Source of the DNA: Thermanaerovibrio velox DSM 12556
GTDB lineage: Bacteria > Synergistota > Synergistia > Synergistales > Synergistaceae
NCBI RefSeq assembly: GCF_000237825.1
Contig: NZ_CM001377.1
Span: forward strand, 1,364,001-1,428,000
Direction of reading: 5' to 3'
DNA length: 64,000 nucleotides
Shown: positions 1 through 64,000 of the stretch, in pieces
How the letters are laid out: each line of letters opens with the position of its first letter
How positions within the stretch are numbered: the first letter of the stretch is position 1
Translations under genes and position numbers: made by a program
The notes under the pieces: model-generated
What the model was told of the DNA's origin: nothing
Database searches by the model: none
The model's input: only the letters and a program-made list of their open reading frames with translations

Positions 1-1102
1 GGACGTCGGCCGCGCTGGAATCACTCCATTTAACGATGGCCCCCCTGCATCCCTCAAGCATTGACTTGGCAAAGTAGCCCATCCGGACCATCTCCTTCTT
101 GAGGGCGTCCAGGGCGGCGGCGGGTGAAGCGGATATCAGGTTACGATCCAGGAAGGCGGGTCCGTAAACCTTAACCACCCCGTCGTCTGGGACTATGCGC
201 CTTATCAGGTTCACGTAGGGTTTCACGAATGGGAGGAATATCAGGGTGTTCGCCACGTTGAAGAAGGTATGAGCGTTGGCCACCTGCCGTGATATGTCCG
301 AAGCAGTGAGGGCTATGAGCTTGGAATACCATGGCAGCAGGGGCAGCATGATCAAGGTTCCAAGCACGTTGAACATCACATGGCACGCTGCCGCCTGTTT
401 GGCGGACCTGTTGCCTCCCAAGGAGGCCAGCACCGCCGTTATGGTGGTGCCTATGTTGTCGCCCAAGATAAAGGCTATCGCCACGTTCAGGGGCATGAAG
501 CCCTGAGACGCCATGGCCATGGTAAGCCCCACGGTGGCGGAGCTGGATTGAATCACCATGGTGACCGCCGTGCCCGCGAAGACCGCCCAAATGGGATGGT
601 GCCTAAAGGGCATGAACAGGTCATCCCTGCCCTTCAAGAAGGACATGGAGTCCCCCATGATGTGCATCCCTATGAACAGTATGCCGAACCCTGCAAGCCC
701 GGCCCCTATCTCCCGCTGGCGTTTCGTCTTGGACATGAGGAAGAGAAAGGCCCCGATCAACACGCACAGGTAGGCGATGTCGGTTATCTTGAAGGCCATT
801 ATCTGGGCCGTCACGGTTGTGCCTATGTTGGCCCCCATTATCACCCCAAAGGCCTGATAAAGGGTCATGAGCCCCGCGTGGACAAAGCTCACCACCATGA
901 CGGTGGTAGCGCTGCTGCTCTGAATAATGGTGGTGACCGCAGTACCCACTATAACCCCTTTGATGGGAGTTCCCGTGAGCTTGGCTATGAGACGTCTCAG
1001 ACGATCCCCTGCCAGGTTCTGCAGGGAGTCTCCCATGACCTTTATTCCGTAGATCAACATCCCCACTCCGCCCAAGAGCTGAAGAAGGACCTTGAAGGAC
1101 AT
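1..1102 (-). CDS. Na+/phosphate cotransporter family protein, 3' end cut by window edge
   Basis: The reading frame is open from an ATG at 1102 to the left edge (at least 367 codons, no stop), so the C-terminal part lies outside. The start has GGAGGGG about six bases upstream. The protein begins MSFKVLLQLLGGVGMLIYGIK and carries two copies of the QSSSAT signature (in TTIIQSSSATTVMV and TMVIQSSSATVGL), each followed by a GANIGTT or GDNIGTT segment. This inverted repeat is the hallmark of the NptA/PNaS Na/Pi cotransporter family, whose bacterial members often end in a PhoU-like domain, here possibly starting near 120. The predicted role is sodium-driven phosphate uptake or export at the inner membrane. 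It lies 75 bases downstream of rnj on the same strand and may be cotranscribed. Confidence 0.9.
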   Translation of the reverse strand, partial: MSFKVLLQLLGGVGMLIYGIKVMGDSLQNLAGDRLRRLIAKLTGTPIKGVIVGTAVTTIIQSSSATTVMVVSFVHAGLMTLYQAFGVIMGANIGTTVTAQIMAFKITDIAYLCVLIGAFLFLMSKTKRQREIGAGLAGFGILFIGMHIMGDSMSFLKGRDDLFMPFRHHPIWAVFAGTAVTMVIQSSSATVGLTMAMASQGFMPLNVAIAFILGDNIGTTITAVLASLGGNRSAKQAAACHVMFNVLGTLIMLPLLPWYSKLIALTASDISRQVANAHTFFNVANTLIFLPFVKPYVNLIRRIVPDDGVVKVYGPAFLDRNLISASPAAALDALKKEMVRMGYFAKSMLEGCRGAIVKWSDSSAADV

Positions 1103-1177
1103 GTCTTACCCCTCCGGAGGTTTATTTTTTAGATGGCTTTTTGCTTACACAAAATCACAAAGACAGCAATCAAGATA

Positions 1178-2896
1178 TCACAGCCTGTTTATGAGGGGTA
1201 TTATGGAAGGATACCCCCTGGAGTAGCGGCTAAGCACCTCCCTCATCCTCTTCCTTATGGCGGTCTTGGCGGACTCATCCCCAGAGGGGCAGGATTCCAG
1301 TGCCCTTATGACCGCCCTCTCTAGCTCCCCGTAAAGGTCCTTTGCCTCTTGGCTATGCAGGAAGCCCCGGCTTTCCATCTTAACGTCCCGCACAGAACCG
1401 TCCTGGCCCAAAAGCACCGATACCGCCAGGACCCCATCAAGGGCCAGCTCCCTGCGCTCCTTGAGCAGGCTACCCTGGAACTCACCCATGGCAAGGCCGT
1501 CCACCATTATTGCCCCCGCCTGGACTCGGCCGTCCACCCTTCCCTTCCCCTGGGATGTCAATGTCAGCACGTCCCCGTTCGAAAGGACAAAGACCTCCTT
1601 GGAGGGGACCCCCAGATCCCTGGCGAGCTGGGCATGTCTCACCAAATGCCGGTACTCCCCGTGAACCGGGGCGAAGCACTTGGGCTTGATGAGGCTTATC
1701 ATCATCTTTAGCTCCTCCCTGGAGGCGTGACCGGACACGTGTATGGCCTGATCCCTTTCGTACACCACCTCACACCCGCAGGAGAAGAGCATGTTGATGG
1801 TCCGGCTCACCAGCTTCTCGTTCCCTGGGATAGGGGTGGCGGATATTATCACCAGATCCCTCTGTCCCAGTCGGATCTGCCGGTGCTCTCCCTTGCTCAT
1901 GAGCACGAGCCCAGAGAAGGGTTCCCCTTGGCTTCCCGTGGTGAGCACCACCACCCGGTTTGGGGACATGCGGTCCGCCTCCTGGGCGGGGACGAAAAGG
2001 TCCTCCGGGGCGTTGACGTAACCCAGCTCCCGGGCGAGCTCCACGTAGGCAAGCATGCTCCTTCCCACCAGGGCCACCTTACGGTTGTACCTCATGGCTA
2101 TGTTGAAGACCTGCTGGGCCCTGTGAAGGTTGCTGGCAAAGGTGGCTATGACTATTCGCTTGTCCTTATGAAGACGGAACAGCTGCTCAAGGGTCCTGCC
2201 CACGGTCCTCTCCGACGGGGTGAAGCCCTCCCGCTCAACGTTGGTGGAGTCCGACAGCATGAGGAGAACCCCCTCCCTGCCTAGCTCCGCGAAGGCCCCG
2301 TAGTCGGTGGTGCGGCCATCTATGGGCTGGTTGTCCAATTTGAAGTCCCCGGTGTGGACCACGGTTCCCACCGGGGTCTTCACCGCGTACGCAAGCCCAT
2401 CCGGTATGGAGTGGCAGACCGCTATGGCCCTGACCGTGAAGCTCCCCAAAGTCACGCTGTCTCCGGCGCTTATCTCGTTGAACTTAGGCCTGTACCGGGG
2501 GCAAACCTCCCCCAGCTTGTTCTTTATGAGCCCCAACGTCAGCCGGGTCCCGTAGACCGGGACGTCCAACTTCGGCAACACAAAGGGAAGGGCCCCTATA
2601 TGATCCTCATGGCCGTGGGTTATGAATATGCCCTTTATCTTGTCCCGGTTCTCCTCCAGGAAGGAGACGTCAGGGATCACAAGGTCTATGCCTAACATCT
2701 CCTCCTCCGGGAACTTAAGGCCGCAGTCTATTACCACCATCTCGTCCCCGTACTGCAGGACGGAGACGTTCTTCCCTATCTCCCCCATGCCGCCCAAAGG
2801 TATCCATTTAAGATCCTTCCGTGGTTTTGGGGACTTGCCTTTACCACGTCTCTGTCGAGAGGGCCTGGCGTTGGAAACGCCCGATTCCATGCCCAT
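1178..2896 (-). CDS. rnj: Ribonuclease J
   Basis: 572 aa, close to the usual 555-ish length with a short basic N-terminal extension (RQRRGKGKSPKPRK). The metallo-beta-lactamase signature HGHEDH is at residues 94-99, followed by GALPFVL, and the protein continues through a beta-CASP domain (SDSTNVEREG, TTGSQGEP, HVSGHAS) and the C-terminal RNase J domain. This is the 5'-exo/endoribonuclease of mRNA decay and rRNA maturation in bacteria lacking RNase E. The ATG at 2896 has GGGAG eight bases upstream; a second in-frame ATG lies two codons on. The neighbour downstream is the phosphate transporter. Confidence 0.96.
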   Translation of the reverse strand: MGMESGVSNARPSRQRRGKGKSPKPRKDLKWIPLGGMGEIGKNVSVLQYGDEMVVIDCGLKFPEEEMLGIDLVIPDVSFLEENRDKIKGIFITHGHEDHIGALPFVLPKLDVPVYGTRLTLGLIKNKLGEVCPRYRPKFNEISAGDSVTLGSFTVRAIAVCHSIPDGLAYAVKTPVGTVVHTGDFKLDNQPIDGRTTDYGAFAELGREGVLLMLSDSTNVEREGFTPSERTVGRTLEQLFRLHKDKRIVIATFASNLHRAQQVFNIAMRYNRKVALVGRSMLAYVELARELGYVNAPEDLFVPAQEADRMSPNRVVVLTTGSQGEPFSGLVLMSKGEHRQIRLGQRDLVIISATPIPGNEKLVSRTINMLFSCGCEVVYERDQAIHVSGHASREELKMMISLIKPKCFAPVHGEYRHLVRHAQLARDLGVPSKEVFVLSNGDVLTLTSQGKGRVDGRVQAGAIMVDGLAMGEFQGSLLKERRELALDGVLAVSVLLGQDGSVRDVKMESRGFLHSQEAKDLYGELERAVIRALESCPSGDESAKTAIRKRMREVLSRYSRGYPSIIPLINRL

Positions 2897-3004
2897 CCTT
2901 TCAACTCCCTTCTCCGGTGAACAATCCTACCACAGTTTCGCCGGAAAATAAGCAGACTTCCTCGGGGAGGAACAAAAAATTTTGCCACATCTTCCCGCCA
3001 CCCC

Positions 3005-3033
3005 TTTTCAAAAGGGCGGTCCTGTGATAGTAT
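3005..3033 (+). promoter_or_regulatory. Sigma-70-type promoter of tRNA-Gln
   Basis: TTTTCA at 3005-3010 and TAGTAT at 3028-3033 with a 17-base spacer, ending 14 bases before the mature tRNA 5' end. Match to the consensus is partial. Confidence 0.5.
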
Positions 3034-3047
3034 TCTCACCGTCCGAT

Positions 3048-3121
3048 TGGGGAATGGTGCAACGGCAGCACGCCTGACTCTGGATCAGGTAATCCTGGTT
3101 CGAATCCAGGTTCCCCAGCCA
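3048..3121 (+). tRNA. tRNA-Gln (CTG anticodon)
   Basis: A complete cloverleaf: acceptor TGGGGAA (3048-3054) pairs with TTCCCCA (3111-3117), G discriminator at 3118 and encoded CCA at 3119-3121. The anticodon stem CCTGA (3073-3077)/TCAGG (3085-3089) encloses loop CTCTGGA with anticodon CTG at 3080-3082, reading CAG. The T arm has the usual GGTTCGAATCC. It stands alone between divergently read neighbours. Confidence 0.97.
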
Positions 3122-3131
3122 AGATAGCAGA

Positions 3132-3154
3132 GGCGGCCGAAGGGCCGCCTTTTT
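3132..3154 (+). terminator. Intrinsic terminator of tRNA-Gln
   Basis: GGCGGCC (3132-3138), loop GAAG, GGCCGCC (3143-3149), then a run of five T. Confidence 0.85.
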
Positions 3155-3222
3155 CGTTTCCAACTCCCTCAAAACCGGATCCTCAATCCTCTCTCTGGAT
3201 TTAAGACTGTAACAATAGAGCT

Positions 3223-3259
3223 CCCGGCCCGCCGGAGATTGGCATCTCCGGGGGCCGGG
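3223..3259 (-). terminator. Strong hairpin after the antiporter gene
   Basis: CCCGGCCC (3223-3230), one-base bulge, CCGGAGAT (3232-3239), loop TGGC, ATCTCCGG (3244-3251), GGGCCGGG (3252-3259): 16 base pairs. It lies 35 bases past the stop of the minus-strand antiporter. The following T tract is weak, so termination efficiency is uncertain. Confidence 0.6.
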
Positions 3260-3293
3260 GTCTTGAGGACTTGATGTCAAGCGTTACCGCCTT

Positions 3294-4601
3294 TTAGTAG
3301 AGCATCATGGCCCCAATGAGGCCAAAGATTATGAGCGGTATGTTGTAGTGGATAAAGGTCGGGACGCAGGTGTCCCATATGTGGTTGTGCTGACCGTCGG
3401 CGTTAAGTCCAGACGTGGGGCCCAAGGTAGAGTCCGAGGCCGGAGAGCCCGCGTCCCCCAGGGCCGCCGCGGCGGCAAGGATGCACGCCAGTGCTCCGGG
3501 GGTAAAGCCCAGCTTAACCCCCAAGGGACAGTATATGGCGGCCACAACCGGGATGGTCCCAAACGAGGTGCCTATGCCCATGGTGACCAGAAGCCCCACC
3601 AGCAGCATCAGAAGGGCACCGTAGAACTTGCTGCCTCCAACCATCGAGACGACACCGTTGACCAAAGCGTCCACCGCCTTGGTCTCCCGGATGACCGCTC
3701 CGTAGCCCGCCGCCACCAACATTATCATGGCTATCATGCCCATTATGCCTATGCCGCCGGCCATCACATCGTCGAGCTTCCTCCACCGGATGACCCCGCC
3801 GGCCGCCATGAGTCCCAGGGCCACCACGGCCCCAAGGGGCAGGGAGCTGGTCTTAAGCTGGATGACAAAGGCCACCAACACCGCCGCCAGGGTTATGTAG
3901 TGATCCCTGGACAATTTCTCCACCTCGGGAACGCCCTCGAGCCCCATCACCGGCTTGTCCTGGTACTCCCTGTCCCTGGAGTAGCTCACGAACACGGCGA
4001 GCAACAGGCCTATGACCATGCCGACTCCGAGTATCCAGGTGTAGTGCCACATGTCACCCTTGGGGACGCTGACCCCGTTGGCGGCCATCTGGTCGGATAG
4101 TATCCCGTGAAAGATGAGGCCAAAACCCGCGGGCAACACTATGTAAGGTGCCTTGAGCCCGAAGGTGAGGGCGCAGGCCACCCCCCGCCGGTCCATCTTA
4201 AGACGGTTGAAAAGCGACAACATGGGGGGGATCAGGATGGGGATGAACGCGATGTGAACCGGGATCAGGTTCTGGGATAGACAGCTCACCGAGGCTATGA
4301 GCAGGAGCAAGAACGCCTTGCGGCTTCCCACCACCCTGGACAGCTTGGCACTCAGGAGGGAGGCCACCCCGGTCTGGCTTATCGCCACCGCCAGGGCACC
4401 AAGCAGGATGTAGCTCAACGCGGTCTCCGAGTTGCCGCCCATCCCACCTATCAGTACCCCCATGGTGTCACCCAAGGACATCCCAGCCGCCAATCCCGCC
4501 ACCAAGGCGGACACGATGAGGGCAAGAATGATGTTCAAATTAAACAAACAAAGAACTATCATGACCAACACGGAAAGCACGACGGGGTTCGTAAGGATCA
4601 C
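3294..4601 (-). CDS. Na+/H+ antiporter family protein (NhaC-like, ion transporter superfamily)
   Basis: 435 aa and almost wholly hydrophobic, about eleven to twelve membrane segments. It begins MILTNPVVLSVLVMIVLCLF, as in the Na_H_antiport_2/NhaC group. Segments typical of that group include ISQTGVASLL, SQNLIPVHIAFIPI and GDAGSPASDSTLGPTSGLNADGQ written in parts (GDAGSP, SDSTLGPT), the polar re-entrant region near residue 385. The start is GTG at 4601 with GGAGG nine bases upstream. It is monocistronic, with its own promoter and a downstream hairpin. Substrate is inferred from family only; amino acid/H+ or Na+ exchange cannot be excluded. Confidence 0.8.
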   Translation of the reverse strand: MILTNPVVLSVLVMIVLCLFNLNIILALIVSALVAGLAAGMSLGDTMGVLIGGMGGNSETALSYILLGALAVAISQTGVASLLSAKLSRVVGSRKAFLLLLIASVSCLSQNLIPVHIAFIPILIPPMLSLFNRLKMDRRGVACALTFGLKAPYIVLPAGFGLIFHGILSDQMAANGVSVPKGDMWHYTWILGVGMVIGLLLAVFVSYSRDREYQDKPVMGLEGVPEVEKLSRDHYITLAAVLVAFVIQLKTSSLPLGAVVALGLMAAGGVIRWRKLDDVMAGGIGIMGMIAMIMLVAAGYGAVIRETKAVDALVNGVVSMVGGSKFYGALLMLLVGLLVTMGIGTSFGTIPVVAAIYCPLGVKLGFTPGALACILAAAAALGDAGSPASDSTLGPTSGLNADGQHNHIWDTCVPTFIHYNIPLIIFGLIGAMMLY

Positions 4602-4755
4602 CTTTCACGACCTCCTCGCTTCTTCGTTTTTGGGCCCCGGGCGACAGAGAGTTTAGGAAACCATCACCTCCTTACAGGGAACTTAGTGGCATACAAAAAC
4701 CCAAACACCCCTGAAACAACCTCCTCCGGAGTCCCATGTGTACATGGTAAAGCCC

Positions 4756-4784
4756 AATATCAAACTAGTCTATAAGGCATTCAA
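4756..4784 (-). promoter_or_regulatory. Promoter of the Na+/H+ antiporter gene
   Basis: On the minus strand, TTGAAT (4784-4779), 17-base spacer, GATATT (4761-4756). This leaves a ~150-base 5' leader before the GTG at 4601, which carries a second GGAGG-like motif but no clear ORF. Confidence 0.5.
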
Positions 4785-4873
4785 GAAAAATTCTTCTCTT
4801 CTCTAGGATGAGAAAAATTAAACATCGGCTACAAACATCGAGGTCTCAGAGTAAATTAGCCAGGAACACAAGG

Positions 4874-5194
4874 TCATTGAGGCTCCCGGTGGAACCGGTC
4901 AGGGGTGAGGAAAACGTAGCGAACAGCCTCTCCCCTGGGGCCCAGACAGTTCAAAACAAGCCTCACGTTATCCCATCCAGCGTTGATTATCTCCAGCTCC
5001 GACGGCAGCCTAACCATCCGGAACCTGTCGCTGCGCCTCTCGTACACCGCCAAGTTGTGCCGGTTCTCGATCTTGAGAACCCCTCCGGCGTAACGATCCC
5101 ACCCGGCACCAAAGGCGACCCCCGCAAACGACGGCTGAAGTGAAAGGGAAACGCACAACCCAACGCAATATGCCAGTATCCTAGGGGACAACAC
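4874..5194 (-). CDS. Small secreted protein of unknown function
   Basis: I do not recognise the family. The frame extends to a GTG at 5203, but that codon overlaps the ribosome site; the GTG at 5194 sits eight bases after GGAGG and is preferred (106 aa). The N-terminus is a signal peptide (hydrophobic ILAYCVGLCVSLSLQ, then PSFAGVAFG, probable cleavage after SFA). The mature part is ~80 residues, charged, without cysteine pairs or repeats. The gene starts 27 bases after the small membrane protein gene at 5222-5620, so the two probably form an operon. Coding is supported by the signal peptide and ribosome site only. Confidence 0.6.
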   Translation of the reverse strand: MLSPRILAYCVGLCVSLSLQPSFAGVAFGAGWDRYAGGVLKIENRHNLAVYERRSDRFRMVRLPSELEIINAGWDNVRLVLNCLGPRGEAVRYVFLTPDRFHREPQ

Positions 5195-5221
5195 GAAGAA
5201 CACCTCCCGACGAAAATCAAA

Positions 5222-5620
5222 CTACCTTCCCCAGTGGAGGACCGAAATCCCCACAGAGGCGATCAAAAGCGCCTCCCAGACAAGTATAAGAAAAAAAATC
5301 ACCGTATCCTTAAAAGACATCTCAAATGGCCATACCAACCATACCGCAAGCCCCCAAAGCCAAAGGGCCAGACACGCCCCAAGACAGACAAATCCCCCCA
5401 TCCTAAACACCCTCGCAAAAGGCCCCCTATAAAGCCTTGATGACATCCCCAAAAGCCCAATGCACAAGAATGAAACCGCGTAAACCCTGCCGGGCCTGTC
5501 AAACCACAAAAGCCCAACGGACAACACAAACTGTATCGCTCCCAGTGGCAGCGCTAATCGGACAAGAAGGTCCCCCATAAACCCCAGCCTAAAACCAATG
5601 AACGTTGGAAACACCCCCAT
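5222..5620 (-). CDS. Small integral membrane protein of unknown function
   Basis: 132 aa with about four predicted membrane segments (around residues 18-38, 46-62, 74-92 and 103-125) separated by short Arg-rich loops. No family recognised. ATG at 5620 follows GAGGGG with a rather short gap; the ATG at 5578 (residue 15, GFMGDLL) is an alternative start. It is followed closely by the secreted-protein gene. Function unknown. Confidence 0.55.
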   Translation of the reverse strand: MGVFPTFIGFRLGFMGDLLVRLALPLGAIQFVLSVGLLWFDRPGRVYAVSFLCIGLLGMSSRLYRGPFARVFRMGGFVCLGACLALWLWGLAVWLVWPFEMSFKDTVIFFLILVWEALLIASVGISVLHWGR

Positions 5621-6025
5621 TTCCCCTCAACGGGTCAAACCGCTGGAAGGCCTGAGCTAGATCAAAGGGAGCTAAAAACATCCCCCAATATACGCGGTAC
5701 ATTTTACAAGGACCACGAGGAACGGGCCCCCCTTGTTTTACACCATGCATGATTGAAAGGCAGGACAGAGGCAGGACCCAAAAGAAAACCCTAAATCCAG
5801 CACGCAGGTGAACATCAAACCAGGCCTCTTTCTCAACCGGTCATGGGCCCCCTCGTGCAGCGGGATACCCAAGGCCTCGGTTTACTTCCCAAGATCAGCA
5901 CCCACCCAGGGAACGCCGCAGTAGAAAGCCGAGGCTGGGATCACCCCGCCTCGGCTTATGGGGACAAGAGATCCTCGCACCTCCGGCTCGAAGGCGCGCT
6001 GTTTCGACCCAAAAGCTAAATCGGA
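5621..6025. other. 405-base intergenic region
   Basis: It lies between the moaD-like gene and the small membrane protein gene, both on the minus strand. Besides the hairpin at 5926-5957, I see no convincing gene, known RNA or clear promoter. A 57-codon minus-strand frame running into 5600 lacks a ribosome site and overlaps the next gene. Confidence 0.6.
5926..5957 (-). terminator. Hairpin terminating the AOR operon
   Basis: AAGCCGAGG (5926-5934) pairs with CCTCGGCTT (5949-5957); inside, GGG/CCC can pair around ATCA. On the minus strand the stem is followed by TTTCTACTG, a weak U tract. Its position 69 bases after the last gene of the operon supports the call. Confidence 0.6.
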
Positions 6026-6292
6026 CTACCCACCCCCTATTACAGGGAATATGCTCACCTGGTCATCGGGGTTCAACCGGGTCTCCTCCCCATCTAGATG
6101 GGCCACGTGATGACCGTTCACCAACACTATAACCTGGTCCGACATGGCCCCATCCTTAAGGACCGCGTCATGGAAGCTCCGTCCGTACCGGCGGGACAAG
6201 ACCTCCAAGAGCTCCCTCACCGTGGACGCCTCCGCCTGGTCCTCCCTGCGGCCCGCCAACTCCCTGAAGGTGGCGAAGAAGAGCACCTTCAA
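6026..6292 (-). CDS. MoaD/ThiS-family sulfur carrier protein
   Basis: 88 aa, the normal MoaD size, with a beta-grasp pattern and the C-terminal GGG ending (FPVIGGG) needed for adenylation and thiocarboxylation. The motif VNGHHV corresponds to the conserved VNG of MoaD. It begins seven bases after the AOR stop, the last gene of the operon. MoaD-like carriers beside AOR genes are usually taken to supply dithiolene sulfur for the tungsto-pterin cofactor; this may be an AOR-dedicated paralogue rather than the housekeeping MoaD. Confidence 0.88.
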   Translation of the reverse strand: MKVLFFATFRELAGRREDQAEASTVRELLEVLSRRYGRSFHDAVLKDGAMSDQVIVLVNGHHVAHLDGEETRLNPDDQVSIFPVIGGG

Positions 6293-6299
6293 GGGGAGA

Positions 6300-8108
6300 T
6301 CACCTTATCCAGTCAAGCCCGAGCTCCCGTATCTTCTCCTCCGTGGGCACCCCTTCGCTGGTCCAGCCCCTCACCTCGTAGTACTTCGGGAGCATCTCGG
6401 GCACCCGGCTGACCTTGCCCTTGTGGGGGCCTTCGGGCAGCGGCTCCGATGTCATCCTCTGGGGAAGCACGTCGTCGGCGGCGGAGAAGCCCTCCTTGAG
6501 GTTGAAGAGGCGCTCCATGTTCCATATCCTCTCACCGATCTTCATGAGGTCATCCGTAGAGTAATCGATCCCCACGGCACTGGAGAGCTGTTCCGATATC
6601 TCCTGGGCCCCGATCCCAAAGGTGGTGAAAAGGCACATGCCCACCGAGTCAACCACCGCGGTGAGGTCCTGGAACGCCTTGTCCCACCCGGGCTTCTCCT
6701 CTATGGACTGGGGATCCAGCTTCTGAGGCACCCCCAGTATCTCCGGCGATATGGTGTAGCCCCTGACGTGGCAGGCCCCACGGTTGCTGGTGGCATAGTT
6801 CAAACCTATACCCTGTATCGCCCTGGGGTCATAGGCGGGCATCTCCTGCTTCTTGGAGGTCATTGAAAGCTCCGGGTGACCGAAGTGGCTCGCCAGCCGG
6901 AAGGAACCCTGGGCCAACAGCTCCCCCAGCTTGCCCTTCCGGTATGCCGCCGCCTCCACCATGGGGACCAAGGCTTCCCCGTTGCCGAAGTTAAGCTCAA
7001 CCCCCGCCATCTCCCGGGATATCAGCCCCATCTCGTAGAGCTCCATGGCGCAGGCTATGGTGGCCCCCATGGATATGGTGTCCAACCCAAGCTCGTTGCA
7101 CCTATAGTTGGCCATGGCCACCGCGTCTATGTCGTCAACCCCGCAGTCCGCACCAAAGGACCAGGAGGTCTCGTACTCAGGCCCCTCCCCGTGGTGCCCA
7201 AAGGACTCGGCGAAGGACACCCTGCCGCACCCTATGCCGCAGCCAAAGCAGCCCTTGTTCTTCAAGAGCCGGCTCTCCCGCTGGGTCTCCCCGCTTATCC
7301 GGTCCGCCCCCTCGAAGACGCCGGTCCTGAAGTTCCTGGTGGGCAGTCCCCCGTTCTGGTTCAGTATATTGACCAACACGTTGGTACCGTAAAGGGGAAG
7401 CCCGCTTCCCGTAACCGGGTGTTTTGCCAGCTTCTCCCTGGCGGCGACCGCGGCCTTCAGGAACTCCTCCGGCCTGGCCACCTTTACGCCCTTCGTGCCC
7501 CGCACCACCAGGGCCTTAAGGTTCTTTGAACCCATGACCGCCCCCATGCCTCCCCGGCCAGGGGCCCGATGCTTGTCGTTTATTATGTTGGCGATGAGGG
7601 ACAGGTTCTCCCCCGCAGGACCTATCACCGCCACCTTAGCCTCCGGGTCGGTCTGTTCCAACAGCTTATCCGTGGCCTCATGGGTCTCAAGGCCCCATAT
7701 GCCCTCCGCATCCCTTATCTCCACCTGGTCGTTGTTGATGTACACGTACACCGGCTTAGGGGAACGGCCCTCCAAGACCACCATATCCCACCCGGCGTAC
7801 TTGAGCTCCGGCCCGAAATACCCGCCGGAGTTGGCGGCCCCTATGGTACCGGTAAGGGGGCTCTTGGCGACCACGTTGAACCGCCCCGCCGAAGCCGCCA
7901 GGGTACCGGTCAGGGGACCGGTCACGAAGTAGATGTTGTTACCCTCCGACAGCGGATCAACCGAGGGGCCTACCTCCTCGAAGTAGTAGCGGGTTCCCAA
8001 ACCCCTTCCGCCCAGATAGTCCCTGGCCCACTCCTCCTTCAACGGCTCGGCGCTGAACGTGTGGTTCGAAAGGTTTATCCTTAACACTCTCCCAACCCAG
8101 CCGTTCAT
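6300..8108 (-). CDS. aor: Tungsten-containing aldehyde:ferredoxin oxidoreductase
   Basis: 602 aa, typical for the AOR family. The N-terminal domain starts [13 protein letters not shown] and contains [25 protein letters not shown] and GGYFGPELK, which form the pterin-binding region. The [4Fe-4S] ligands are C287, C290 and C294 (CFGCGIGC), with the fourth likely the Cys in DSVGMCLF near 490. The enzyme oxidises aldehydes to carboxylic acids at a bis-pterin tungsten site in the cytoplasm. Its ATG abuts the ferredoxin stop, implying translational coupling. The upstream NuoE/F/G-like genes indicate that electrons go to, or come from, NAD(H) and perhaps ferredoxin, rather than ferredoxin alone. Confidence 0.95.
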
Positions 8109-8591
8109 CTAGTCCTTCACCTCCTCAAGGGCATCCGCTATCCTCTTGGCGAACTTCTTCTTCTTGGCCACCACCGCGGAGTCCGCGGGCAGGTACTCTA
8201 TGGCCTTGGTGGGACATATGCCTGCGCACTTCGGATCCCCTCCGCACTGGTCGCACTTTATCACTCCCTTGCTCGACCTGTCATAGGAAACGTTGCCGAA
8301 GGGACAGGCCATCACGCACATACGGCACCCTATGCACTTGTCCTTGTCGAACTCCACCAACCCAGAGGAGGACTTGTAAAGCGCCTGGGTCTTGCAGGCC
8401 TTGGCGCAAGGCGCGTCCTCACACTGGAAACACATGATCGGAACGTTCTGTCCCCTCTCAAACCTATGAACCCCCACCCTGCTCATGGAAGGCCTGAACT
8501 GTCCTTCCTTATTGAAAGAGCAGGCCAACTCACAGCTGCCGCAGCCTATGCAGCGCTCCGGCGTAACCAGAAGAACCCTCTCCGTCGCCAT
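8109..8591 (-). CDS. Four-cluster [4Fe-4S] electron transfer protein, AOR small subunit
   Basis: 160 aa with sixteen cysteines in four CxxCxxCxxxC-like sets: C14/17/20/24 (CIGCGSCELAC), CFQCEDAPCAKAC, CIGCRMCVMACP and CDQCGGDPKCAGICP. This is the DmsB/HycB-type polyferredoxin fold. The Lys-rich C-terminus (KKKKFAKR) is unusual. It precedes aor with no gap and is probably the electron-transfer subunit between AOR and the flavin module. The start ATG (8591) follows GGGGGAGG. Confidence 0.9.
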   Translation of the reverse strand: MATERVLLVTPERCIGCGSCELACSFNKEGQFRPSMSRVGVHRFERGQNVPIMCFQCEDAPCAKACKTQALYKSSSGLVEFDKDKCIGCRMCVMACPFGNVSYDRSSKGVIKCDQCGGDPKCAGICPTKAIEYLPADSAVVAKKKKFAKRIADALEEVKD

Positions 8592-8641
8592 CTTGAGATC
8601 CTCCCCCCTTGTCCTATCGCTTGCAGCCTCGCTTCACCCAA

Positions 8642-8658
8642 CCCGTCCCAGGGACGGG
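8642..8658. repeat. 17-base inverted repeat between NuoG-like and ferredoxin genes
   Basis: CCCGTCCC (8642-8649), A, GGGACGGG (8651-8658) in a 99-base gap inside the operon. It could be an RNA hairpin tuning expression or processing between the flavin module and the AOR module. No T tract follows. Confidence 0.4.
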
Positions 8659-8690
8659 CAAGCCCCAAAAATTTCAAAGCCCCAGGGGCA

Positions 8691-9413
8691 TCAACCGAGC
8701 CCCAATGACCCAGCCTCCTCACGCCTCCTGCAGGAAGGGCACAAGGGATCCCACGTCCCAAGGGCCCTAAGCTGCTCCAGGGTGGCAAACCTGGCACCGC
8801 AGGAGGGACACTCAACAAGCTGGAATCGCCTACCCCATATCTCCCGCACCCCGTCGGACTCCCGGTAGGTTATGTGCCCGGTAGGGCAGACCTCCGCGCA
8901 GGCAAGACAGCCCACGCAAGCCTCGGCAGCCTCCTCCAGAGGGGGCCCCACCTGCCTGTCCCAACCCCTTTTGGAGAAGGATATGGCGTTGAAGCCGTTT
9001 TCCCCGCAGGCCCGGACACACCTCATGCACCTAACGCAAAGGTCCTTGCTAATCATGGGCTCAAGGCGTCCCACATCCATGGCCCCCCATCTCTCCGCCA
9101 GGGCCTTCACAACCGGGGAAGCGCCGTTCCGCCTTAAGAGAAGCCCTATCACGAAGCGTCTGGCCTTGAGCACCCTTTCGGTATCGGTACGAACCTTGAG
9201 CCCCTCTTCCCTCACCGGATACATGCAGGAGGCCACCAACTTGCTCGACCCCCTGGACTCCACCTCAACCACACATACCCTGCAGGCCCCCTCGTGTTGA
9301 AGCCCCCCATGCCTGCAGAGGGCCGGCACCTCCACCCCAGCGGAGATCACGGCGTCGTACAGAAGCGTGTCCCTCGGCACCTCCAGCTCCCGTCCATCCA
9401 CCCATATAATCAC
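8691..9413 (-). CDS. NuoG/HoxU-like iron-sulfur protein without hydrogenase domain
   Basis: 240 aa. A GTG at 9413 overlaps the upstream stop (GTGA) and starts [10 protein letters not shown]; the longer frame to 9458 is unlikely. Residues 1-75 form a [2Fe-2S] domain (C33, C44, C47, C63). Two [4Fe-4S] motifs follow: C126/129/132/136 ([11 protein letters not shown]) and C166/169/172/176 ([12 protein letters not shown]). The C-terminus holds CPSC (202-205) and CPSC (225-228), probably a zinc ribbon. It resembles the N-terminal third of NuoG or of HydA-type [FeFe] hydrogenase, but the H-cluster domain is missing. It should pass electrons from the NuoF-like subunit to the AOR branch. Confidence 0.88.
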
Positions 9414-11272
9414 CGCTCGTTCACCTCCATGGAGGGCTCTATGGCCCCCACGGGACACAGGTCAAGACAAGCACCGCATCCCTCGCAAAGGTCTGTAACA
9501 CCGTACTTCCCATCCTCCAGCTTCTTTATGGCGCCGAAGGAACACCCCTTAACACAAGCCCCACAGGAAACGCACAGGTTCTGGTCTATCCGGGCGGAGA
9601 ACATGCCCCTGCAGACCCCGGCCCTGCAAAAACCCTTGATCTCGTGCTCCAAATACTCGTCCCGGAAGTACCGTACGGTGGAAAGCACTGGGTTGGCGGC
9701 GGTCTGCCCAAGACCGCACAGGGCGGTATCCGATAGGGCCTCCCCCATGCTAACCAGCAGATCCATGTCCCCTGCCCTTCCCTTGCCGGAGCACAGGTCC
9801 TCGAGTATCTCCCTCATGGCCCTGAGACCCTCCCGGCATGGGACACACTTGCCGCAGGATTCCATCTCAAGGAAGCTCACGAAGTACCTGGCCACGTCCA
9901 CCATGCAGGTCCTGTGGTCCATGACGATCATCCCGCCGGAGCCCATCATGGACCCCTCCTCCGTAAGCCGGTCGAAGTCCACGGGAAGGTCCAGCTTATC
10001 CTCCGGCAGGCAGCCACCGGAGGGACCTCCGGTCTGGACCGCCTTGAACCGGCCCTTACCCCTCATGCCGCCACCTATGTTGAAGATTATCTCCCTGAGG
10101 GAGGTCCCCATGGGGACCTCCACGAGCCCGGTCCTCTTGACCTTCCCCACCAGGGAGAAGACCTTGGTTCCAGGGCTGCCCTGAGTGCCAAGGGCCCTGT
10201 ATACATCGGGCCCCTCGTTTATTATGATCGGCACGTTGGCCCAGGTCTCCACGTTGTTCAGCACCGTGGGACAGTTCCACAGCCCCTTCTCGGTGGAACG
10301 GATGTACTTGACCCGGGGCTCCCCAGTACGCCCCTCTATGGAGGCCATAAGGGCGGAGGACTCCCCGCAGACGAAGGCCCCTCCGCCGCGGCATATGTCC
10401 ATGTCGAAGGAGAAGGAGGTCCCCAGTATCCTCCTGCCCAAAAGGCCCGCCTCCCTGGCGTTCTTTATGGCAAAGCTCAGGTTCTCCACCGCCAAGGGGT
10501 ACTCGTCCCTCACGTATATGAACCCCTTAGAGGCCCCCACCGCGTAGGCCCCTATTATCATCCCCTCCAGCACCGCGTGGGGATCCCCCTCCATGAGGCT
10601 CCTATCCATAAAGGCCCCGGGGTCCCCTTCATCCCCGTTGGCCAGCACGAACTTGTGCTTGCCCGAAGCGGCCCTGCAGGAAGCCCACTTGCGACCCGCA
10701 GGAAAACCACCGCCGCCACGGCCCCTCAAGCCCGCCCGGTCTACCATGTCTATTATGGTCTGGGGCTCCATCCCAAGGGCCTTAACGAGGGCGGAGTAGC
10801 CGCCGGCGGCTATGTAGTCGTCCAGGCTCTTGGGGTCCACCTTGCCGCAGCGGGCAAGGACTTTCCGGGTCTGTCCGGCGTAGAAGGGGATCTCCTCCTC
10901 CGACTCGAAGGCCTGCCTGCCCTCCCGATAGAGCAGACGCTCCAAGACCACCCCTTCCCGGAGGGAGGCCAGTATGTCCCCCGCGTCCTCGGGCCTTACC
11001 TTTCGGTAAAAAACCTCCCGGCCCTGGATCCGGCAAACCACAATGGGCCCCTCCTCGCAGAAGCCATGGCACCCGGAACACTTGGCCTCGAAGTCCAGGG
11101 ACCCGCGAAACCCCACCCTTGAGGCCTCCTCCACCAAGGCCTTGAAGACCCTTTCGCTGCCCCCCGCAAGACATCCGGTCCCCGCACACACCCTCACCGC
11201 CACCGGAGGCTCAGCCCGGCCAGCAAGACAATCCCTGTAGGACTCAAGATCGATAGGAGAAGAAAACCTCAT
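9410..11272 (-). CDS. NuoF/HydB-like NADH-binding flavoprotein subunit
   Basis: 620 aa in three parts. Residues 1-100: thioredoxin-like [2Fe-2S] domain (C29, C34, C68, C72). Residues ~130-540: NuoF core with [10 protein letters not shown] near 185 and [10 protein letters not shown] near 213 (NADH and FMN sites) and [11 protein letters not shown] ([4Fe-4S]). Residues ~560-620: a two-cluster ferredoxin domain ([12 protein letters not shown] and [13 protein letters not shown]). This architecture is that of HydB of bifurcating [FeFe] hydrogenases and NADP-reducing HndC. Start ATG overlaps the NuoE-like stop. Predicted role: FMN site for NAD(H), possibly bifurcating with ferredoxin. Confidence 0.93.
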
Positions 11273-11745
11273 GGCAGCCCCTCCCTCTCCCTCTCAAGCA
11301 TCTCGCGAACCTTGGAGGGGGTCATGGACCCGTAGCAGGACTCCTCCACCATGACCACCGGAGCCAGGGCACAGGCCCCAAGACAGTTGACCGCCTCCAC
11401 GGAGAACAGGCCGTCAGGGGTGGTGCCTCCACATCGGATCCCCAGCGCGCCTTCGATGGCCTCCAGCACCTTTGGAGCCCCCCTAAGATGGCAGGCGGTG
11501 CCCATGCAGACCTTTGTGGTCTTGAGCCCCCGGGGGGTCAGACTCAAGGCCCTGTAAAAGGTGGCCACCGAGTAAACCCGACTCAAGGGCACCATGAGCC
11601 TCAACGACGCCAGCTCCATGGCCTCCCTGGGCACGTGACGGAACTCCCGCTGCACGTCCTGCAGGAAAGCCAGGAGAAACCTCTGATGCCTTGGGTACCT
11701 GGAAAGCATCTCCTCCAACCGAGAAGAGGCCTCCTGCTTTAACAT
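11269..11745 (-). CDS. NuoE-like [2Fe-2S] subunit
   Basis: 158 aa, full length for NuoE/HydC. The thioredoxin-like [2Fe-2S] ligands are C80, C85 (CMGTAC), C121 and C125 (CLGAC), following an N-terminal helical bundle. First gene of the AOR operon; start ATG has AAAGGAGG nine bases upstream, and the stop overlaps the NuoF-like start (ATGA). It is expected to pair with the NuoF-like subunit. Confidence 0.93.
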
Positions 11746-11790
11746 TGCACCAAGCCTCCTTTGCCAAGGGGTGCATCACGGCTCAAGAAA

Positions 11791-11818
11791 AGCATAACAG
11801 TTGTGAATTTACTTGCAA
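11791..11818 (-). promoter_or_regulatory. Promoter of the AOR/NADH-module operon
   Basis: Minus strand TTGCAA (11818-11813), 16-base spacer, TATGCT (11796-11791), 45 bases before the first start codon. Confidence 0.6.
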
Positions 11819-11837
11819 AGAGGGCAGGGGTTGAATT

Positions 11838-11880
11838 AAACAAAAAAATAACGCCCCCCTGACGCGGGAGGCGGGGGGCT
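11838..11880 (-). terminator. Intrinsic terminator of the HD-domain gene
   Basis: GCCCCCC (11853-11859) pairs with GGGGGGC (11873-11879); on the minus strand the hairpin is followed by GTTATTTTTTTG. It insulates the AOR operon from the upstream gene. Confidence 0.8.
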
Positions 11881-11911
11881 TGCCATGAAGCAAACACATA
11901 ATCATTAAAAT

Positions 11912-12769
11912 TTAAGATATTTCACAGCCCGAAGGATTTACCGTGGGGGACCACGAGGGGGTCGACGGCCCCACCGAGAGGACCTTGCCAAGCCAGTTTA
12001 AAACGTCTTTGATGACCCTAACGGCGCCGATGCTTTGAGGGATGAAACGCCCTATCCTGTTTACTATGCCCCGGCGAATGACCTGTCCGGCGGACCAATG
12101 GAAGCTCATGTCGTAGGCCCAGGATATCTGGACGAGCAGAAGGTCCCCGAGGCTCTTGACCATCGAGTAGTCCGCGCTGTGGCGGGTCAAGAGCTCCTCC
12201 ACTATTTCATCCGACGGGGGGGACTTAGTGTCCTCCAGGCGGGGTATTATGGTCCTGATCGTACCCCTTTCCAGGTGCCCCACTATGACCCGGTAGACGT
12301 CCAACCTGTCCGCATCCCTGACCAGCCGGGCCCAAAACCCCTCTTCCTCCGAGAGGCCCTGGGGGAGGACCCTCTTGTTGTGAAGCTCCACGGACGACAG
12401 GGTAAGCTCCCAGATCCTGCTGCCCACCAGGTCCTTGAGTCCCCCGAGTTCGTTCCGCAGAACCGCAGCCCCAAGCTCCCCATGGTCCGCCGAAGCGGAG
12501 TCGTTAAAGGTGCGGTAAAGCTTGTACTGGGGAAAGCGGCCGACATCATGAAGAAGGCCCACGGAGAAGGCAAGCAAGAGGTCCTCACCCCCCAGGCCGC
12601 AGCTTCTAGCTATGGCCAAGGCCTCCTCCCGAACCCGGTAGGAGTGCCTTCTCTTGAGCTCCAACAAATACGGCAGCTCCCCTCCCTCCCGGAAGGAGTC
12701 CACATAACCGTCGAAGGCCCGGGAGATCTTCCCAACCAAATCCCCAAGAGATCCAGAAAAGGGTTCCAT
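11912..12769 (-). CDS. HD-domain phosphohydrolase
   Basis: 285 aa. The HD metal motif is visible: RRHSYRV near residue 42, LLHDVGRF near 74 and RDADRLDVYR near 148, with DHGELGAA between them. Such soluble HD proteins hydrolyse nucleotides or related phosphoesters; the substrate cannot be told from sequence. The gene is divergent from the phosphomannomutase gene and ends at its own terminator. The start ATG at 12769 has no strong ribosome site visible, so it is tentative. Confidence 0.8.
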   Translation of the reverse strand: MEPFSGSLGDLVGKISRAFDGYVDSFREGGELPYLLELKRRHSYRVREEALAIARSCGLGGEDLLLAFSVGLLHDVGRFPQYKLYRTFNDSASADHGELGAAVLRNELGGLKDLVGSRIWELTLSSVELHNKRVLPQGLSEEEGFWARLVRDADRLDVYRVIVGHLERGTIRTIIPRLEDTKSPPSDEIVEELLTRHSADYSMVKSLGDLLLVQISWAYDMSFHWSAGQVIRRGIVNRIGRFIPQSIGAVRVIKDVLNWLGKVLSVGPSTPSWSPTVNPSGCEIS

Positions 12770-12906
12770 TGCAAAAACTCCAAGTCTAAGTGATTTAAGC
12801 GCACACGCCCAGCCGGGATTTTACCCCTCATGGCTAGGATGGTGAAGCGGACCGATAAAAAGATGGTAAAATTTACCCATTCCATAACGAATGGGGAGGC
12901 GATCAA

Positions 12907-14292
12907 ATGCCTAAGGTACCCTCTCACATATTCAGGGAGTACGACATAAGGGGCCTGGCGGAGGAGGAGCTTACTTCGGAGAACGTGCGTCTTATAGCCC
13001 AGGCATACGGGACCTTTCTTTCGGAGAGCGGGGTTACCAGGGCCACCGTGGGCGGGGACGTGAGGCTCTCAACCCGCCGGATAATGGACGCCGCCATAGA
13101 GGGGCTGACCAACGCCGGAGTGGACGTGATAGACCTAGGCGCCGTATCGACCCCGTGCTTCTACTGGAGCCTTCACCACTTCGGCTTGGACGGGGGAATA
13201 ATGGTGACCGGGAGCCACAACCCCAAGGAGTTCAACGGCCTCAAGCTGGCGCTGGGCAAGGTCACCCTCTACGGGGATGAGATCCAGGAGATCCGCCGCA
13301 TCATCGAGGAAGGGCGCCTCAAGACCTCAGTCTCCAGGGGGAGCGTGCGGCAGGAGGACATCAAGGAGGCCTACATCTCCATGCTGGTCTCCAAGATCAA
13401 CCTTGGGCCCAAGAAGCTCAAGGTGGTGCTTGACTCGGGCAACGGCACCGGCGGGCTCTTCGCCCCCGAGATGCTCCGCCGTCTGGGCTGCGAGGTGATA
13501 GATCTCTTCAGCGAACCCGACGGGACGTTCCCCAACCACCATCCGGACCCCACGAAGAGGGAGAACCTGCCGAAGCTCATAGAGACCGTGCTGGCCAACG
13601 GGGCGGACGTGGGGATAGGGTTCGACGGGGACTCCGACAGGATAGGGGTGGTGGACGACAAGGGTGAGGTCATATGGGGAGACCGGCTCATGATCCTCTA
13701 CTGGAGCGAGATACTGCCCAAGCACCCTGGGGCAGACGTGATCGTAGAGGTCAAGAGCTCCATGGCGCTTCCGGAGGAGACGGAGCGGATGGGGGGACGG
13801 CCGATCTGGTGGAAGTCCGGCCACTCCCTCATCAAGGCAAAGATGAAGGAGCTGAACGCCCTATTCGCCGGTGAGGTGTCCGGGCACATGTTCTTCGCCG
13901 ACGAGTTCTACGGTTTCGACGACGCGTTCTACGCCGCAGGACGGCTTCTTCGGATACTATCCAACACCCAAGAGAAGCTGTCGGACATCATGTCCCGCAT
14001 CCCATCCTACCCGAGCACCGCGGAAACCCGTGTGGACTGCCCGGACGACGTTAAGTTCCAGGTGGTGGAACGGGTCAAAGAGGAGGCCCTTAAGGACCAC
14101 GAGGCCATAACCGTGGACGGGGTCCGCGTAATATACCCCAACGGATGGGGATTAGTGCGAGCCTCCAACACCCAACCGGTCATAGTGACCCGCTGCGAGG
14201 GAAGGACCGAAGAGGACCTTAAGACCATATCCCAAGACATGAAGCGCCGGCTCCTCAACGCGGGGCTCCATGACTTCGATTGGGAGTACTAG
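12907..14292 (+). CDS. Phosphomannomutase/phosphoglucomutase
   Basis: 461 aa, the normal length. The catalytic serine lies in VTGSHNP (S103) and the metal loop is DGDSDR (residues 240-245). EYDIRG at the N-terminus and GEVSGHMFF (sugar-binding loop) and the C-terminal phosphate loop (RASNTQP) agree with the AlgC/ManB family. It interconverts hexose 1- and 6-phosphates for envelope polysaccharide and nucleotide-sugar synthesis. ATG at 12907 follows GGGGAGG; a TAAAAT at 12867-12872 may be the -10. The gene ends at a very strong terminator. Confidence 0.93.
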   Translation: MPKVPSHIFREYDIRGLAEEELTSENVRLIAQAYGTFLSESGVTRATVGGDVRLSTRRIMDAAIEGLTNAGVDVIDLGAVSTPCFYWSLHHFGLDGGIMVTGSHNPKEFNGLKLALGKVTLYGDEIQEIRRIIEEGRLKTSVSRGSVRQEDIKEAYISMLVSKINLGPKKLKVVLDSGNGTGGLFAPEMLRRLGCEVIDLFSEPDGTFPNHHPDPTKRENLPKLIETVLANGADVGIGFDGDSDRIGVVDDKGEVIWGDRLMILYWSEILPKHPGADVIVEVKSSMALPEETERMGGRPIWWKSGHSLIKAKMKELNALFAGEVSGHMFFADEFYGFDDAFYAAGRLLRILSNTQEKLSDIMSRIPSYPSTAETRVDCPDDVKFQVVERVKEEALKDHEAITVDGVRVIYPNGWGLVRASNTQPVIVTRCEGRTEEDLKTISQDMKRRLLNAGLHDFDWEY

Positions 14293-14333
14293 ACGGCGGA
14301 ATATTTCGATCAAATCACAAAGCAAGAGTAAGA

Positions 14334-14380
14334 AAAACGGCGAAAAATGGACTTCGGTCCACTTTTCGCCGTTTTATTTT
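14334..14380 (+). terminator. Intrinsic terminator of phosphomannomutase gene
   Basis: AAAACGGCGAAAA (14334-14346) pairs with TTTTCGCCGTTTT (14363-14375); the tip is TGGAC-TTCG-GTCCA, a C(UUCG)G tetraloop. T-rich sequence follows. Confidence 0.95.
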
Positions 14381-14403
14381 CCCTTGGTTGCCCCACAGTT
14401 TCT

Positions 14404-14433
14404 TTGCATCTAGGCATCTGTGTCGCTTATCAT
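14404..14433 (+). promoter_or_regulatory. Promoter in front of the putative ~400-nt RNA
   Basis: TTGCAT (14404-14409), 18-base spacer, TATCAT (14428-14433). Predicted transcription start near 14440. Confidence 0.5.
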
Positions 14434-14439
14434 TTGTCT

Positions 14440-14845
14440 AAGCAAGGAGAGGGCGTTAAAAGGATGGGGCCGGGGGATCCGCGGGAAACGGGTCATCGCA
14501 TCGCAGACTTTTGCTACCGAGGGCACGTACGGGGATCCCAAAGCAGGAGGCACAACGCTGGTAGGACCGGTGTAGGTTCCACAAACGCAAAGCCGTTGAA
14601 CCCTTGGAGCGTTACCACTGTAAGAGGGGTTGGATGGCAAGCGCGGTCCTTGAGGCGGAAACCTTCGCGTAGGTGAGGCGGCCCGAAGCCAGACAACGCT
14701 CGAAAGGGGGGAAGAGCGAAATAGCCTATGAGAAACCACATGTCACAACCAAATAGGATGGAGGCAGAACCGGTAGCCAGTCCGGAACGCGGTTCCCTGG
14801 AACCGCCGGGGAGGTCCTAAGATAGGATCTCCCCTTCACTTTTCC
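14440..14845 (+). ncRNA. Putative structured RNA of unknown class
   Basis: This stretch is bounded by a promoter-like pair (14404-14433) and an intrinsic terminator (14808-14845). It contains no ORF with a ribosome site and many short complementary segments: AACGC/GCGTT around 14584-14613, CGCTC/GAGCG around 14696-14719, CCTAT/ATAGG around 14724-14758, and GCGGTTC (14789-14795)/GAACCGC (14800-14806). Blocks such as GGTGTAGGTTCC (14569-14580), ACTGTAAG (14617-14624) and GAAGCCAGA (14685-14693) loosely recall the cobalamin riboswitch core, but its other invariant boxes are missing. The hallmark sequences of RNase P RNA, tmRNA, SRP RNA and 6S RNA are not seen. It could be a free RNA or a leader of the gene at 14981. 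Confidence 0.5.
14808..14845 (+). terminator. Intrinsic terminator at the end of the putative RNA
   Basis: GGGGAGGTCCTA (14808-14819), loop AGA, TAGGATCTCCCC (14823-14834), 12 pairs with one G-U, then TTCACTTTTCC. Confidence 0.8.
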
Positions 14846-14980
14846 CCTTCTCGCCCCTTCAACGGTCCACCCCGCTTAGCTCAGCCCCCCAACCGTCCTA
14901 GGGCTCCATATACCCCAAGGGAAGGCAAATCCCTTAAAATAGCCTAAAAGAACCAACCACAAATCCCAGGGGGTGTCCCG

Positions 14981-16927
14981 ATGGGCTTCATAAGGCCTAG
15001 GACCATGTGGATCGCAATCGCACTGTCTATCCTGCTTAACCTCAACCCCGCCGAGGCCGGGACAAGGAACTCACCTCCGGACAGCATAAACCCCGTGGAC
15101 CTCGAGACCTTCACCAGGGGGTTCCTTGCGGGGATCATGAAGGCCAACCACGTCCCCGGGGCGGTCTTCGTGGCAATTCACAACGACAAGGTAATCTCCT
15201 GTTTCGGGATGGGCACCGCGGACCTGGAGACCCATAGACCCATGACCGCCGACACGGTGGTGAGAACCGCATCCATATCAAAGGTGCTCACCTCCATCGC
15301 CGTGCTGACCCTTTGCGAACGGGGCAAGATGTCCCTGGACGACGACGTGAACCGATACCTAAAGGGAATATCGGTGCCGAGCAAGCCGTGGGACTCACCG
15401 GTGACCATAAGGAACCTCCTCACCCACACCGGAGGCTTCGAGGACCGATGGACGGCCACCGAGGCGGACGACCCGGTGGCGGAGGTTAGCTTCTCAAAAT
15501 CCCTAAGCCACATAATGCCCCGGAGGGTCTTCCCCCCTGGAGAGGTCTACTGCTACTCCAACTACGGCATGGCCCTTGCGGGGGCCGCCGTCGAAGGGGC
15601 CACAAGGCGCAACTTTCAATCCCTGGTCAAGAAGACCATCCTAAACCCCCTGGGAATGACCAAAAGCGGCTTTACCATAGACCAGGGGATGGAAAAGGAC
15701 CTGGCAACCGGCTACTTCTCCGCACCAGATCCATACCCCGCCCAGATGGCCTACTTCAAAGAGGTCCCGGCCATCTCCTTCTGCTCCACCGCCAGGGACA
15801 TGGGGAACCTCCTAAGGGCGCTGTTAAAAGACGGGCAGCTAAACGGCCGACAGGTCATCCCCCAGGAGGCGGTCAAGAAACTCCTCACCCCCGCCTTCTT
15901 CAACCACCCCTCCGTAAAGGGGGCCACGCTGGGAATGTATGAGAGCCAGGCGGGGGACGTGGAAGGGATAGAACACGGAGGTGACGTGGACGGCTTCACA
16001 AGCCTTCTCTTCCTGGCCCCCAAGAAATCCTTCGGCTTCTTCGTGGCCTTCAACGGAGATGTGTCATCCATGAGGGACTACCTGAGGGAGGCCCTGGCGG
16101 ACCGCTACCTCTCCGGCAGCCGCCCCAGGAAACCAGCTGCACCTACAACCACAACCCCTTCGACCCCCAAAGGCGACGAAGGGGCGCAGAGGCCAACAGA
16201 AACGGAAGACATAAGCGGCAGCTACAGACACATAAGATATTCAAGAAGCACCGTGGAAAAGGCCTACCTGATGCTGGGACCCACAGTGACGATATCCCGC
16301 TCCGAAGACGGCTCCCTCACCGTGTCATACCCCGAGGCTTGGGACCGAAGCACCCAAGAGTTCCATCCCGAGGGGAAGGACCTGTTCGTCTCCGAAGACG
16401 GCGCCCACCTGGCGCTGCGAAGGGATCCAAGTGGAAGGGTGAAGTACATCTTCATAGGTGACGCCTACGAAACCTACGAGCCGGTACCATTGATGGAAAA
16501 CCCCAGGACCACCAGGATCCTGCTTTGGAGCTTCGGAGCGGCCCTCCTGATCTCCGCAGCGATGTTCTCCTTCGGCACCTTCAAGGCCAAATCAACCCGG
16601 TGGTACGAAGACGCCCCCAGGTGGCACCAAAAATGGGCCTGGATCCTCTGCTTCTGGATCTTGGGATGGTCCTTCCTGCTGAGCATAAGGCTGTGCGACT
16701 TGAACATGGGATACAGCTTCCGCCTGGGGATACCCTGGCAGGTGAAATCCCTGTTCACCCTGCCTATCCTTGGCTGCCTCACCCTCATACCCCCAACCCT
16801 GGCGCTCGCAAGGCGCCCCATGGACTCAAAACCCTTCGAGCTGCCCCTCTTCCTGTGCTGCTTCGGCCTCGGGGCGGTATTCCTTGGCTTTCTTAACACG
16901 TGGAACCTGCTAGGATTTAAGTTCTAA
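14981..16927 (+). CDS. Serine hydrolase, beta-lactamase/DD-peptidase family, membrane-anchored
   Basis: 648 aa. A signal peptide or N-terminal anchor (residues ~8-26, IAIALSILLNLNPAEA) precedes a class C-like domain with SxxK at S98-K101 (TASISKVL), YSN at 192-194 and an HGG motif (IEHGGDVDG) near residue 329. After ~400 comes a Pro/Thr-rich linker and a second beta-rich region (~410-505), then three to four membrane helices (~510-645). It should act on D-amino peptides or esters at the cell surface; substrate unknown. ATG at 14981 follows GGGGGTG. It lies 135 bases after the terminator of the putative RNA. Confidence 0.85.
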   Translation: MGFIRPRTMWIAIALSILLNLNPAEAGTRNSPPDSINPVDLETFTRGFLAGIMKANHVPGAVFVAIHNDKVISCFGMGTADLETHRPMTADTVVRTASISKVLTSIAVLTLCERGKMSLDDDVNRYLKGISVPSKPWDSPVTIRNLLTHTGGFEDRWTATEADDPVAEVSFSKSLSHIMPRRVFPPGEVYCYSNYGMALAGAAVEGATRRNFQSLVKKTILNPLGMTKSGFTIDQGMEKDLATGYFSAPDPYPAQMAYFKEVPAISFCSTARDMGNLLRALLKDGQLNGRQVIPQEAVKKLLTPAFFNHPSVKGATLGMYESQAGDVEGIEHGGDVDGFTSLLFLAPKKSFGFFVAFNGDVSSMRDYLREALADRYLSGSRPRKPAAPTTTTPSTPKGDEGAQRPTETEDISGSYRHIRYSRSTVEKAYLMLGPTVTISRSEDGSLTVSYPEAWDRSTQEFHPEGKDLFVSEDGAHLALRRDPSGRVKYIFIGDAYETYEPVPLMENPRTTRILLWSFGAALLISAAMFSFGTFKAKSTRWYEDAPRWHQKWAWILCFWILGWSFLLSIRLCDLNMGYSFRLGIPWQVKSLFTLPILGCLTLIPPTLALARRPMDSKPFELPLFLCCFGLGAVFLGFLNTWNLLGFKF

Positions 16928-16963
16928 AACCTCACAAGGGCAAAACAAATAAGAACAAAAAGA

Positions 16964-16989
16964 CGGGGCGTTTGATCCCAAACGCCCCG
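16964..16989. terminator. Bidirectional terminator between convergent genes
   Basis: CGGGGCGTTTG (16964-16974), loop ATCC, CAAACGCCCCG (16979-16989): 11 perfect pairs. On the minus strand it is followed by TCTTTTTG, so it best serves the periplasmic-protein gene; on the plus strand it follows the serine hydrolase gene. Confidence 0.9.
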
Positions 16990-17028
16990 AGGTAATTTAT
17001 CCCCTGCTAACCCAGCACGATCCCGTAA

Positions 17029-17409
17029 CTAGCGCGAGGCACTGCGCTTTATGGCCTCTTCGATCCGCCAGCGGCCTATCTTGCCGTTAATGTCGTGAAG
17101 CTTCTCAAACAGCGACCGGACCTTACCGGCATCCACCTTGTCCTCCGTCAGTGCCAGGCGCATCTGAAGCCGCAGCCGCTGGGCCTCCCGCATCATGTCC
17201 TGCACGTCCTTTGGTACGTCCTTGGGATCCACGGGACCTCCGTAAAAATCCCCTCTCATCATCCCATGATGCCCAGGTCCCATGCCTACACCGGCCCCCC
17301 AACCGAAATCTCCTTGACCGTACCCCATGGGTTTCGCCATGGCAGCCCCCGCAGAGGACAACCCCAAAAGGGCAGCCATCAACAAAGCCCCAAACACCTT
17401 CCTGTTCAT
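17029..17409 (-). CDS. Small periplasmic protein, CpxP/Spy/ZraP-like
   Basis: 126 aa from ATG 17409, which has GGGGAGG nine bases upstream (the longer frame to 17484 lacks one). A clear signal peptide (NRKVFGALLMAALLGLSSAG, AMA) leads to a Gly/His/Met-rich segment (GMGPGHHGMMRGDF) and a helical C-terminal half (residues ~60-126, RLRLQMRLALTEDKV). This composition resembles metal-responsive periplasmic chaperones of the ZraP/Spy type, but the LTxxQ motif is only loosely present (LTEDK). Role in metal or envelope stress is inferred. Confidence 0.65.
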   Translation of the reverse strand: MNRKVFGALLMAALLGLSSAGAAMAKPMGYGQGDFGWGAGVGMGPGHHGMMRGDFYGGPVDPKDVPKDVQDMMREAQRLRLQMRLALTEDKVDAGKVRSLFEKLHDINGKIGRWRIEEAIKRSASR

Positions 17410-17499
17410 CCGCAATTCCTCCCCTCTCAGACTAAACAGCTCGCCTTCGATGGGTGTAATATACCAAGGCTCCTGGGACACCACATGGATGGTTTCCCT

Positions 17500-17505
17500 T
17501 ATAAT
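17500..17505 (+). promoter_or_regulatory. -10-like TATAAT upstream of panD
   Basis: TATAAT at 17500-17505, 57 bases before the panD start; the best -35 candidate (GGGACA, 17475-17480) has a long 19-base spacer. Confidence 0.35.
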
Positions 17506-17561
17506 GGGATAGGTAAAAACCCCTAAAGGGGGACATAAAAAAGAAGATCCCTTCGGAGGAG

Positions 17562-17945
17562 ATGCGCGTGTTCCTTAAGATGTGCAGGAGTAAGATCCAC
17601 AGGGCCACGGTGACCGAGGCAAACCTTCACTACGTGGGCAGCATAACCATCGGCGAGGACCTCTTGGAGCTGTCGGGCATCCTGCCAGGCGAAGCGGTGC
17701 AGGTGGTGGACATAGACAACGGAAGCCGTCTCGAGACCTACGTGATATCCGGCCCCAAGGGCACCATATGCCTAAACGGCGCCGCCGCCAGGCTGGTGCA
17801 ACCGGGCGACAAGGTCATAATCATGGCCTTCGCATGGATGACCCCGGAGGAAGCAGAGGGACACCAGCCCAGGGTCGTGTTGGTGGACCAGGACAACCGC
17901 CCCACGTCGGTGATCCACCGGGAGGATCACGGAGCGGTCTGCTAA
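17562..17945 (+). CDS. panD: Aspartate 1-decarboxylase
   Basis: 127 aa, normal size. The self-processing Gly-Ser site is G26-S27 in LHYVGSIT, where the serine becomes the pyruvoyl cofactor. [12 protein letters not shown] is the classical N-terminal signature. It makes beta-alanine for pantothenate. ATG at 17562 follows GGAGGAG. The gene is separated from panC by 144 bases with a weak hairpin, so it may be only partly cotranscribed with panCBE. Confidence 0.96.
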
Positions 17946-17983
17946 CAGGCTAGCGAAGAACCTATCAATGCAAACGGAACTGC

Positions 17984-18008
17984 AGCCCCCTTGGCTTCAA
18001 CGGGGGCT
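17984..18008 (+). terminator. Weak hairpin between panD and panC
   Basis: AGCCCCC (17984-17990), 11-base loop, GGGGGCT (18002-18008), followed by TTGG. Probably leaky at most. Confidence 0.4.
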
Positions 18009-18089
18009 TTGGCCGTTTCGTAAGCGTGCGCAGGCGTTCCCTGTCCACGTCCAAGCAAGTTCAAGCGATACAAAGGGGAGGATGATCCC

Positions 18090-18929
18090 ATGAGGTTAGT
18101 TAGGACCCCCGAAGAGTTAAAAATCGCCCTTAAAGGAGCACAACAGGTGGGATTCGTTCCCACCATGGGGTACCTTCACAAGGGGCACCTGTCCCTTGCG
18201 GAGCGGTGCCGTCGGGATAACCGGACGGCAGTGGTATCCATCTTCGTAAACCCCACCCAATTCGGCCCCTCCGAGGACCTATCCAGGTACCCCAGGGACT
18301 TGAACGGGGACCTCGAACTGCTCCGATCCGCGGGGGTGGACCTGGTCTTCGCCCCCGAGCCGTCTCATATGTACCCCTCGGACTTCTCCACCTGGGTGGA
18401 GGAGACGAGCCTTTCGAAGGGGCTGTGCGGGGCAAGACGCCCAGGCCACTTCCGGGGGGTCTGCACGGTGGTCCTTAAGCTATTCAACCTCGTGAAACCC
18501 GATCGGGCGTACTTCGGGGAGAAGGACTACCAGCAGCTAAAGGTCATCCAAAGGATGGTAAGGGACCTGAACATGGACGTGGACGTCATCGGCTGCCCCA
18601 TCGTCCGGGAGGAGGACGGGCTGGCGATGAGCAGCAGGAACGTCTACCTCTCCCCGGAGGAACGGGAGCTTGCCCTGTGCCTTTCCCGTGCCATCCAAAG
18701 GGCCCAGGAAGAGGCATTGAAGGGGGAGAGATCCCCCAAAAGGATCATCGATGCCGCCCTGTCCGCCGTACCGGAGGACCCTAGGGTTCAGGTGGAGTAC
18801 GTGAACCTGGTGGACCCGGAGACCCTTGAGGACCTGGATGAGCTTCGCAGTGCCGCCCGCATCCTGCTGGCGGTTCGGGTTGGGACCACGAGGCTAATCG
18901 ACAACGGTCCTTTATCACTAGGAGGTTAG
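18090..18929 (+). CDS. panC: Pantothenate synthetase
   Basis: 279 aa, typical. Motifs: VPTMGYLHKGHLSL (nucleotide-binding HIGH-like region), VNPTQFGPSEDLSRYPR, FGEKDYQQL and the KMSKS-like MSSRN. It ligates pantoate and beta-alanine with ATP. The start ATG follows GGGGAGGATG. panB begins four bases after its stop, so they form one operon. Confidence 0.97.
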   Translation: MRLVRTPEELKIALKGAQQVGFVPTMGYLHKGHLSLAERCRRDNRTAVVSIFVNPTQFGPSEDLSRYPRDLNGDLELLRSAGVDLVFAPEPSHMYPSDFSTWVEETSLSKGLCGARRPGHFRGVCTVVLKLFNLVKPDRAYFGEKDYQQLKVIQRMVRDLNMDVDVIGCPIVREEDGLAMSSRNVYLSPEERELALCLSRAIQRAQEEALKGERSPKRIIDAALSAVPEDPRVQVEYVNLVDPETLEDLDELRSAARILLAVRVGTTRLIDNGPLSLGG

Positions 18930-18933
18930 CGCC

Positions 18934-19767
18934 ATGGAAAACCGAAAGGTGAGCATACCGGACCTTCACGCCATGAAGGCCAAAGGTGAGAAGATCGTAA
19001 TGCACACCGCCTACAACCACTGGCAGGCCCAGATGGCGGAAGAGGCGGGAGCAGACACCATACTTGTGGGGGACTCCGTCGGGATGGTGGAGCACGGGTT
19101 TAGCTCCACCGTTCCGGTTACCATGGAGATGATGCTGCTCCACTGCTCCGCGGTGGTAAGGGGAGCAAAAAGGCCCTTCATCATAGGGGACATGCCGTTC
19201 CTCTCCTACGAGGTGTCCCCGGAGGAGGCGGTAAGAAACGCCGGGAGGCTGATAAAAGAGGCCGGGGTCGACGCCGTAAAGCTGGAAGGTGGCAGATCCA
19301 GGAGAGACACCATAAGCGCCATAGTAAGGGCCGGCATCCCGGTGGTGGGACACGTGGGGCTCACCCCCCAGAGCGCCACCCAGCTGGGGGGATTTAAGGT
19401 TCAGGGAAAGGACCGGGAAAGGGCAAGGCAGGTGCTGGAGGACGCAGTAAGCGTCCAGGAGGCAGGGGCCTGCATGGTGGTCCTTGAGTGCATCCCCACC
19501 CCCTTGGCCAGGCTGATCACCGAGCGGCTCTCCATACCTACCATAGGCATAGGGGCAGGCCCCTTCTGCGACGGCCAGGTATTGGTTTTCCACGACCTGC
19601 TTGGCATCTTCAACTCCTTCAAGCCCAAGTTCGTCAAACGGTACCTGAACGGCAGGGAAACCCTGGTGGAGGCGCTGAGCCGTTACACCCAGGAGGTGCG
19701 GTCCCAGACCTTCCCAGAGGACCAGCATGGGTTCTCCATGGACGCCTCTGACCTGGAGGGACTCTAA
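18934..19767 (+). CDS. panB: 3-methyl-2-oxobutanoate hydroxymethyltransferase
   Basis: 277 aa. Conserved motifs: TAYNHWQA, ILVGDSVGMV, DMPFLSYE, VKLEGG, GHVGLTPQS and GIGAGPFCDGQVLV, which include the metal-binding Asp residues and the catalytic Glu. It transfers a hydroxymethyl group from methylene-THF to ketoisovalerate to make ketopantoate. It sits between panC and panE. Confidence 0.97.
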   Translation: MENRKVSIPDLHAMKAKGEKIVMHTAYNHWQAQMAEEAGADTILVGDSVGMVEHGFSSTVPVTMEMMLLHCSAVVRGAKRPFIIGDMPFLSYEVSPEEAVRNAGRLIKEAGVDAVKLEGGRSRRDTISAIVRAGIPVVGHVGLTPQSATQLGGFKVQGKDRERARQVLEDAVSVQEAGACMVVLECIPTPLARLITERLSIPTIGIGAGPFCDGQVLVFHDLLGIFNSFKPKFVKRYLNGRETLVEALSRYTQEVRSQTFPEDQHGFSMDASDLEGL

Positions 19768-19770
19768 ACG

Positions 19771-20694
19771 GTGTTCCCAAGGATACTGGTGGTGGGACTT
19801 GGAGCCCTGGGGGGCCGGATAGCCTGCCAGCTAGCTGCAGCGGGGGTGCCGGTCATGGGGGTGTCGGGCGGAGGGGCTGCGGATGGAGATGTGAAAGACT
19901 TGACCTATCAAGGCCCCGACGGAACCCAATTGCACGTCTCAATCCCCCTTGCCAAGGACCACCACGACGCCTGGAACTTCAACCCCTCCTACGCCCTGGT
20001 GGCGGTGAAGTCCTACCACTCCGATCAGGTCTGCGATTACCTCTTGAAGGCCCTGCAGGAAGGGGCCATGGCGGTGACACTTCAGAACGGCATCGGGAAC
20101 CTGGAAAAGCTTCAACGGGCCCTTGGGGAGGACAGGGCGGCGGTCGGGGTTTGCACCTACGGGGCAAGCATCCGGGATCACAAGGTCCTGTGGGGCGGAG
20201 ACGGGGAGATAGCCCTGGGCTCCCCATCGGGGAGGGATCTCTCCGACCTGGCCCGTGCCATCGCCTCCGCGGGGTTCAACGTGCGGCTTTCCAATGATCC
20301 CTTAGGGGAACTGTGGCGAAAGGCGGCGGTAAACTGCTGCATAAACCCCCTCACCGCCATCCTAAGGGTTCCCAACGGCCGCCTCCTCAAGTCCCCTTGG
20401 GCTTTGGAGCTTACGGAATCGGTGGTGCGGGAGGTGTCCCTTGCCGCCCGCCTCAACGGGGTTGATATGGATCCCGTGAGGACCGCGGGAACGGTAAGGC
20501 TCGTCATGGAAGCCACGGGTAACAACAGGTCCTCCATGCTCCAGGATCTCGAGGCCGGAAGGACCACCGAGATAGAGGCCCTGTCTCTGGAGGTGGCCAG
20601 GATATGCACCGCCGCAGGCAGCGACGCCCCGGTGTGCAGAACCCTGGGGCTTCTAGTAAAGGCCATGGAAGAACTCCCCAAGGAGAACAATTAA
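19771..20694 (+). CDS. panE: 2-dehydropantoate 2-reductase
   Basis: 307 aa. The N-terminal nucleotide-binding motif is VVGLGALGGRIA; VAVKSYHSD, LQNGIGN and LWRKAAVNCCINPLTA (containing the catalytic Lys and Asn) identify the ApbA/PanE family. It reduces ketopantoate with NADPH and completes the pantoate branch. The start is GTG at 19771, three bases after the panB stop. Confidence 0.93.
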   Translation: MFPRILVVGLGALGGRIACQLAAAGVPVMGVSGGGAADGDVKDLTYQGPDGTQLHVSIPLAKDHHDAWNFNPSYALVAVKSYHSDQVCDYLLKALQEGAMAVTLQNGIGNLEKLQRALGEDRAAVGVCTYGASIRDHKVLWGGDGEIALGSPSGRDLSDLARAIASAGFNVRLSNDPLGELWRKAAVNCCINPLTAILRVPNGRLLKSPWALELTESVVREVSLAARLNGVDMDPVRTAGTVRLVMEATGNNRSSMLQDLEAGRTTEIEALSLEVARICTAAGSDAPVCRTLGLLVKAMEELPKENN

Positions 20695-20723
20695 CCCTTT
20701 AACAACATCGCGTAAAACGTAAG

Positions 20724-20770
20724 AGGAACGGTCCAGGGGAACCGCAGCCCCCGGACCGTTCCTCCTTTGC
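20724..20770 (+). terminator. Terminator of the pan operon
   Basis: AGGAACGGTCC (20724-20734) pairs with GGACCGTTCCT (20753-20763), with an inner GGGG/CCCC; CCTTTGCCTTT follows. It lies between convergent genes and could also act on the minus strand. Confidence 0.8.
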
Positions 20771-20813
20771 CTTTACCTAACCCGTGCCCCATGGCGCATA
20801 CGAACAGGACCTA

Positions 20814-22943
20814 TTAGGGGAGAGGACCGTTCCACCATATGGGATCTCCTATGGAAAAACCAAGGGTCATCTTGCCGTCCTTGTTGTAAACAGTTATTAG
20901 TCTACCGTTAAAAAACTGACCCGGTATCGATAACGCCAGTCCAACCTCCCAGGAATCCTCGCTCCTGCTCCAGTCCCTCATTACCATGCCCGCGGTGACG
21001 AAGAGCTCCGCATTGACCCTACCCCACCAGGTCTGCATAACCGTCCCGGACAGCCCCAACCTAACCCACGCGGCCTGATCCCCCCAGAGGGGCTTATCTC
21101 CCAGGCTGTAAAGCTCCTCCTGGTCACCCAGATAAGCCCTGTGAGGAGGATAGTCACCGTCCCCGGTCTCGAGGCCCCCGCTCAACACGACCCTAAACTT
21201 GTCGTTCCAAGGGATGTATCTCTGGAAGACCGTCCTGGATAAAACCCTCTCGAGGTCCGGGGCCCATAGGTTGGTTTCAACCGAGTAGCCACTGGTTGGG
21301 AAGTTCCTTGAGTCCGTGTTGTCGTAGGAGAAGTACAGGTAGGGACCGAGAGAACTGGAGCTTCCGTCCATCTCTATCTGCTCACCCAGGATCCCCGCAC
21401 CTAACCTGGTCCTGCCGTTGTCGAAGTACCTAAGCACCCTTAACCCGTACCGCTCCCAACGGGAGGCGTTAAGCCCTTCGGGGGATATCTCCTCCTCCCT
21501 CCCGGTGAAGGTTATGCCCCATTGGGAGTTGCCGCTGTACGGTGAGAAGTAGCGCAAGACACCCCCCCAGTGATCCCCCACCCGAAGCTGCAGCTCCCCC
21601 ACATCACCCGCATTGGCCAGATCCCTCTTAACCGCAGACAGCGCGACCCACCGCTGGGAGTGAAGGTTCGTGGCGTAACCGCCCACCGAAACCTCGAGGG
21701 GTGGACGCCGCTGAAAGGACATGACCAGCGACACACCGTCCTCTTCCTCCTTGGCATACCCGTTGACCGCCAGGAACTGATCCCGCCTCATCAGGTCATC
21801 CGCCGCATCGGACACGGCATTCATGTCCAAGGGGCGCCCTATCCATGGGGAGAAACGATCCATCATGTCCCGAGCCATGGGCTCCGGCAATCCCTCTATG
21901 ATGACCCGCTTGACCAGCGATGCTTGCTGCAACCTTGCGTCATCCTTGGAAGGGCCTTGTTGCTGACCCTCCGCCAGCGCCATACGAGCATCCAACGCGG
22001 CCCGGGCAGCCTTGGCTCCCCGGTCCACGATTGCCTCGTATCCCCCGGAATCTAGAAGGCCGAACCTGGATACGTCGGGATCTATCAAGACGTCCGCCTT
22101 GGCTGCCTCTGCGGCTATGGACGAGGCGGTTATTATGTTTATCGACTGGGCCACCACGTCGTAGAGGGTCCTTATCTCCTTCCGGTCCTTCCTAACCCCC
22201 TCCGACAGGTTCACCGCCACCACGGGGAAGCCCGGGAAGAGCTCCTTGGCTATGCTGACCGGGAGGTTTGCCACCAGCCCTCCGTCCACCAAGATCCTGC
22301 CGTTCACCATCCAGGGCTCGAAAAGGCCTGGTATGGCCATGGAGGCCCTCATGGCATCCGCCAGGTTGCCCGAACGAAGAACCACGGGCTCTCCGGTCTC
22401 AAGATCCGTGGCCACCGCGGCGAAGGGGATCGGGAGCTTTGAGAAGTCCCCATCCTTCACCTTGGCGGATACGGTCCTGTTAAGAAACGACACCAGCACA
22501 GAGGCGGACATCCCCCCCATTGGGCCTATCCGGTTATGCTGCCGGTCGAAGTAGAAGTCCAAAAAGCCGGACCTAGCCTTTGGCAGGCGGTTCAGCGACG
22601 CGTCAGGGAGCAGGCCAGAGGTCCGGTCGTACAGGAGGTCCAGGATGTTATTGGTGGTGATCAACTCCTCAAGCTCAGCAGCGCTGTATCCGCAGGCGTA
22701 AAGACCACCTATTATGGCCCCCATGCTGGTGCCCACTATTCCTGCCACCGGCACCTTCCGCTCCTCCAACACCCTGAGAACCCCGATATGGGCAAAACCC
22801 CTGGTACCCCCGCCGGAGAGCACCAGGACCACCCCACGTTCATAATCGGAAGCCTCGCAAGGGGTTCCAAAGGGCACCATCGCGAAAAGGACCAATAAAA
22901 AAACGATAAAACGCACTCCCGGCTTAGAACGAACGCTTCTCAT
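20814..22943 (-). CDS. Patatin-like phospholipase with POTRA and outer-membrane beta-barrel (type Vd-like)
   Basis: 709 aa from ATG 22943 (after GGGGGTG); the longer frame starts with TTG and has no ribosome site. A signal peptide (FIVFLLVLFAMVPFG) precedes a patatin domain: oxyanion GGGTRG at 44-49, nucleophile GTSMG at 71-75 and DGG at 220-222. Around 310-390 a POTRA-like segment follows (VKRVIIEGLPEPMARDM). The remainder alternates in beta-strand fashion to the end (GFSIGDPIWWNGPLP), as in the BamA/FhaC barrel superfamily. The order matches PlpD-type (type Vd) autotransporters. It strongly indicates a diderm cell. It is 51 bases downstream of the racemase gene. Confidence 0.88.
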   Translation of the reverse strand: MRSVRSKPGVRFIVFLLVLFAMVPFGTPCEASDYERGVVLVLSGGGTRGFAHIGVLRVLEERKVPVAGIVGTSMGAIIGGLYACGYSAAELEELITTNNILDLLYDRTSGLLPDASLNRLPKARSGFLDFYFDRQHNRIGPMGGMSASVLVSFLNRTVSAKVKDGDFSKLPIPFAAVATDLETGEPVVLRSGNLADAMRASMAIPGLFEPWMVNGRILVDGGLVANLPVSIAKELFPGFPVVAVNLSEGVRKDRKEIRTLYDVVAQSINIITASSIAAEAAKADVLIDPDVSRFGLLDSGGYEAIVDRGAKAARAALDARMALAEGQQQGPSKDDARLQQASLVKRVIIEGLPEPMARDMMDRFSPWIGRPLDMNAVSDAADDLMRRDQFLAVNGYAKEEEDGVSLVMSFQRRPPLEVSVGGYATNLHSQRWVALSAVKRDLANAGDVGELQLRVGDHWGGVLRYFSPYSGNSQWGITFTGREEEISPEGLNASRWERYGLRVLRYFDNGRTRLGAGILGEQIEMDGSSSSLGPYLYFSYDNTDSRNFPTSGYSVETNLWAPDLERVLSRTVFQRYIPWNDKFRVVLSGGLETGDGDYPPHRAYLGDQEELYSLGDKPLWGDQAAWVRLGLSGTVMQTWWGRVNAELFVTAGMVMRDWSRSEDSWEVGLALSIPGQFFNGRLITVYNKDGKMTLGFSIGDPIWWNGPLP

Positions 22944-22994
22944 GAGACACCCCCCGCCGGCGATCAAGTCCAAAAGTTAAGACCCCCAAAGAAA

Positions 22995-24002
22995 TCAGCG
23001 CCCCAACAGGAAACCCCGTGGGAATACGTCACCCTCCTCCTGGATCAGCATGTTGAAACCGGTTATGCTTGACGTGCCCTTCACAAAGGGAAGCACGCTT
23101 TGGAAACCGCTGATCTTAGGGCCCTCTTCCACGTAACCGGTGAAAACGCTGCCGGTTATGCCTCGATGAACGAACTCCTCCCCAGGCCTGAGCTCCCCCT
23201 TAGCCGCCAAGACCGCCATCTTGGCGGAGGTTCCGGTTCCACAGGGAGACCTGTCAATGGCCCCCTGACCAAAGACCACGCAGTTGCGGTAGCGCCGCTC
23301 CCCCTCCTGCAGGGAGAACTCCACAAGTTCAACCCCGCATATCCTGTCCTCCTCCGGGTGGGAAGCCCGGATCTTTAGATTAACCAGCTCCCGGATCTCC
23401 AACCCCAAGGCCTGTATCCTCCTGGCCTCCCCGGGCTCTATGGAGAGCCCCAACTGCCCCGCGGGCACTATGGCGAAGAAGTTGCCCCCGAAAGCCACGT
23501 CCAACGTTACGTCGGTCCCGTCGGACAACCGGATTTTAAGATCCTCCGCATAAAGGAAGGACGGCACGTTGCCAAGCAGCGCTGCCCCCACCTGTCCGTC
23601 CTCCTGGACATCCACCAGCACTCTCACAACCCCAGCCGGGGTATCAAGGATCACATGGGTACAGGGGATATTACTCTCAACCATGCGGAGCTCCAACAAG
23701 GTCCTGGCAAGCCCGATGGATCCGTGACCACACATGGTAAGGCATCCGGAAGGGTCCATGAAGATCACGCCGCAGTGGGCCCCATCTGAACAAGGGGTGG
23801 TAACCAGCGCCCCAAACATGTCCCCGTGTCCTCGGGGCTCCCTCATCAGGAACTCCCTTAGGTCATCGTGGCGGAGCCGGAACTCCTGCCAGCGGTCCAG
23901 CATGGTGTTCCCCCGAAGCATGGGACCTCCGGATAGGACTATCCTGGTGGGCTCTCCCCCGGTGTGGGTGTCCACCACGGTCAAGATACGCTTGATCCTC
24001 AA
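22995..24002 (-). CDS. Proline racemase family protein (proline racemase or 4-hydroxyproline 2-epimerase)
   Basis: 335 aa. Both catalytic cysteines are present: C91 in TMCGHGSIG and C254 in RSPCGTGTSAK, which favours racemase/epimerase over the trans-3-hydroxyproline dehydratase (Thr at the second site). THTGGEPTRIV is the usual N-terminus. The start is TTG at 24002 behind GGGGGG. In an amino-acid fermenter a role in proline or hydroxyproline use is likely; PrdA/B reductase genes are not in this window. The exact substrate cannot be decided. Confidence 0.88.
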   Translation of the reverse strand: MRIKRILTVVDTHTGGEPTRIVLSGGPMLRGNTMLDRWQEFRLRHDDLREFLMREPRGHGDMFGALVTTPCSDGAHCGVIFMDPSGCLTMCGHGSIGLARTLLELRMVESNIPCTHVILDTPAGVVRVLVDVQEDGQVGAALLGNVPSFLYAEDLKIRLSDGTDVTLDVAFGGNFFAIVPAGQLGLSIEPGEARRIQALGLEIRELVNLKIRASHPEEDRICGVELVEFSLQEGERRYRNCVVFGQGAIDRSPCGTGTSAKMAVLAAKGELRPGEEFVHRGITGSVFTGYVEEGPKISGFQSVLPFVKGTSSITGFNMLIQEEGDVFPRGFLLGR

Positions 24003-24100
24003 AACCCATCCCCCCGCCTCTTAAGAAGTTGAGTCATGCTTTTAAGGCGATAAATACCCTCCATGCGATCGGGCTTATGCCCACACCGCCGGCACCACCG

Positions 24101-24565
24101 TCAATCCGCCTCGGGGGGCGTTATCTCAGGCCAAAGGGGCATGCCGGAATCGTCCAGCCGGTCCGGCTGCAGGGACGGGTAGTAGGGATCCACCGCCAAG
24201 GTCCGCTGGAAGGCGTTCCTGGCCCTTTCAAAATCCCCCATGGCCAGGTATGCCCGGCCCAGCCAGAACCACCCGTCCGGGGACCTAGGCACGACGGAGA
24301 CGTAGGCCCTGAGGTACCTCACCGCCTCCTTCAGCCTCCCCTCACTCACCAGCTGCTGACCACCCCTCCAGGCCTGGGTCATCAGGGGACTGCGCAGGCT
24401 CGCCCCCTTAACCGCCAGCGGCTGCTCAGCCCGCGACGGCCTTTTAACCGCCCTCACCCGGACCTTGGCCTCCGCCGGCAAGGACCCTATGGGCACGGAC
24501 CACAGGGCTAACGCCACCAGCAAAAGGGTACCCCAAAACGCAAAACCTCTCGAACGGTCAAACAT
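24101..24565 (-). CDS. Secreted TPR-repeat protein of unknown function
   Basis: 154 aa from ATG 24565, which follows GGAGGAATACCC. The signal peptide is residues ~5-33 (FWGTLLLVALALW, LPAEA). Residues ~65-135 carry two TPR-like repeats (QQLVSEGRLKEAVRYLRAY and AYLAMGDFERARNAFQRTL, each ending with Val-x-Pro). A protein-binding role in the periplasm is inferred. It is 44 bases downstream of the next unknown envelope protein gene, in one operon. Confidence 0.75.
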   Translation of the reverse strand: MFDRSRGFAFWGTLLLVALALWSVPIGSLPAEAKVRVRAVKRPSRAEQPLAVKGASLRSPLMTQAWRGGQQLVSEGRLKEAVRYLRAYVSVVPRSPDGWFWLGRAYLAMGDFERARNAFQRTLAVDPYYPSLQPDRLDDSGMPLWPEITPPEAD

Positions 24566-24608
24566 GGGTATTCCTCCTAAATCCACCGAATGGAACCGGG
24601 ATGCCAGG

Positions 24609-25544
24609 TCAGAAAAGCCCCTTCCTGGGAATGGTGAGCGGTACCATTATCACGTCCCCAATCCCTATCGGGGATCCCTTGGGCTCCTCTACAACCTCCA
24701 CCACCCCGTCCTTTTGGCTAGCGTATACCACCCTTACCCTGCCTACCCGCTGGGGGTACAACATAACCGGTTCCTCCCCATCCGCCGTCCTCGTCACGGT
24801 GGACCGCATCACCGGGAGGACGTCCCCCTCCCTCAAGGTGTCTTCGGCCCCAAGGTTCACGTGGAACCTCCGGACGTTCCTGTCCCAGGCAAGCCCATCC
24901 GCAGGGCGGGCCACCGCCACGATGCGGCCCAAAATACGATACCCACGCCTCAAAGAGACCAACTCGCCTACACATCCGTTTATGGCATCCTTCACGGCGG
25001 ACCAGTACACGGAGGCCTCAAAATCCCTCCAGAAGAAGGGCTCCCTGAGATCCCGATACTCCGGGGTCCACCTCTTAAGGTCCGAACGGGAAACCCAAGT
25101 GTATATGGGCTCCTTGGAGACCGCCCCGTAGACGGTCATCCTCACGTAAGCCACGGCGCTCATCTGAGAGCCTAATAGGTCCTTCTTGCCTATTTTAAGA
25201 TCCTCCAGGTTAACCTTGACCACCACGTCGTTGGGGCCGTAACCCCTTACGGGCCATCCAGCCCCCACCTCCTTGTCCAAAAGGGTGGCCTCCACCATGG
25301 GGGAGGACTTAAGCACGTTCTGGAAGTGCTGGGTCATCTTCTCCGGCAGGGCATCGGAGGGATCGTACCGGGACCTCCAGACCCTTACATCCGTCAAGTT
25401 GTGGATCGGGGACGCGATCCTTATCCTTATGTACCTGTCCTGGGCATCCACCACGTCCAAAGCCCCGGCGGGATTGGGACACAAAATCCATCCGAAAGGC
25501 ACCACTATTAAGACGAGAAGCCGTGCAAGTACCTCCTTCAACAT
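24609..25544 (-). CDS. Secreted protein of unknown function
   Basis: 311 aa from ATG 25544 (GGGGGA seven bases upstream; the TTG at 25559 lies inside the ribosome site region). Signal peptide residues ~5-29 (LARLLVLIVVPFG, PAGA). The mature protein is mostly beta-rich with paired acidic/basic stretches and one Cys-Val-Gly segment; the C-terminal 100 residues (RREGD-like LREGDVLPVMRS, GIGDVIMVPL) resemble a small beta-barrel of the flagellar-assembly FlgT/LPP20-like kind only vaguely. No family assigned. Downstream is the TPR gene. Confidence 0.7.
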   Translation of the reverse strand: MLKEVLARLLVLIVVPFGWILCPNPAGALDVVDAQDRYIRIRIASPIHNLTDVRVWRSRYDPSDALPEKMTQHFQNVLKSSPMVEATLLDKEVGAGWPVRGYGPNDVVVKVNLEDLKIGKKDLLGSQMSAVAYVRMTVYGAVSKEPIYTWVSRSDLKRWTPEYRDLREPFFWRDFEASVYWSAVKDAINGCVGELVSLRRGYRILGRIVAVARPADGLAWDRNVRRFHVNLGAEDTLREGDVLPVMRSTVTRTADGEEPVMLYPQRVGRVRVVYASQKDGVVEVVEEPKGSPIGIGDVIMVPLTIPRKGLF

Positions 25545-25655
25545 ACGATAATCCCCCAAACTACCCAGTATTCAGCTCCCCCTTCCAGGACGGCCATCCT
25601 AAAGGGGAAGATACGTCTTCACCAGTAACTTTCTCGACCCCCGCCAGGGGACCCA

Positions 25656-26078
25656 TTAGCGGCTCCCCTGGGCGGCCCACCTCTTCATGTCCTCCACCCG
25701 CAGCATAAGCCTCTTCTTCAAACCCTCCGGAAGCTTATCGAAGCTTGCGGAGCCATACCTCTCCAGGTTCTCCTTGAACAACCCCAAGTTAACCTCCGAT
25801 GGGAGGTAATAGTGCTCCGCCACGTCCCCCGAGGATAGGAGGGTGAGCACGAAACCATCGTGAAAGAAAACCTTGTAAAACCCGTCATCGGAGTCCCTTA
25901 TCCCAAGCTTATCACAATATTGAGGGGCCATTTGGCACGGGAAGAACGCCTCTTGAACCTTCTCAGCGGGGTAGAACTTCCACATCGCCGCCTCCCGCAG
26001 CACCTGCAAAGGGGTTGCCCAAGCGATCCCATAAAGGGAGAGGACCGCCGAGATCAGCAAAGCATACAAGGCCCTCAC
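25656..26078 (-). CDS. Small secreted protein of unknown function
   Basis: 140 aa with a signal peptide (RALYALLISAVLSLYG, AWA). The start is GTG at 26078 with a perfect GGAGGTGAT nine bases upstream. Two cysteines (PCQMAPQYCDK) could form a disulfide. No family recognised. It is 111 bases before the larger secreted-protein gene on the same strand, so the three genes 25656-26078, 24609-25544 and 24101-24565 may be one envelope operon. Confidence 0.7.
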   Translation of the reverse strand: MRALYALLISAVLSLYGIAWATPLQVLREAAMWKFYPAEKVQEAFFPCQMAPQYCDKLGIRDSDDGFYKVFFHDGFVLTLLSSGDVAEHYYLPSEVNLGLFKENLERYGSASFDKLPEGLKKRLMLRVEDMKRWAAQGSR

Positions 26079-26208
26079 AGGACATCACCTCCTATCCTTA
26101 TGATATACTTACGGCTCAAACCTTAAAAGCACCGCCTCAGACGTTGCATTCCAGGGGCGGCTTATCATATCCTTAGCGAATACATTAAGCTCTTGAGGAG
26201 GAAGGTTC

Positions 26209-26700
26209 ATGTCCGAAGAAAGATACCACAAGACTTACTCGGTCAGCTGGGACCAGATACAGCGGGACTGCAGGACCCTTGCCAGGGAGTTGGTAAAACT
26301 GCGAAGCTGGAACAGGATCATAGCGGTGGCCCGGGGAGGATTGGTGCCGGCGGCCATAATGGCCAGGGAGCTCGAGGTCCGGCTGGTGGACACGGTGTGC
26401 ATATCCAGCTACACCCTTAAAAACCAGGGGGACATGAAGATCCTCAAGAGACCAGACCTGGATGGGGTGGACGAGAACTGCCTCATCATAGACGACCTGG
26501 TGGACACCGGCAAGACCGCCAAGGTCGTTCGGGAAATGTTCCCCAAGGCCTACTTCGCCACGGTGTACGCTAAACCTGAGGGCATCCCAATGGTGGACAA
26601 GTTCGTGACACAGGTTACTCAGGACACGTGGATACTCTTCCCCTGGGAGTCCGATGCGGCCTTCTGCGACCCCATAGTGGATCAGGAGAAGCAAGGTTAA
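26209..26700 (+). CDS. gpt: Xanthine-guanine phosphoribosyltransferase
   Basis: 163 aa, close to the E. coli Gpt length. The match to Gpt is visible along the protein: YSVSWDQIQRD, IIAVARGGLVPAAIMARELE, VDTVCISSY, the PRPP loop IIDDLVDTGKTA, YAKPEGIPMVDKF and DTWILFPWE. It salvages xanthine and guanine to XMP and GMP. ATG at 26209 follows GAGGAGG. It is monocistronic and divergent from the secreted-protein genes. It complements the purine catabolic locus at 45966-64000. Confidence 0.94.
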   Translation: MSEERYHKTYSVSWDQIQRDCRTLARELVKLRSWNRIIAVARGGLVPAAIMARELEVRLVDTVCISSYTLKNQGDMKILKRPDLDGVDENCLIIDDLVDTGKTAKVVREMFPKAYFATVYAKPEGIPMVDKFVTQVTQDTWILFPWESDAAFCDPIVDQEKQG

Positions 26701-26756
26701 CCATAGATTACAGCCAAACAGCCTCCTAAGGGTAACCCAAATGACCGGGCGCGGGA

Positions 26757-27461
26757 TTAAGGGATGGACTCACCCCTAAGCCTGCGCCCGGTTATAACGA
26801 AGTACGCGAGCTCCGCCACGTTGGCGCAGTGATCCCCTATCCTCTCAAGGTGACGTCCCACCGCCAAAAGGGCCAGCACCTTGACGGCCCGCTCCCTTCC
26901 CACCTCACAGGACCCGCTGAAGACCCCCACTGCCCTCTCCCTCATCCGGCTCCAGAGGAGGTCCACCTGGTCATCCTTGTGGAAGACCGAAAGCGCCAGG
27001 TCCGGATCCAACCGGACCATGCAGTCCATCGCCTCGTCAAGCATCTCCATGCACTTGGAGAACATGGCGGGCAGCTCCTCCCACTCCTCGGGCATCTTGA
27101 AGGACCCAAAGGGGGAGAGCTCCTCCCCCACGTTCTGGGCCTCATCGCCAATCCTCTCCAGGTCCTTGGCTATGCGGAGCACCGCAAAGCAGAAGCGTAG
27201 GTCCTCCCTCAGGGGCTGTCTCAGGGCGATAAGCCGCAAGCACTCGCTCTCCACCTGGACCTCCATGGAATCCACCGGCATGTCATCCGGGATAGCCACG
27301 GACGCCCCGGAGGTGATAAAGGTATTCAAGACCCCCTCCAGGTTGTCTCGCACCAGGGCACCCATGGAGACCAGGAGCCCCATAAGGTGGTCCCTGTCTG
27401 CCTGGTCAAATCCCCCCTCATCCCCCTTTGAAGGGGAGCCGAAGAACCTTAAGGCCACCAA
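26757..27461 (-). CDS. phoU: PhoU-family phosphate regulatory protein
   Basis: 234 aa with the two three-helix PhoU repeats; the metal-binding motifs appear as KDLERIGDEAQNV and RHLERIGDHCANVAEL. PhoU represses the Pho regulon and restrains phosphate uptake. Translation starts at a TTG (27461) or the adjacent GTG (27458), overlapping the hydrolase stop by 13 bases, so it is translationally coupled. No pst genes are near; the NptA-like transporter at the window start is a distant possible partner. Confidence 0.93.
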   Translation of the reverse strand: MVALRFFGSPSKGDEGGFDQADRDHLMGLLVSMGALVRDNLEGVLNTFITSGASVAIPDDMPVDSMEVQVESECLRLIALRQPLREDLRFCFAVLRIAKDLERIGDEAQNVGEELSPFGSFKMPEEWEELPAMFSKCMEMLDEAMDCMVRLDPDLALSVFHKDDQVDLLWSRMRERAVGVFSGSCEVGRERAVKVLALLAVGRHLERIGDHCANVAELAYFVITGRRLRGESIP

Positions 27462-28285
27462 AGCCTCACCCGGTCCACCATCATCTTAAGGGGTTCCCTG
27501 GAGGGTTCGCCGTTAACTGTGCGGAACGAATGGTCAACCCCTGGTATCTCCTGAAGGAACTTGTTCTCCTCCGACAGCGGGACCAGGTCCACCAGCCGTC
27601 GGCAGGAACCCACGCTGAACAGGTCATCCTCGGTGCCCCTAAAGGCCGCGAAATACGATGAGTTCAACCCCTTAGCCCCCTCGTGAAGCACCGACCGGTC
27701 CGGCAGGGAGTTGAGTATGGGCAGCTCAAGCATGCCGAGGTCCGCATTGTCCCTCAGGGTATCCCCGGTCCCAGAGGTCACCACCCCCATTACCCGGTCC
27801 ACCGGGGGCTCCACCCCTAACATCCTGGAAGCCCCGGAGGCCAACAGCATGGCCCCTATGCCCCCAAGGGAGAACCCCCACAGCCACAGCCACTTAGGAT
27901 CCACCGTCTCCAAAGCCCCTCTAACCGCGCGACTAAGATCCTCCATCTCCTGGGCAAAGGTCTTGCCGGTAAAGGCCTCCCGGGCCCAACGGTTCTTATC
28001 GGATCCAAAGCTTCCGCGGTCCCGTCTCAACCTGCTGGTCTCAACCACCGCCGCCACGGCCCCTCTGGAGGCTATGAGCCTCCCAAGGTCTCCGTACTTG
28101 TTCCCCGGGTCCGGGAGGGCCGTGCCGTGCACCCCGTGAAAGACCACCATCAAACCACCATTCCAACCCTCCGCTGGACGAATGAGATGGACCAGCACCT
28201 TCTTGTCCCCGAAGGAACCATCTAGACAAAGGGTCTCAAAGTCAGCCGCTACATCTTTAAGGACAGACAAGGGAACACCCCCCAA
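27449..28285 (-). CDS. Alpha/beta hydrolase
   Basis: 278 aa from TTG 28285, or 273 aa from TTG 28270, which has GGGGGG seven bases upstream and is the better start. The nucleophile elbow is GFSLGG near residue 145 (preceded by WLWLW), the oxyanion region is FHGVHGT near 49, and the likely catalytic His is in GVDHSFR near 254. No specific family recognised; esterase or peptidase-like activity on small acyl compounds is possible. It follows buk by six bases and overlaps phoU. Confidence 0.75.
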   Translation of the reverse strand: MGGVPLSVLKDVAADFETLCLDGSFGDKKVLVHLIRPAEGWNGGLMVVFHGVHGTALPDPGNKYGDLGRLIASRGAVAAVVETSRLRRDRGSFGSDKNRWAREAFTGKTFAQEMEDLSRAVRGALETVDPKWLWLWGFSLGGIGAMLLASGASRMLGVEPPVDRVMGVVTSGTGDTLRDNADLGMLELPILNSLPDRSVLHEGAKGLNSSYFAAFRGTEDDLFSVGSCRRLVDLVPLSEENKFLQEIPGVDHSFRTVNGEPSREPLKMMVDRVRLWWP

Positions 28286-28291
28286 AAAAGA

Positions 28292-29368
28292 TCATCCCAA
28301 GGATCGGGCCTCCTCAACACCCGAGAGCACCGAAGAGGCACACACGGCAAGGTCCGCCAGTTCATCCTGCCCCTTTATGACCATGACGGGGGCGATCCAC
28401 CTACAACGCTCCTCCAGCCTTGAAACCAGAGAATCCCAAGAGGCAAGAGGCCCAGTGATCACTATCATGTCCACGATACCCTCGAGGACCGACGCCCTGG
28501 CGGCGATCTCCTTGACCACGGAGGAGACAAAGGCCTCAAAGACCAAGAGGGCCCGTTCGTCACCCTTCCGAAGCAGGGAATCCACCTCCCTGGGGGAATC
28601 GACCCCCAGGTGTCTCACAAGCCCCCCCTTGCGGGTTATCATCTCCGACAGCTCCTCCAGGTCATACCTGCCGCTGAAGACCATTTCAATAAGCCCCAGC
28701 ACCGGCAATCCCCCTGCCCTATGCAAAGACATGGGGCCCTCCCCCATGAGGGCATCGTTGACCTCTATGACCAGGCCGTCCCGATGGGCACCAACGCTAA
28801 TTCCCACCCCAAGGTGGGCCACCACCATGCGACAGCACCGGTAATCCTTGCCGAGCCTTAGAGCCCCAAGCCGGGCGGCGCTTCTCTGGGATAGGGCGTG
28901 GAAGACCGGATGGCGCTCGATCACCCCGGTACCCGATAGCTTGGCCTCCGGGAGGAGCTCGTCGGTGCTCACCGGATCACCAACGAGGGGGATCCCCATC
29001 GGGTGCCTCATGGAAAGCTCCATGACCAAGAGCCCTCCCAGGTTGGACACGTGATGTCCGAATGACTCCCTCTCTAACACCTCCACCATTCGGCGGGTGA
29101 CCACGTAGGGCCCTCCCGGCACCGGACCGAGAATGCCCCCGGTGGAGATGAAACACTCCACCCGGTCGATATCAAACCCATGTTCCGCCGCCAAGTCCTC
29201 AACCGCCTGAACCCGAAGGCCAAGCTGGTCCTTCAGCCGAGGGTACCTAATAAGGTCCTCCTTTCGATGGGACAGCTCCTGACGCAAAAGGACCGCCGGA
29301 CCTCTGAAAAGACCCACATGGGTGGAATCCAGCCGGGGTGACAGGGAAAGTATTAGGGGGTCTTTCAT
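28292..29368 (-). CDS. buk: Butyrate kinase family protein
   Basis: 358 aa, the usual Buk length. Acetokinase-fold motifs: LSLSPRLDSTHVGLF (N-terminal beta-hairpin, phosphate 1), VAHLGVGISVGAHRDG, GEGPMSLHRAGGLP and VITGPLASW. It makes ATP from butyryl- or branched-chain acyl-phosphate. With ptb directly upstream it forms the classical pair for substrate-level phosphorylation. The sequence deviates from canonical Buk in places (TDELL rather than other variants), so branched-chain acyl substrates from amino acids are plausible. ATG at 29368 follows AAAGGGG. Confidence 0.85.
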   Translation of the reverse strand: MKDPLILSLSPRLDSTHVGLFRGPAVLLRQELSHRKEDLIRYPRLKDQLGLRVQAVEDLAAEHGFDIDRVECFISTGGILGPVPGGPYVVTRRMVEVLERESFGHHVSNLGGLLVMELSMRHPMGIPLVGDPVSTDELLPEAKLSGTGVIERHPVFHALSQRSAARLGALRLGKDYRCCRMVVAHLGVGISVGAHRDGLVIEVNDALMGEGPMSLHRAGGLPVLGLIEMVFSGRYDLEELSEMITRKGGLVRHLGVDSPREVDSLLRKGDERALLVFEAFVSSVVKEIAARASVLEGIVDMIVITGPLASWDSLVSRLEERCRWIAPVMVIKGQDELADLAVCASSVLSGVEEARSLG

Positions 29369-29469
29369 GGGAACACCCCTTTCTTAAGGGTTCGCCAACC
29401 TAGGAGTTCGACGCTTGGCGTTCAATTTTGGTAACAAACCAGTCTCAGCGGAGCACATTCCTCTACAGG

Positions 29470-29475
29470 ATTATA
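29470..29475 (-). promoter_or_regulatory. -10-like TATAAT between ptb and buk
   Basis: TATAAT on the minus strand (29475-29470) in an AT-rich patch preceded by TTTGTA; no good -35. It may give buk its own transcript beyond the hairpin after ptb. Confidence 0.35.
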
Positions 29476-29503
29476 TACAAACAGCAATGAAGGCGCGCCG
29501 GAG

Positions 29504-29544
29504 AAGGACCGCGCCGCCGGAGGAAATCCCAGGGCGCGGTCCTT
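29504..29544 (-). terminator. Hairpin after ptb
   Basis: AAGGACCGCGCC (29504-29515) pairs with GGCGCGGTCCTT (29533-29544), 12 pairs, seven bases after the ptb stop. On the minus strand CTCCGG follows rather than a U run, so it may act as an mRNA stabiliser or attenuator as well as a terminator. Confidence 0.55.
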
Positions 29545-29550
29545 AAGGGT

Positions 29551-30471
29551 CTACTTCTTGGAGAACGCCGCCATGGCAACCGCGGAAGCTATGGAGAGGA
29601 GCTTGGTCTCCGCGGAGTCGGAACGGCTGGTGAGCACGATGGGAGCCTTGGCACCTACCACGAGACCCGCGGTCTTGCCCTTGGCGAAGTATATTATGGC
29701 CTTGGCCATCATGTTGCCCGCCTCGATGTCAGGCACCATGAGCACGTCCGCGTGACCGGCAACCTCGGATACTATGCCCTTGTGGCGGGCCGCCTCCTCG
29801 CTGACCGCGTTGTCCAACGCCAACGGGCCGTCTATGATGCAACCCTTTATCTGCCCCCGACGGTTCATCTGCACCAGCGCCGCCGCATCAAGGGTGGGCG
29901 GCATGTCCGGGTTTACCACCTCAACCGCCGCCAGCACCGCCACCTTGGGGCACTCTATACCAAAGGAGTGGGCCACCTTGACCACGTTCTCCACTATGGA
30001 GACCTTGGCGGGCAGATCGGGGTACATGTTAAAGGCCGGGTCGGTGATGAAGAAGATCCTGTCATAGCCCTCCACATCGTGAATGTAAACGTGGGACAGC
30101 AGGGAACCGGTTCTAAGACCCTTCTCCTTGTTCAGAACCGCCTTCAGGAAGTTGGCGGTCTTAACCATGCCCTTCATGAGGATGTGAGCCTTACCAGAGG
30201 AAACCTGCTCCACCGCCGCCAGGGCAGCTACGGCCTCACCGCCCCTCTCGTCCACAACCTCGTACTTGGAGAGGTCCACCCCCAACTTAGAAGCCACGGC
30301 ACCTATCTTGTCCGCATCACCAACCAGGATGGCCTCGGCAATGCCCTTAACCCTGGCCTCCTCCACCGCCTCCAGAACCTCCGCGTCGTCAGCGCAGGCC
30401 ACGCTTATCTTGAGGGGCCCCACCTCCCTGGCGTAATCAAGGAGCTCAGACAGTGAACGCAGCTGTTTCAT
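29551..30471 (-). CDS. ptb: Phosphate acyltransferase (phosphotransbutyrylase)
   Basis: 306 aa, typical for Ptb. Family motifs: ILVGDADKI, HILMKGMVKTANFLKAVL, LRTGSLLSHV, FFITDPAFNMYPDL and LMVPDIEAGNMMAKAI, with APIVLTSRSDS at the end. It converts butyryl-CoA (or branched acyl-CoA) to acyl-phosphate, which buk turns into ATP. It has its own promoter and a downstream hairpin. Confidence 0.93.
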   Translation of the reverse strand: MKQLRSLSELLDYAREVGPLKISVACADDAEVLEAVEEARVKGIAEAILVGDADKIGAVASKLGVDLSKYEVVDERGGEAVAALAAVEQVSSGKAHILMKGMVKTANFLKAVLNKEKGLRTGSLLSHVYIHDVEGYDRIFFITDPAFNMYPDLPAKVSIVENVVKVAHSFGIECPKVAVLAAVEVVNPDMPPTLDAAALVQMNRRGQIKGCIIDGPLALDNAVSEEAARHKGIVSEVAGHADVLMVPDIEAGNMMAKAIIYFAKGKTAGLVVGAKAPIVLTSRSDSAETKLLSIASAVAMAAFSKK

Positions 30472-30510
30472 AGAAACCGGACCTCCCTATGACTTGGAAT
30501 TAAACCCTAA

Positions 30511-30522
30511 TGCCCAAGGGCA
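30511..30522. repeat. Short inverted repeat in the ptb leader
   Basis: TGCCC-AA-GGGCA (30511-30522), about 16 bases downstream of the ptb -10. Possible operator or small hairpin; only five base pairs. Confidence 0.25.
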
Positions 30523-30537
30523 CTACGACACGAACAC

Positions 30538-30566
30538 ATTATACTCCCCCTCCACATGAGGTAACA
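30538..30566 (-). promoter_or_regulatory. Promoter of ptb
   Basis: Perfect TATAAT on the minus strand at 30543-30538; -35 candidate TGTTAC at 30566-30561 with a 17-base spacer is weak. Confidence 0.5.
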
Positions 30567-30757
30567 GCGATTCCATACCAGCAAGGGCAAGAAACCATAT
30601 CTTAAATATCAAAAAAGTACACACCGCCCAGTTCCACGCCCACATCTACCATCATGGGCCGGTGAATGATAAAGTATCCCCTGCGGGAACGTGTCTATGC
30701 ACTGAAAAGCATGGTTGACACCAACCGCCACAAAGGCAGGACAGGAGGGAGTTCTCA

Positions 30758-31336
30758 ATGGAACGGGATAAATCTCTTGGGGAGCGATTCGGCCTTGGGC
30801 GTTTTTCCACCAGAGAGGTGGTGGTGATGGGGCTTCTGGTGGCGATGAACATAGTGCTGACCCGGGTGGCCAGCATAAGGATAGCCATAGGGTCGGTGGA
30901 GGGCATAAGGATAGGGTTCGGCACCCTCCCGGTGGTGTTCGGTTCCCTTTCCATGGGCCCCCTTGCCGGGGGGCTGATAGGGGCCGTGGGGGACCTCATA
31001 GGGTATTGGGTCAACCCCATGGGGCCCTACATGCCTCATTTCACCATCACGTACACCGTCGGAGGCGTGCTGCCGGGGCTCATATTCCGCTCCATGCCCG
31101 GTAAGTGGCGGAACACGTGGACCATGGGGCTTTCCATAGGGATACCTCACGTGATCATGTCCTGCATAGTGGTGCCCCTTCTCCTCGAACATCTGTTCTC
31201 CCTGCCCGTGGCGGTTACCATGCCCCCGAGGTTCATAGCCGCCGCTTTCATCATACCCTCTTACACCTTGATATGCAGGGCCCTTATCGCCCGCACCGGA
31301 TCCCAGGGATGGTTCATCCGCACACTTCTGCCGTGA
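30758..31336 (+). CDS. ECF transporter S component, folate family (FolT-like)
   Basis: 192 aa with six predicted membrane helices. The sequence LVAMNIVLTRVASIRI, the Arg-rich loop VEGIRIGFGTLPVVFGSL and PLAGGLIGAVGDLIGY are typical of FolT S components, including the folate-contacting first loop. It would bind a folate and dock on a shared EcfAAT module, which is not in this window. ATG at 30758 follows GGAGGGAG. Its stop overlaps the lysK stop by 23 bases, tail to tail. No tetrahydrofolate riboswitch was recognised upstream. Confidence 0.85.
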   Translation: MERDKSLGERFGLGRFSTREVVVMGLLVAMNIVLTRVASIRIAIGSVEGIRIGFGTLPVVFGSLSMGPLAGGLIGAVGDLIGYWVNPMGPYMPHFTITYTVGGVLPGLIFRSMPGKWRNTWTMGLSIGIPHVIMSCIVVPLLLEHLFSLPVAVTMPPRFIAAAFIIPSYTLICRALIARTGSQGWFIRTLLP

Positions 31337-32336
31337 TGTGGGTAAGACCAATCCTCAAGACCTCTATGGACTTAAGATAATCTTCTACCCTCAGCCTCTC
31401 CTCATCGGTGTGGTCCAACCGGGAATCCCCGGGACCGTAGACCCCCATCGGGCATCCCAGGGGGGCCAAAACGTTCATATCGCAGGTGCCCATCTTGGAA
31501 AGCAGCCTTGGGGTCATGCGGAAGGATCTTATGGCCCTCCGCATGGCCCTAACCACCAGGTCATCGCTCCCTACCCCGTGAGGTTCGATGGCTTCTAAGA
31601 CCCTGATGGATACCCCTTCCGTACCGGCGGACAGCACATCACGGGCAACCTCCACGGAGCTTCCCAATGGGACCCTCACGTCCAGCCTCACCCTGGCGCT
31701 GCGTTCCCCCACGTCAACCCCTTCCATCATGGCCACCGCACAGGAGAACCCCTCCATGGATGACACCGCCTCCACCGCCCTCGCCGCCTGGACCAACACA
31801 TCGGTGAGAGGCCCCCGGTGACATGACCTGTGGGAACCACCGTCGGAGGCGTAAAACTCCGCCAGAAGACGTCCTCGGTAAGAAACAGCCACCCCATCGG
31901 AACCGGTGGGCTCCCCCACCAGCAAGGCCCTAACCCCCTTCAGCCACGTCAAGGCATGTCTGGCCCCCCTCGAATCCTCTTCCTCCCCCACCGCTCCTAT
32001 AAACACGAGGGAAACCCCGGGGGGAACTTCCACCGCACCCCCTGCCACCGCCAGGGCGCACAGGGGCCCCTTGGCATCCACCGTCCCACGTCCCCAAAGC
32101 TCTCCCGCCTCCATCCGAACCGCAGGCCCCCCGGGCACGGTGTCCACGTGCCCCACCAGGGCAACAACCGAAGGCCCGGTACCCCTCACCGCCACTACAT
32201 TCCCCGCCCCATCGATGATCACCCGTTCCCATCCGAAACACCCCAGGTTCTCCACAAGAAAGGCACAGGCCCTCTCCTCCATGAAGCTCGGGCTGGGGAT
32301 CTCCACTAGCCCCCTAAGGAGTTCCACCGGATCCAT
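31314..32336 (-). CDS. lysK: [LysW]-lysine/ornithine hydrolase, M20 family
   Basis: 340 aa. M20 metal ligands are visible as LVGHVDTVPG, GRGTVDAKGPL, GEEEDSRGAR and LVGEPTGS. The length and KMGTCDMNVL, HTDEER region agree with LysK. It releases the finished amino acid from the LysW carrier. ATG at 32336 overlaps the lysJ end by 23 bases and has GGAGG six bases upstream. It is the last gene of the LysW locus. Confidence 0.9.
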   Translation of the reverse strand: MDPVELLRGLVEIPSPSFMEERACAFLVENLGCFGWERVIIDGAGNVVAVRGTGPSVVALVGHVDTVPGGPAVRMEAGELWGRGTVDAKGPLCALAVAGGAVEVPPGVSLVFIGAVGEEEDSRGARHALTWLKGVRALLVGEPTGSDGVAVSYRGRLLAEFYASDGGSHRSCHRGPLTDVLVQAARAVEAVSSMEGFSCAVAMMEGVDVGERSARVRLDVRVPLGSSVEVARDVLSAGTEGVSIRVLEAIEPHGVGSDDLVVRAMRRAIRSFRMTPRLLSKMGTCDMNVLAPLGCPMGVYGPGDSRLDHTDEERLRVEDYLKSIEVLRIGLTHITAEVCG

Positions 32337-33456
32337 GGGACACCTCCGAAACCGTCAGCCTAAGGGCCTCAAATACCAGCTCCGCATCCTCCCGGGTGGC
32401 ATGAAAGGAGGGGAGAAACCGAACCACCCTAGGTCCCGCGGGAAGCGCCAGCACCCCCTTGGACTGAAGAGACCTCACCACCAGGGAGGAGTCCACCGGC
32501 ACCTCCACGCCGGTCATGGAGCCAAGGCCCCTAACCACAAGCCCAAGCCCCAGCACCCGCTCCCGGAACTCCTCCATGACAGCACATATCCCGGCGGAAG
32601 CCCCCTCCATGACCCTTTGTATCCCGTAAGCCCCCATGGCACAGGCCAAGGGATTGCCCCCGTAGGTGGACCCGTGAAGCCCGGGGGCAAAGTCCCCGAG
32701 GTCGGATCTCCAGAGGGTCATCCCACAAGGGAAGCCCCCCGCAAGCCCCTTGGCAAGGCACACCACCTGGGGGTTCAAACCCACCAAGGGGCTCGCCAAA
32801 ATGGGCCCGCAGCGTCCCATGCCGGTCTGGACCTCGTCGGCCACCAGTATGGCCCCGTTCCTCTGGCAGGCCTCGCTTATGGCCCGGCCTAAGCCCTCAG
32901 GAAGGGGGTTAACACCCCCCTCGCCCTGAACGGGTTCAACGAAGACCGCCGCCACCCGGTCATCCACCCTCTCCGGCACCATCTCCGGGGAAAGATGCTC
33001 AACCTGAGGGATCAACCGTCTAAAGGGCTCCTTGTAGCGGGGGTTGAACGTCAACCCCAGGGCCCCCAGGGTCCTCCCGTGAAAAGCCCGCCGTAAGGCT
33101 ATGATCCTGTCCCTGGAGGGCCTAAGGTAAACGCAGAGCTTAAGCGCCGCCTCCAGGGCCTCGGTGCCGCTGTTGCAGAGGACGAAACGCATGCCCGGGA
33201 AGGCCCTCATAACCTGCTCCCCCAGGGCCTCCCTTGAGGGATGGCCGAACCCCGCCCCCACCGCCCAAAGGCCTTCGGCGGCGCGCTTGAGCGTCTCCAC
33301 CATCCCAGGGTCACGGTGGCCGAATATGGCGGCCCCATGGGCGGTAAACCAGTCCACATACTCCCTGCCGTCCTCATCAACCACCCTGCCGAGGTTTCCA
33401 GAGGTCAGCGAGATGCCGCGGTTTCCATACATTGAGCTGAGCGGGTTGAACAAAAC
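32314..33456 (-). CDS. lysJ: [LysW]-aminoadipate/glutamate semialdehyde aminotransferase
   Basis: 380 aa from GTG 33456, which has GGGGAGGGGGG just upstream and overlaps lysZ by 52 bases; an ATG at 33432 has no ribosome site. Class III aminotransferase: CNSGTEALEAALKL, FHGRTLGALG, ILVADEVQTGMGR with the PLP Lys in LAKGLAGG, and HGSTYGGNPLA. It is PLP-dependent and aminates the LysW-bound semialdehyde using glutamate. It resembles ArgD, but the LysW gene context decides the name. Confidence 0.9.
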   Translation of the reverse strand, partial: VLFNPLSSMYGNRGISLTSGNLGRVVDEDGREYVDWFTAHGAAIFGHRDPGMVETLKRAAEGLWAVGAGFGHPSREALGEQVMRAFPGMRFVLCNSGTEALEAALKLCVYLRPSRDRIIALRRAFHGRTLGALGLTFNPRYKEPFRRLIPQVEHLSPEMVPERVDDRVAAVFVEPVQGEGGVNPLPEGLGRAISEACQRNGAILVADEVQTGMGRCGPILASPLVGLNPQVVCLAKGLAGGFPCGMTLWRSDLGDFAPGLHGSTYGGNPLACAMGAYGIQRVMEGASAGICAVMEEFRERVLGLGLVVRGLGSMTGVEVPVDSSLVVRSLQSKGVLALPAGPRVVRFLPSFHATREDAELVFEALRLTVSEVSHGSGGTP

Positions 33457-34238
33457 ACGGTCCCCCCTCCCCCTAATGCCCTTCCAATGGGGTTTTGGAG
33501 CCTTCCGTCCCCTATTACCACCCTTTGGACTCCCCCCATCAACGCCTCCCTGGCAGCCAACACCTTCCTCTTCATGTTCCCCTGGGCGGCCGCATCCGCC
33601 GCATCCCACTCGTCCAAGCCCACGCGGCTTATGAGGCTTGAGGGATCGGAGGGGTCCAAGAGAAGACCTGGGGTGTTGGTGAGCATCACCATCACGGAAG
33701 CCTCCAGGGTGGAGGCCGCGGCGGCCGCGAGCCTGTCCCCGTCTACGTTTATAAGGACCCCATCACACGCCGCTAAGGGGGGCAAAAGCGGCAGCTTCCC
33801 CTGCTCCAAGGCGCTCAATATGAGGTCCTCCCGAACCTCCGCAACCCTTCCGCTGTAATTGCCCCTTAGGATCCTAACCCGGCCGCCCTCCAGGGACCTC
33901 AAGCAGTCCTTCCGTTCCCCCTCCGCGGGGGTCAGAACCTGGCAAGACACCCCCAAGGCCTCCATCCGCTCCGCTATTGACCGGGAAACCGCGAAGGCCG
34001 CCTCCTCGAACACACACCTCTCCAAGGGGCCCACAAACCGGCTGCGGTAACCAGAGGGACTCACCACGTGGCGAACCTCCACACCCCTTTCCGCACAGAG
34101 GCGCTCCATCATACCGCTTGCCCCGTGGACGAGCACCCAGCGCTCTCCGCTGCGAAAGCGGCAGGCCAGCTCCTCTAAAAGGGGCTCCAGCCTGTTGCCT
34201 GAGGCCCCGCCTATCTTCACAACCCCAAACACGCACAT
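33405..34238 (-). CDS. lysZ: [LysW]-aminoadipate/glutamate kinase
   Basis: 277 aa from ATG 34238, nine bases after AGGAGGG. Amino acid kinase fold: VVKIGGASGN, LVHGASGMME, LPLLPPLAACDGVLINVDGD and LTNTPGLLLD. It phosphorylates the side-chain carboxylate of the LysW-linked substrate. SGYRSRFVGPLE matches the substrate loop of the LysZ/ArgB group. It starts 20 bases after lysY. Confidence 0.92.
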   Translation of the reverse strand: MCVFGVVKIGGASGNRLEPLLEELACRFRSGERWVLVHGASGMMERLCAERGVEVRHVVSPSGYRSRFVGPLERCVFEEAAFAVSRSIAERMEALGVSCQVLTPAEGERKDCLRSLEGGRVRILRGNYSGRVAEVREDLILSALEQGKLPLLPPLAACDGVLINVDGDRLAAAAASTLEASVMVMLTNTPGLLLDPSDPSSLISRVGLDEWDAADAAAQGNMKRKVLAAREALMGGVQRVVIGDGRLQNPIGRALGGGGTVFCSTRSAQCMETAASR

Positions 34239-34258
34239 TGATACCATCCCTCCTAGCG

Positions 34259-35314
34259 TCACGCGGGATATACGGGGGGCATGGCGAGCCCCTCGTCCTC
34301 CGGAAGTCCAAGCATGAGGTTTGCGCACTGCACCGCCGTTCCGGCGGCCCCCTTCATAAGGTTGTCTATCCCGGACCCAATGAGCAGCCTTCTACCGGTG
34401 CGGTCAAGCACAAACCCCACCATGGCCCGGTTGCTGCCGAGCACCAACTTCGGGTCCGGGATCCTAAGGTGAACCGGTCTTGCGGGGCAAAGGTCCACGA
34501 AGGGCTCGCTTCCAAAGGCCCCCCGGCAGGCCCTCCAAAGGTCCGCCTCGGACACCGGGTCCTTAAACCTCACGTGAGCAAGGCACTGAACCCCCCGGAC
34601 CGCCTCCACCGCCGTAAGGGTCATGGAGAGGGATTGAGCCGGTATGTTAAGCTCCTGGACTACCTCCGCCATGTGGCGATGAACGAAAGGGGATACGAGC
34701 CTCATGGCCCGGCTCCTGAAGACGTGCATGCCGCCCTCCGAGGGCCTGCTGCCCCCCTCGGACGAACCGGCCCGGCACTCAACGTTCACGTCCAACACGT
34801 TGGCCCACAGGGGAGAGCTAACCAGGGGGTAAAGGCACAACAGGACCCCCGTGGCGTTGCATCCAACCCCGCTCACCAACCGGGCGGAGGCTATCTTCTC
34901 GCGGTTAAGCTCCGGCAGTCCGTACACGAAGGAACCTAAAAACTGTGGACAAGGGTGCTTCCCATACCAAATCTCGTGTTCCCTCGGGTCCCTAAGGCGA
35001 AAATCCCCGGACAGGTCCACTATCCTGCGCCCCCCTTCCACCAGGGGCATCAGCCCCTCCACCCAAGGGGCGCTTTTCCCGTGAGGAAGGGCAAGGAAGA
35101 TCAAGTCCCATTCACCCTCCAACACGGCCTCCGGAGAGACGAAGGTCCTGGATCTATAGGCATAGGCCAAATGGGGGTGGGAGGACCTCACCGGCTGTCC
35201 CTCGGACGAGGAGGAACATATGAGGGACACCTCCAGGTGGGGATGCTGGCAGAGTATTCTAAGGAGCTCTCCCCCCGCAAGGCCCGCGGCTCCCATGACG
35301 GCTACCCTATGCAT
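34259..35314 (-). CDS. lysY: [LysW]-aminoadipyl/glutamyl phosphate reductase
   Basis: 351 aa from ATG 35314 (GGAGG eight bases upstream); the frame remains open far upstream but that part is a shadow of the citrate-synthase-like gene. The nucleotide-binding motif is VMGAAGLAGGELLR, the catalytic Cys lies in GVGCNATGVLL and the catalytic His in the FVHRHMAEV segment. It reduces the LysW-acyl phosphate to a semialdehyde with NADPH, like ArgC. It overlaps the preceding stop by 13 bases. Confidence 0.92.
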   Translation of the reverse strand: MHRVAVMGAAGLAGGELLRILCQHPHLEVSLICSSSSEGQPVRSSHPHLAYAYRSRTFVSPEAVLEGEWDLIFLALPHGKSAPWVEGLMPLVEGGRRIVDLSGDFRLRDPREHEIWYGKHPCPQFLGSFVYGLPELNREKIASARLVSGVGCNATGVLLCLYPLVSSPLWANVLDVNVECRAGSSEGGSRPSEGGMHVFRSRAMRLVSPFVHRHMAEVVQELNIPAQSLSMTLTAVEAVRGVQCLAHVRFKDPVSEADLWRACRGAFGSEPFVDLCPARPVHLRIPDPKLVLGSNRAMVGFVLDRTGRRLLIGSGIDNLMKGAAGTAVQCANLMLGLPEDEGLAMPPVYPA

Positions 35315-36024
35315 GGCTCTTCCTCCACCGGGGCAAGCCTGTAGGGCCTGAAGGGACCTTGGGACACCTCCCGCAATATCCACATGATGAGCCCCGGTAT
35401 GCGGCCGCAGAAGAAAACCCCTCGGCCAACCTCCGGCGGGAAACCCATGTCCAACAAAAGGGCCCCCGCAACGCCGTCGATATTTCCCCTTATCCCCTTC
35501 AACCTCGTCAGCTCTTCCTGTACCGCCAGGAAGAACCTGAGGTGCCTGGTATCCCTTAGCGAAAGCCCCTTGCGGACCAAGGGTGCCACCCGGGGATCTT
35601 GGCGATGAACCCTGTGTCCAAAACCGGGCATCCTCTCCCCACGGGACAGGAACGAAGACACCAACTCCCCCGGGTTGACCATGTCCCTTACGGAGGCGCT
35701 GAAGAGCTCCATGGCCCGCTCTATGGCCCCCGCGTGGTGATCCCCAAAGGACAAAAGGGCCGATGCCAGTGCGCAGTGGATCCCCGAGCCCGATGAGGCC
35801 GCAAGCCTGGCGGACTGGGTGCTGGGAGGAGTGGCTCCATGATCTCCCATGGCACATAGTATGGCGCGAAACACCCCGGACTCCTCCTCGGAAGGGGAAC
35901 GCCCTTGAACCAGCCTAAACCAAACCTCCGAGGGATCTGCCCTGTCTATGAAGCCCCCTATTGGCTCCCGGTCGATGATTATGCTGTCCCGGCACACCGA
36001 CGAGCTTCCAAGCCTCACCACCAT
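35302..36024 (-). CDS. Minimal citrate synthase/citryl-CoA lyase-like protein in the LysW operon
   Basis: 240 aa, roughly half a citrate synthase and near the size of citryl-CoA lyase. The large-domain catalytic set is retained: DHGATPPSTQSARLAAS (61 on), H96/H97 in FGDHHAGA, H138 in PGFGHRVH with DPR following, and D183 in GNIDGVAGA. This suggests an active acyl-CoA condensing or cleaving enzyme. Start ATG at 36024 overlaps the end of the preceding 53-codon ORF, with GGGGAGG upstream; its stop overlaps lysY. Thus it is translated as part of the LysW operon. A role in making the 2-oxo or dicarboxylic precursor is possible but unproven. Confidence 0.8.
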   Translation of the reverse strand: MVVRLGSSSVCRDSIIIDREPIGGFIDRADPSEVWFRLVQGRSPSEEESGVFRAILCAMGDHGATPPSTQSARLAASSGSGIHCALASALLSFGDHHAGAIERAMELFSASVRDMVNPGELVSSFLSRGERMPGFGHRVHRQDPRVAPLVRKGLSLRDTRHLRFFLAVQEELTRLKGIRGNIDGVAGALLLDMGFPPEVGRGVFFCGRIPGLIMWILREVSQGPFRPYRLAPVEEEPCIG

Positions 36025-36176
36025 TCCCCATCCCTCCCCAGGTGCCCGTCCTGATCAAAGTCATCGGTACCCTCTCCATCCAGTTCCCAGGGGTTCCAAG
36101 ACATACCCTGGGGCATCTCATCCAAGGGCATGAGGGTTATCAACAAACCGCCAAAAAGGGGAAGCCTGAGTTCCAT
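36015..36176 (-). CDS. 53-residue acidic protein of unknown function
   Basis: ATG at 36176 has an ideal GGAGGTGTT eight to nine bases upstream, and the stop overlaps the citrate-synthase-like start (ATGGTGGTGA), which indicates translational coupling. The N-terminal half is hydrophobic (LPLFGGLLITLMPL), the C-terminal half is strongly acidic with several Asp, Gly and Trp (DGEGTDDFDQDG, ending DGEWW). The ending recalls the EDWGE tail of LysW in composition, but there is no cysteine. It lies ~30 bases downstream of the attenuator. No family recognised. Confidence 0.6.
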   Translation of the reverse strand: MELRLPLFGGLLITLMPLDEMPQGMSWNPWELDGEGTDDFDQDGHLGRDGEWW

Positions 36177-36204
36177 CGTCAACACCTCCAAAAGAGTGGT
36201 AAAA

Positions 36205-36316
36205 ACATAAAAAACCCGCCCCATTCCGGGCGGGTTGAGGTGTAAGAGGCATGAAGGGAACAGGCCCCCGATGATACGCCAAGTTAACCGGGGGATGTCC
36301 CTTCCCTCAACCCGCC
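36205..36316 (-). promoter_or_regulatory. Riboswitch-like attenuator: competing antiterminator and terminator
   Basis: On the minus-strand RNA, GGCGGGTTGAGG (36316-36305) is perfectly complementary to CCTCAACCCGCC (36240-36229). The latter also contains the 5' arm of an intrinsic terminator AACCCGCCC/GGGCGGGTT (36236-36228 with 36221-36213) followed by six U. The two folds exclude each other. Between the antiterminator arms is a hairpin with 15 pairs (GAAGGG, ACA and CCCCCG arms, 36253-36304) and an 18-base loop. An upstream CCCGCC (around 36350-36355) could pair with the antiterminator. It precedes the 53-codon ORF, citrate-synthase-like gene and lysYZJK. Confidence 0.75.
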
Positions 36317-36417
36317 TGAACGACCCCACGCCCGGAAGAGCTTTCCAAGGGCGGGGGAAAACCTCAACGACAGCAGTGCCCTCTCATCAGCCCCGAAGGG
36401 CTTTCGCTTACCGCGTT

Positions 36418-37263
36418 TCATTTCACGATACCCCCTTGTTTATCCAAAAGGTTCCTAACGATGAGACCCGGTATGTCAACCCCGGTGGGCTCCAGGGAGT
36501 TCTTGAACTCACCACCGTCGTTCACCTCGTTCACCATCCACTCCCCGTTCACGAGGAATAGATCCACCGCCAGGAAGTCTCCCCCTATGGCTCCGTGGAC
36601 CCCCTTGAGAAGGTCCCTCATGGCGCTGTCCACGGGCTGGTTTGAGGTCCTGCCCCCCCTTGCGGTGTTTGTTATCCAGCTCTGGCTCTCGCGCCGCACC
36701 GCACACACCGGCTCTCCACCGATGATGAAGGCCCTTACGTCGAAGCCACCCTTTTCCACGTACTCCTGGATGAAGAATGTCTGGTGGTTAACCCCAAGCT
36801 GCTGCTTGTGTTCCACCACCGCCTCCAGGGCCTCCCGGTCGTTGACCTTGGCGAGAAGGCGTCCCCAGCTTCCGCAAAGGGGCTTCAGCACCGCCGGGTA
36901 ACCAAGTTCCTCCACCGCTCCCATGGCCCCCTCCTGAGACAGGGCCACCCTCCAACGGGGCTGCGGGATCCCAAACCTCTGAAGCTCCAAAGCGGTGAGC
37001 ATCTTGTTTCCGCACAGCGCCATTACCTCCGGAGGATTGGAAACCCGGACTCCTGCTGCATTTAGGCACCTGGCGAGCATCTCGTTCTGGCCGTGGGATA
37101 TGCACCTGCAAAGGGGCACAGAGCCGGCCTCCAGGGGAAGCTCACCCCCCAAGACCCATTCCGATACGTCCAACAAACGGGACCTGATGCCCATCTCGAG
37201 GGCCCTCTGATGAAGCAGCTTTTCCTCCACCCTAAGTCGAGTGTAGAGCACCAACAGGTCCAC
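36418..37263 (-). CDS. lysX: LysW-alpha-aminoadipate/glutamate ligase
   Basis: 281 aa, the LysX/ArgX length. ATP-grasp motifs: NPPEVMALCGNKMLT, YPAVLKPLCGSWGRLLAKV, FIQEYVEKGGFDVRAFIIGG and WITNTARGG, ending with VNEVNDGGEFKN. It joins the C-terminal Glu of LysW to the amino group of aminoadipate or glutamate. GTG at 37263 lies one base after the lysW stop. Whether it is lysine- or ornithine-specific cannot be decided by eye. Confidence 0.93.
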   Translation of the reverse strand: MDLLVLYTRLRVEEKLLHQRALEMGIRSRLLDVSEWVLGGELPLEAGSVPLCRCISHGQNEMLARCLNAAGVRVSNPPEVMALCGNKMLTALELQRFGIPQPRWRVALSQEGAMGAVEELGYPAVLKPLCGSWGRLLAKVNDREALEAVVEHKQQLGVNHQTFFIQEYVEKGGFDVRAFIIGGEPVCAVRRESQSWITNTARGGRTSNQPVDSAMRDLLKGVHGAIGGDFLAVDLFLVNGEWMVNEVNDGGEFKNSLEPTGVDIPGLIVRNLLDKQGGIVK

Positions 37264-37264
37264 C

Positions 37265-37447
37265 CTATTCCCCCCAGTCCTCCTGCACCTGCGGGGCCTC
37301 GGTGAGCTCCAGGGGCTCCAGGGACAACACCTCCAGCTCCACCCCGCAGTCCGGACACGGCACTATCTCGCCCACACAGGAGCCCTCTGGCAGGCTAACG
37401 ACTCCCTCGCACACCACACAAATCCCGTTAAGCCTCGTACCATCCAT
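37265..37447 (-). CDS. lysW: Amino-group carrier protein LysW
   Basis: 60 aa from ATG 37447, with GGGAGGAG eight bases upstream. A zinc ribbon is formed by CVVC (residues 10-13) and CPDC (31-34), and the C-terminus ends EDWGE, the invariant tail whose last Glu carries the substrate. The acidic C-terminal half is typical. It is the first gene after the T-box leader and is coupled to lysX. Confidence 0.95.
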   Translation of the reverse strand: MDGTRLNGICVVCEGVVSLPEGSCVGEIVPCPDCGVELEVLSLEPLELTEAPQVQEDWGE

Positions 37448-37483
37448 CCAAATCTCCTCCCTTCGGCATTGGAACATTGGAAA

Positions 37484-37797
37484 ATAAAAAAAGGACCCGT
37501 CCCCGAAGGGACGAGTCCTTGGAACTCGCGGTACCACCCAACTTGAACGGCCTCGACAGAAGCATGGGAAGCCGTTCCTCTCTCGGGCCTTTGACGGAGC
37601 CCACCCGGGAGACGTACTCCGGTCCCCGCAACGGGAGACCTTTCCGCCCCGGCTCCGCGGACCTTGGGCCTCACGGCGGACCCAGACCCCTCTCAGCCGG
37701 TGGAGGTCATTCTCTGTAGGATCCGTCTCTCCGCTTGGCCATCCGCATCATGGCCTTTCCCCTATAACACCCCTCAATGTTCAGGGAGCCTTCGTTG
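37484..37797 (-). promoter_or_regulatory. T-box leader controlling lysW-lysX
   Basis: The invariant T-box GGGTGGTACCGCG is at 37539-37527. It is followed by a terminator: AAGGACTCGTCCC, loop TTCG, GGGACGGGTCCTT (37520-37491) and seven U. Stem I features are visible at 37717-37710 (AG bulge ACAGAGAA) and 37697-37691 (distal GCTGAGA). GGATCC/GGGTCC flanks a specifier loop whose 3' strand is GCCGTGA (37677-37671). By the usual position, the codon just before the last A is GTG (Val); a one-base shift gives CGT (Arg). Uncharged cognate tRNA would switch the leader to antitermination. Confidence 0.93.
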
Positions 37798-37803
37798 GGG
37801 GAA

Positions 37804-37832
37804 AGGATATTCCAACCCGCACGTCCTGTCAA
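37804..37832 (-). promoter_or_regulatory. Promoter of the T-box/lysW operon
   Basis: Perfect TTGACA (37832-37827), 17-base spacer, TATCCT (37809-37804) on the minus strand. The start site would be near 37797. Confidence 0.75.
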
Positions 37833-37933
37833 TACCCCATCGTAGATAAACTTGAATCTAAATAATCGCCGGTTTACTTATAAACGTTCACTCTCGTAAA
37901 CTATTTTTTATCAGACCCCCATACCAGTCAAGT

Positions 37934-39115
37934 TTATGCCCTGGAGTTCACGAAGGCCATCTCGCCACCCACCATGACCCACAGCGGACGGTGCCTCACG
38001 TCCGTGGGATCCCCGGTCCAAAGGACGAGATCCGCGTCCTTCCCGGCCTCCACGGAGCCCATCCGATGGCCAATGCCGAGGTGCTCCGCCGCCCTTAAGG
38101 TCACCCCCCTCATGGCCTCCAGGGGGTCAAGACCATGACGGACCGCCAGTGCCACCGCCACCTGAAGGGTCTCGATGGGTATCACCGGGTGGTCGGTGAT
38201 GATGCAGTACCTCACCTTGGCCTTGCTGAACGCCACCAGGGTCTCCCAGGTCTTGTTCCTCAGCTCTATCTTGCTCTTGGAGGACTGGGTGGGGCCCACC
38301 GCAACGCTTACCCCATCACGGGACAGGGAGGCCAAAAGGTCCGCCACAAGGTGACCCTCGGTGCCGTGCTCCAGGGTGAAGGGAACCCCAAACTCCCTGC
38401 ACACCCTGACGGCGGTGCAGATGTCGTCCGCCCGGTGGCAGTGAATCCTCAAGGGACAGCGGCCCTCCAAAACGGGGATCATGTTCTCCATGCCAAGGTC
38501 CAAGTCGAAGTGCTCCCCCTTCTCCAAGGCCCTCAGCTTTCTCTGCCGATAGTTCAAGGCGTCCTGAATCGCCTTCCGCAAACAGTAGGCGTTCCCCATC
38601 CGGGTTGAAGGCAGCCGATCCTTCCTGCCGTGAACCCTCATCGGGTTCTCCCCAAGAGCCGCCTTCATCCCCGAATGGGGAAGCACAAGCATCTCGTCCA
38701 AGGTCCTCCCAAAGGTTCTTACCACCGCCCCTGACCCACCGATGACGTTGGCGCTGCCTGGGACCACGTTAACGCAGGTGACCCCAGCTTCAAGGGCGTT
38801 AGAAAAAGCCTCGTCGTTGGGGTTTATGCCGTCCAAGGCCCTCAATCCCATGGTAACCGGCGAGGTCTCCTCGTTCACCGGATCCGGGTCCTCTGGGACC
38901 CCCTCCTCACATATGCCCGCATGGGTGTGGGCGTCGATAAGGCCCGGGGTGAGTATGGCCCCCTTGGCGTCTACGACCTCCACGGGACCCTTTAGCTCCA
39001 CGTCCTCCCCCACCTGGACTATCCTGCCACCCTCAATCAGAACCGCACCCCTCGATATCTCCGCCCCTTCCCCTTCCTTCATGGTCCAGATCCTTGCGTT
39101 CACCACGGCCTTCAA
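37934..39115 (-). CDS. Amidohydrolase, imidazolonepropionase-like
   Basis: 393 aa. The metal motif is DAHTHAG near residue 62; later LRIHCHRADDI, LEHGTEGH and IITDHPVIP supply the remaining ligands. It belongs to the HutI-like metal-dependent hydrolases; many such proteins act on cyclic amides or isoaspartyl dipeptides, and the substrate here is unknown. It starts with TTG at 39115 after GGAGGTGATC. A TATACT -10-like site lies upstream without a good -35. It is monocistronic, ending 102 bases from the lysW promoter. Confidence 0.85.
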   Translation of the reverse strand: MKAVVNARIWTMKEGEGAEISRGAVLIEGGRIVQVGEDVELKGPVEVVDAKGAILTPGLIDAHTHAGICEEGVPEDPDPVNEETSPVTMGLRALDGINPNDEAFSNALEAGVTCVNVVPGSANVIGGSGAVVRTFGRTLDEMLVLPHSGMKAALGENPMRVHGRKDRLPSTRMGNAYCLRKAIQDALNYRQRKLRALEKGEHFDLDLGMENMIPVLEGRCPLRIHCHRADDICTAVRVCREFGVPFTLEHGTEGHLVADLLASLSRDGVSVAVGPTQSSKSKIELRNKTWETLVAFSKAKVRYCIITDHPVIPIETLQVAVALAVRHGLDPLEAMRGVTLRAAEHLGIGHRMGSVEAGKDADLVLWTGDPTDVRHRPLWVMVGGEMAFVNSRA

Positions 39116-39608
39116 ACAAGATCACCTCCGCCTGGTTTTTCAGTATATGTTAAGGCAAAGCATGATGACTATGAAGGGGCTTTTAAGCCCCACTAGAGGT
39201 CCGTCGGCGTAACAGAATCCCTGTCGATAGTTGGTAGGACCCTTTAGTAGCACCATGCGATTGCCCGTCTCAAAAACGGGCTGCGGGCTACTGGAGCTCC
39301 AAGGAACTTAGGGGGTAATATCCAGCAGATGCCCACCAATAGTTTCCCTGGCTTCCCCCGCCTTAAAATCATGGCCGAAACCCATCAGCACAGTCCCATG
39401 TGGGTTTTTGGAGGCAACCACTCATCCCAAAGACCAGCAGGCCGTCGTATGGTAAATCAGGATCCAACCCGTGAGGCCTATGAGTTAGATCTTCCAGCGC
39501 TGTTTTGTATCACCCGATACAGATCATGGGTGGCGGTTTGTGTATATTCCTCACAACCGTTGCCACCTTCTGTAGTTTTTGACTCTCTTATCCCGGAGGT
39601 GCACCGCA
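39116..39608. other. 493-base intergenic region between amidohydrolase and Crp-like gene
   Basis: Divergent promoter region. I see a GGGGCTT-TT-AAGCCCC hairpin near 39177-39192. A nested fold AGTAGC/GCTACT with inner GCCCGT/ACGGGC lies at about 39246-39292. A palindrome sits at 39506-39521. No ORF with a ribosome site and no recognised RNA family. The length for two ordinary promoters is large, so a small RNA is possible. Confidence 0.5.
39506..39521. promoter_or_regulatory. Possible operator of the Crp/Fnr-like regulator
   Basis: TGTATC-ACCC-GATACA, a perfect 6+6 palindrome with a 4-base centre, 88 bases before the regulator start. A TATATT at 39543-39548 would place its -35 over the palindrome. 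Geometry resembles Fnr/Crp-family sites, suggesting autoregulation. Confidence 0.4.
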
Positions 39609-40296
39609 ATGGGCGGATACATATACTCGGACCTCTTTGACCAGCGGAGCCAGGAGGTTATGAGACGTTTTTTCCTGGAAGAAGTTGCCCCCCTGGGAAT
39701 CATAAGGGACTATCGCCGGGGCAGCTCAGTGGACCATGAATCCGCCACGAGGTCCATGGGGGTGGTGGTCAAGGGGTGCATTTCAAAGTCCATGGTGAGC
39801 GCCGGGGGTAAGGAGAAGCTGCTCTACTTCTTAAGGCCCGGTGAGATATTCGGGGAAATGGACCTGTTGGATGGAGGATCCTTCCCATACGTCCTTTGTG
39901 CCAGGATGAAGAGCAGCGTGGCATATGTGCCCCTGTGCGAAGTTGAAAGCCTTTTGGCCTCAAGGCCGGAGTCATATCGGTTATTCATCCACAGCATGAC
40001 CCGTAAGTTCCGGATAGCAGCTTTGCAGTTAGCCAACAGTGTATTTAACGATGCGGGGGGCGAAGGTGGCGGAGGCGCTGCTCAGGCTATGTTCTTGCTT
40101 GGATCCATCAGAGGCTGGTGGCATGGCCGTATCGGTGACTCAGCAGGAGCTGGCGTCCAACATAGGATGTTCAAGGGTCACCGTGGCAAGGGTTCTAAAG
40201 AGGTTCGAGCGGGAAGGGGTGGTGGAGCGGAGGGGTAGGAAGATCGTGGTGTCGAACTTAGAAGCCCTTACCGGATTAAGGGATGGGGTCAGGTAG
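39609..40296 (+). pseudogene. Crp/Fnr-family transcriptional regulator with a +1-base frameshift
   Basis: ATG 39609 follows CGGAGGTG. The first frame gives a cNMP-binding domain (residues ~15-120; LLYFLRPGEIFGEMDLLDGG) and the dimerisation helix up to LANSVFNDA. There it loses the family pattern at a run of six G (40055-40060). Removing one G gives a continuous ~228-residue protein with a full winged-helix HTH (TQQELASNIGCSRVTVARVLKRFEREGVV). As written it makes a truncated protein lacking the DNA-binding domain. It could be a sequencing error, a true mutation, or slippage-based switching. It lies just upstream of the DUF969-DUF979-pcp cluster. Confidence 0.8.
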
Positions 40297-40339
40297 TTCC
40301 TCGCTACCCTTAGGAATTTTTTCTTTAGGAGGGAAGACG

Positions 40340-41017
40340 TTGTTAAAGCTAGTGGGCGTAGGGATAGTAGTTCTAGGGTTGAGCTTGCGCCTTAACCCGC
40401 TGCTTGTGGTACTGGGGGCCGGTGTGGCCACCGGTCTGGTGGCCCACATGGGGGTTTGGGACATACTGGAAGCCCTGGGCAATGCATTTGTGACGAACCG
40501 CTATATGTCCCTTTTCGTGCTCACCCTTCCGGTGGTAGGTATACTGGAGAGGCACGGTTTGCGAGAACAGGCGGAGAGATTTGTATCCTCCCTAAGAGGC
40601 GCCACTGCAGGGCGGGTTATGCTGCTTTACATGCTGTTCCGCCAGCTAACCTGTACACTTGGCCTTCAGCTTGGGGGACACCCCACATTTGTAAGGCCCA
40701 TAGTGGCCCCCATGGCGGAGGGTGCCCTTGTTAAGAACGGCCCCTTGAGCCCAAGGCTTTCCGATAAGGTCCGGGCAATGGCGGCCTCGGCGGAGAATTA
40801 CGGCAACTTCTTTGGCCAGCTCATATTCATAGCCTCCGGAGGTCTGCTCCTAATAAAGGGGGTTATGGATCAGGCGGGACACCCGGTGGATCTCATGAGG
40901 ATGGGGCTTTATGCCATCCCCACCGCGGTCTGTGCACTTGGGGCTGCGTTCGTCAGGTTCACCCTGTTCGACCGCTCATCCGCCTCAGGGATCTCAAAGG
41001 GGGGTGAAGTGGATTGA
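40340..41017 (+). CDS. DUF969-family membrane protein
   Basis: 225 aa from TTG 40340, seven bases after GGAGGG; the longer frame to 40283 overlaps the regulator. About six hydrophobic segments, with GVATGLVAHMGVWDI, SLFVLTLPVVGILERHGL and ASAENYGNFFGQLIFIASGG typical of DUF969. Such proteins occur paired with DUF979 and often with pcp. A two-subunit transporter for pyroglutamate or pyroglutamyl peptides is an inference from context. Confidence 0.8.
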   Translation: MLKLVGVGIVVLGLSLRLNPLLVVLGAGVATGLVAHMGVWDILEALGNAFVTNRYMSLFVLTLPVVGILERHGLREQAERFVSSLRGATAGRVMLLYMLFRQLTCTLGLQLGGHPTFVRPIVAPMAEGALVKNGPLSPRLSDKVRAMAASAENYGNFFGQLIFIASGGLLLIKGVMDQAGHPVDLMRMGLYAIPTAVCALGAAFVRFTLFDRSSASGISKGGEVD

Positions 41018-41925
41018 AACCATCGGTTGATCACCTGTACGTCCTGGTGGGGTTGCTCCTCCTGGTCTTCGCGGTAAGGTCCTTTATTGACAGGGATAAC
41101 CCCAAGAGAATTGGCACCGGCTCGTTCTGGCTCGTCTACGGACTTACGTTTTTGTTGGGAGGGTTGGTGCCTCCTAGGGTCATAGGGATCATGGTGGTGG
41201 TGTTAGCCCTAATAGGAAGTTTTAACCTAATGGGCCCTGGTTCCTATCGTCAGAAGAGCCGGGAGGAGAAGATGATGGAGGCAGAGAAGCTGGGCAACCG
41301 CATATTCGTCCCGGCCCTGTGCATCCCTCTGGTGACCTTTTTGGTGGCAAAGTTCACCGATCTTGGGGCTCTGGTGGGGCTCGGCATTGGCACCGTAGTG
41401 GCCTTTTTCGGGGCCCTGATCATGCTAAGGGAGGGGCCTTATGCCTCCGTGGAGGAGGGGCGGCGTCTTATGGATGCCATAGGGTGGTCCGCCATGCTTT
41501 CCCAGTTCCTGGCGGCCCTCGGTTTTTTGTTTGACAAGGCCGGCGTAGGGGATGTCGTGGCTGGCATGGTATCGTCAGTGGTCCCAACAGGGGAACCCCT
41601 GCTTGCTGTGGTGGCCTATTGTGTCGGGATGGCTCTCTTCACCATTATCATGGGCAACGCCTTCGCCGCTTTTGCGGTGATTACCACTGGGATAGGGATT
41701 CCCATGGTGGTTTCCCAAGGGGCAGATCCCTCCGTGGTGGGGGTGATAGGGATGCTGTCCGGCTACTGCGGCACCCTCATGACCCCGATGGCAGCCAACT
41801 TTAACGTGGTGCCTGCGGCCCTCCTGGAGCTAAAGGATAAGAACGGGGTCATCAAGGCTCAAGCTCCAATTGCGCTATTTATGCTGCTGGCCAACATAAC
41901 CCTCATGTACTTCCTGGCCTTTTAG
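41014..41925 (+). CDS. DUF979-family membrane protein
   Basis: 303 aa, about eight membrane segments. Typical stretches: LVYGLTFLLGGLVPPRVIG, AIGWSAMLSQFLAALG and IMGNAFAAFAVITTGIG, with GMLSGYCGTLMTPMAANFN near the end. TTG start at 41014 overlaps the DUF969 stop (TTGA). The pair resembles the two halves of an ion-transporter-superfamily protein. Function inferred from pcp context. Confidence 0.8.
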   Translation: MKPSVDHLYVLVGLLLLVFAVRSFIDRDNPKRIGTGSFWLVYGLTFLLGGLVPPRVIGIMVVVLALIGSFNLMGPGSYRQKSREEKMMEAEKLGNRIFVPALCIPLVTFLVAKFTDLGALVGLGIGTVVAFFGALIMLREGPYASVEEGRRLMDAIGWSAMLSQFLAALGFLFDKAGVGDVVAGMVSSVVPTGEPLLAVVAYCVGMALFTIIMGNAFAAFAVITTGIGIPMVVSQGADPSVVGVIGMLSGYCGTLMTPMAANFNVVPAALLELKDKNGVIKAQAPIALFMLLANITLMYFLAF

Positions 41926-41955
41926 GCAGGACATCTTCTTCTTGGAGGTATCATC

Positions 41956-42603
41956 GTGAAGACCATATTGATGACCGGCTTTGATCCCTTCGGCGGAGAG
42001 GCGGTAAATCCAGCCCTTGAGACAGTAAAAGCCCTGGACGGCAGGGTTTTAGGAGACACCAGGATTTGCGTCTTAGAAGTACCTACGGTACGCGGCAAGT
42101 GCGTAAACAGGGTTGTTCAAGCCATAGGGGAGCTGGATCCCTTTGCTGTCATATGCGTTGGCCAGGCCGGTGGAAGGGCTGAGATAACCCCCGAGAGAGT
42201 GGCGATCAACGTTGATGACTTCAGGATAAAGGACAACGAGGGCAACCAGCCGGTGGACGAGCCAATTGATCCCAATGGGCCAAGCGCCTACTTTTCAACC
42301 CTTCCTATAAAGGCCATGGTAGAGGCCATGAGGTCCAAGGGGATACCCGCTTCTGTGTCCAATACCGCCGGCACCTTTGTGTGCAATCATCTGTTCTACG
42401 GTCTTATGAGGTACCTTGACGTGGAAGGCAAGGGACGAATCGGTGGCTTTGTGCACATACCTTATCTTCCTGAGCAGGCGGTGAGGTTCCCAGGACAACC
42501 TAGCATGTCATTGGACTGTACAGTAGAAGGACTTTTTGCGGCCCTACAAGCGGTGTTGGATAACCGAACAGATCTTAGGGTTAGCGGCGGAAGGGAGTGC
42601 TAG
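41956..42603 (+). CDS. pcp: Pyroglutamyl-peptidase I
   Basis: 215 aa. Catalytic triad E80 (ITPERVAINVDD), C143 (NTAGTFVCNHLFY) and H167 (VHIPYLPEQ) all present. It removes N-terminal pyroglutamate from peptides in the cytoplasm. GTG start at 41956 follows GGAGG. It ends the three-gene cluster, implying uptake and hydrolysis of pyroglutamyl peptides or export of 5-oxoproline. Confidence 0.95.
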   Translation: MKTILMTGFDPFGGEAVNPALETVKALDGRVLGDTRICVLEVPTVRGKCVNRVVQAIGELDPFAVICVGQAGGRAEITPERVAINVDDFRIKDNEGNQPVDEPIDPNGPSAYFSTLPIKAMVEAMRSKGIPASVSNTAGTFVCNHLFYGLMRYLDVEGKGRIGGFVHIPYLPEQAVRFPGQPSMSLDCTVEGLFAALQAVLDNRTDLRVSGGREC

Positions 42604-42671
42604 CAGTCTACGGAACTTACCAGCTAAACATAAGCCCAAGTTAGTTTTTTGCCTCTCCGCGTACGCCACCT

Positions 42672-42703
42672 GGGGCTCAAGGAACTATTTACCCTTGAGC
42701 CCC
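42672..42703 (+). terminator. Hairpin after pcp
   Basis: GGGGCTCAAGG (42672-42682), 10-base loop, CCTTGAGCCCC (42693-42703): 11 perfect pairs, but GTTGCTC follows instead of a U run. Confidence 0.6.
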
Positions 42704-42756
42704 GTTGCTCATACGTCGAGGCCATGAGCCGCCCCTTCAGGCGCTTACCGCCGCCG

Positions 42757-42785
42757 TTGCGTACCCACACCAGGTGATTTAAGAT
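42757..42785 (+). promoter_or_regulatory. Promoter of the PEP carboxykinase gene
   Basis: TTGCGT (42757-42762), 17-base spacer, TAAGAT (42780-42785), about 93 bases before the start codon. Confidence 0.45.
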
Positions 42786-42877
42786 CGATCCGCGTTGATC
42801 AGCACCTTAAGACCCTGCGGGCAAACCCGCTCACGGACATCTTGAGGTCAAGACCCAGAGAGAGGAGAGGTCTTACG

Positions 42878-44383
42878 TTGGAGAACTACTTGGAGGGCAT
42901 GGCGGTTCAGGAGATGCTCCGAAGGCCCGTTTGCAGGAGCCTTCTTAGGGATCTCACTTCGGAGGAACTCCGGCGGATTTCCGAGTGGGAAAGCGTGCCA
43001 AACAACCAGGGATCCGCCCTTTACGTCACCCGGGTACGATCCAGGAGCGCCCCTTTCACGGAGATACTATACGAGTTGGATGAGAACTCCTTGAGGATCC
43101 TCCAGGAGGTTTGGGGATACCTTAGGTGGCAGCAGCTCATCCGAATCACCGCCCGGGTCGGCTCCCCCTATGGGTTGCCCATACAGGCAAACCTCTACGT
43201 GACCCGCCGGTACTCCCGGCTGGCCCACATGTTCAACGAGAACTTCTTCCCCCAGGGGGACGACGATTTCTCCGACGTCACCACCGTGGTAGTCCCCGAG
43301 TGGCACCAACGAAAGATCCTGGTCATGCCCCGCCACAGGGTAACCTATATCCTTGGTAGCGATTACTACGGGGAGACCAAGATGGCCACCCTGAGGCTCG
43401 TCATGCACATGGTGCGGGAGGAGATGAGGGGACTCGGGCTTCACGCGGGAAGCAAACGGGTCACCATTCGGAGGAACCGGGAGCTGGAACAGAAGGGGAT
43501 GCTGATATTCGGCCTGTCCGGCACCGGCAAGACCACCATAACCACCGCGGACTTCGGGCTTAGCAGCCCCGAGGGGGTTGAGGTTCTACAGGATGACATA
43601 AACTTTCTGCTGCCCGATGGACGCTGTTTCGGTTCAGAACGCAACTTCTACATAAAAACCGATAACGTGACCAGGCAGCAACCCCTCCTCAGCGCCGCAA
43701 GAGATCCTAGGGCGGTGATAGAAAACGTATGGGTGGATGACGATGGGAACGTCAACTTCGACAACCACGCCATCTCCACCAACGGCAGGGCCATCGTGCC
43801 TAGGGATCGCATACCAAACACGTCAGACCAGATAGACCTTGATAAGGTGGACATGATCTTCTTCAACATGCGGCGCTACGACATGCCGCCGGTGGGACGT
43901 CTCTGCAGCCCCGAGCAGGCGGCGGCCTATTTCATGCTGGGAGAGTCCACGATAACCAGCGCAGAGGACCCATCCAGGGTTGGACAGGCTAAGCGGGTGG
44001 TGGGCTTCGACCCCTTTGTGGTAGATAATCCGCACCTCAACGGCAACCGGTTCCTCCAGATACTGAGGGATAACCCGGGGATACGATGCTACCTGCTCAA
44101 CACCGGCCGGGTGGGCGGCAAAGACGGAGCGAACATATCCCCGGAGGTAACGTTCGCCTGCATCGATGGAATACTAAGGGACACCTTCTCCTGGCGCTAT
44201 GACGACCTGCTGGGCTACGAGGTACCAGAGTCGTTCGGCCTTCCGAACGATGAGCAGTTCCTCCCGGCGACCTACATGGGACGGGACGAATACGTTCGGA
44301 CAATAGATTCCCTAAGACGGGAGCGCAAGGAATACCTAAGGAAGTTCTCCGGCCTCGCCCCGGAGATCGTGGAGTCCGTATAA
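42878..44383 (+). CDS. pckA: Phosphoenolpyruvate carboxykinase (ATP type)
   Basis: 501 aa from TTG 42878, seven bases after GGAGAGG; the frame extends to TTG 42842. The P-loop GLSGTGKTT, the metal/PEP region LQDDINFLL and the later NTGRVGG motif identify the ATP-dependent family, though the sequence is divergent from the E. coli type (E. coli ~540 aa). It interconverts oxaloacetate and PEP. In a fermenter it may run toward ATP formation from PEP carboxylation. A strong palindromic terminator follows. Confidence 0.88.
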   Translation: MENYLEGMAVQEMLRRPVCRSLLRDLTSEELRRISEWESVPNNQGSALYVTRVRSRSAPFTEILYELDENSLRILQEVWGYLRWQQLIRITARVGSPYGLPIQANLYVTRRYSRLAHMFNENFFPQGDDDFSDVTTVVVPEWHQRKILVMPRHRVTYILGSDYYGETKMATLRLVMHMVREEMRGLGLHAGSKRVTIRRNRELEQKGMLIFGLSGTGKTTITTADFGLSSPEGVEVLQDDINFLLPDGRCFGSERNFYIKTDNVTRQQPLLSAARDPRAVIENVWVDDDGNVNFDNHAISTNGRAIVPRDRIPNTSDQIDLDKVDMIFFNMRRYDMPPVGRLCSPEQAAAYFMLGESTITSAEDPSRVGQAKRVVGFDPFVVDNPHLNGNRFLQILRDNPGIRCYLLNTGRVGGKDGANISPEVTFACIDGILRDTFSWRYDDLLGYEVPESFGLPNDEQFLPATYMGRDEYVRTIDSLRRERKEYLRKFSGLAPEIVESV

Positions 44384-44398
44384 ACAGGGAACTGCCGG

Positions 44399-44422
44399 AA
44401 AGGGGGCCCATGGGCCCCCTTT
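44399..44422. terminator. Palindromic terminator after pckA
   Basis: AAAGGGGGCCC and GGGCCCCCTTT around AT form an 11-pair stem; bidirectional between convergent genes. Confidence 0.75.
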
Positions 44423-44536
44423 CGCTTACTAAGTCAACGCTAGAATTCGAGCCATGCAGATAAGGGACATCCACGGGGCATGCCGATCCCAAACCTTATC
44501 GCCCCATGCAAGAGAGCGAAGAAAGGACTTCTAAAA

Positions 44537-44605
44537 ATGCCGGACCCGAAGCGAAAGAAGACACCAAACCGACACAAGCAAAAGCCCGCCAAAACGGCTA
44601 CTTAA
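44537..44605 (+). CDS. Possible 22-residue highly basic peptide
   Basis: ATG at 44537 follows AAAGGAC by eight bases. The product is MPDPKRKKTPNRHKQKPAKT plus Ala-Thr: nine Lys/Arg in 22 residues, no hydrophobic residues. Its end overlaps the DUF502 stop by eight bases on the opposite strand. Such size and composition recall tiny ribosomal accessory proteins, but no family match is claimed. It may equally be chance. Confidence 0.3.
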   Translation: MPDPKRKKTPNRHKQKPAKTAT

Positions 44606-45227
44606 TCCCCAAGGATATTATCCTTGAGAACGCCGCCTCCGCCGGCAGATCGGACTTCTTGACCTTGTCCTCCGGGAAGAACAATACTATGCCAGACGTG
44701 GGATTAGGACTTGTTGGCATGAACAACGTGAGCATCACCCTCCCGTCCTTCCACACCTCCCTCTTGGTGACAAAGGCAAGCACATGCCCATCCCCAACTG
44801 GAACCTCCACAACCCCAAGGTACATCTCCTTGGAATCCTTGTTCGTTAACCGATCCACCAAATCCCTCATCACCTTGTACCAAGCCCCCACCATGGGAAG
44901 GGCCGCAAGAAAACGATCCACCCTGGTCATGAACCACTTCTCCTGGCGTCTTATCTTGTACCCACCGTAAAACACCAGGGAAACGGTGAAGAGCATTATC
45001 CCCGCCGTGGCCTCCACCGAATTGGTAAGACCGAACAACCACACGAAAAGGGATTCCACCGACTTAAAAACGAAGTTCAAAACGAGAAACGTGACTATCA
45101 GCGGGAAGAAAACCATAAGACCAGTCCCAAAGGTCTTGGCCCCCGCAGTCAGGAAAAGCCTCACCCTGAGCATAAACCGACGAAGCCCTCTTTCCCTCGA
45201 CCTTGAGCTGCCGTCGTACGAAGACAA
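44598..45227 (-). CDS. DUF502-family membrane protein
   Basis: 209 aa. Two membrane segments (around 38-56 and 72-92), with GTGLMVFFPLIVTFLVL and PMVGAWYKVMRDLVDR, then a soluble C-terminal domain (VVEVPVGDGHVLAFVTK, LFMPTSPNPTSGIVLFFPED). These match DUF502, a conserved family of unknown function. TTG start at 45227 follows GGGGGGATC. Divergent from plsC; the AT-rich gap (TATAATAATACTAT) probably holds both promoters. Confidence 0.85.
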   Translation of the reverse strand: MSSYDGSSRSRERGLRRFMLRVRLFLTAGAKTFGTGLMVFFPLIVTFLVLNFVFKSVESLFVWLFGLTNSVEATAGIMLFTVSLVFYGGYKIRRQEKWFMTRVDRFLAALPMVGAWYKVMRDLVDRLTNKDSKEMYLGVVEVPVGDGHVLAFVTKREVWKDGRVMLTLFMPTSPNPTSGIVLFFPEDKVKKSDLPAEAAFSRIISLGIK

Positions 45228-45316
45228 CCCGATCCCCCCAGACTCGAAGAAGCTATAATAATACTATCAGCCCCATATACTACACCCAAAAGCCAGCACG
45301 AGGGACGTGAAAAAAC

Positions 45317-45928
45317 TTGAAAAACCTGTTCTACGCCCTAACCAGATGCGCCCTTTGGATATACTTCAAGCTCTACCACCGCCTCACCGTGGAGGGAATA
45401 GAGAACATACCATCCGTTAACGTCATCGTAGCCCCAAACCACTGCAGCTACCTAGATCCCCCCGCCGTTGGAACAGCCTTCCCGAGAAGACTCACGTCCA
45501 TCGCCTGGGAGGGACTCTTCAAATCCCGGTTCTTCTCCATGATAATAACCGCCCTGGGGGCCGTAAAGGTGTCCCACCAGGACGCCAAGAAAGCCGCGGC
45601 GGTGCTTAAGCTCAGCATAGAACTCCTAAGATCAGGACATGACCTCATGATCTTCCCGGAGGGACAGCGCAGCCCCACCGGCGAGCTGATGCCCCTGGAA
45701 GGCGGGGTTGCACTGATGGCCCTCAAGGCAAACCGCCCCATAGTCCCCGTGGTCATAAAGGGCTCCTTCGAGGCCCTGCCCACTCACCTAAGATTCCCGC
45801 GGCCAAAGAAGATAACCATACGATTCCTGCCCCCCATATGGCCCCCATCCGATGATTCAAAGGACCCCAAGACAATCCGGGAGGAGATCCTAAGGAAGCT
45901 GGAAGAAGCACTGAGGGCCGGGGCATAA
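45317..45928 (+). CDS. plsC: 1-acyl-sn-glycerol-3-phosphate acyltransferase
   Basis: 203 aa, a short PlsC. Acyltransferase motifs: NHCSYLD (41-47, the HX4D box), GAVKV, FPEGQRSPTG (motif III) and VPVVIKGS. It makes phosphatidic acid from lysophosphatidate at the membrane. The start is TTG at 45317 with weak ribosome site; a GTG eight bases earlier is out of frame. The stop codon lies in the loop of a 12-pair hairpin. Confidence 0.9.
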   Translation: MKNLFYALTRCALWIYFKLYHRLTVEGIENIPSVNVIVAPNHCSYLDPPAVGTAFPRRLTSIAWEGLFKSRFFSMIITALGAVKVSHQDAKKAAAVLKLSIELLRSGHDLMIFPEGQRSPTGELMPLEGGVALMALKANRPIVPVVIKGSFEALPTHLRFPRPKKITIRFLPPIWPPSDDSKDPKTIREEILRKLEEALRAGA

Positions 45929-45941
45929 CGCCCCGGCCCTC
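45913..45941. terminator. Hairpin at the plsC end
   Basis: GAGGGCCGGGGC (45913-45924), loop ATAAC containing the plsC TAA, GCCCCGGCCCTC (45930-45941): 12 perfect pairs between convergent genes. No U run in either direction. Confidence 0.55.
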
Positions 45942-45965
45942 GATCGCATCTCCCGTGCCCTAAGG

Positions 45966-47321
45966 CTAGCGGGCGGACAGCTCGTCGAAGAAGCGCCTCA
46001 CCAGGTTGGAGGTTATCCTCTTCCGGTAGGAGGGGCTCTTCCTGGGGTTCACCTCGTCGTAAGCCCCAGAGGCGGCCAGCTCCGTCGCAGTCTTGAGGTC
46101 CTTGCCCACAACCGCCTCCTCGGTCTTCGTGAGCCTCATGGGAAGCGGAGACATGCTGCCCGCTGCCAAACGGAAGGTCTTCACCACCCCGTTCTCCTCC
46201 TCAAGGTACATGGCCAAGCTCACCCGGGAGAGGGTAAGGGCCTTCCTGGATCCACGCTTGAAGTACCGCTGGACCGCCCCCTTGGGAGGCACCGGGATCT
46301 CGATGGATTCGAGTATCTCCCCCGCCTCACAGGCGTTCTTCCGGTAGCTGGGCATGAACTCCTTGAGCGTCATGGTCCTCATCCCCTTGGCGGAGGCAAG
46401 GCGCACCTTGGCGTCCAAGGCCAAGAGTATCACCGGCAGGTCCGCCGCACCGGAGGCATTGGCCAGGTTGCCCCCCACGGTGGCCCTGTTCTGAATCGCA
46501 GGAGCACCGCTCCTGGCGGAAGCCTCCACCAACGCCGGCAGGTACTCCCTGGCCACGGAACTCCTTATTATCTCCCCGTTGGTGGTGCAGGCCTTGATCC
46601 TTATCACCTGCCCCTCCAGCTCTATGCCGTGAAGCTCCTTAACCCTGAAGAGGTCGATCACTTTCTGGGGCTCTCCCTTGCCGTTCTTGATGTCCGGCAG
46701 TATGTCCGTAGCCCCCGCCAGGATCTTGCAGTCCCCGTGCTTGGACAGGATATCCAGGGCCTCGGAAAGGCTCTTGGGCGAGAAGAACCTTCCCTCCTCT
46801 TCCCCGCTGAACCGGGGCTCCAGGGACTCACAAAGGCTCTTCCTGGGCTTGAAGGTCCTCGTGTACCCAAGGCGCACCGCCTGGTCCACCGCCTTGTATA
46901 TCCTCTCGTAACCGGTGCAGCGGCAGAGGTTGCCGGAAAGGGCCACCTTGATCTCCTCCAGGGTGGGCTGCTGATTCTCCTCCAACAGCGCCCGGGAGGC
47001 CATTATCATGCCGGGGGTGCAGAAGCCGCAGTGGACCGCCCCCTGCTCCACAAAGGCCTTCTGGAGCTCGTCGGGGCTCTCCTCACTGCCCAGACCCTCG
47101 ATGGTCAGTATCTCGCTTCCCGCCGCCTGCATGGCGGGCACGCAGCAGGCGTTTACCAGAAGACCGTCCATGATCACCGAACAGGCCCCGCATTCGCCCT
47201 CTCCGCAGCCCTCCTTGGTACCGGTGAGCTCCAGGTCCTCCCTGAGAACCCTCAAAAGAGGCCTAAGGGGATGGACATCCGCCTCCCTAACCTTCCCGTT
47301 AACGGTCATCTGTATCTTCAT
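45966..47321 (-). CDS. Xanthine dehydrogenase-family [2Fe-2S]/FAD subunit
   Basis: 451 aa from ATG 47321 (GGAGGG upstream). Residues 1-160: two [2Fe-2S] clusters (C39, C44, C47, C59; C98, C101, C133, C135). Residues ~185-451: FAD-binding domain of the molybdopterin dehydrogenase type (CKILAGATDILPDIKNG, IQNRATVGGNLANASGAADL). It carries electrons from the molybdenum subunit encoded by the next upstream gene to NAD+ or another acceptor. Its start overlaps no gene but follows the Mo-subunit stop by 14 bases. It is the last gene of the purine locus. Confidence 0.92.
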   Translation of the reverse strand: MKIQMTVNGKVREADVHPLRPLLRVLREDLELTGTKEGCGEGECGACSVIMDGLLVNACCVPAMQAAGSEILTIEGLGSEESPDELQKAFVEQGAVHCGFCTPGMIMASRALLEENQQPTLEEIKVALSGNLCRCTGYERIYKAVDQAVRLGYTRTFKPRKSLCESLEPRFSGEEEGRFFSPKSLSEALDILSKHGDCKILAGATDILPDIKNGKGEPQKVIDLFRVKELHGIELEGQVIRIKACTTNGEIIRSSVAREYLPALVEASARSGAPAIQNRATVGGNLANASGAADLPVILLALDAKVRLASAKGMRTMTLKEFMPSYRKNACEAGEILESIEIPVPPKGAVQRYFKRGSRKALTLSRVSLAMYLEEENGVVKTFRLAAGSMSPLPMRLTKTEEAVVGKDLKTATELAASGAYDEVNPRKSPSYRKRITSNLVRRFFDELSAR

Positions 47322-47335
47322 AGCCCTATACCCTC

Positions 47336-49597
47336 CTAGCAACCCTTTTCTTCAAGAAGCTTGAAGAGCTTCTCCCCGGTAAGGGGCACCTCGGTGCCAA
47401 AGACCCCCACCGCATGCTGAACCGCCGCCAGGAACGCCGGGGCCCCACCGTCCATTGGCAGCTCCCCCAGCCCCTTCGCCCCGTGAGGACCCACCGGACA
47501 GCTGGCGGGCTCCAAAACGTCCACGTTCCACTCCGGGGTATCCAGGGTAGTAGGTATTAAATAGGCGTTAAGGTGCTCTGCGGATATCTGCCCCTCCGGA
47601 GTAAGGGTCATGTCCTCTATGTGGCTCCAGCCTATGGCCTGAAGGAGACCGCCGTGTATCTGCCCCTCCACCATGACCGGATGGATGGCCTTACCTATCT
47701 CCGCAACGACCGTGGCCTTCACGGGCTGCACCTCAAAGGTGTCGGTGTCCACGTCCACCTCTATGGCCTGGGCGATCCAGGAGTAGGCCTTGTAAGCCTC
47801 TCCCCGGAAGGCATCCTGATCCCACTGGCCGGTGCATCCCGGCGGAAGGGTTCCGAAGACCTCAAGCTTACCCCTCTCGGCCCTGCAGGCCTTGGCGGCG
47901 TCCAAAACCGACATCTCCCCAGCGGGGGTCAGGAACACACCGTCCTTGAAGGACACTTCCCCATGCTTGCCCTTCAGGAACTCCTCCAGCTCCTTGAGCA
48001 TGTTCTTCGCCGCCTCCTGCACCACCCTGCCAACGTACATGGTGCTCCTGGAGGCCACGGTGGGGCCGCTGTTGGGGGTCACCCGGGTATCGGGCCTCGG
48101 GCTCTCCACCACCTCAAATGGAACGTGAAGCGCCTCAGCGGCTATCATGGGATGCACGGTGGCTATACCCTGCCCCATATCGGTGCTGCTGGCGTGAACC
48201 TTGAAGATCTCCCCGTCGAACTCGATCTTTACGATGGTGCCCATGTTGCTCTCCCCAGCCCCGGTGAAACCACCGCCGTGCATGGCAAGGCTTATGCCTA
48301 TGCCCCGGCGAACCCGGCCGGTCATCTTGGAGTACTCCTCCCGCTTACGCCGGTAGTCGGAAAGCTCCGCAGCCCTAAGCAGCGCCTCCTTGGCGTGCAC
48401 CGACTCCTTCAAGACCTGGCCGCAGGGCATCACATCCCCAACCTCAAGGACGTTCTTGAGCCTCACGTCCAACGGATCCATCCCCAGTACCTGGGCTATC
48501 TTGTCCATGTGACGCTCCATGGCAAATATGGACTGGGGCGCCCCGAAACCTCGGTAGGCACCGCTGGGGACCATGTTGGTGGCCACCGACAGGGAATGAA
48601 TCGAAACGTTGGGCACCCGATAACACCCATGGGCATGCAGGGTACCCCTCTGCTGAACCACCCGGCTCATGGTGGTGAAGGCCCCTCCATCCATGATGAA
48701 CTCGATCTGGAGGGCCGTCAGGGTGCCGTCCTTCTTGACCCCCGCCTTTATCCTGGTCCGGGAGGGATGCCTCTTGGGAGTGCCCTTGAGGTCGTCAGAG
48801 CGGTCGTAGATGAGCCTCACGGGCTTGCCGCAGGCCAGGGCAAGGTTGGCTACCCAAAGGGCTATGGCGGAGGGAAAGTCCTCCTTGCCGCCGAAACCGC
48901 CACCGGTGGCCGCCTGGCGAACCCTTATGCGCTCCGGCTCCCAGCCCAGGGACTGGACCAGCGCACCGTGCACGTAGTAAGGGCACTGCATGGACCCCAC
49001 GACATCCAACGTACCGTCCTCGTGGGGGATGGCCAACATGCCCTGGGTCTCAAGGTAAAGGTGCTCGTGAAGGCCGGTCCTGTACGTGCCCTCCACTATA
49101 ACGTCCGCCTCGGCAAAACCCTTCTCCAGGTCCCCCCGGTCTATCTTGTACTCATCAAGTATGTTGTCCTCTCCCCATACTATGGCCACCTTGGCAAGGG
49201 AGTCCTCGATGGAGAGCACCGGGGTGAGGGGCTCTATGATGGGCTTCACCGCCTTAAGAGCCGCCTTTAAAGTGGCCTCGTCAGGGGCCGCCAAAAGGGC
49301 CACCCCCTGGGTGGCGTAGGTCACCCGATCCTCCGCCAGGATGGGGAAGTCATCGCGCACCATGTGCACGAAGTTCTTGCCCTTGAGGTCCTTGGCGGTG
49401 AGGAAAACCACCTTGGACCAGTCAAAGGAAGGATCCTTCTCAAATCCCTTCAACAACCCGTGGGGTACCGGGGAGCCTATCACCGCCCCCTCCCAGCAGC
49501 CAGGCACCTTCATGTCCGCCACGAACTGAGCCCTGCCCGTGGCCTTCTCAATGCCGTCCTTCCGCGGGACCGAGGTCCCAACAACCTTGCAGGTCAT
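47336..49597 (-). CDS. Xanthine dehydrogenase-family molybdenum-binding subunit
   Basis: 753 aa. Molybdenum hydroxylase motifs: ATGGGFGGKED near 237, AYRGFGAPQS near 355, SSTDMGQGIATVHP near 480 and the catalytic Glu in GAKGLGELP near 710. It hydroxylates purines such as hypoxanthine or xanthine; urate reduction in reverse is conceivable in anaerobes. Gene order (Mo subunit, then Fe-S/FAD subunit) implies a heterodimer. ATG at 49597 follows GGAGGGG. Confidence 0.92.
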   Translation of the reverse strand: MTCKVVGTSVPRKDGIEKATGRAQFVADMKVPGCWEGAVIGSPVPHGLLKGFEKDPSFDWSKVVFLTAKDLKGKNFVHMVRDDFPILAEDRVTYATQGVALLAAPDEATLKAALKAVKPIIEPLTPVLSIEDSLAKVAIVWGEDNILDEYKIDRGDLEKGFAEADVIVEGTYRTGLHEHLYLETQGMLAIPHEDGTLDVVGSMQCPYYVHGALVQSLGWEPERIRVRQAATGGGFGGKEDFPSAIALWVANLALACGKPVRLIYDRSDDLKGTPKRHPSRTRIKAGVKKDGTLTALQIEFIMDGGAFTTMSRVVQQRGTLHAHGCYRVPNVSIHSLSVATNMVPSGAYRGFGAPQSIFAMERHMDKIAQVLGMDPLDVRLKNVLEVGDVMPCGQVLKESVHAKEALLRAAELSDYRRKREEYSKMTGRVRRGIGISLAMHGGGFTGAGESNMGTIVKIEFDGEIFKVHASSTDMGQGIATVHPMIAAEALHVPFEVVESPRPDTRVTPNSGPTVASRSTMYVGRVVQEAAKNMLKELEEFLKGKHGEVSFKDGVFLTPAGEMSVLDAAKACRAERGKLEVFGTLPPGCTGQWDQDAFRGEAYKAYSWIAQAIEVDVDTDTFEVQPVKATVVAEIGKAIHPVMVEGQIHGGLLQAIGWSHIEDMTLTPEGQISAEHLNAYLIPTTLDTPEWNVDVLEPASCPVGPHGAKGLGELPMDGGAPAFLAAVQHAVGVFGTEVPLTGEKLFKLLEEKGC

Positions 49598-49650
49598 CTG
49601 CCAATCCCCTCCTGACGCTACTTTATGGGCCCTAAGGCCTTCCAGTGTGA

Positions 49651-52214
49651 CTACTTCCTCCTGTCGTACGGGGTACCCTCAAGGGGCAGCACGGTACGCT
49701 CCTTCCCGTCAAACCGCTTGTAAGCCAGAGCGATGGCGGGGGCGAGGAGGCACCAGGGATATCTCGCCCACTCCCTTCGCGCCGAAGGCCACATCCCCTC
49801 CCTGGGCATAGCAGAGCTTCACCTCGATGGGAGGCACCTCCGGAGCCCTCCAAAGCCCCAGGGTACCGTACTTCTTGACCGGGTAGCCGCCGGGGGTTGG
49901 GAACTCCTCCGTGAGGGCGTAACCCATGCCCATCACTATGCCACCCTCTATCTGTCCCTCCATGGACTTGATGTTTATGGGCTGTCCCGAGTCGTGGCAG
50001 GCCACGTACTTAACCAGCCTGCCCTCCTCATCCAAAATGGCCACATGGGTGGCGTAACCGTAGGCTATGTGGCTCACCGGGTTCGGCTTGTCGGATCCCA
50101 TGGGATCGCTCTTGAAGTCGAACTCCTGGTAGTAGTCCTTCCCCTCCAGGGCCTCAAGGGAGCCCGCATCCAGCAGGTCCTGGCGGAGAAGCTCCGCACA
50201 GCGCCTGGTGGCCTCCCCGGTGAAAACCGTCTGCCTGGAGGCGGTGCTGGTGCCCGCATCGGGGGTGAGCTTCGTGTCCGCCGGCATGTGCTGGATCTTG
50301 GACACCGGTATGCCCGTCACGTGGCTCACGATCTGGGTGGTCATGGTGGCTATGCCCTGACCCATGCACGCGGCGCTGGTGTATATCTGCACCTTGCCAC
50401 CCCTGACCTCCAACCGTACCCGGGAGACGTCGGGAACCCCAACCCCAAGACCGCTGTTCTTCATCCCACAGGCTATGCCCGCGTAGGGACTGGACTCAAA
50501 GGCCTCCTTGGCGGCCAAGAGGGTCTCCTTAAAGCACACGTCGGGGCCCGCGATCTGCCCGTTGCTCATCACCGCACCGGGCTCTATGGCGTTACGCCAA
50601 CGGATCTCCCAGTAGGATATGCCCACCTTCTCGGCCAGCAGGTTCATGTTGCCCTCCACCGCAAAGGCGGACTGGGTCACACCGAAACCCCGGAAGGCTC
50701 CGCAGGGGGGGTTGTTGGTGTAAACACCGATGCCCTCTATGTCTATGTTGGGCACCACATAGGGACCTCCCGCGTGGGTGCAGGCCCTCTGAAGGACCGG
50801 CCCCCCAAGGGACGTGTAAGCCCCTGTGTCGGAGGTTATCCTTATCCTGTGGGCGGTGAGACGTCCCTGCTCGTCACAGCCGGAGGTGATCTCTATCCTC
50901 ATGGGGTGCCGCTTGGGATGAACCCGCAAGCTCTCCTCCCGGGTCATGGTGAGCTTAACCGGCTTCTTGGTTATCCAGGCCATGAGGGCCGCATGATGCT
51001 GCACCGACATGTCCTCCTTGCCCCCCGAAGCCGCCGCCCACCATGGCGGTGATACACCGGACCTTGTCAGCCGGGATGCCGAGCATGGCGCTTATCTGAC
51101 GGTTCTCGTCGTAAACCCCCTGCCCTCCGGTGTAAACCACTATCCCGTCCTCCACCACCTCAGCCAAGGCGGACTCGGGCTCCATGAAGGCGTGATCAAC
51201 CCGCTGGGTCTGATAGACCCTGGTCACCACGTGGGCGGACTTGGCAAGCGCCTCGTCCACGTTGCCCCTCTTCACGTGGGTCTTGACCTCCACGGTGTTA
51301 CCCCAGGGATGAATCTTAGGGGCGTCCGGCGCCAGCGCCTCCTCGGGGGTGAGAATCGGCTTGAGCTCCTCGATGTCCACCTTTATGCGCTTCACCGCAT
51401 CCCGGGCGATGTGAACGTCCTTGGCAACCACCAGCGCCAAGGCATCCCCCACGTACCGGGTCTCCTCCCCCTCCGCCACGAGGACAGGCCAATCCTGAAC
51501 CAGGTGCCCTATGATCCGCTTGCCCGGTATGTCCTTCCAGGTGATCACCGCCTCCACGCCCTCCATGGCCCTGGCCTCGGAGACGTCGATCTTCTTAACC
51601 AATCCCCTGGGGACCGGAGAGCGGAGAACCGCCCCGTAAAGCATGCCCGGCAGGGATAGGTCATCCACGAACTTGGCAACCCCAAGCACCTTATCCTTGG
51701 CGTCAACCCTGGGCATGGCCTCCCCGATCTTCCAGGCCCGGTCCTCCTCGACCGGGACGTAGTTCTCCCGGAAGGCCCAGGCGGCCTTCTCTATGGCGTC
51801 CTCTATCTTCACGTAACCGGTGCAGCGGCAGATGTTGCCCCGGATGGCCTCCTTTATCTCCTTCCTGGTGGGGTTAAGGTTCTGATCCAGAAGGGCCTTG
51901 GCGCTTATGACCATGCCAGGTATGCAGAACCCGCACTGAACCGCTCCGGTGGCACCGAAGGCCCAGGTGTAAACCTGCTTCTCCCTCTCCGAGAGGCCCT
52001 CTACGGTTATTACCTCCTTGCGGTCCACCTGAGAGAGCTTCAGCACACAGGCCCGGTACTTCTTGCCATCCACCAGGACCATGCAGGTTCCACAGGCACC
52101 CTCACCGCAACCCTCCTTGGCAGAGGTTATGCCAAGATCCTTCCTCAGGTACTCAAGAAGGTTCTTGTCCCTCTCCTCCCGGTACTCAACACCGTTGACC
52201 TTGAACGCGTACAT
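49651..52214 (-). pseudogene. XdhD-like [2Fe-2S]/molybdenum hydroxylase with two apparent frameshifts
   Basis: The reconstructed protein is ~853 aa: an N-terminal two-cluster [2Fe-2S] domain (C36, C41, C44, C56; QCGFCIPGM; NICRCTGY) fused to a Mo-binding domain, as in E. coli XdhD. The first frame (start ATG 52214) breaks at a six-C run (51021-51026). Removing one base restores the family motif GGGFGGKED. The second frame then reads to GAKGVGEIS and breaks near 49750-49760; removing one base restores LAPAIALAYKRFDG to a stop at 49651. All other motifs are intact, so either the assembly has indels or the gene is recently inactivated. Confidence 0.85.
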
Positions 52215-53600
52215 CTACTCTTCCTCCTTCCGCCCGCGGCGCAATAGATACTGCCCCGCAGGTTCTTGGCCTTCGAAAACCCCCCGGTGATATGCCCTTG
52301 ATCCCCGAAGGTACACGGATACCACCCGGCCGGTCACGCTCCATCCCTCGTAGGGCGTGTAGTCCACCCTTTGAACCTGCTGAGAGGCCCTCACGGTCCA
52401 CCTGCTATTAGGATCGAACACCACCACGTCCGCATCGCTGCCCGGCAACAATATCCCCTTCCTGGGATAGAGACCGAATATCTTGGCCGGAGATGTGGAC
52501 ACCACGTTGACGAAGGTGCCCAGGGATATGCGTCCCCCCTCGACCCCCTCCGAATACAGGATCGAAAGCCGATGTTCCACCCCGGGAAGCCCGTTGGGAA
52601 TGCGCCTGAAGTCCTTGAGCCCCCTGTCCTTGTGACCAATAAGATTGAAGGAACAGTGATCCGTGGCCACCACGTCCACGTATCCACCCTCAAGGTCCAT
52701 CCACAGGGCCTCCACGTCCCCTCTGGACCTGAGGGGAGGGGAGCAGACGTAGGCGGAGGCATCCCCGTCGGGCAAGAGGTACCGCCCCTCATCCAAGGTG
52801 AGGTACTGAACGCAGGTCTCCGCCCAGACTTGATTTCCCCTTTCTTTGAAGGCCCTTATGTGCTCCATTGACTTGGCGGAGCTCACGTGCACCACGTAAA
52901 GGGGGGCTTGCACCGCCTCCGCCATGGTAAGGGCCCTAAAGACCGCCTCGGACTCCACAAAGGAGGGCCTGCTCAGGGGATGGTATCGGGGGGAGAGCCT
53001 GCCCTCCCTTGCCAACCTCTCTCCCATGGAGGACACCAGATCCCCGTTCTCGCAGTGGAGGCACAACACCCCCCCAAGATCCCTCAAGAGCTCCATCATC
53101 CTCATGATTGACCCGTCATCAAGCTGAAGGAGCCCCTTGTAGGCCATGTACATCTTGAAGGAGGGTATGCCCCCCTTGACCACCTGGGGCAGCTCCCTCT
53201 CCACCTCATCGTTCCAGTCGGTGACCGCCAGGTGGAAGCCGTAGTCACAGTGGCACTTGCCCCGGGAAAGGCGGTGCCATTCCTCGATGCCCTGTCTAAG
53301 GCTCTCACCCTTGAACTGGGTGGCATAGTCGATTATGGTGGTGGTACCCCCCGCCAGGGCGGCCATGGTGCCGGATTTGAAGTCATCGGCGGTCCTGAAG
53401 TCCCCGGCGGGAAGGTCAAAGTGGGTATGGGGATCCACGCCGCCGGGCAGGATCAGCATGCCCCCGCAGTCCACCACCTCATCCCCCTCCCTTTCCAGGT
53501 CGAAACCAAGGGAGTGGACTTGCTCACCCTCAATCCGAAGATCCATCCTCGCCGCCCCGCTGGGGGACGCCACCAAACCACCTTTTAGGACTATTCCCAT
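52215..53600 (-). CDS. hyuA: Dihydropyrimidinase/D-hydantoinase family hydrolase (HyuA-like)
   Basis: 461 aa. Cyclic amidohydrolase motifs: GGVDPHTHFDLP (HxH near 58), carboxylated Lys in SFKMYMAYKG, LHCENGD, VVHVSSAKS and the Asp in VATDHCSF. The stop abuts the XdhD-like start, so the two are coupled. In ygeW-type clusters this enzyme opens a ring in purine breakdown; the exact substrate is not settled by sequence. ATG 53600 follows GGGGAGG, which lies just after a strong hairpin. Confidence 0.9.
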   Translation of the reverse strand: MGIVLKGGLVASPSGAARMDLRIEGEQVHSLGFDLEREGDEVVDCGGMLILPGGVDPHTHFDLPAGDFRTADDFKSGTMAALAGGTTTIIDYATQFKGESLRQGIEEWHRLSRGKCHCDYGFHLAVTDWNDEVERELPQVVKGGIPSFKMYMAYKGLLQLDDGSIMRMMELLRDLGGVLCLHCENGDLVSSMGERLAREGRLSPRYHPLSRPSFVESEAVFRALTMAEAVQAPLYVVHVSSAKSMEHIRAFKERGNQVWAETCVQYLTLDEGRYLLPDGDASAYVCSPPLRSRGDVEALWMDLEGGYVDVVATDHCSFNLIGHKDRGLKDFRRIPNGLPGVEHRLSILYSEGVEGGRISLGTFVNVVSTSPAKIFGLYPRKGILLPGSDADVVVFDPNSRWTVRASQQVQRVDYTPYEGWSVTGRVVSVYLRGSRAYHRGVFEGQEPAGQYLLRRGRKEEE

Positions 53601-53619
53601 TTAAACTCTTACCTCCCCG

Positions 53620-53643
53620 GGCGGGGCCCTGAGGGGCCCCGCC
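53620..53643 (-). terminator. GC hairpin between permease gene and hyuA
   Basis: GGCGGGGCCC (53620-53629), loop TGAG, GGGCCCCGCC (53634-53643). It ends just before the hyuA ribosome site and has no U run, so it may modulate rather than end transcription. Confidence 0.45.
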
Positions 53644-53665
53644 GGCTAAGCTGCAGCTTCAAACC

Positions 53666-54976
53666 CTAGTGGATACCTACCACCCTGGCCAACACGAACA
53701 GGGCGGCCAGACAGATCATCACCACGTTGAGCTCCCGGGCCTTGCCAGTGACCAGCTTGAGCACCACGAAGGACACGATGCCCGCCTCGATGCCCACCGC
53801 TATGCTGTAGGAGAAGGGCATCATGAAGAACGCCAGCATGGCCGGGGCGGTCTCGGTCCAGTCGTCCATCTTGAGCTCCTTAAGCCCCATCATCATGTAT
53901 ATGCCCACCAGGATGAGGGCGGGAGAAGTGGCACAGGCGGGGACTATGGACACCAGGGGGCTGAAGAAGGTGGCCAAGAGGAACAACACCGCCACCACCA
54001 AGGCGGTGAGACCCGTGCGCCCCCCCTGCTCGACACCGCTGGCGCTCTCAACGAATGTGGTCACCGTGCTGGTGCCCATCACCGCACCGGCGGTGGTGCC
54101 TATGGCGTCCGCCAGAAGGGCCTCCCGAGCCTTGGGCAGGCGCCCCTCGGAGTCAAGGAGCCCACCACGGCTGGCCACCCCCACCAGGGTACCCACGGTG
54201 TCAAAGAAGTCCACGAAGAAGAAGGTGAACATTATTATCCAGAAGCTCGATTGGGCTATCTGCGAGAAGTCCATCTGCATGAAGATGGGGGAAAGGGACG
54301 GGGGCATGGACACTATGCCCTCCGGCAGCTTGCTTATCCCCAAGGGAATGGAGACTATGGTGACCGCTATTATCCCCCAGAGCACGCTGCCCTTGACATG
54401 GAAATACTCCAACACCACCATGAGGAACAATCCGAGGATGGCCAGGATGGCGGGCATGTTGCCCTTGAAGTTGGTCATCTGGACCAGTACAGCGTCGTTG
54501 TTGACTATTATCCCCGCCCCCTGAAGCCCTATGAAGGCGATGAAAAGCCCTATGCCCGCGGATATTCCAAGCTTAAGGGACACCGGTATGGTGTTGACCA
54601 CCGCCTCCCTTATCTTGGTCAGGGTGAGCAGGATGAAGATGATGCCCTCCACGAAGACCGCCGCCAGGGCCACCTTCCAGCTGACTCCCATCCCAAGGAC
54701 GACGGAAAACGTGAAGAACGCATTAAGCCCCATCCCGGGAGCCAAGGCGAAGGGATAGTTGGCCATGAAGGCCATGCATATGGTGGCAAGGGCAGCGGAG
54801 AGACACGTGGCCACCATAAGGGGGCCAAAGGGCATCCCGGTCTTGGAAAGGATGCCGGGGTTTACGAAGATGATGTATCCCATGGTCATGAAGGTGGTGA
54901 GCCCCGCCAAAAGCTCGGTCCTAAAGTCGGTACCTCGTTCGCTCAGCTTAAAAGTCCTCTCTAGCCACTCCATCAA
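53666..54976 (-). CDS. NCS2 purine permease, AzgA/PbuG-like
   Basis: 436 aa with twelve or more membrane segments. The AzgA signature runs through: RTELLAGLTTFMTMGYIIFVNP, ALAPGMGLNAFF, FFFVDFFDTVGTLVG and GTSTVTTFVESASGVEQGGRTGL. It imports adenine, guanine or hypoxanthine with protons. It lies between adenine deaminase and hyuA, fitting purine uptake for catabolism. The 92-base AT-rich gap upstream shows no purine riboswitch. Confidence 0.92.
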   Translation of the reverse strand: MMEWLERTFKLSERGTDFRTELLAGLTTFMTMGYIIFVNPGILSKTGMPFGPLMVATCLSAALATICMAFMANYPFALAPGMGLNAFFTFSVVLGMGVSWKVALAAVFVEGIIFILLTLTKIREAVVNTIPVSLKLGISAGIGLFIAFIGLQGAGIIVNNDAVLVQMTNFKGNMPAILAILGLFLMVVLEYFHVKGSVLWGIIAVTIVSIPLGISKLPEGIVSMPPSLSPIFMQMDFSQIAQSSFWIIMFTFFFVDFFDTVGTLVGVASRGGLLDSEGRLPKAREALLADAIGTTAGAVMGTSTVTTFVESASGVEQGGRTGLTALVVAVLFLLATFFSPLVSIVPACATSPALILVGIYMMMGLKELKMDDWTETAPAMLAFFMMPFSYSIAVGIEAGIVSFVVLKLVTGKARELNVVMICLAALFVLARVVGIH

Positions 54977-55068
54977 GACACCCCCTAAGTCTAGTGATGC
55001 CGGTAACTAGAAACCTCAACTATTCTACTACAAATTTCAGGGTCAATGGTTGACATAAAAATTGTTAT

Positions 55069-56790
55069 CTAAACCCATAAAGGCAGCACCCCTCCCTCCC
55101 CCAGGTTGACGTACCCCCGGTCGGTGAGCTTGAGTTGCGGGATCACCGACAGGGACAGGAACGAGAGGGCCATGCACGGATGAGGTCCCGAAACGCCGAG
55201 ATCCCCTATCGCCCGGTCCACCCGCTCCTGAAGGGCCACCACCTCCCATGTGGACATGTCACACATGAGACCCCCCACAGGAAGGGGCAGCTCCGCCAAG
55301 ATCTTATCACCCTCCGCCACGACAACCCCTCCGCCCAGATGGTTCAGCCGGTCCAAAACGGTCTTTATCGACCGGTCGTCCATCCCGGCAACTATGGCAT
55401 TGTGGGCATCGTGGGATACGGTGGAGCCAAAGGCACCGGACCTAAGCCCAAGGCCCTTGACAAAACCCACTCCGATCCTGCCGGTTCCCCTGTGACGCTC
55501 CCGGCACATCAGCTTGGCCAGGTCGATCTCGGGGGAGGGAACCACAAATCCATCCTCCACTACAGGGGAAACCGCAACGGAACCGGTTAGCAGGGAACCG
55601 GGGGTGAAAAGGATCGCCCGGAGCATCGCTCCCCCCTTGGCGGGAACCGCAAGGGCCTTAACGTCCACCTCGGGCAGATCAGGCCCCCGGGACAAGAGCA
55701 AGGGACTCAAAACGGATGAAGGGGGTGTCGTGAGCCTCCCATCCCTTGCCACCAAGCGGCCATCCTTGAAAACCATGTGCACCTTCATGGACCCTATGGA
55801 GTCCACCAACGCCATGTCCGCGGCGAATCCCGGCCCTATGGCCCCACGGCCCCTCAGGCCAAAGTACTCCGCCACCGACAACGTCACCATCCTAAGGGCC
55901 ACAAGGGGATCCACCCCAAGGGCGCAAAGCTTGCGCACCTTGTGGTCCATGTGCCCCTTCTCCATCAGGGTCCTGGCGTCCAGATCGTCGCTAACCGCCA
56001 TGCATCGGTGGCACCGCAGGGGCACATCCCTGACCAACGGCGCCAAGGCCTCGAGGTCCGGCGCGGCGGATCCCTCCCGCATCATCACCCAATAGCCGCG
56101 ACGCAGCTTCTCCATGGCCTCTTCCAACCGGGTGGCCTCGTGGTCCCCGTCGCAACCGCTTAAGACGTACGCGCAAAGCTCCTTACCGGTGAGCCCCGGA
56201 GCATGGGCGGTCAAGGGCATACCATCGAAGACCCGGATCTTATCCCAAACCTCCTGGTCTCCGGAGAGCACCCCAGGATAGTTCATCATCTCCCCCAGGT
56301 GCTGGCAGTATCCACCGTCCCGGAGCGACCGCAGCTCCCCGGGCCCCATGGGGACCTTGCAGGTCTCAAACTCCGAGGCGGGGACGCAGGAGGGACAACC
56401 AAGGTAAACGTCCAGCGGGAGCCCCCGAGAGGACTCGAACATGCCGATTACCCCATCAGGCCCCAACACGTTGGCTATCTCGTGGGGATCCGCAAACACC
56501 GCGGAGGTACCCCGGGGAACCACCGCCTCGGCGAAACGGGAGGGTATCATCCAGGAGCTCTCTATGTGCACATGCCCGTCCATCATGCCGGGGATAAGGG
56601 TCATACCCTCCGCGTCCAAGGTCTCAAGCCCCTCGTACCCGGAGCCCACCCCCACTATCACCCCGTCCTTCACCGCCACCTGGACATCCTCAAGCTCCAT
56701 GGAGAACAGGTTAGCCACCTTAGCCCCCCGGATCACCAGGTCGCAAGGCTCCTTGCCCAGCGCAAACGGAAGAAGCCCCTTCTTAGTCAT
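55069..56790 (-). CDS. ade: Adenine deaminase
   Basis: 573 aa, normal for Ade. Motifs: GMMDGHVHIESSWM, VVPRGTSAVFADPHEIANVLG, GEMMNYPGVL, TAHAPGLTG, and the C-terminal domain with GFVKGLGLRSGAFGSTVSHD in parts (GAFGSTVSHDAHN). It converts adenine to hypoxanthine, feeding the molybdenum hydroxylases. It starts two bases after the deaminase stop and is cotranscribed. Confidence 0.95.
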   Translation of the reverse strand: MTKKGLLPFALGKEPCDLVIRGAKVANLFSMELEDVQVAVKDGVIVGVGSGYEGLETLDAEGMTLIPGMMDGHVHIESSWMIPSRFAEAVVPRGTSAVFADPHEIANVLGPDGVIGMFESSRGLPLDVYLGCPSCVPASEFETCKVPMGPGELRSLRDGGYCQHLGEMMNYPGVLSGDQEVWDKIRVFDGMPLTAHAPGLTGKELCAYVLSGCDGDHEATRLEEAMEKLRRGYWVMMREGSAAPDLEALAPLVRDVPLRCHRCMAVSDDLDARTLMEKGHMDHKVRKLCALGVDPLVALRMVTLSVAEYFGLRGRGAIGPGFAADMALVDSIGSMKVHMVFKDGRLVARDGRLTTPPSSVLSPLLLSRGPDLPEVDVKALAVPAKGGAMLRAILFTPGSLLTGSVAVSPVVEDGFVVPSPEIDLAKLMCRERHRGTGRIGVGFVKGLGLRSGAFGSTVSHDAHNAIVAGMDDRSIKTVLDRLNHLGGGVVVAEGDKILAELPLPVGGLMCDMSTWEVVALQERVDRAIGDLGVSGPHPCMALSFLSLSVIPQLKLTDRGYVNLGEGGVLPLWV

Positions 56791-56792
56791 GG

Positions 56793-57353
56793 CTACAGCA
56801 CCACCGGGAGGGCCTTGTACTTCTCCTTGAGGGACTCTATCCGGGCCATGAGGCGCTCCGCATCCTCAGACTGCTTGGCCGCCTCTTTAATGCTGTAAAG
56901 ATTAAGGTAGGAGTTCCTGCGCCTTATATCCTGGCTGCCGAAGAGTTCCTTCAGCATTATGAGGTCATCGGGCATGTTGAAGTCCTTGTCGGTCTCGGTG
57001 TAGTCGAACAAGTACCATGCCTCCTTGAAGCCGCACCAGGCCAGGGCGGAGAAACACATGCAGCAGGGCTCGTGGGTGGCCAGGAAAACCGTCTCCTCCG
57101 CCTTGGGACGGTCCTTCTGCTCATAGAACCTAAGGAGGGTCTCCACCTCCCCGTGAAACACCGGGTTGTCGGACCTGCGGTTGCTGCCCACCACTATCGG
57201 ATCCAGGCTCACCGGGTCCAGCACCGCCCCCCCAAAGAGGTTATGACCCTTGCGGACGAAATCCTCCGTCAAAGGCAGTATCCGATGCTCTATCACGTCC
57301 AACATCTTGTGCAGCTCTTCCGCCGTTATGGTCTCGGGAGTCCTGAACTTCAT
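56793..57353 (-). CDS. Cytidine deaminase-fold nucleobase deaminase
   Basis: 186 aa from ATG 57353, preceded by GGAGG; the ATG at 57371 lies inside the ribosome site. Zinc motifs HGE (FHGEVETL, near residue 73) and PCCMC (HEPCCMCFSALAW). It is longer than CDA or TadA and belongs to the guanine/nucleoside deaminase side of the superfamily. In this locus guanine deamination to xanthine is the simplest guess. It follows a terminator hairpin after the permease gene. Confidence 0.8.
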   Translation of the reverse strand: MKFRTPETITAEELHKMLDVIEHRILPLTEDFVRKGHNLFGGAVLDPVSLDPIVVGSNRRSDNPVFHGEVETLLRFYEQKDRPKAEETVFLATHEPCCMCFSALAWCGFKEAWYLFDYTETDKDFNMPDDLIMLKELFGSQDIRRRNSYLNLYSIKEAAKQSEDAERLMARIESLKEKYKALPVVL

Positions 57354-57383
57354 GGATATCAACCTCCACATGTTCTTTTAAGA

Positions 57384-57408
57384 TAAAAGGGGCCCCTAGG
57401 GCCCCTTT
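57384..57408 (-). terminator. Hairpin between xanthine permease and deaminase genes
   Basis: AAAGGGGCCC (57386-57395), loop CTA, GGGCCCCTTT (57399-57408). On the minus strand TTATCTT follows. It could divide the locus into two transcripts. Confidence 0.7.
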
Positions 57409-57409
57409 C

Positions 57410-58783
57410 CTACTCCTCAACCTCTATGACGAACTTCTTCTCCCCCTCTTCGGGATCCGGGAAGATGATGTTGGCCAGGATGGATACTATGCACACCGAC
57501 GTAACCGTATCCCTGAAGAGGAACTGAAGCAGCTTGGGCAGGTGCTCCAACAGCGCGGGCACGGAGCTGAAGCCCATGCCTATGCCGAAGGTTATCCCCA
57601 AGACCAGCATGTTCCTGTCGCTGAAGCCCGACTTGGCGAGCATCTTTATGCCGTTCAGCATTATCATGGCGAAAACCGTGACCACCGCACCGCCCAGAAC
57701 CGAGTTGGGCATCACGGATATGATAGCCCCTACCTTGGGGAAGAGACCAGCCAGTATCAGGACCATGGCACCGGTGGCGATGCACCACTTGTTCACCACC
57801 TTGGTCATGGCCACCAACCCCGCGTTCTGGCCGAAGGCGGTGTTCGGAAGGGTGTTGAATAGCGCCGCCAAAGCGGATCCGAAGCTGTCTCCCATTATGG
57901 CCCCGGAGGTCTCCTCTGTGGTGGCCTCCCGGTTAAAGGCCGCTATGGTTATCCCAGAGGTGTTGCCTATGGTCTCAAGGCCCGAGACTATGTACACCGC
58001 AGCGAAGCTGAGTATGGCATCAAGATGGAAGGTCATGCCGAAGTGGAGGGGCCTAGGCACGCTGATCCACCCCGCGTTGGCCACCGGGGAGAAGTCCACC
58101 ATGCCCATGAATATGGCGGCCACGTAGCCCACCAATATGGCGATGAGAAGGCTTGAGATCTTCACCATCCCCTTGCCGAACTTCTGCAAGAAGAGCACCG
58201 TAACGAGCACGAGGGTGCCCAACAACAGGTTCTTAGGGGATCCATAGTCCTTGGATGCCACACCACCGGCGAAGTAATTCACCCCAACCGCCAGCAGCTT
58301 GCTACCCATGGCTATGAGCACGCTCCCCACCACAAGGGGGGGGAAGAAGCGCTTAAGGGGCTTTATGAATATCCCCATTATGAACTCCACGATGCTTCCA
58401 AGCAGTGCCCCTCCCATTATCCCCGATATGCCGTACATCTGCCCCACGGTTATCGAGGTCGGCACGAAGGCAAAGGAGGTGCCCATGACTATCGGCAGCT
58501 CCCCGCCTATCCTTGGGAGGAACCAGTTCTTCTTCCCGATCGGATAAAGCTGGATCAAGGTGGTTATGCCGGAGATGATCATCGCCGCCTGGATCATGAT
58601 TATCATGTCCGGCTTGGAGAGGGAGACAACTCCCGCCACCACGAAAACCGGCGCCAGGTTCCCAGTGAACATGGCCAACACGTGCTGAAGCCCCAGAGGA
58701 AGGGCCACACCAAGGGAGGGACGGCCGTGAAGCTGATACACAAGCTCTCTATCCCCAACAGCGCTATCTACCTGGTTAGACAT
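57410..58783 (-). CDS. NCS2 xanthine/uracil/urate permease
   Basis: 457 aa from ATG 58783 (AAAGGATG upstream; the frame extends to 58819). NCS2 motifs: LPLGLQHVLAMFTGNLAPV, GSVLIAMGSKL, SGLETIGNTSGITIAAF and LPNTAFGQNAGLVAMTKV, the conserved NxG-type signature region. It resembles YgfU/UacT-like and XanQ-like carriers. Import of xanthine or urate is likely from context. It lies between deaminase and ygeW-like genes. Confidence 0.9.
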   Translation of the reverse strand: MSNQVDSAVGDRELVYQLHGRPSLGVALPLGLQHVLAMFTGNLAPVFVVAGVVSLSKPDMIIMIQAAMIISGITTLIQLYPIGKKNWFLPRIGGELPIVMGTSFAFVPTSITVGQMYGISGIMGGALLGSIVEFIMGIFIKPLKRFFPPLVVGSVLIAMGSKLLAVGVNYFAGGVASKDYGSPKNLLLGTLVLVTVLFLQKFGKGMVKISSLLIAILVGYVAAIFMGMVDFSPVANAGWISVPRPLHFGMTFHLDAILSFAAVYIVSGLETIGNTSGITIAAFNREATTEETSGAIMGDSFGSALAALFNTLPNTAFGQNAGLVAMTKVVNKWCIATGAMVLILAGLFPKVGAIISVMPNSVLGGAVVTVFAMIMLNGIKMLAKSGFSDRNMLVLGITFGIGMGFSSVPALLEHLPKLLQFLFRDTVTSVCIVSILANIIFPDPEEGEKKFVIEVEE

Positions 58784-58893
58784 GGCACACCATCCTTTTG
58801 TCCGTAAGACAAGGCTCAAAAAAGACCTTGCGGAAGTCCTCGGGCTCTAAAAAAGGGGACAGAGAATAGATCCCTGCCCCCCTAAGACGTCTC

Positions 58894-59898
58894 TTACCTT
58901 CCTCCCATGAGGAGGGTCATGACCGCCTTTGCGGTGTGCAGACGGTTCTCCGCCTCGTCGTACACTATGGAGTGGGGACCATCGATCACTGCGTCCTCCA
59001 CCTCGTTGTTCCTATCCGCCGGCAGGGCGTGCATGTAAACCACGTCCTTGTCCGCCAGGGCCATCTTCTCCTCCGTGCACTTCCAGGACTTGTGGGCCAT
59101 CAGCTTCTCGTCCACCACCTTAACCGCTCCGGCGGCGGTAAGACCCGTCTGGTCGGTGACCCAGTTGCCCCAGTTCTTGGGGATCACTATGTGGGCGTTC
59201 CTGTAGGCGTACTCCTCGTCGTCGGTGACGGTGACGGTGCCGCCGTACTTCTCCGCGTTGGCCTTCGCCTGGGCGATGACCCAGTCGGGGAGCTCCCAAC
59301 CCTTGGGATGGGCAAGCACCACGTCCATGCCGTAACGGGGGAACAGTAGCACCTGGGAGACCGGCACGGAGATGGGCTTCTTGTGGCTCTCCGCGTAAGC
59401 CCAGATGATGGAGACCTTGAGCCGCTCCAGCTTACCAAACTTCTCCTTCATGGTCATGAGGTCCGCCAGGGCCTGGAAGGGATGATACAGGTCGCACTGC
59501 AGGTTCATCACAGGCACCTTAGCCCACCTGGCCATCTCGGTGAGGTACTTGTTACCATAGCCCCAGTTGCAGTAACGGCAGGCGATGGCGTGACCAAAGC
59601 TGGAGAGGATGATGGCGGTGTCCTTGGCGCTCTCCCCGTGGGAGACCTGCATGGTGCTGGAGTCCAGATAGCCCGCGTGGCCACCCAGCTGAGCAAGCCC
59701 CGCCTCCATGGAGTTCCTGGTCCTGGTGGACTGCTCGAAGAAGATCAGGAACATGGTCTTGTTCACCAAATAGGGGGTGGGCTCCCCCATGGCAAACTTC
59801 TTCTTCAGGTCAAAGGAGACCTCCAGCATGGTCTCCACTTCTTCTTTGGTGAAGTCCTCCAGGTTGATGAAGTGACGGTTCCTGAAAAAGCTCTGCAT
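58894..59898 (-). CDS. ygeW: YgeW-like carbamoyltransferase
   Basis: 334 aa, shorter than E. coli YgeW (~396). Carbamoyl-phosphate motif STRTR at 57-61; NLQCDLYHPFQALADL and KCTEEKM, VVYMHALPAD match YgeW regions (NLQCD, HPxQxxADL, CTEEMM, YMHxLPAD). DSSTMQVSHGESAKDTA follows the SHGE pattern. It probably transfers a carbamoyl group between carbamoyl phosphate and an amide product of purine cleavage, conserving energy as ATP with a carbamate kinase (not in window). N-acetylornithine-type transcarbamylase is the alternative. ATG 59898 follows GGAGGAG. Confidence 0.8.
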   Translation of the reverse strand: MQSFFRNRHFINLEDFTKEEVETMLEVSFDLKKKFAMGEPTPYLVNKTMFLIFFEQSTRTRNSMEAGLAQLGGHAGYLDSSTMQVSHGESAKDTAIILSSFGHAIACRYCNWGYGNKYLTEMARWAKVPVMNLQCDLYHPFQALADLMTMKEKFGKLERLKVSIIWAYAESHKKPISVPVSQVLLFPRYGMDVVLAHPKGWELPDWVIAQAKANAEKYGGTVTVTDDEEYAYRNAHIVIPKNWGNWVTDQTGLTAAGAVKVVDEKLMAHKSWKCTEEKMALADKDVVYMHALPADRNNEVEDAVIDGPHSIVYDEAENRLHTAKAVMTLLMGGR

Positions 59899-59943
59899 AA
59901 AAACTCCTCCTCCTTAAACGTCTTTTCCTTGTATCCCTAGGGC

Positions 59944-61161
59944 CTAACGGCCATAGCGATCCGCGTATATCCTGGGAAGGGCGGCGTAAACCGCAGCGCA
60001 CTCCACCAGCTCGGACTTCCAGGTGACCTCGTCGGGGGCGTGGGCCTGGTCCTCATGCCCCGGCCCGAACCCTATGCAGGGGATCCCAAGAAGCCCCATG
60101 ATGGCAACACCGTTGGTGGAGAAGGTCCACTTATCCACCACGGGCTCCCTGTTCAGCACGCTCTTGAAGGCGTCCACCATGCTCTTGGTGACCGGGTGGT
60201 CCTCCTCAAGCACCCAGGAGGGGAAGTAGCACTCGGTGGGATACACAAGGCCCGTGTAGGCGGGGCGCTCGTAGGTGTAGAGGGATACCTCTGCGTTTGC
60301 CGCCTTCACCGCCGGCAGGTTCCTTATCTGCTGCAGCGCCAACTCCTTGGTCTCCCCGGCGGTTAGCCGGCGGTCTATGGATATCCAGCAGCTGTCCGCC
60401 ACGGCGCACCGGGAGGGGCTGGTGAAGAATATCTCCGACACCGCCAACGACCCCTTGCCAAGGAACGGATCGTCCTTCAGGTTCTCGTGAAGGGCCCGAA
60501 GCTCCTGAAGTATCGGGGCCATCTTGTAGATGGCGTTGTCGCCCCGCTCCGGGGCGGAACCGTGACAGCTCACGCCGGTGGTCTTGACCTTTATCTCCAT
60601 GCGACCCCGCTGACCCCGGTGGATCCTTCCGTCCGTGGGCTCGGTGCTCACCACGAACTCAGGACGGACCTTGTCCTCCTTGACGATGTACTGCCAGCAA
60701 AGCCCGTCGCAGTCCTCCTCCTGAACGGTGCCCACCATGACCACCCTCAGACCCTCCAAGAGCCCAAGGTCCTTCATTATCTTGGCGGCGTACACCATGG
60801 AGGCCATGCCTCCCTCCTGGTCGCTGGCACCCCGGCCACCGATCTTCTCGTCGTCCTCGTAACCCTCGTAAGGGTCAAAGGTCCAGTTGTCCCGGTTGCC
60901 TATTCCCACGGTGTCAATGTGGGCGTCGAAGGCTATGAGCCTGTCCCCGTTCCCCATGTAACCCAGGATGTTACCCATGGGGTCTATAACCACCTCGTCG
61001 AAGCCCACCTTCTCCATCTCCTGCTTGATCCGCTGGACCAGCTTCTCCTCCTGGCAGCTCTCGCTGGGGATGGCGATCATATCCCGGAGAAACCTGGATA
61101 TGTCAGGCTCGTACTTCTTCGCCAGCTCCCGGATCTTCCCAAAGTCCATCTCCATCTTCAT
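59944..61161 (-). CDS. ygeY: YgeY-like M20 metallopeptidase
   Basis: 405 aa from the ATG at 61161, six bases after AGGAG; an ATG at 61167 is too close. M20 motifs: [55 protein letters not shown] and [14 protein letters not shown]. These match YgeY, annotated as a selenium-metabolism-linked hydrolase. It likely cleaves an intermediate of purine breakdown. Between ygfK-like and ygeW-like genes, 35 and 45 bases apart. Confidence 0.9.
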
Positions 61162-61196
61162 CAACATCTCCTTTCCCCTCTAGGACAGCCCTTAGC

Positions 61197-64000
61197 TTAA
61201 AGGGCGCTGTCGCCGTTGACCAAAAGATATGAACCGCTCTCCTCCATTCCCTCCAGGAGCACCTTCATCTTGAAGGCCAACTCCAAGGACCTCTCCCCCT
61301 CAAAGAACGACTTTGCCGCCACCTTGACGGGCCTAAAGGCCTGGGTAAGCTCCACTCGGATGAAGGGATCCTCATAGCACCACCCGGAGAACGTCCTCTC
61401 CAGGGTGCATCGGATGCCCCCGTCCTTCCAGACGATGACCCCTTCTCCGGCGGCCACCGCGTTGTCCTCCTCCTTAACCATTCCATCCTGGCCAAGGAAA
61501 AGCCTAGGCTTAGCCTCGTAGGGCTTCCCGTCCTGGTGGACGCAGAAGGTCTCGCAGTTGCCGCACCGGTTGCAAAGGTCCTCCACGTGCACTATCTGCC
61601 GGTCCTGACGGATCGCCACGTACCTGGCAGGGGCCTCCGCAACCCTGTCACCGTCGCATCGGAACACCGGCACCAACGCCTCCGACGGCACCACCCGAAC
61701 CGACACGTTGGCCCTGTTGGGACACACGTCCACGCACTTGTCGCACACCACGTCGCAGGAGAGACACCGCCTCGCCTCCTCCACGGCCTCCTCACGGCTC
61801 AGGGGCAGCTCGAAGAGGTCAAAGTCCCTACCCTCGCGCCTTGCCTCCCGGTGGGACCTCACCTTGACCGACCTGCGGAGCTTCATCTCCTCTATCTCAT
61901 CCTCCGTCAGGAGCTCCTGGGGCACCTCGCCGTTTACCGGAACCCCCAGGGCCAACGCCATGGACCGGGCGGCGGACCTGCCGTCCGCGCAGGCGGCTAT
62001 CACGGTCTTGGGGCCCCTCACCAGGTCACCCCCCGCGTACACCCCGGGCACGGAGGTGAGATAGCTGGGCCGAACCTTGACCTTACCATCCGACAGATCC
62101 AAGGAACTGCAATCGAAGATCACGTTCCCCTGGGACTGCCCAATGGCGGCTATCACGGAATCGCAGTCCAGCCGGAAGGTCTCGTCGGTGGCCACCGGCC
62201 TGGGCCTCCCGTCGGGCCCCGGCTCCCCCAAGCGGTTCCTGCGGCAGAGGAGCCCCTTTACCACTCCACCCTCCACAATGATCTCCTCCGGGGAGGCCAG
62301 CTCCAGGATGGCCCCACCCTCCGCCAGGAAGGCCTCGATCTCCTCGGCCTCCGCGGGCATCTGGTCCTTGGTCCTGCGGTAAACCACCTTCACGGAGGCC
62401 CCAAGCCTCATGGCGGTCCTCGCGGCATCCATTGCGGTGTTGCCGCCGCCTATCACCAAAACCCTCTCTCCCACAGAAGGCCTCTCGCCCCTTGAGACCC
62501 GGTCCAGGAACTTGAGGGCCCCAAATACGCCCTCCGCATCCTCACCGGGGATACCCAACGGGCTGTCCACCGGGAAGCCGGTGGCCACGTAAACCCCCTG
62601 GAACTCCCCAAGGAGCGACTCCGGGGATCCCTTTACGGGGTGGTTGAAAAGGAACTCCACCCCCAGGGCCTTGACCCTCTCCAGGTCCTTCATCAGGGCA
62701 TCCTTGGGCAGACGGAAGCTGGGGGCCAGCCCCATCATCCCCCCGGGCCTGTCGGAGGCCTCGAAGACCGTCACATTGAAGCCCATCATGGCAAGCTCCG
62801 CCGCGGCGGCTATCCCGGAGGGACCGGCGCCTATCACCGCCACCTTGACCCCGTTGGGCTCCGGGGCCTTCAGCAAGGCGTTCCCGTACCGCTCCGCCGC
62901 CCTCTTGAGGGCCCTTATGGCCACGGGCTCGTCTATCTGGTTCCTTGTACAGCGGTCCTGGCATCCGTGGGGGCAGACGTGGCCCGTCACCCCCGGCATG
63001 GGGTTCCTTCGAAGCACCGCTTCAAGGGCGCCGTCGAAGTCCCCCTTGGCTATGCGCCTAGCGTACATGGGGACCTCCTGGTTAACCGGGCAGGCGGCAG
63101 AACAGGGGGCCTCCACGCAGTCGAACATGCCAAGCGGCGAAGGGGACTTGGGGGGGACAACTTCAACGTAACGGTACTTGGGGTCCGCCAAGCTCCCCCT
63201 GGCCAGATCCTCCAGGGCCATGGGAGCGTCCTTGGCAAACTCCTCGAGGGAGGAACAACCCCTTTCCCTGAGGGCCCGCTCAAGGCTCCTTACGCAGGAC
63301 GCCAGACGACCGTAACCACCGGGCTTCAGGATCTCAGAGGCTATGGTCACCGTCTTCACCCCGCAGGCGAAAAGCCGGTCCACGTTCTCCTGGTCCACCC
63401 CGGCGGAGAAGGACACCGGAAGGTCCGGGAAGTCCTTCCTTATCTTGTTGAACAGGTTAACCGCCAGTGGGAACAGGGGGCGCCCCGACATGTACATCTC
63501 ACCGCCGGGCATGCGGCCCTTCCAGTTCTCCATGGCCAGGGTATTGGTGAGCTTGACCCCGAAGGTGACCCCCTTGCGGCGGGCAAGGTCCGAGAGGTTC
63601 CTGAGTATCTCCACCGCCTGGGGGTACTTAAGGTCATGCTCAAAGGCGGAGTCCGGTATGTGAAGCCTCTTGAAGCCAAGCGAGTCGTTCAGTATGGACC
63701 TCACCGTCTCGGCCCCGAGAAGCGTGGGGTTGAGCTTTACGAACACGTGGAGCCCCCGGTTTATGAGGTAAGAGGCTATCTTCTCTATCTCGTCGGGAGG
63801 ACAGCCGTGCATGGTGGACAGGGTGCAGCCGGCGGATATCCTGGAGGGGACTTCGAGGTCCCCCATCTCGGGGAGGTACTCCTTGAGGATCTTAAGACAC
63901 TTGGAGATCTCCTCCGAGGCGTCCTCCATGGATGCCATGAACTGCTGCATCCTGGGCTGGAGGATCCCCTCCATGTTGTACCCCACGCTCATGTTGAATA
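61197..64000 (-). CDS. ygfK: YgfK-like selenate reductase-family iron-sulfur flavoprotein, N-terminus cut by window edge
   Basis: At least 934 codons; open at the right edge, so the first ~100 residues are outside (E. coli YgfK is ~1030 aa). The visible order is: TIM-barrel part related to dihydropyrimidine dehydrogenase (SAGCTLSTMHGCPPDEIEK), a GltB-small-subunit-like Fe-S/FAD/NAD(P) part (CVEAPCSAACPVNQEVPMYA, VAVIGAGPSGIAAA, VLVIGGGNTAMDAA, VYAGGDLVRG) and C-terminal cluster motifs (CDKCVDVCPNR, LCNRCGNCETFC). A reductase role in purine/urate degradation is likely; 'selenate reductase' is a historic label. Confidence 0.92.
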   Translation of the reverse strand, partial: FNMSVGYNMEGILQPRMQQFMASMEDASEEISKCLKILKEYLPEMGDLEVPSRISAGCTLSTMHGCPPDEIEKIASYLINRGLHVFVKLNPTLLGAETVRSILNDSLGFKRLHIPDSAFEHDLKYPQAVEILRNLSDLARRKGVTFGVKLTNTLAMENWKGRMPGGEMYMSGRPLFPLAVNLFNKIRKDFPDLPVSFSAGVDQENVDRLFACGVKTVTIASEILKPGGYGRLASCVRSLERALRERGCSSLEEFAKDAPMALEDLARGSLADPKYRYVEVVPPKSPSPLGMFDCVEAPCSAACPVNQEVPMYARRIAKGDFDGALEAVLRRNPMPGVTGHVCPHGCQDRCTRNQIDEPVAIRALKRAAERYGNALLKAPEPNGVKVAVIGAGPSGIAAAAELAMMGFNVTVFEASDRPGGMMGLAPSFRLPKDALMKDLERVKALGVEFLFNHPVKGSPESLLGEFQGVYVATGFPVDSPLGIPGEDAEGVFGALKFLDRVSRGERPSVGERVLVIGGGNTAMDAARTAMRLGASVKVVYRRTKDQMPAEAEEIEAFLAEGGAILELASPEEIIVEGGVVKGLLCRRNRLGEPGPDGRPRPVATDETFRLDCDSVIAAIGQSQGNVIFDCSSLDLSDGKVKVRPSYLTSVPGVYAGGDLVRGPKTVIAACADGRSAARSMALALGVPVNGEVPQELLTEDEIEEMKLRRSVKVRSHREARREGRDFDLFELPLSREEAVEEARRCLSCDVVCDKCVDVCPNRANVSVRVVPSEALVPVFRCDGDRVAEAPARYVAIRQDRQIVHVEDLCNRCGNCETFCVHQDGKPYEAKPRLFLGQDGMVKEEDNAVAAGEGVIVWKDGGIRCTLERTFSGWCYEDPFIRVELTQAFRPVKVAAKSFFEGERSLELAFKMKVLLEGMEESGSYLLVNGDSAL

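Follow-up and report, generated by a model that had tools for sequence, protein, structure and literature searches.

Genes and RNA elements at the locus

The window is the whole stretch of DNA analyzed here, 64,000 nt of the Thermanaerovibrio velox DSM 12556 genome (NZ_CM001377.1, positions 1,364,001 to 1,428,000). It carries a LysW-type operon on the minus strand, with a candidate regulatory RNA (36205-36417) directly behind lysX. In the direction of transcription, the features are as follows.

37504-37760, minus strand: T-box heading the operon, with AAG (Lys) as its inferred specifier
37265-37447, minus strand: lysW, carrier protein
36418-37263, minus strand: lysX, its stop overlapping the start of the leader
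36284-36421, minus strand: leader ORF of 45 codons and a TAA stop, MKRGKRKPFGADERALLSLRFSPALGKLFRAWGRSGGLREGTSPG, its ATG overlapping the lysX stop (ATGA)
36401-36418, minus strand: Lys/Arg codon cluster AAA CGC GGT AAG CGA AAG (K R G K R K)
36324-36357, minus strand: upstream hairpin CCCCCGCCC / GGGCGTGGGG of the predicted fold, possibly a pause or protector hairpin
36305-36316, minus strand: GGCGGGTTGAGG, 5' arm of the antiterminator, within the leader ORF
36253-36304, minus strand: inter-arm hairpin with the leader stop TAA towards its apical end; similar sequence in G002
36229-36240, minus strand: CCTCAACCCGCC, 3' arm of the antiterminator, sharing bases with the terminator 5' strand
36209-36236, minus strand: intrinsic terminator and U run, from a terminator scan
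36015-36176, minus strand: small ORF of 53 aa (MELRLPLFGG...GHLGRDGEWW), the first behind the terminator, its stop overlapping the next start
35302-36024, minus strand: citrate-synthase/citryl-CoA-lyase-like gene, among these loci only in the window's genus and G006
34259-35314, minus strand: lysY (argC-like)
33405-34241, minus strand: lysZ

The T-box at the head of the operon scores 50 bits, which is under the Rfam gathering score of 93. This T-box is the "first" regulatory RNA that the first-pass annotation implies in its title; the annotation had described 36205-36417 as a second one, with an antiterminator and a terminator, placed to control the genes after lysX apart from lysWX. Our analysis supports this description. 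Between the candidate attenuator and lysY, the 53-aa ORF and the citrate-synthase/citryl-CoA-lyase-like gene occur together only in the window's genus and in G006. The terminal HLGRDGEWW of the ORF is conserved.

The lysX gene ends in GTG AAA TGA, and the overlapping ATG (ATGA) opens the leader frame. The 100 bases following the lysX stop belong to this 45-codon ORF, which begins MKRGKRKPFGAD; five of the first six codons after the start encode lysine or arginine, and the AAGCGAAAGCCCTTCGGGGC portion of the leader is identical in the sister species G001 and G002. Further downstream in the same frame lies the antiterminator 5' arm: GGCGGGTTGAGG (36316-36305) is the exact reverse complement of CCTCAACCCGCC (36240-36229) over 12 bases of the minus strand. 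When the longest perfect complement was scored in 1000 dinucleotide shuffles of the region, none reached 12. The terminator AACCCGCCC-GGAATG-GGGCGGGTT (36236-36213, minus strand) has nine pairs, seven of them G-C, followed by a U run, and an independent scan agrees. As the antiterminator 3' arm overlaps the terminator, the two folds are mutually exclusive. A hairpin between the arms (36304-36253), with the leader stop near its tip, is present in the minimum-energy fold, and folding of the region has a z-score of -2.6. Both the competing 12-base complement and the intervening hairpin had been noticed in the first-pass annotation and are confirmed here; the leader ORF had gone unnoticed in it.

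In searches against Rfam 15, no family matched 36205-36417 at its gathering score, and only chance-level matches were obtained up to E = 10. The covariance models of known riboswitch classes gave no match, and no match to the T-box (RF00230), with its T-box sequence and Stem I specifier loop, was obtained in this region, which bears out the initial impression that it contains no known riboswitch or T-box motif. A resemblance to a hammerhead core (CGAAA ... CUGAUGAG) within the first 40 bases was rejected by inspection; its spacing does not fit, and CUGAUGAG is not retained in G001. A phage search gave no match.

Leader ORFs behind lysX in other Synergistota

lysX was found in 74 of the 188 Synergistota genomes searched, and the gap between lysX and the next gene was measured in loci from the lysX-bearing genomes. 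This gap is about 200-410 nt in families f1 (that of the window), f2, f5, f6 and f8, and mostly 0-60 nt in f3, f4, f9 and f11, where two loci have gaps of 107 and 130 nt. The gaps of f7 and f10 measure about 100 nt and contain a bare terminator with no leader ORF. All 37 of the long gaps analyzed, from Synergistales, contain a leader ORF, compared to 39% in a shuffled control. These ORFs are 31-77 codons in length; relative to the lysX stop, which 18 of them overlap, they start at -4 to +21 nt. The 37 leaders are Lys/Arg-rich, typically with KCKRGIKR, and are followed by a terminator; in f6, the ORF extends through it. Shared Lys/Arg cores are KCKRGIKR, KCKHGIKR, KRKPGIKR and RKRGLKR, with KRKPFGA in the window's genus, and KR or RK is found in 36 of the 37 peptides. 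Because the sequences are related, these locus counts are not independent. The first-pass annotation would have been contradicted by a lack of conserved paired arms in relatives; an equivalent switch is in fact kept there. The LysX loci analyzed from other phyla, including Thermus scotoductus, showed no comparable leader behind lysX.

The set of 37 excludes L046 (where the contig ends within the gap), L091 (a lone lysX), the second lysX of L082 (at a contig end) and L078, L079 and L081 (where a T-box and lysW follow lysX, or the gap is unresolved). The truncated L046 also has a KR-containing ORF, at +31. The terminator was set by hand for L044, L071, L077 and L086, for which the automatic choice was wrong; a T-box pattern match in L086 lies within coding sequence and is spurious. 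In the f7 loci L078, L079 and L081, a second lysX lies upstream of the T-box and lysW, and in L079 and L081 a bare terminator without a leader ORF precedes lysY. L082 (G040) has two lysW-lysX pairs: a Lys/Arg-rich ORF follows the first lysX, and behind the second a similar sequence begins that is truncated where the contig stops. In G170, a cobalamin riboswitch (L067, 830-1007; 92 bits) is located upstream of lysW.

Several features suggest that the frame is coding. Lysine plus arginine make up 0.228 of codons in frame compared to 0.152 and 0.173 in the other frames (composition-keeping shuffles alone give 0.18), and the densest nine codons contain 4.8 Lys/Arg in frame compared to 2.8 and 3.5. 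All members of a set of 22 family sequences have the conserved Lys codon in frame, and indels between the start and the IKR codons are multiples of three. Just behind the core, a 2-nt indel shifts the downstream frame (MGR or GSW) while leaving the RNA arm GGGYCGT, which pairs with the terminator 5' strand, unchanged. For the arginine following the conserved lysine, all four CGN codons occur (8/10/6/3), and the third position of this codon covaries with the R/H/P codon that it faces in a hairpin (GC 10, CG 6, AU 5, GU 1). There thus appears to be selection on codon content as well as on RNA pairing.

RNAalifold, when applied to the family alignment, mostly chose the terminator, and the alternative helices were therefore tested explicitly. 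For the hairpin plus antiterminator of the 22-sequence family, 91.2% of cells are paired (30-41% in slid versions), 19 cells are changed on both sides (5.5 in shuffles) and covariation is 0.251, compared to 0.162 in shuffled alignments (0 of 500). The terminator alone shows 92% pairing with little covariation beyond shuffles. Behind the arm, another helix has a mean of 6.6 pairs, compared to 4.8 in shuffles. A duplex search against shuffles gave weak z-scores at many single loci, and family covariation was more useful.

A covariance model, R1, was built from the 22 sequences and run over the 188 genomes. It matches the expected gap in six genomes outside the training set (G028, G037, G056, G029, G054 and G006); of its matches away from lysX, the two whose surroundings were inspected (G145 and G016) appear to be chance. 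The R1 scan did not find the window's copy. G001 and G002 align to the model in the expected position and score 20 and 13 bits, respectively. Because R1 misses the window, its membership rests on synteny, the ORF, the shared KRKPFGA and 76% identity to G002 rather than on the model. The window's copy is divergent, and its link to the family runs through the sister species.

A predicted attenuator and its alternatives

An ORF upstream of a terminator, a cluster of product codons and an antiterminator and terminator that are mutually exclusive and conserved are the features expected of an attenuator, and all three are seen here, the products of the pathway being predicted from its genes. Based on what can be read from the sequences (the ORF and the codons it holds, the terminator, the two complementary arms, the covariation in relatives and the conserved place), the switch in the window is probably a ribosome-mediated leader-peptide transcription attenuator, and our confidence in this reading is higher for the family than for the window's copy. 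Translation, stalling, sensing of Lys versus Arg and the direction of the response are what we infer. Ribosomes finishing lysX would initiate or reinitiate at the overlapping ATG and translate the Lys/Arg-rich leader peptide. If charged Lys-tRNA, Arg-tRNA or both were scarce, they would stall in the Lys/Arg codons and leave the downstream leader free; the free 5' arm could then pair with the terminator 5' strand, forming the antiterminator and allowing RNA polymerase to read through into lysYZJK. If both charged tRNAs were plentiful, the ribosome would reach the leader stop and disrupt the antiterminator, and the terminator would form.

Spacing in the family is consistent with this model. From the conserved Lys codon to the antiterminator arm there are 14 or 16 nt, which approximates the distance to the leading edge of a ribosome, so that a stalled ribosome would leave the arm free; by our footprint reckoning, one at the leader stop would cover the helix behind the arm. 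The window's copy differs: about 85 nt, as opposed to 14-16 nt, separate its main Lys/Arg cluster from the arm, and the nearer residues K27 and R30 are not retained in G002. In equilibrium folding, which ignores cotranscriptional kinetics, P(terminator) in the window is 0.19 with the ribosome at the first Lys codon and 0.65 with it at the stop. Crude equilibrium folding of the 37 loci gave the predicted direction in 19 and the opposite in 4, with L063, L064 and L072 going the wrong way; with the ribosome at the stop, the mean P(terminator) rose from 0.61-0.65 to 0.78 in the same crude treatment. Several observations count against an attenuator, including the divergence of the window's copy, the extension of the f6 ORF through the terminator and the retention of Lys codons in genomes with lysA, whose operon would be expected to produce mainly arginine.

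Three other explanations were considered. The first is that the region is a fixed, unregulated intra-operon terminator that lowers lysYZJK relative to LysW and LysX, with the ORF incidental. The bare terminators of f7 and f10, in gaps of about 100 nt without a leader ORF, are what it would lead one to expect, and the carrier protein may be needed in excess. As it leaves unexplained both the in-frame Lys/Arg-rich ORF in 37 of 37 longer gaps and the covarying antiterminator, we consider it unlikely. The second is that the nascent chain is an arrest peptide that senses lysine, arginine or ornithine in the exit tunnel, as opposed to codon starvation. While the conserved core K-[CR]-K-[RHP]-G-[IL]-K-R does include residues besides Lys and Arg, one of its positions swaps R/H/P in a manner that keeps RNA pairing, the residues behind it change frame between clades and it is reduced to KRKPFGA in the window's genus; a peptide-based sensor is thus very unlikely. 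The last, a riboswitch or protein-binding RNA with unknown ligand as proposed in the first-pass annotation, would account for the strong folding and alternative helices, but it is highly improbable given that Rfam yields no match, that no aptamer-like core common to the window and its relatives was seen and that the place expected for an aptamer is occupied by a Lys/Arg-rich ORF in 37 of 37 loci analyzed, with the frame kept up to the Lys/Arg codons in relatives. In the leader-peptide attenuator that we favor, the comparative evidence (an ORF in the same place in 37 of 37 loci) suggests that this upstream part is translated, such that the ribosome would sense aminoacyl-tRNA supply.

Pathway context and comparison with known systems

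In the lysX-bearing genomes of the order, no kinase scores over the ArgB cut-off; ArgB-like kinases fall below it, as does the window's LysZ. Among 41 relatives, argH is over its cut-off in 37 and ArgJ in one. No lysA over the cut-off was found in the window's genome, while many others have one. This pattern of gene content suggests that the pathway supplies ornithine/arginine generally and, in the window's genome, lysine as well. The homocitrate synthase family TIGR02146 had no match over its cut-off and was uninformative on the first steps of the aminoadipate route. The LysX signature WITNTARG was discarded as a marker of mono- or bifunctionality, since TtLysX and the bifunctional TkLysX both have it.

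As LysW enzymes probably serve both lysine and ornithine/arginine synthesis, leader codons for both end products make sense; the thrL and ilvL leaders likewise contain codons of several end products. Both Lys and Arg codons are kept in the leaders, and the presence of lysA or of a T-box does not separate Lys-rich from Arg-rich ones. In relatives of f2, f6 and f10, the T-box upstream of lysW has AAA as its inferred specifier. Two more T-boxes in the window's own genome, both below the gathering score, precede argG (G000:C1:1078193-1078429, L198; inferred CGU, Arg) and thrC-thrB (566424-566701, L197; inferred ACC, Thr), the latter serving as a check on the specifier register. It is possible, though we suggest it only tentatively, that control is layered, with the Lys T-box gating the operon, the Lys/Arg leader gating lysYZJK and the Arg T-box gating argG. 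Three tRNA-charging sensors, using two mechanisms between them, would then apportion a single bifunctional LysW pathway to the demands for lysine and for arginine.

According to a 2010 survey, leader-peptide attenuation had previously been known only in Proteobacteria and Actinobacteria; the survey itself added Firmicutes (PMC2965389). Our literature search found no report of it in Synergistota, a phylum in which one branch has conserved this probable form of control at an unusual place.

Like the window's leader, the trpL, hisL, thrL and ilvL attenuators have a short ORF with end-product codons, an antiterminator and terminator, and a stop near the decision point. Unlike them, it is located within an operon, has a start codon that overlaps the stop of the enzyme gene before it, contains codons for both Lys and Arg and stands behind a T-box of the same operon. 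T-boxes (RF00230) also respond to tRNA charging by means of an antiterminator and terminator, and one heads this operon; 36205-36417 has no T-box match. SpeFL, an arrest peptide, is similar in being a basic leader peptide linked to ornithine/arginine metabolism; here, there is no sign of a nascent chain that senses a metabolite. The lysine cluster of Thermus thermophilus is subject to leader-peptide attenuation of a LysW-type lysine pathway as well, with the leader at the 5' end of the cluster. The mechanism is already known; what is new is the internal position, the coupling to lysX, the Lys plus Arg content and the tandem arrangement with a T-box. A T-box and a leader peptide in series, the latter coupled to the upstream enzyme gene and bearing codons of both products, provide a concrete, testable model for regulation of a shared lysine/arginine pathway, here a LysW pathway that is probably bifunctional.
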